DNA from: Bdellovibrio sp.
Lineage (GTDB): Bacteria; Bdellovibrionota; Bdellovibrionia; Bdellovibrionales; UBA1609
Direction of reading: 5' to 3'
Assembly: GCA_003694355.1 (NCBI GenBank)
Contig: RFKI01000002.1
Coordinates: 1-13,202, forward strand
Length of the DNA: 13,202 nucleotides
In this document: in pieces, positions 1 to 13,202 of the stretch
Layout: each line of letters opens with the position of its first letter
Position numbering within the stretch: position 1 is the first letter of the stretch
Notes under the pieces: generated by a model
What the model was told of the DNA's origin: nothing
Database searches by the model: none
Seen by the model: only the letters and a program-made list of their open reading frames with translations
Program-made: the position numbers and the translations under genes

Positions 1-4
1 CATT

Positions 5-577
5 TCAGAGTACCTTCAGTTCTCGAAACCATTTGTTGAGAGTCAGGAGAGGAAGGCCTGTAATGGCTGTAAAGTCCTCTGTTTCTATGCTCTTAACAAA
101 GCGGATGCCTTTTTCTTCGATCTTACATGCGCCTGCGCAGTCCCAGGTTTGTTCTTCTTGGACATATTTGAGAGCTTCTTCAAATGATATGGGGTAGAAG
201 GTAATTTTTGTGACATTGACGTGCTGGAATGTTTTTCTCTTATGGAGGAGGGCCACAGCCGTTAATAAGTGGTGAGTTTTCCCTGAAAGACTTTGGAGTT
301 GTTGAGCAGCCTCTTGGGCGTCAGAAGTTTTTCCTAAAATTTTTCCACTATGAGAAAGCACAATTTGATCAGCTCCAATTAAGAGAGCTTCAGGATGTGA
401 AGAAAGGCGGCTTTTTGCTTTTTCATAAGCTAAATGAAGGCAGAACTTTTTAGGTGGAAGAGAGTGATTTTTGATGGACTCTTCCTCAATAAGTGGAGGA
501 AGAGTCTCGAACTGATCGATGAGTTGTTGGAGTTGCTTTTTGCGGTAAGGGGAAGTGCTAACAAGTACAATTTTCAT
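5..577 (-). CDS. maf: Maf/YceF-type nucleotide pyrophosphatase
   Basis: This 190-residue protein has the normal length for the Maf family of nucleoside triphosphate pyrophosphatases, which hydrolyse non-canonical or methylated NTPs to NMP and pyrophosphate in the cytoplasm. Visible hallmarks are the N-terminal STSPYR loop (residues 7-12), the catalytic-type GADQ motif (D70), SGKTHHLLTAVAL (98-110) and the C-terminal GLPLLTL (174-180). The TSPYR, CAGACKIEEKGI (147-158) and GLPL pattern resembles the E. coli YceF subgroup (7-methyl-GTP pyrophosphatase) more than the dTTP/UTP-specific YhdE type; that subgroup call is inferred by eye. It is the last complete gene of a minus-strand operon. Its ATG lies only 5 nt after the stop of the DUF2892 gene and no strong Shine-Dalgarno is visible, so translational coupling is likely. 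The TGA stop is followed one base later by an ATG at the window edge (3-1), which may start another gene of the operon. Confidence 0.9.
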   Translation of the reverse strand: MKIVLVSTSPYRKKQLQQLIDQFETLPPLIEEESIKNHSLPPKKFCLHLAYEKAKSRLSSHPEALLIGADQIVLSHSGKILGKTSDAQEAAQQLQSLSGKTHHLLTAVALLHKRKTFQHVNVTKITFYPISFEEALKYVQEEQTWDCAGACKIEEKGIRFVKSIETEDFTAITGLPLLTLNKWFRELKVL

Positions 578-582
578 GCAAC

Positions 583-810
583 TTATGAAGAAGTCGATCC
601 TTCCTTGGGTTTGTCAGCGTCACAGGGGCCACCACAGGTATTGATTCCCAGTAGAGGATAAAGAGCGCAGAATCGGAAGAAGGCTGTGGCAATAAGAACA
701 AGCCCTAAATACCCCCACCAATACTCTGGTTTAGCAATAGCCAGTGCTACAAGAGCCAAGCCAACAACGGTTCGAATAATGGCATCTGTTTTTCCTACGT
801 TTTTTTTCAT
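583..810 (-). CDS. Small DUF2892 (YgaP-type) inner-membrane protein
   Basis: The 75-residue product has two hydrophobic segments (about residues 10-27 and 32-52) followed by RFCALYPLLGINTC, the signature of DUF2892, the membrane part of YgaP-like proteins. In that family the domain is often found alone or fused to rhodanese. Here there is no rhodanese domain, so a role in sulfur or cyanide chemistry cannot be claimed. Three cysteines lie in or just after the second helix (C48, C59, C63). I chose the ATG at 810-808 because AAGGAG sits 6 nt upstream and the family begins with a short MKKNVGxxD-type segment. A frame extension back to 900 would overlap the upstream SDR gene and has no ribosome site of its own. 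It lies 34 nt after the SDR stop and 5 nt before Maf, so it is probably cotranscribed with both. Confidence 0.85.
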   Translation of the reverse strand: MKKNVGKTDAIIRTVVGLALVALAIAKPEYWWGYLGLVLIATAFFRFCALYPLLGINTCGGPCDADKPKEGSTSS

Positions 811-844
811 GGTGAGCTCCTTTACTTTTCTGAAAAAATTTTTA

Positions 845-1555
845 TTACCATTCAATAGCTTCTTTATCTCTAAAAAAACCGCCGGAAGGTCCATTATCAT
901 TTAAAAAAGCCGCCCATACAATGCCTTCTACGCCTTCTTCTATGGAGCGAGTGGCATCAGGGCCTCCCATATCTGTGCGCACCCAACCTGGGCACACGGA
1001 GTTGATTTTGATGTTAAGATTTTTAAGTTCATTAGCTAGTGTGCGGGTGACTACGTTTAAAGCGGCTTTAGAGATACGATAAGCAATATGTTCTGAACCC
1101 ATACTAGAGATTTGGCCCATGCCCGAAGACACATTAACAATGCGCCCATAGTTTTGTTTTTTCATAAAGGGAATAATGGCTTGGCACATGCGAAGGGGGC
1201 CTAAGGTGTTAACCTGAAAGGTTTGTAAAACAATTTCTGGAGGAACAGTCAGAGAACTTTGAGGCACTTTTCTATCAAGAAAGACTCCTGCATTGTTAAC
1301 AAGGATATCAGCTCGACCAAACTGTTTTTCTATAAATTGAACCAGTTCTTTAATATGTGTTTCATTTGTTACATCTAGCTCAAAAGGATAAACATCCAGC
1401 TTTTCTTCTAAAAGCTGGGGCATGACTTTTTCAAGCTTTTCCAGGCTGCGGGCTAACATGACCACAGAGCAACCATTTTTAGCGAGCTGCCTCGATGTTT
1501 CAAGGCCCAGGCCACGATTTGACCCAGTCACAAGAGCAACTTTTTTTTCCCACAT
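845..1555 (-). CDS. NADPH-dependent short-chain dehydrogenase, carbonyl-reductase-like
   Basis: This 236-residue classical SDR has every core element. The cofactor-binding glycine motif is TGSNRGLG (10-17), the fold motif is NNAG (87-90), and the catalytic set is N116, S143/S144, Y159 and K163 (YRISK). The PG turn lies at 189-190. Arginines in the glycine loop (R14) and after the second strand (R36) favour NADP(H). The C-terminus, PGWVRTDMGGPDA followed by a SIEEGVEG segment and a final W, resembles the animal carbonyl reductase CBR1 and plant menthone-reductase-like SDRs. A cytosolic monomeric carbonyl or aldehyde reductase is therefore likely, but the substrate cannot be deduced. The start is well supported by AAGGAG 9 nt upstream. 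It is the first gene of a minus-strand operon with the DUF2892 and Maf genes, and it is divergent from the lipoprotein gene across a 236-base spacer. Confidence 0.92.
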   Translation of the reverse strand: MWEKKVALVTGSNRGLGLETSRQLAKNGCSVVMLARSLEKLEKVMPQLLEEKLDVYPFELDVTNETHIKELVQFIEKQFGRADILVNNAGVFLDRKVPQSSLTVPPEIVLQTFQVNTLGPLRMCQAIIPFMKKQNYGRIVNVSSGMGQISSMGSEHIAYRISKAALNVVTRTLANELKNLNIKINSVCPGWVRTDMGGPDATRSIEEGVEGIVWAAFLNDNGPSGGFFRDKEAIEW

Positions 1556-1589
1556 AATTTGGTCTCCTTAAGCTTTTTTACTTTACTGT

Positions 1590-1603
1590 TTTTACAGGTA
1601 AAA
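1590..1603. promoter_or_regulatory. Perfect spaced palindrome, candidate operator
   Basis: The sequence TTTTACAGGTAAAA is a perfect inverted repeat with 6-base arms and a 2-base centre. Overlapping it is CTGTTTTTACAG (1586-1597), a second repeat with 4-base arms. It lies in the divergent spacer, 35-48 bases upstream of the SDR start codon, just downstream of a possible sigma-70 promoter for that gene. It is also about 155-170 bases upstream of the predicted start of the sigma-54-type lipoprotein transcript. Either a repressor operator for the SDR or an activator site for the lipoprotein would fit. The binding protein is unknown. Confidence 0.4.
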
Positions 1604-1615
1604 GTTAAGAGGAAG

Positions 1616-1642
1616 ATTCTATTTGTGGGGTTAAAGGGACAA
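1616..1642 (-). promoter_or_regulatory. Possible sigma-70 promoter for the SDR operon
   Basis: Read on the minus strand there is a TTGTCC -35-like hexamer (1642-1637) and a TAGAAT -10-like hexamer (1621-1616, 5 of 6 consensus bases). The 15-base spacer is shorter than ideal. The inferred transcription start, near 1609, would place the palindrome at 1590-1603 in the early transcribed region. This is pattern-based support only. Confidence 0.3.
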
Positions 1643-1732
1643 AAAGACTCCAGTAGGAAGGGGAGCAGGGATAACGCACGAGGTTATGGTGTCATTAAGC
1701 AGTGACTCAGTGTCTTTTTTTAGAGGAAAGTC

Positions 1733-1748
1733 TGGTATAACGCTTGCA
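1733..1748 (+). promoter_or_regulatory. Sigma-54 (RpoN)-type promoter of the lipoprotein gene
   Basis: TGGTATAACGCTTGCA fits the -24/-12 consensus TGGYAY-N5-TTGCW. GG (1734-1735) and GC (1746-1747) are separated by exactly 10 bases, the invariant spacing of sigma-54 promoters. The start of transcription would be near 1759, giving a 5' leader of about 33 bases with an AGGGGGAAG ribosome site before the ATG at 1792. The TATAAC inside it can also be read as an extended -10 for sigma-70, but no -35 is visible. Sigma-54 promoters need an upstream-bound ATPase activator; the 170-base region to the left is the place to look for its site. Confidence 0.6.
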
Positions 1749-1791
1749 GTGAGGGTTTTTGTTTAAATAACAGCTTTTCAAAGGGGGAAGA

Positions 1792-2538
1792 ATGAGAAAA
1801 ATAAAAAACATTTTTTTAACTCTCGTAACTTTATCTTTCACAGCTTGTGGTGGTGGGGGAGGAGGTTCTGTGAGTACAGGTGGCAGATATATGACGCATG
1901 CTGAAGTGGCTCAGGACTTTGTTTATCGTTTGAATGTAGATGCTGGTTTTGATGTGGAATTGGTTAAAACCAATACGGCTTATTCGGATTATATAGTGGT
2001 GTATGACTGGGACTTGGGAACATATGATGCCTATTATATTGGCGATTATGTTCCTGGAGAGAATGTGATTTCTTATTTAAATCTTTATGATTCCTCTTTT
2101 TATTATGATTTAGATCCTATTGGTGGGGGTTATTATCAGGATTATTATACTGGAGTTGTTTTTGAAAAAGTGCAAAATGGAAGTTCTAAAAATTTGATGC
2201 AAATGGCAGCGATTAAAGAAATGGTTCAGATTGATAAGGCAGCTAAAACTTTGGAAGCAGAATATGGTTTGTCTAAAGATCGCAGTCGAGAAGTGGCTCA
2301 ACTGGCTGTTCAAATTGCCAATGCACCTAAAGGAAGTTTGACCGATGAAGATTATGATAATTTTGCAAAAGAGATTTTAGGAAGCTCTATTACAGAGTTT
2401 CAAGAAGCCATTAAAAAATCTATGGAGGGGGACAAATCAGATTTGGATAGTTTGTTAGAGGTGGCTGCAGATGTGAATGGTGTTTCTCCCGAAGCTGTTG
2501 ACCAAATTGTTTCTGACATATTTGGCGGAAAGAATTAA
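1792..2538 (+). CDS. Tyrosine-rich lipoprotein of unknown function
   Basis: The 248-residue product starts with a type II signal peptide: basic MRKIK, a hydrophobic stretch, and a lipobox-like LSFTAC with the lipid-bearing cysteine at C19. A run of six glycines follows directly, a flexible tether often seen after lipobox cysteines. Residues 60-125 are strikingly rich in Tyr and Asp (YYIGDY, FYYDLDP, GGGYYQDYY), suggesting a small beta domain. Residues 130-248 look fully alpha-helical and acidic, with repeated short amphipathic helices. I do not recognise a family. An AGGGGGAAG ribosome site precedes the ATG. The gene stands alone between a sigma-54-type promoter and a strong terminator, so it is probably monocistronic and conditionally expressed. 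There is no Asp at +2 after the cysteine, so outer-membrane targeting is possible, though sorting rules vary among lineages. Confidence 0.85.
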   Translation: MRKIKNIFLTLVTLSFTACGGGGGGSVSTGGRYMTHAEVAQDFVYRLNVDAGFDVELVKTNTAYSDYIVVYDWDLGTYDAYYIGDYVPGENVISYLNLYDSSFYYDLDPIGGGYYQDYYTGVVFEKVQNGSSKNLMQMAAIKEMVQIDKAAKTLEAEYGLSKDRSREVAQLAVQIANAPKGSLTDEDYDNFAKEILGSSITEFQEAIKKSMEGDKSDLDSLLEVAADVNGVSPEAVDQIVSDIFGGKN

Positions 2539-2570
2539 AATCAAGATTTCTATTTATGAAGAAGCTCAAC

Positions 2571-2601
2571 AGAGGGTGCTGTTTCAGCACCCTCTTCTTT
2601 T
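2571..2601 (+). terminator. Strong intrinsic terminator after the lipoprotein gene
   Basis: AGAGGGTGCTG (2571-2581) and CAGCACCCTCT (2585-2595) form a perfect 11-bp stem around a TTT loop. A pyrimidine- and T-rich tail (TCTTTT, 2596-2601) follows. It lies 33 bases beyond the lipoprotein stop and separates that gene from motA. Confidence 0.9.
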
Positions 2602-2624
2602 GTCTAGAATATTGGCTGAAGGTT

Positions 2625-2651
2625 TAATTCTCATTTTATTATGGCCGAAAA
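2625..2651 (+). promoter_or_regulatory. Sigma-28 (FliA)-like promoter of motAB
   Basis: GCCGAAAA at 2644-2651 matches 7 of 8 bases of the flagellar sigma-28 -10 element GCCGATAA. At the canonical distance (11 bases between the 8-mers) lies TAATTCTC (2625-2632), a weaker match to TAAAGTTT that keeps the TAA core. Transcription would start near 2658, about 25 bases before the motA ATG. Dependence of motAB on sigma-28 is well established in several flagellated bacteria, so the position makes sense. This placement also argues against the in-frame ATG at 2641, which would lie inside the promoter. Confidence 0.5.
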
Positions 2652-2682
2652 GCTCTCTAGAAAAATTAGGCGAGGGGGCTTT

Positions 2683-3486
2683 ATGAACATAGCAGCTCTA
2701 TTGGGCGTGATTACAGGTATTTCAATCACAGCTTATACGATTTTGACCTCGGCAGATAGTCCGCGTATTTTTGCGGACCCTCATGGGATTATTATTGTTT
2801 GGGGTGGAACATTTACTGTGGCGTTATTGTGTTTTCCTTTAAAACGACTTTATAACGCTTTTAAAATTGTTTTGAGAAAAGTTTTTGGAAAGAAGACAGA
2901 CTTTTTGAAAGTTATAAAAACCATTGTGGCAACAGCGAATGAGTACAGAGTGGATCCTAAAGCAGCTTTAGAAAAAATGCCTAAAGATGCTCATCCCTTC
3001 TTTGTGGATGGGATGAAGTATTTGGTGGAGTATGGTTTTCGTTCTGAGGAAATTGATGAAGTCTTAACCAATGCCCTCAATGGTAAGAAAAAGAGAGATG
3101 ACCAAGAAGTGAAGGTTTGGCATACCATTTCTCGATTCCCTCCTGCTTTTGGATTATTAGGAGCCACTGTGGGAATGATTGCTCTGTTACAGACATTAGG
3201 AGAGCCTGGTGCTCAAGAAAGAATTGGACCAGCTATGGCAACAGCTTTGGTGGCGACATTTTATGGTCTCATTACAGCTAACCTTGTTTTTATTCCTATT
3301 AGCGAACACTTGGCAGAAGTAGCTAATGAGGATTTGGTTTTGCGAAAAATTATTAAAGAAGGAATTTTATTAATTCAAGAAAAACGTCACCCTCTTTATA
3401 TCGAAGAGTATCTCAAGTCTTTCTTGCCTCCAGCCCAAAGGGAGCTGGAACTTCTTGAGGAGAGTAAGAAGTCTCATGCAGCTTGA
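2683..3486 (+). CDS. motA: Flagellar stator protein MotA
   Basis: This 267-residue MotA/ExbB-type protein is one half of the ion-conducting flagellar stator in the inner membrane. Four membrane segments are visible: about residues 1-21, 35-53, 154-172 and 183-207. A large cytoplasmic loop (54-150) lies between the second and third. The functional prolines correspond to P154 at the head of the third segment (RFPPAFG) and P205 in the fourth (FIPIS), matching E. coli MotA P173 and P222. The C-terminal SFLPPAQREL is typical of MotA. I start the gene at 2683 because GAGGGGG lies 4 nt upstream and MNIAALLG begins directly with a membrane helix. An upstream in-frame ATG at 2641 would add a basic 14-residue leader and overlap the promoter. 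It overlaps motB by 11 bases and follows a terminator, so motAB is an independent unit. Confidence 0.93.
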   Translation: MNIAALLGVITGISITAYTILTSADSPRIFADPHGIIIVWGGTFTVALLCFPLKRLYNAFKIVLRKVFGKKTDFLKVIKTIVATANEYRVDPKAALEKMPKDAHPFFVDGMKYLVEYGFRSEEIDEVLTNALNGKKKRDDQEVKVWHTISRFPPAFGLLGATVGMIALLQTLGEPGAQERIGPAMATALVATFYGLITANLVFIPISEHLAEVANEDLVLRKIIKEGILLIQEKRHPLYIEEYLKSFLPPAQRELELLEESKKSHAA

Positions 3487-4564
3487 AAAAAGAAAACGGA
3501 AAAAACAAGATGCTTTTGATAAGCGAGTGGATTTACATCATGATGAATCGAACTGGCTTGTAAGTTATGCAGATATGATGACTCTTCTTATGGGATTTTT
3601 TGTTTTAATGTATGCTTTTTCTCGAGTCGATAGAAATAAGTTTGCGGTTGTTAGAAAAGAAATAGCCACTTATTTTGGCGGACAAGTGAAAGCTTTGCCA
3701 GCAGTGGAGGCGGCCTCAAAGGAGATTAAAAACTTTGTTAAAAAAATGGAACTGGAAAAAGAAGTGCAAATTTCTACGACAGAAACAGGGATTATCTTAA
3801 GGTTTAATGGAGAATTGTTATTTAATTCAGGATCCGCTGAATTGGTTCCAGAGATGCGACCTGTTTTAACCCGGATTATTACAATGATCAAGGCGCAGAA
3901 GAATGTGGAAGAAGTAAGAGTGGAAGGCCATACGGATGACATTCCTATTTTTTCTCCTGTTTTTCCAACAAACTGGGAACTTTCGGCGGCTCGAGCAGCT
4001 CGTGTGGTTCGTCAATTTGAAGCGGCTGGCTTTCCAGAGACAAAATTGGTGGCAGAAGGATATGGGGCCTCTCGTCCAGAAGTACCAAATCGTACTCCAA
4101 ATGGTGATCCCATAAAGGAGAATTTGGCAAAAAACCGGAGGGTTATCATTAATGTGAGTTTTGGGCATGATGTGAATGAGGCCTCCATGGCTTTGGACTC
4201 CACACAGTTTGTACGTCCCCGAGAGGGTCAAGAAGAGGTCATACAATCTCCTCAAGAAGAAAAAGAGGCTCATTTGTCAGAAGAAGAGCAGCTAAAAATG
4301 CGTTTGGAGGCAGCCAAACGGCGTTTGCAGGTGGCTCAACAAAAAATGAGAGAGGCTCAAAAAATTGAACGAGAAAAAGCAAAGAAACAAGCCTTGTTAA
4401 AAAAAGTATTGGAATTAGAAAAGCGAGCTCAAGAAGTTGAAACAAAAGCATATCAGGTTTTGGGTGACTCTCAAAAGAGAATGCCTTCTCAAAATCCCTC
4501 TAAAACCCTGAACTTAAAAGAAGGTTTGAGGGAATTGCAAAAGCGACAAAAGCAGCAAAAATAA
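3476..4564 (+). CDS. motB: Flagellar stator protein MotB with coiled-coil tail
   Basis: The 362-residue protein has a basic cytoplasmic N-terminus and one membrane helix (about 27-48). That helix contains SYADMMTLLMGFFVLMYAF, where D33 is the essential ion-binding aspartate. A plug-like segment follows, then an OmpA-type peptidoglycan-binding domain (about 100-229) with VEGHTDD, NWELSAARA and NRRVIINV. The YAD context resembles proton-type MotB more than sodium-type PomB; this is an inference. Residues 230-362 form an unusually long, highly charged tail rich in Glu, Lys, Gln and Ala, with a predicted coiled coil around 258-330. E. coli MotB is 308 residues long with a much shorter tail. The ATG at 3476 overlaps the end of motA, with AGGAG 13 nt upstream. 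A TTG at 3455 could add seven residues but would sit before the ribosome site. Confidence 0.92.
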   Translation: MQLEKRKRKKQDAFDKRVDLHHDESNWLVSYADMMTLLMGFFVLMYAFSRVDRNKFAVVRKEIATYFGGQVKALPAVEAASKEIKNFVKKMELEKEVQISTTETGIILRFNGELLFNSGSAELVPEMRPVLTRIITMIKAQKNVEEVRVEGHTDDIPIFSPVFPTNWELSAARAARVVRQFEAAGFPETKLVAEGYGASRPEVPNRTPNGDPIKENLAKNRRVIINVSFGHDVNEASMALDSTQFVRPREGQEEVIQSPQEEKEAHLSEEEQLKMRLEAAKRRLQVAQQKMREAQKIEREKAKKQALLKKVLELEKRAQEVETKAYQVLGDSQKRMPSQNPSKTLNLKEGLRELQKRQKQQK

Positions 4565-4727
4565 TAAAGCGATTGATCTTATATAAGCCCTTAAAATTTC
4601 TAGTTGTTTCCATAGTTATAGAGAGGATTCTTTTAATTTCTTTGCTGTAAAAAGTTCAATTTTTTATTTAAAAATGTACATTAAACCCGTTTTCCCTTAG
4701 CTCTGAAAAAGGCTCTAGGGGGGCATT
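4565..4727. other. AT-rich spacer between motB and the giant-protein operon
   Basis: This 163-base spacer carries no supported gene. It has a 10-base palindrome, CTTATATAAG (4578-4587), but no convincing stem-loop terminator after motB and no promoter better than a weak TTGCTG/TATTTA pair (4642-4670). Read-through from motAB into the downstream operon therefore cannot be excluded. Confidence 0.5.
4694..4721 (+). promoter_or_regulatory. Stem-loop masking the ribosome site of a TTG start
   Basis: CCCTTAG (4694-4700) can pair with CTAGGGG (4715-4721) through seven base pairs including one G-U, around a 14-base loop. The right arm contains most of the AGGGGGG Shine-Dalgarno (4717-4723) that serves the TTG start at 4728. 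Pairing would hide the ribosome site, so translation of the downstream pair could be conditionally limited. The stem is short and this is a prediction only. Confidence 0.3.
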
Positions 4728-7700
4728 TTGAAGTTATTTCTTCTTTTATTATTGTTTCCTCTCGCCTTGTGGGGACAGGGTTTTTCAGACTTGCCAGGGC
4801 TGATTCCGAAGGGGTTTGTCAGGGCCCCAGCCACTGACCTGGTATATGAGGGGAAAAGGCTTTCCCCTCAAGAAGCTTATGAGCTTTATAAAAAAGGACA
4901 GGACCTTTCACGGATAGACCCAGATTCCACAACAGATCTTTGGAACTCAAAACCAGTAACAATGTCAAAAACAGATGAAGAGCTGCTTGGCATTCAGCAA
5001 GAAGGTGAAACTTTTGAGTTTTTAGAGCCTGTGGCTTCAAAAATCGGTTTCTTTTTATTTAAGGTCACAAAAAAAAATAAAAAAGGGCTTCAGGAAATTT
5101 ATACCATTTGGGTGGGAAAAACAGTTCATAATTTGTTATTGAGAAAAGCTTTATTAAGGAAATTGGGGTATCAAATTCAACCGATAGGGTATTTGAAAAA
5201 GTATCGTGTTTATTTTAAAGGTCCGGTTTCCAAAAAAAATTTTTTAAAAAGCCCTTTGGCCTTTCGTCCCAGCTTGGTGGATTATACAAGAGGTGCTCCT
5301 TCGCGCTGGGTTTTAAATTTAGAAGATAAGACTTCCTCTTATTGGGATTTGCAAGATGCTCTTATTGTAAGAGGCGAGCCTCTAACCTATTCCATTGCTT
5401 TAGGTCCTATGAATCGCCAAATTATTAAAGGGCGTCGATTGTTAAATGCTTTATTTATAGTTTATCAACTTTTATATATCCCAGAGAGTGTTAATTTATA
5501 TCAGTGGAACCCTGGACGCCTTGTAAATGGCAGTGTGTATTTACCTTTTGAAGGCGCTGAAGAATTTTATACCTCTTATGAAGATGCACGGTGGATTTTG
5601 CGAAGAATTTTAAGTTTGAGTCGCAAGGATTTTAAAGATGTTGTGAAACAAGGTTTTTTCCCTTCAGAAGTTGAGGCTTTGGTTCTTGAAAAGTTAATAT
5701 CTCGGAGAAATCATCTAAAAGACTTTTTTGACCTATCGGTAGAATTTAAAGACCTCCCATTTGACCCTAAAGTTTCTATGGGAGAGCGCTTAAAGGAAGG
5801 CAAACTAAAAGGTCAGGAATGGCCAGGATATGGAGCTCGATTTGTTTATGGGGATCCAGCCTCTCCACTTTCTAAAGAAGAGATTGTTGCTTTTTTAAAG
5901 TCAAAGATGATAAGTGCAGCACTGGCGAATCTTGTTGTTAAAGTGAACTCTGATTTATTGCCACATACGGATGTTCAAAAACTTTTAATAGAAAAGCAAA
6001 AACAATTGGCTATTGAGAGGTTTAAAGAGTTTTTAAAAACAGGAGAAGTTAAAAAAGTGCCTTTTGGAATGTGGGCAGAACCAGCAGGAGCATTGAATTT
6101 GATAGCGTCCAGAGAAGTGATCGCTGGAAGTTATTTGGGAACAGATAATTTGATTCAATTGGCGGATGCCATAGGGATATCGGCAGATGTTGGGGCTTTT
6201 TTGGCATCTCAGGGCTTGCCTCAAGGTGTGTTTTTGGGAGGAGAAGCGAAAGTTTTTTATAATATTATTTATAACCATTTGAAACCATTAAAAAGTATTA
6301 AAAGATCCTTAAAGGAGCCATTTCAGAATTTAATAATTCCTTTTTTAAAAAAACAAGCAGCAACAACTCTGGATAATCTTTTAAGTTCTGATTTTGAAAA
6401 ACTAAAAGACAAGGAAAAGCAACAAAAAATTGATAAAGTTCTTAAGCAGTTTAATGAGCTTTTAGGAGTGGGGGAGTCGTTTATTGTGACTCATTCCCTT
6501 GGGGCGAAATTTCAGCTGAGGGGAGGAAAGAGTCTTGCTGAAAGAATAAAGGCTCAAGCCCTTTTTGGTAGTCGTCAAACATTGATTTCACGTTTGCATA
6601 TTTTTCGAAAAGATAAAAACACCATTCAGGTTTATAAGGATTTTGCAGGAACTCATCGACTCTCTTTGGCCTTTGAGTGGAAAGCGGGAATTCAGGTTTT
6701 AAAGATCGGAGGTCAAAGGCTTGGGGGCTCTTCTTCTTTGCAATTTCACGAGTTGGATATTACGCCAAAACTTCAAAATAATCCTGATTTAATTAGGAAT
6801 TTATCAGCTATAGCGGGTATCCTTAAGGGCCAATCTTTAGAGTATTTGAGAGAAGTGGCTCCACCTTTTAAGATAGACTATAGACTTCTGGAAAAGCAGT
6901 CAGAGTTGAAAATTCTTTCTTATCAAAATCTGGGCCTTTTTTCAAGAATATGGTTTCAGGTTCAATCTCCTGGCGGTGATCAAAAAAATTTTTTCAGGTA
7001 TCAGGTGGGCACTCGTCGAGGCTCTGATTATCAAAGTGTTGTTGTTGATGGGTTAGATGAAATTTTAAGGGAAACACTAGACACTAAAAATATAGTTATT
7101 CCCAATACAACAAGTGGAAACCCTGGAGATACAATTGGTGGGCGTTCAGTGGGGCGGCGTGCTTCTTTTGAAGCTGAGGTGCCTTTGAATAAAGAATCTG
7201 GTGAGGCAAAAGATATTTTTTTTAATATTCAATATTTTTGGAAGGGCTGGAGTATTTCAAAAGATCAAATCATGAATTTGATTCGAGATTTAAGAAAACA
7301 ATATCAGTTTCAATTTTTTGCGAAAGAAGAGCTTAATGATACAAAAGAAATACAGTTATATGTGCTGACTTTGGACATCTATCTTTACAAAGAGGCTTTA
7401 GACAATCTAGTTCATTTATCTGCTGGAGATTTTAAATCGTTCTTGCAAGAATATTCTCGTTTGCCTCATCGTATTTACCGCTTGCCTGGACCAAGAAAGC
7501 CAGGAAGGTATGAGTCTTCTCAAGAACGAGCCTTAAGAAGATTTAGAACATTTCGAAACAATTGTTTTAAAGGGCTTCAAGAAGCGGTGTACAGAAAGGC
7601 CGGACCTTTCTGTTTAAAGCTGATGTCTCTTGTGGAGCAGTCTTTGGAGTTTAAGGGGTTTTTAAAGGTTATTGGTGGCAAAAGAAATCTTTATGTCAAA

Positions 7701-7877
7701 GCTCGTTTAAATGGTTTTCGTAAAGGAGATGAATCTGGAGATGAGCCCTTATTCTCTTCTCAACTGGGAGAGATTGGAAGTCCTAAATGGGAGGGGCCTT
7801 TAAAATATATACAAAACAAGCTCCATCTTTTAGAGGGAGAGTTTAATATATACTGGATTTTAAGGCGGTTGCGATGA
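4728..7877 (+). CDS. Giant secreted protein of unknown family, coupled to a subtilase
   Basis: I do not recognise this 1049-residue protein. It begins with a classic signal peptide (lysine, then LFLLLLLFPLALW, likely cleaved around residues 16-18). The start is TTG: AGGGGGG lies 4 nt upstream, and the next in-frame Met is at about residue 79, far beyond the signal sequence. No later membrane segment is evident, so a periplasmic, surface or exported location is likely. Several regions can be seen. Residues 19-440 are mixed alpha/beta and rich in aromatics. Residues 446-510 are Gly/Ala-rich and uncharged. Residues 515-585 form a Lys-rich helical stretch. Residues 586-830 are beta-rich and end in a Gly/Thr/Ser-rich segment at about 795-821. 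The last 100 residues are basic. Only two cysteines are seen (C946 and C962), which suggests one disulfide. Its TGA overlaps the ATG of the subtilase gene (ATGA), pointing to coupled synthesis. A protease substrate, scaffold or partner role is speculation. Confidence 0.85.
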   Translation: MKLFLLLLLFPLALWGQGFSDLPGLIPKGFVRAPATDLVYEGKRLSPQEAYELYKKGQDLSRIDPDSTTDLWNSKPVTMSKTDEELLGIQQEGETFEFLEPVASKIGFFLFKVTKKNKKGLQEIYTIWVGKTVHNLLLRKALLRKLGYQIQPIGYLKKYRVYFKGPVSKKNFLKSPLAFRPSLVDYTRGAPSRWVLNLEDKTSSYWDLQDALIVRGEPLTYSIALGPMNRQIIKGRRLLNALFIVYQLLYIPESVNLYQWNPGRLVNGSVYLPFEGAEEFYTSYEDARWILRRILSLSRKDFKDVVKQGFFPSEVEALVLEKLISRRNHLKDFFDLSVEFKDLPFDPKVSMGERLKEGKLKGQEWPGYGARFVYGDPASPLSKEEIVAFLKSKMISAALANLVVKVNSDLLPHTDVQKLLIEKQKQLAIERFKEFLKTGEVKKVPFGMWAEPAGALNLIASREVIAGSYLGTDNLIQLADAIGISADVGAFLASQGLPQGVFLGGEAKVFYNIIYNHLKPLKSIKRSLKEPFQNLIIPFLKKQAATTLDNLLSSDFEKLKDKEKQQKIDKVLKQFNELLGVGESFIVTHSLGAKFQLRGGKSLAERIKAQALFGSRQTLISRLHIFRKDKNTIQVYKDFAGTHRLSLAFEWKAGIQVLKIGGQRLGGSSSLQFHELDITPKLQNNPDLIRNLSAIAGILKGQSLEYLREVAPPFKIDYRLLEKQSELKILSYQNLGLFSRIWFQVQSPGGDQKNFFRYQVGTRRGSDYQSVVVDGLDEILRETLDTKNIVIPNTTSGNPGDTIGGRSVGRRASFEAEVPLNKESGEAKDIFFNIQYFWKGWSISKDQIMNLIRDLRKQYQFQFFAKEELNDTKEIQLYVLTLDIYLYKEALDNLVHLSAGDFKSFLQEYSRLPHRIYRLPGPRKPGRYESSQERALRRFRTFRNNCFKGLQEAVYRKAGPFCLKLMSLVEQSLEFKGFLKVIGGKRNLYVKARLNGFRKGDESGDEPLFSSQLGEIGSPKWEGPLKYIQNKLHLLEGEFNIYWILRRLR

Positions 7878-10800
7878 AAAAATATTGGGGGATTTTATTT
7901 GTTTGCCTTTTTTCTTTGTCCAAAGCTCAAGGGTTAGAGCTTTGGAGTTTTAAAGAAGTTGTCGTTGAATTTAAAAAAAAGTTAAGCTCTCATGAGCTCC
8001 AGAGAATTTCCAGAAAGTACCAAGTTCACCTCGTTCCCTTTTCTTCCATTAAATCTTCATATTTTAATCGTGTGTATCAGGCGAAGCTATCTCCAGAACA
8101 AGAGTTTCTTTTAAAACAAGATCCTTTAGTGCAAAATTTGGAGCCTGTATTTGGCTTGGAAACATTTTCTATAATTCCAGACTTTGAAAGGAGTCCCAGA
8201 ACAAATGACACTCTTTGGGGGTACCAGTGGGGAATGTCCAATCGTGGGCAAATTTTAGTTCGCCCTATAGATGATTTGCATTCCGAGCGCATTCAAGGGA
8301 AAAGGGGCTATGATATCGGATGGGTCAATCTTGAAAGAGACTTGAAAAAAGATATCATTGTAGCGGTTTTAGATAGTGGCGTGGATTTTAATCATCCTGA
8401 TTTGAAAAACAATATTTATAAAAATAAACCAGAATGTGAAAAGGATGGCTCTCTTCCCCTGCGGCCTCAAGAAGATAAAGATCATAATGGCTATAAAGGG
8501 GATTGCATGGGGTGGAATTTTACAGCCCGAGATAAGAGGTTAGCTCATCGACCAATGGATGATTCTGGGCATGGAACTCATGTGGCTGGTATTATTGCTG
8601 CTGAGTTGAATAATCATCTAGGAGTTGCGGGATTTTCAAATCGTATAAAAATTCTTCCTGTTAAGGTAACCATGCGGGAAAAGGCTGAAAAGCAGATGGC
8701 TTCGGTTCCAAAAGGCAAGAAGGGTAAAAAGAAAGTTTTGGCTCTTTCTGATCGTGTGGCTAAGGGCATTTTATATGCTGTTAAAATGGGGGCCCAAGTG
8801 ATCAATTTAAGTTTGGGGTGGCCCATGCGCATGGATACAAAGTATTTGAGAGAGGCCTTTAAGTTTGCTTTAGATCGTGGAGTGAGTATCGTGGCTGCTG
8901 CAGGCAATAATGATAATAATTCTCCTCTTTTTCCCTGTGCTTATCGGGGTGTTATTTGCGTGGCTTCCGTAGATAACGCAGGTTATTTTTCAGACTTTTC
9001 TAACTTTGGAGGTCATGTTGACTTTGTGGCTCCTGGTGAAGATATTTTAAGCCTTTATTTAAGTCATGAGTATGCTCTTAATTTTGATAGTCTGGGCTAT
9101 GCTTATAAAAGTGGAACCAGTCAGGCAGCTCCTTATGTAACTGCTATGGTTGCCCTCTTGAAAGCTATGGGTAAAGGGCAAAACTTTGAAGAAATATGGG
9201 CCCGTTTGTTCTTGTCTTCAAAGAAAGTGATGACTCACACTTTTAAGTGGGTTCAGGGAGGACTGGTTCAACTCAATAGAGCTCTTCAATGGAGTCCTCA
9301 ACCTGTGGTGGCTCCTGTTTTTAAGGAAATGGACCGGATTTTGTATCAGCGTTCAAAGAAAACAATAAGACTTTCTTTGCCTATAAAGAGCTACTGGAGG
9401 CAGGCCAAAAAGGTTGTTGTTCATGTTAAAAGTTTAAATCCCAATATCATTTTTTTGAAAAAAGAGTTTTTCATTCCAGTTTTATCTGGGCAAAAGTTCT
9501 TGTCTCTTCGGGCTCAAGTAAAAGACGACAAAAAACACAGTCATTTAAAGTTTTCGGTCACCATATCTTATAAAAATACTAAACCAAAAACTTTTTTGCA
9601 CGAAGTGGTAGTGTCTCGTGCTCTTGAAGGAGATTCTGATGTTGAGGAAATTGATTTGCCACAGGGGGTTTGGGAACAGATAAGGACAGTGCCTGTTTAT
9701 AAAAAAAGTAATTTAGATGTTCCTGAATATTATACGTTGAGCAAACCAAAGTTGGATTTAAACGTAAATATCTATCGTTTAACTCAGGGGAAAACTCGTT
9801 ATAAGAAAGTTTTCACCGTTTCTTTACCGCAGGCCATCCGGTTGATTTCTATTCTTAAAATAGACTTAGATGATGACGGAGTTGATGACTATTTTATGAG
9901 GACGCTTTCGAAAGACACACAGTCTTATATTGGGTTTCATTTTTATTTTCCAAATTTGAAAAAGAAATTGACCTTTAAACTGAATTATCAAGGTAAAGTG
10001 GCGCCTTCTTTTCGCGAAAAAAGAAACTTTTTAAATGGATCCAAAGACTTCTTTTTCATTCCATGGAGTTTGCCAAGAGGGCAGAAAATTAAGTTACCTC
10101 TTTATTTAGGGCGAGGACAGTTACCTCAAAGAGATCTTAGTTCAAGCCCCTTAGACGTGAATCAAGATGTTTTAAAAAAGAGACTTTATTTTTATGAACC
10201 AGAAGGACATTTGATACATTTAAGAGCTTTTGCTGGCCCTCAATTTGAAGAGTTTGTAAGAAATACTTTAAAAAAACGTTTTTTTGAAAAGGTGCAGTTT
10301 CATGCTCTTTTTAAAAAAGACCAGAAAATTCATTTGCTTTTTTCTGTGGGGAGAGGGTTTGTCAAAGATTTTTATGATGTGCCGGTTACAACAGATTTGC
10401 TTTATGATGGGGCAAAGCCTTTTCAAAAAAGTTCGTTTTCTTATATGGATATCGACGGCTTTTCTTATTTTTTATCCACAGATTTAACTTCATTATCTCC
10501 ACAGTTTCATGTTCGTCCTGTTCTTGTGGGACTTCTTTCTAGTACGCGAGGGCAAGTTGTAGGGATAGAGAACCTATTTGCTTATGATGTTGTTCAAAAA
10601 GATAAAAAAGATGGGCTTTTAAATTATTTGCATGGTTTTTGGTTGCCAGAAGGATTTTATGCTTTTTTTCTGACCAAAAGTCATTTGTTTTTAAATGTTT
10701 TTACCAAGAAGGGGCTTGTTAAAATCATAAAGAGATCCATTATCCGATCCAGTTTTTTGCCAGGGCATCTTTTTTCTGAAACTCTTTATCCGATTGTTTT

Positions 10801-11041
10801 TGGAGCGGTAAAGAAGGGGCCCCGACCCGCCTTTTACGTGAATGCTTCTCAGCTTTCTTCACGCCATGTTTACTTGTGGGTTGTTCAGAATAGTCAGTTA
10901 ATTTCACCTATGTACTTAGACGTTTCTTTTTCTGAAAACTGTCGTCCTTTAAATCCTCATTTTTGGAAAGAGAGTTTTGCTTATATATTTTCTTGTAAAA
11001 CAACTAAGAAAGAGTACTTAAAAATATTGCCCCTTCAATAA
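7874..11041 (+). CDS. Secreted subtilisin-family (S8) serine protease with a large C-terminal region
   Basis: This 1055-residue protein has a signal peptide (1-18), an inhibitor-I9-like propeptide (about 24-96) and a complete S8 catalytic domain (about 115-475). The catalytic triad is D167 (LDSGVD), H233 (SGHGTHVAGI) and S416 (SGTSQAAPYV), and N345 (AAAGNN) is the oxyanion residue. A DKDHNGYKGDCMGWNF segment (201-216) resembles the calcium-binding loop of related subtilases. Between the ILPVKV strand and the next helix lies an expanded loop with a lysine cluster (280-287). Residues 476-1055 match nothing I recognise and look beta-rich. They contain DLDDDGVDD (664-672), a DxDxDGxxD calcium-type motif like those in FG-GAP or thrombospondin-3 repeats, and a weaker DIDG (859-862). 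The six mature cysteines fall in three close pairs (188/211, 355/362, 1023/1041), consistent with disulfides in an exported protein. The ATG overlaps the preceding stop, with AAGG 8 nt upstream. It is likely an active autoprocessing protease. Confidence 0.93.
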   Translation: MKKYWGILFVCLFSLSKAQGLELWSFKEVVVEFKKKLSSHELQRISRKYQVHLVPFSSIKSSYFNRVYQAKLSPEQEFLLKQDPLVQNLEPVFGLETFSIIPDFERSPRTNDTLWGYQWGMSNRGQILVRPIDDLHSERIQGKRGYDIGWVNLERDLKKDIIVAVLDSGVDFNHPDLKNNIYKNKPECEKDGSLPLRPQEDKDHNGYKGDCMGWNFTARDKRLAHRPMDDSGHGTHVAGIIAAELNNHLGVAGFSNRIKILPVKVTMREKAEKQMASVPKGKKGKKKVLALSDRVAKGILYAVKMGAQVINLSLGWPMRMDTKYLREAFKFALDRGVSIVAAAGNNDNNSPLFPCAYRGVICVASVDNAGYFSDFSNFGGHVDFVAPGEDILSLYLSHEYALNFDSLGYAYKSGTSQAAPYVTAMVALLKAMGKGQNFEEIWARLFLSSKKVMTHTFKWVQGGLVQLNRALQWSPQPVVAPVFKEMDRILYQRSKKTIRLSLPIKSYWRQAKKVVVHVKSLNPNIIFLKKEFFIPVLSGQKFLSLRAQVKDDKKHSHLKFSVTISYKNTKPKTFLHEVVVSRALEGDSDVEEIDLPQGVWEQIRTVPVYKKSNLDVPEYYTLSKPKLDLNVNIYRLTQGKTRYKKVFTVSLPQAIRLISILKIDLDDDGVDDYFMRTLSKDTQSYIGFHFYFPNLKKKLTFKLNYQGKVAPSFREKRNFLNGSKDFFFIPWSLPRGQKIKLPLYLGRGQLPQRDLSSSPLDVNQDVLKKRLYFYEPEGHLIHLRAFAGPQFEEFVRNTLKKRFFEKVQFHALFKKDQKIHLLFSVGRGFVKDFYDVPVTTDLLYDGAKPFQKSSFSYMDIDGFSYFLSTDLTSLSPQFHVRPVLVGLLSSTRGQVVGIENLFAYDVVQKDKKDGLLNYLHGFWLPEGFYAFFLTKSHLFLNVFTKKGLVKIIKRSIIRSSFLPGHLFSETLYPIVFGAVKKGPRPAFYVNASQLSSRHVYLWVVQNSQLISPMYLDVSFSENCRPLNPHFWKESFAYIFSCKTTKKEYLKILPLQ

Positions 11042-11055
11042 AAAGTGTTAATAAT
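11027..11055 (+). promoter_or_regulatory. Possible sigma-70 promoter for the alpha/beta hydrolase
   Basis: TTGCCC (11027-11032, 4 of 6) and AATAAT (11050-11055, 5 of 6) are separated by the ideal 17 bases. They straddle the end of the protease gene. Transcription would start near 11062, about 25 bases before the hydrolase ATG. There is no terminator between the two genes, so read-through from the protease operon is equally possible. Confidence 0.35.
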
Positions 11056-11086
11056 AGTCCTCAGTTTATAAAGGGGTGCTTCAAAA

Positions 11087-11917
11087 ATGCCAAATATCGT
11101 TATTAATGGGGTAAGGACGTATTATGAAAAGAAGGGAAAAGGTCCTCCTATTGTTTTGATCCATGGTTTGGGAAGTTCTCACTTGGAGTGGGAACAAGTG
11201 CGTTCTTATTTGGTTTCTAAATACACTGTTTATACATATGATGTTAGAGGTCATGGCCAAAGTGAAAAAACAAAGGGGCCTTTTACAATGGAGCTGTTTG
11301 CTGCTGATGCAAAGGCTTTTATTGAAAAGATGGGTCTTAAAAAGGTCACTATAGGTGGGTGTTCCATGGGAGGCATGATAGCCTTTCAATTTGCAGTGGA
11401 TTATCCACAGTTATTGGAAAACCTTATTATCGTTAACTCAGTTCCTGAGGTGAAACTAAAAACCCTTAGGGAAAAAGCTATTTTATATACAAGACTTCTT
11501 TTGTTAAATACTTTAGGGCTACATAATATGGCTCGAGTCTTGGTTTATAAGGTGTTTCCTCGTCCTGACCAGGCAGAGATACGTCGAAGAGAGCTGGAGA
11601 GGTTTTTATTAAATGATGAAGAAACTTATAGGGCTTGTATAAAGGCCATTGTCGGGTGGGGGGTTAAAGAACGTCTTAAGGAGATTAAAGTCCCTGTATT
11701 AGTTGTTTCTGCTGAAAATGATTATTTGCCACTTTCATATAAAAAAGAGTATGTCAAACAGATACCAAATGCCCAATTAGTGGTTATTAAAAAATCCCGG
11801 CATGTGACTCCCATTGACCAGCCAGAGCAATTAGCTAAGGCCATATTAAAGTTTTTAGATACTCTCAACAAAGAGCAAAAAAATCCGGAGGCATCTTTTA
11901 AAGACGCCTCCAGATGA
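11087..11917 (+). CDS. Alpha/beta-fold hydrolase
   Basis: This 276-residue alpha/beta hydrolase has the usual length and motifs. The oxyanion-hole HGLG lies at 26-29 (LIHGLGSS), the nucleophile elbow GCSMGG places the nucleophile at S93, the acid is D212 (SAENDYLP) and the histidine is H239 (KSRHVTP). YDVRGHGQS (51-59) is the strongly conserved segment after the third strand. It belongs to the broad esterase, lactonase and 3-oxoadipate-enol-lactonase-like group. The substrate cannot be assigned from sequence alone. There is no signal peptide, so it acts in the cytoplasm, unlike the two exported proteins encoded upstream. AAGGGGTG lies 8 nt before the ATG. It follows the protease stop by 45 bases and may be cotranscribed, or may use the promoter overlapping the protease 3' end. 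Its last codons lie inside a bidirectional terminator, so the C-terminal residues after about 262 are probably a non-conserved tail. Confidence 0.92.
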   Translation: MPNIVINGVRTYYEKKGKGPPIVLIHGLGSSHLEWEQVRSYLVSKYTVYTYDVRGHGQSEKTKGPFTMELFAADAKAFIEKMGLKKVTIGGCSMGGMIAFQFAVDYPQLLENLIIVNSVPEVKLKTLREKAILYTRLLLLNTLGLHNMARVLVYKVFPRPDQAEIRRRELERFLLNDEETYRACIKAIVGWGVKERLKEIKVPVLVVSAENDYLPLSYKKEYVKQIPNAQLVVIKKSRHVTPIDQPEQLAKAILKFLDTLNKEQKNPEASFKDASR

Positions 11918-11923
11918 ATTTTT
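11883..11923. terminator. Bidirectional intrinsic terminator between convergent genes
   Basis: GGAGGC (11887-11892) pairs with GCCTCC (11906-11911). After an A-C mismatch the stem continues inward with TCTT/AAGA. Outside it, ATC (11883-11885) pairs with GAT (11913-11915) past another mismatch. ATTTTT follows on the plus strand (11918-11923). A run of seven A (11877-11883) precedes the hairpin and reads as T7 on the minus strand, so it can stop transcripts from both directions. It overlaps the final codons and stop of the hydrolase gene and lies 15 bases from the stop of the porin-like gene. Confidence 0.85.
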
Positions 11924-11937
11924 GGGGGGAGATGTTT

Positions 11938-12912
11938 TTAGTCAAATTGAAGTCTTAGTTCTACACCTGCGTCAAAACCATCCTTATCTTTGTTCTTGTC
12001 GTTTTTGGTGTATCCCACATAAGGCTTAATGGAGAGATTTTTCTTGATTTGGTGATTGTAAGAAACTTCTCCTCTTTTTTTGTCTTTGGTTTTTGTGCCA
12101 TCAACAGCAAAATTTTTGTATTTTGCTCCTCCTTGGACAGCAGTTGTGCTTCCATCGTTGCCTTTATCGTTAAAGATCACAAGAGCATAAGCACTCATAT
12201 TTTCATCATATTTAAATTGAGCGCCAATAGACCATTGCTCTTCTCTTTCCTGACTTCCTTTGTTTCCTTCTTGGTTTAGGTAGGAAGCCTGCAAGGAGAG
12301 CATGTCTCCAATTTTATGAGCAATAGCAATGCCTACAGTAGGGTCTCCGCTACTTATATTCATATCAAACTGGCCTTCGGGAGATTCGGTTAGTATAAAG
12401 CGAACCTCATCAATGTATTCTGTTTTTCCTAAAAGAACGGCTCCAACCACTTGTTGGATTCTTTTCGCATCATAGAGTAAGTCTTGAGAGGCTGAGCCCC
12501 CGAAAGCGTCCATGGCAGCTAAAATATTTTGTTTACCCACAGTAACAGACCAGTTGTCATTGAGTTGAGCTTCCAAGGTTAATTCATCTACCAGTTTTTC
12601 GACGTCAATAACAGCATTAACGTCTTCCCCTGAGTTGGCGAACTCTCTTCCCAGAGCATCAGCAATATCTAAAACCAGCTTGGCTTTAGTTTTTTCAGAT
12701 AATTGGGCGCCAATATTAAATAAGATATGTTGAGATTTTACAGAGATATCTCCGTCCTCATTGGAGTTTACATCTAACTGCAAATTAGCAGAGGTATTGA
12801 TTTTGCTTTTTTCTTTTGCTGAGAGAGCTGTTGTGCTTAAACTCAATCCTAGCAAAAGAGAGGGGGCTACCTTTAAAAGGTTAAAACTTGTTTTTTTATT
12901 ATTTTTTTTCAT
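11938..12912 (-). CDS. Outer-membrane beta-barrel (porin-like) protein
   Basis: The 324-residue product has a long basic signal peptide (MKKNNKK, then LLLGLSLSTTALSA, cleaved near residue 32). After it comes a chain of short amphipathic beta-strands with alternating hydrophobic residues, separated by Asp, Asn, Lys and Gly-rich turns. This is the pattern of an outer-membrane barrel. No mature cysteine is present. The last strand reads VELRLQFD: the typical terminal aromatic is the penultimate residue, followed by an extra Asp, a mild deviation from the usual BAM signal. I cannot assign a porin family or substrate. An internal segment (about residues 121-145, VTVGKQNILAAMDAFGG) resembles the strand-plus-inward-loop arrangement of general porins; this is an inference. 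A perfect AAGGAGG lies 5 nt before the ATG. It is convergent with the hydrolase and preceded by a strong sigma-54-type promoter with a leader of about 60 bases. Confidence 0.85.
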   Translation of the reverse strand: MKKNNKKTSFNLLKVAPSLLLGLSLSTTALSAKEKSKINTSANLQLDVNSNEDGDISVKSQHILFNIGAQLSEKTKAKLVLDIADALGREFANSGEDVNAVIDVEKLVDELTLEAQLNDNWSVTVGKQNILAAMDAFGGSASQDLLYDAKRIQQVVGAVLLGKTEYIDEVRFILTESPEGQFDMNISSGDPTVGIAIAHKIGDMLSLQASYLNQEGNKGSQEREEQWSIGAQFKYDENMSAYALVIFNDKGNDGSTTAVQGGAKYKNFAVDGTKTKDKKRGEVSYNHQIKKNLSIKPYVGYTKNDKNKDKDGFDAGVELRLQFD

Positions 12913-12982
12913 GGAATCCTCCTTTTTTCTTTTTTGTTTTTAATTTTTAAAGTTCTTTCTAAAAAACTTGTGCTTGGCTTAG

Positions 12983-12998
12983 AGCAAGGGGGGTGCCA
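12983..12998 (-). promoter_or_regulatory. Sigma-54 (RpoN) promoter of the porin-like gene
   Basis: On the minus strand TGGCACCCCCCTTGCT matches the sigma-54 consensus TGGCAC-N5-TTGCW at every defined position, with exactly 10 bases between the -24 GG and the -12 GC. Transcription would start near 12972, leaving a leader of about 60 bases that ends in AAGGAGG. The GC-rich element stands out in an otherwise very AT-rich spacer. An activator of the NtrC type would be needed for expression. Confidence 0.8.
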
Positions 12999-13202
12999 CC
13001 TTTCTTATGAGAAGAGGAAAAAATATGTTGGAAATGTATTAAAAAGTAATCAGAAAGATTTTTTATAAAGATATGTAGATTTTTTAAATAGAGGATTTCA
13101 GAGAAGTTAGCTTTTCGGAATTTAAAATTTTTTAATCTTCTTTTGTTAGAGAGATGTTCAAGTTTGATCAAAAGAGTAAAATTTTTTTTACAGAAAAAAA
13201 GG
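12999..13202. other. AT-rich upstream region, possible activator-binding zone
   Basis: This stretch reaches the window edge and holds no supported gene. It is very AT-rich and begins directly upstream of the sigma-54 promoter. It contains a perfect 10-base palindrome, TTTGATCAAA (13163-13172), and an inverted repeat, GTAAAATTTTTTTTAC (13176-13191, 6-base arms). They lie about 190-220 bases upstream of the predicted transcription start, a distance compatible with enhancer sites for sigma-54 activators. No binding protein can be named. Confidence 0.3.

Follow-up and report, generated by a model that had tools for sequence, protein, structure and literature searches.

Three genes on the forward strand of the window, the 13,202-nt stretch of Bdellovibrio sp. 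DNA analyzed here, encode proteins with predicted export signals. These are a small lipoprotein gene and, farther downstream, two genes of more than 1,000 codons that overlap by a few nucleotides, referred to below as BIG and S8. The features of the locus are as follows:

1792..2538, + strand: gene for a predicted lipoprotein of 248 aa, with a lipobox Cys followed by GGGGGG (profile A3)
2571..2595, + strand: terminator-like hairpin behind the lipoprotein gene, with an 11-pair stem and T-rich tail (consensus match only)
4718..4723, + strand: likely ribosome-binding site of BIG, GGGGGG, 4 nt ahead of the TTG, read from the sequence
4728..7877, + strand: BIG gene, TTG start, encoding an exported protein of 1049 aa whose family has no name
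4800..6065, + strand: N-terminal mixed alpha/beta domain of BIG, residues 25-446 (AlphaFold2 model)
6066..7724, + strand: 14-stranded beta-barrel-like region of BIG, residues 447-999
7874..7877, + strand: ATGA common to the BIG stop and the S8 start, read from the sequence
7874..11041, + strand: S8 (subtilisin-family) protease gene, ATG start, 1055 aa
7952..8146, + strand: propeptide-like beta-alpha-beta-beta-alpha-beta unit of S8, residues 27-91 (DSSP of the model)
8201..9298, + strand: S8 catalytic domain, residues 110-475, with D167 at 8372-8374, H233 at 8570-8572 and S416 at 9119-9121
9311..11038, + strand: C-terminal beta-rich region of S8, residues 480-1055 (DSSP), a marker of this protease family

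The initial annotation described two very long frames sharing an ATGA, both with exported products, the second a complete S8 protease and the first without a recognizable family, and each of these points was borne out. A purine-rich AAGG at 7862-7865 precedes the S8 start. Among the first 80 loci, 70 BIG-S8 pairs have both frames measurable, and 23 of these overlap by 4 nt. A chance origin of the coupled frames is excluded because the spacing is conserved, with a gap of 30 nt or less in 67 of the 70. Both products in the window begin with a Sec-type signal, and by a simple rule 109 of the 120 BIG proteins listed as matches, the window's included, have an SPI-like signal, while eight have no clear signal and three a lipobox-like start, which the window's BIG does not have. 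Scans of the window with Rfam and for tRNA genes gave no matches.

The S8 product belongs to the subtilase family S8 by its Pfam match (Peptidase_S8, PF00082, E 8e-43), and D167, H233, N345 and S416 are invariant in all 90 aligned S8 sequences, including that of the window. Its predicted structure has a pLDDT of 91.0 and a pTM of 0.88. Peptidase_S8 is the sole Pfam match at E<=1, and neither a TPS domain in the protein nor an I9-type propeptide at residues 27-91 was found in Pfam. The region ahead of the catalytic domain is variable in length. In 67 of the 90 aligned sequences, including the window's, it is longer, whereas the remaining 23, Bdellovibrio ones included and at least one of them a possibly truncated record, have no room for a signal plus propeptide because fewer than 60 residues precede the catalytic domain.

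No named family could be assigned to BIG. The window protein has no match in Pfam (E<=1), NCBIfam (E<=1) or PADLOC (E<=0.01), and a 92-sequence BIG profile has none among PDB sequences (E<=10). In Pfam searches with 18 members, RAP appeared in three (best E 0.009) and other families in one member each. The latter include a strong match to Gp_dh_C (E 3.8e-12), which we suppose to come from an open frame running on from a neighboring gene. Each protein search scored 8000 (or 7999) candidates, of which 120 were listed. The AlphaFold2 model of BIG (mean pLDDT 92.9, pTM 0.89) is compact, residues 916-918 being the only run of at least three with pLDDT below 50. In some relatives ricin-type lectin domains are inserted into the N-terminal domain.

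Survey of the phylum genomes indicates that BIG and S8 travel together. In a first set of 80 BIG loci, 77 of them judgeable, BIG is followed by S8 as the next sizable gene in 73; S8 lies upstream in one and is absent nearby in three (L050, L092, L107). The 73 comprise 72 by the adjacency rule plus L044, where S8 lies 694 nt downstream as the next sizable frame, intact to the contig limit. Homologs of BIG commonly lacking a protease neighbor, which would have spoken against the pairing first proposed, are thus confined to 3 of the 77 judgeable loci. In a second set of loci from named genomes, which overlaps the first, S8 is next downstream in 47 of 53, that is, 46 by rule plus L169, where the BIG gene is split in two frames and its end is overlapped by S8, which was counted as downstream. 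Orphan BIG genes in this set are L166, L192 and also L154, which repeats the contig of L107, just as L151 repeats that of L102.

Profile searches of 368 genomes found BIG in 222, the S8 C-terminal region (profile A6) in 202 and both in 200. Some assemblies are incomplete, and 22 genomes with BIG have no match to the S8 profile. Distances among BIG proteins correlate with those among S8 proteins across 16 genomes (r 0.80; partial r 0.81 given BamA), a value reached in none of 5000 label shuffles, while BIG and BamA distances do not correlate in the same genomes (r -0.01). To judge from these distances, BIG and S8 have a common history that BamA does not share. The idea that BIG is a dedicated partner of the S8 protease is well supported by linkage, co-occurrence and shared history. 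What has changed from the first reading of the locus is the number of parts, which would be three genes, BIG, S8 and lipoprotein, rather than a pair.

The lipoprotein did not figure in that earlier reading. A lipobox (loose pattern) is found in 118 of the 120 listed matches to its family, and in 113 of these it is followed by four or more Gly within the next eight residues. The family is present in 197 of the 368 genomes, 185 of them with BIG, and all three families co-occur in 177; 37 genomes with BIG have no lipoprotein match. Within 80 fetched BIG regions it is present in 58 and absent from 22, at varying positions. No Pfam family recurs in 14 members, and the lipoprotein profile has weak PDB matches, the best being 7bqq (E 2.3e-05 over 42 residues). 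In the window, motA-motB part the lipoprotein gene from the BIG-S8 pair. These two genes were considered as further members of the module and set aside: none of the 20 loci examined has such a pair separating the lipoprotein gene from BIG. A MotB-type match (74 bits, L036) and a MotA-type match (14.6 bits, L041) lie elsewhere in their regions.

In B. bacteriovorus HD100, the corresponding triplet by position is Bd2427-Bd2428-Bd2429. S8 corresponds to Bd2428, which is among the proteases without propeptide room by length, and BIG to Bd2429. The evidence on predation concerns this counterpart rather than the window organism. In two published reports, Bd2428 is in the S8 group detected in killed prey shells (PMC11003981), and it is among the Tn5-hit genes of a predation screen and is up at 30 min of predation (PMC2797640). 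Its presence in prey shells is not proof of secretion, since the shell study cautions that peptide numbers were low and that some proteins came from broken predators (PMC11003981). Bd2427 and Bd2429 were not mentioned in the literature searched, a search that covered texts other than supplementary tables. The proposal of an undescribed system holds in part: the protease half is already in the literature, where Bd2428 appears by itself as a predation-related S8 protease, whereas here it is placed in a gene triplet. With the S8 counterpart tied to attacking prey, the unknown partners are therefore probably part of the same tool.

A predator surface-protease complex composed of protease, obligate partner and lipid tether has, in our estimation, about an even chance of being correct. 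BIG, S8 and the nearby lipoprotein gene would form a module typical of Bdellovibrionota, all three products bearing export signals and the S8 protease serving as the catalytic part. BIG, made just ahead of S8 and probably from the same message, would be its obligate large partner, binding S8 outside the cytoplasm and positioning or stabilizing it at the predator outer surface. The lipoprotein, through its acylated Cys and Gly tether, may tie the complex to the outer membrane, and during attack the protease would be handed to the prey envelope to cut prey proteins. We infer the mutual contact of the three proteins, the scaffold role of BIG, the anchoring role of the lipoprotein and what is cut. 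How Bdellovibrio-type predators breach their prey is a long-standing question that involves many hypothetical proteins. Through the module, an already implicated protease (by position, Bd2428) would be connected to two conserved but uncharacterized partners, present with it in 177 of 368 phylum genomes. An isolated protease would thereby become a three-part machine open to testing, whose giant partner has a confident predicted structure.

BIG may instead be an outer-membrane beta-barrel responsible for exporting or docking its cognate S8, a two-partner-like system with a new barrel family, which we regard as unlikely. A periplasmic N-terminal domain would capture S8 for the barrel to release outside or retain at the cell surface. 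The model predicts with confidence a 14-strand barrel resembling outer-membrane barrels. As counted on the model, the strands are even in number and antiparallel, and the termini-side turns are short in four of six cases and long in two (39 and 33 residues). The nearest solved folds to residues 447-999 are CymA and OmpG, 14-stranded outer-membrane porins, but the rmsd is 6-7, there is no sequence match and BIG has large extra domains; Foldseek returned no match to BIG at E<=0.001. Membrane-type alternation, expressed as a ratio to shuffled sequences, was compared with BamA from 30 genomes. On the octanol scale BamA scores 2.06 against 1.04 for BIG 447-680 and 0.81 for BIG 700-1000, and on a stricter version 3.04 against 1.59 and 0.70. 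On the Kyte-Doolittle scale the first half of BIG equals the control (BamA 1.54, BIG 447-680 1.55, BIG 700-1000 1.14). On family averages, the alternation of BIG (1.68) is similar to that of the S8 C-terminal region (1.78) and not to that of BamA (2.36). A strand-by-strand test that used only the S8 region and the BIG N-terminal domain for comparison had seemed favorable to a membrane barrel, and conservation of the two strand faces (2.23 vs 2.31 bits) is compatible with a membrane or a soluble barrel. The lectins inserted in the N-terminal domain of some relatives would also be odd in the periplasm. Membrane insertion of BIG is not clearly supported by the sequence test with its BamA control, on which the outer-membrane barrel was demoted from leading explanation.

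In two-partner secretion (type Vb), the gene for the TpsB barrel lies just before that for the large exported TpsA. TpsB is of the Omp85 type with POTRA domains, and the exported partner has an N-terminal TPS domain. The locus is similar in having the barrel-containing BIG gene just ahead of that for a large exported protein, but no POTRA, Omp85 or transporter Pfam family was found in 18 BIG members at E<=1, S8 has no TPS domain, and insertion of the barrel is not clearly supported, as described above. If the barrel does sit in the outer membrane, it would provide a new export or display route. The fuller version of this proposal is rather unlikely, namely that BIG is the founding member of a new family of 14-stranded barrels in the outer membrane, each exporting and displaying one cognate protease by a route unlike the numbered types and putting it onto prey in Bdellovibrio and relatives.

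Quite unlikely, in our judgment, is a role for BIG as folding helper and temporary inhibitor of S8, comparable to that of ORF2, the external chaperone for a serine protease in Aeromonas sobria. There too an S8 protease has a dedicated adjacent gene, and such a role would account for adjacency and co-occurrence. It also suits the 23 of 90 S8 proteins too short for signal and propeptide, HD100 having such an S8 and keeping BIG. The other 67 have a longer N-terminus, that of the window being propeptide-like in the model where the Aeromonas protease is propeptide-deficient, and BIG is still present. BIG is multi-domain and roughly seven times as large as such a helper. The gene order differs as well, with ORF2 downstream of its protease (PMC5638518) and BIG preceding S8 in 73 of the 77 loci that could be judged.

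There is a slim chance that the genes are co-expressed and their products act separately, BIG being an independent attack-phase adhesin or enzyme. Adjacency alone is no proof of contact, and co-expression alone would also yield the adjacency and shared history of BIG and S8. Orphan BIG genes exist, and lectin insertions suit a binding protein. Against this, most loci across the phylum retain the gene order and the near-zero gap, and of the 202 genomes in which the S8 C-terminal region is found, only two do without BIG. It is highly improbable that BIG is a dedicated S8 substrate, matured or released by cleavage, given its compact model, despite the precedent of PrcA, the large partner in dentilisin, which doubles as a substrate in being cleaved in dependence on PrtP (PMC8167434).

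One of the nearest known counterparts of the surface-protease complex favored here is dentilisin (PrcB-PrcA-PrtP) of Treponema denticola, in which genes for a small lipoprotein and a bigger exported partner accompany that of an S8 protease (PMC8167434). The same source describes the accessory proteins of this surface complex as unique to oral spirochetes and reports that a change in the PrtP active site did not stop PrcA cleavage. The window S8 scores 86.2 bits against the NCBIfam PrtP equivalog, under the cut-off of 300. PrcA is a 70-kDa lipoprotein, but BIG has 1049 aa and a lipobox-like start in only 3 of 120 listed proteins. The position of the lipoprotein gene varies here, and no Pfam family is common to the BIG or the lipoprotein members.

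A scan of named genomes with the single BIG protein gave no matches, and the BIG profile found 62 loci, with titles that either fit Bdellovibrionota or carry wider or unusual labels (Proteobacteria, Deltaproteobacteria, Epsilonproteobacteria, Silvanigrella). At locus L181, BIG and S8 lie side by side (P0028, P0200), both with lipobox-like starts. The inserts in BIG there are clearly ricin-type lectins (94.6 bits, cut-off 25.6), and that in S8 is lectin-like but under the Pfam cut-off (23.8 bits vs 29, E 5.3e-05).

BIG, the giant exported protein of 1049 residues, the subtilisin-family (S8) protease of 1055 residues encoded just downstream and a predicted lipoprotein form a real, conserved module that is typical of one phylum. 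The 13.2-kb contig that carries it here (G000:C217) derives from an assembly with a completeness of 82.9%, and its open reading frames are arranged as follows.

Open reading frames of the window
1792-2538, + strand, predicted lipoprotein, 248 residues
2641-3486, + strand, motA
3455-4564, + strand, motB
4728-7877, + strand, BIG
7874-11041, + strand, S8 protease
11087-11917, + strand, alpha/beta hydrolase
11938-12912, - strand, porin-like protein (several outer-membrane families matched weakly, all below cut-off)

The BIG and S8 frames overlap in ATGA, and BIG begins at a TTG codon with GGGGGG 4 bases upstream. The genes motA-motB, in which the called motB start falls within the 3' end of motA, intervene between the lipoprotein gene and BIG (2641-4564), an arrangement found at none of 20 near-relative loci. 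In its C-terminal region the protease carries an Asp-rich stretch, DxDxDGxxDY (approximately residues 662-674), which is kept in the family consensus and resembles a calcium-binding loop.

Relatives of BIG were detected by profile search in 222 of the 368 genomes of the phylum set, and the sequence names and record titles of such relatives point to Bdellovibrionota, including Bdellovibrionales, Bacteriovoracaceae and Oligoflexia. Pairing of BIG with S8 is conserved. A first set of 80 loci comprised 20 near relatives and 60 regions hand-picked, mostly one per genus, among the BIG-profile matches listed, with weak relatives under-sampled; three loci were interrupted by a contig end and could not be judged. 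S8 is the next sizable gene 3' of BIG at 73 of the 77 judgeable loci (including L044, where 694 nt separate the two), lies directly 5' at one (L102) and has no nearby copy at three (L050, L092 and L107). A named set of 62 loci, overlapping the first, placed S8 downstream at 47, upstream at 3 and absent at 3, with 9 unjudgeable. Among 70 measurable first-set pairs the gap is 30 nt or less in 67, and 23 share a 4-nt overlap. Orphan BIG genes lacking an S8 neighbor also occur at L192 and at L166, where a small lipoprotein-like gene follows. Gene order is reversed at L181 (2132-10107), S8 then BIG; both products are lipobox-like, and lectin-type inserts are clear in BIG and weak in S8.

The lipoprotein family lies near the pair in 58 of the 80 fetched regions, either 5' or 3' and in 54 of the 58 on the same strand. 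By a loose pattern, 118 of 120 listed family proteins have a lipobox, followed in 113 of these 118 by at least four glycines within eight residues. The profile found the family in 197 of 368 genomes, with up to seven matches listed per genome in several of them. Three tandem copies precede a BIG gene split in two frames at L169 (3229-5756).

S8 catalytic domains are too common to serve as a marker (10 matches within the window's own genome), and a profile of the S8 C-terminal region (A6) was used instead. Of the 368 genomes, 200 contain both BIG and this region, 22 BIG only, 2 the region only and 144 neither; BIG and the lipoprotein are co-present in 185, and all three in 177. As the genomes are kin to one another, Fisher values for co-occurrence are not to be read as probabilities. 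For 16 genomes within the order, the correlation between BIG and S8 distances is 0.80 and becomes 0.81 once the control protein BamA is held constant; between BIG and BamA it is -0.01. The control behaves sensibly, with smaller distances within than between families and two congeneric species mutually nearest. This correlation, independent of BamA, argues that the pair is inherited as a unit, perhaps also exchanged as one between genomes. In G004, G012 and G021 (family f1), the nearest BIG and S8 are those of G036 (family f8) or each other's; the nearest BamA differs for G004 and is likewise that of G036 for G021. Lateral exchange of the pair is possible.

Genome G170, which we take to be B. 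bacteriovorus HD100, encodes lipoprotein, S8 and BIG in that order (2331635-2339095). A ten-gene run, presumably the gliding cluster Bd2368-Bd2377, ends 50 ORFs before S8; other S8 genes sit at the positions expected for Bd0376, Bd2269, Bd2321 and Bd2692, and Bd2428 interpolates to approximately 2332 kb by our own arithmetic. A rhomboid gene (2330842-2331564; Pfam) directly precedes the lipoprotein gene, and a similar ORF adjoins it at L042 (1745-2467), in another genome of the same genus, g36. G031, taken here as the epibiotic B. exovorus JSS, lacks BIG; its congeners carry it, and therefore no link to lifestyle is claimed. Bd2426 has been named a rhomboid (PMC3818213), and from these three anchors (gliding cluster, S8 positions and rhomboid) the triplet corresponds to Bd2427, Bd2428 and Bd2429, respectively.

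Bd2428 was mutated by mini-Tn5 in a predation-mutant screen (Tudor 2008, as reported by PMC2797640) and is upregulated at 30 minutes of predation (PMC2797640). The proteins remaining in killed, uninvaded prey include four named S8 proteases, of which Bd2428 is one; according to the authors, peptide numbers were low and part of the material came from broken predators (PMC11003981). The main text of the 2025 proteome paper makes no mention of Bd2428, and none of Bd2427 or Bd2429 was found in the main texts of the literature searched. The initial annotation had put the pair forward as a candidate for an undescribed system; the protease is partly known already, unlike its giant partner and the lipoprotein.

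Most likely, the module encodes a surface protease complex, in which BIG would be the obligate partner of S8 and the lipoprotein would serve as an anchor. This reading accounts for genes that stay linked and share a history, for the lipid and lectin traits that the neighbors at L181 have in common, and for the protease in prey shells. Readings of BIG as a translocator, a chaperone, an independent protein or a substrate remain alongside the surface complex, and linked genes would give a shared history with or without contact of their products. The nearest described arrangement is dentilisin of Treponema (PMC8167434), from which the module is nevertheless set apart by the PrtP score of S8 and by the nature of its large partner.

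P0060 and 14 further BIG relatives carry an insert of approximately 130-180 residues after window residue 557, in the loop between strands 3 and 4, and scans of P0060 and P0099 against Pfam gave no match for it. One of 18 BIG frames, a member of alignment A1, matches Gp_dh_C strongly (E 3.8e-12), perhaps through the open frame of a neighboring gene running on.
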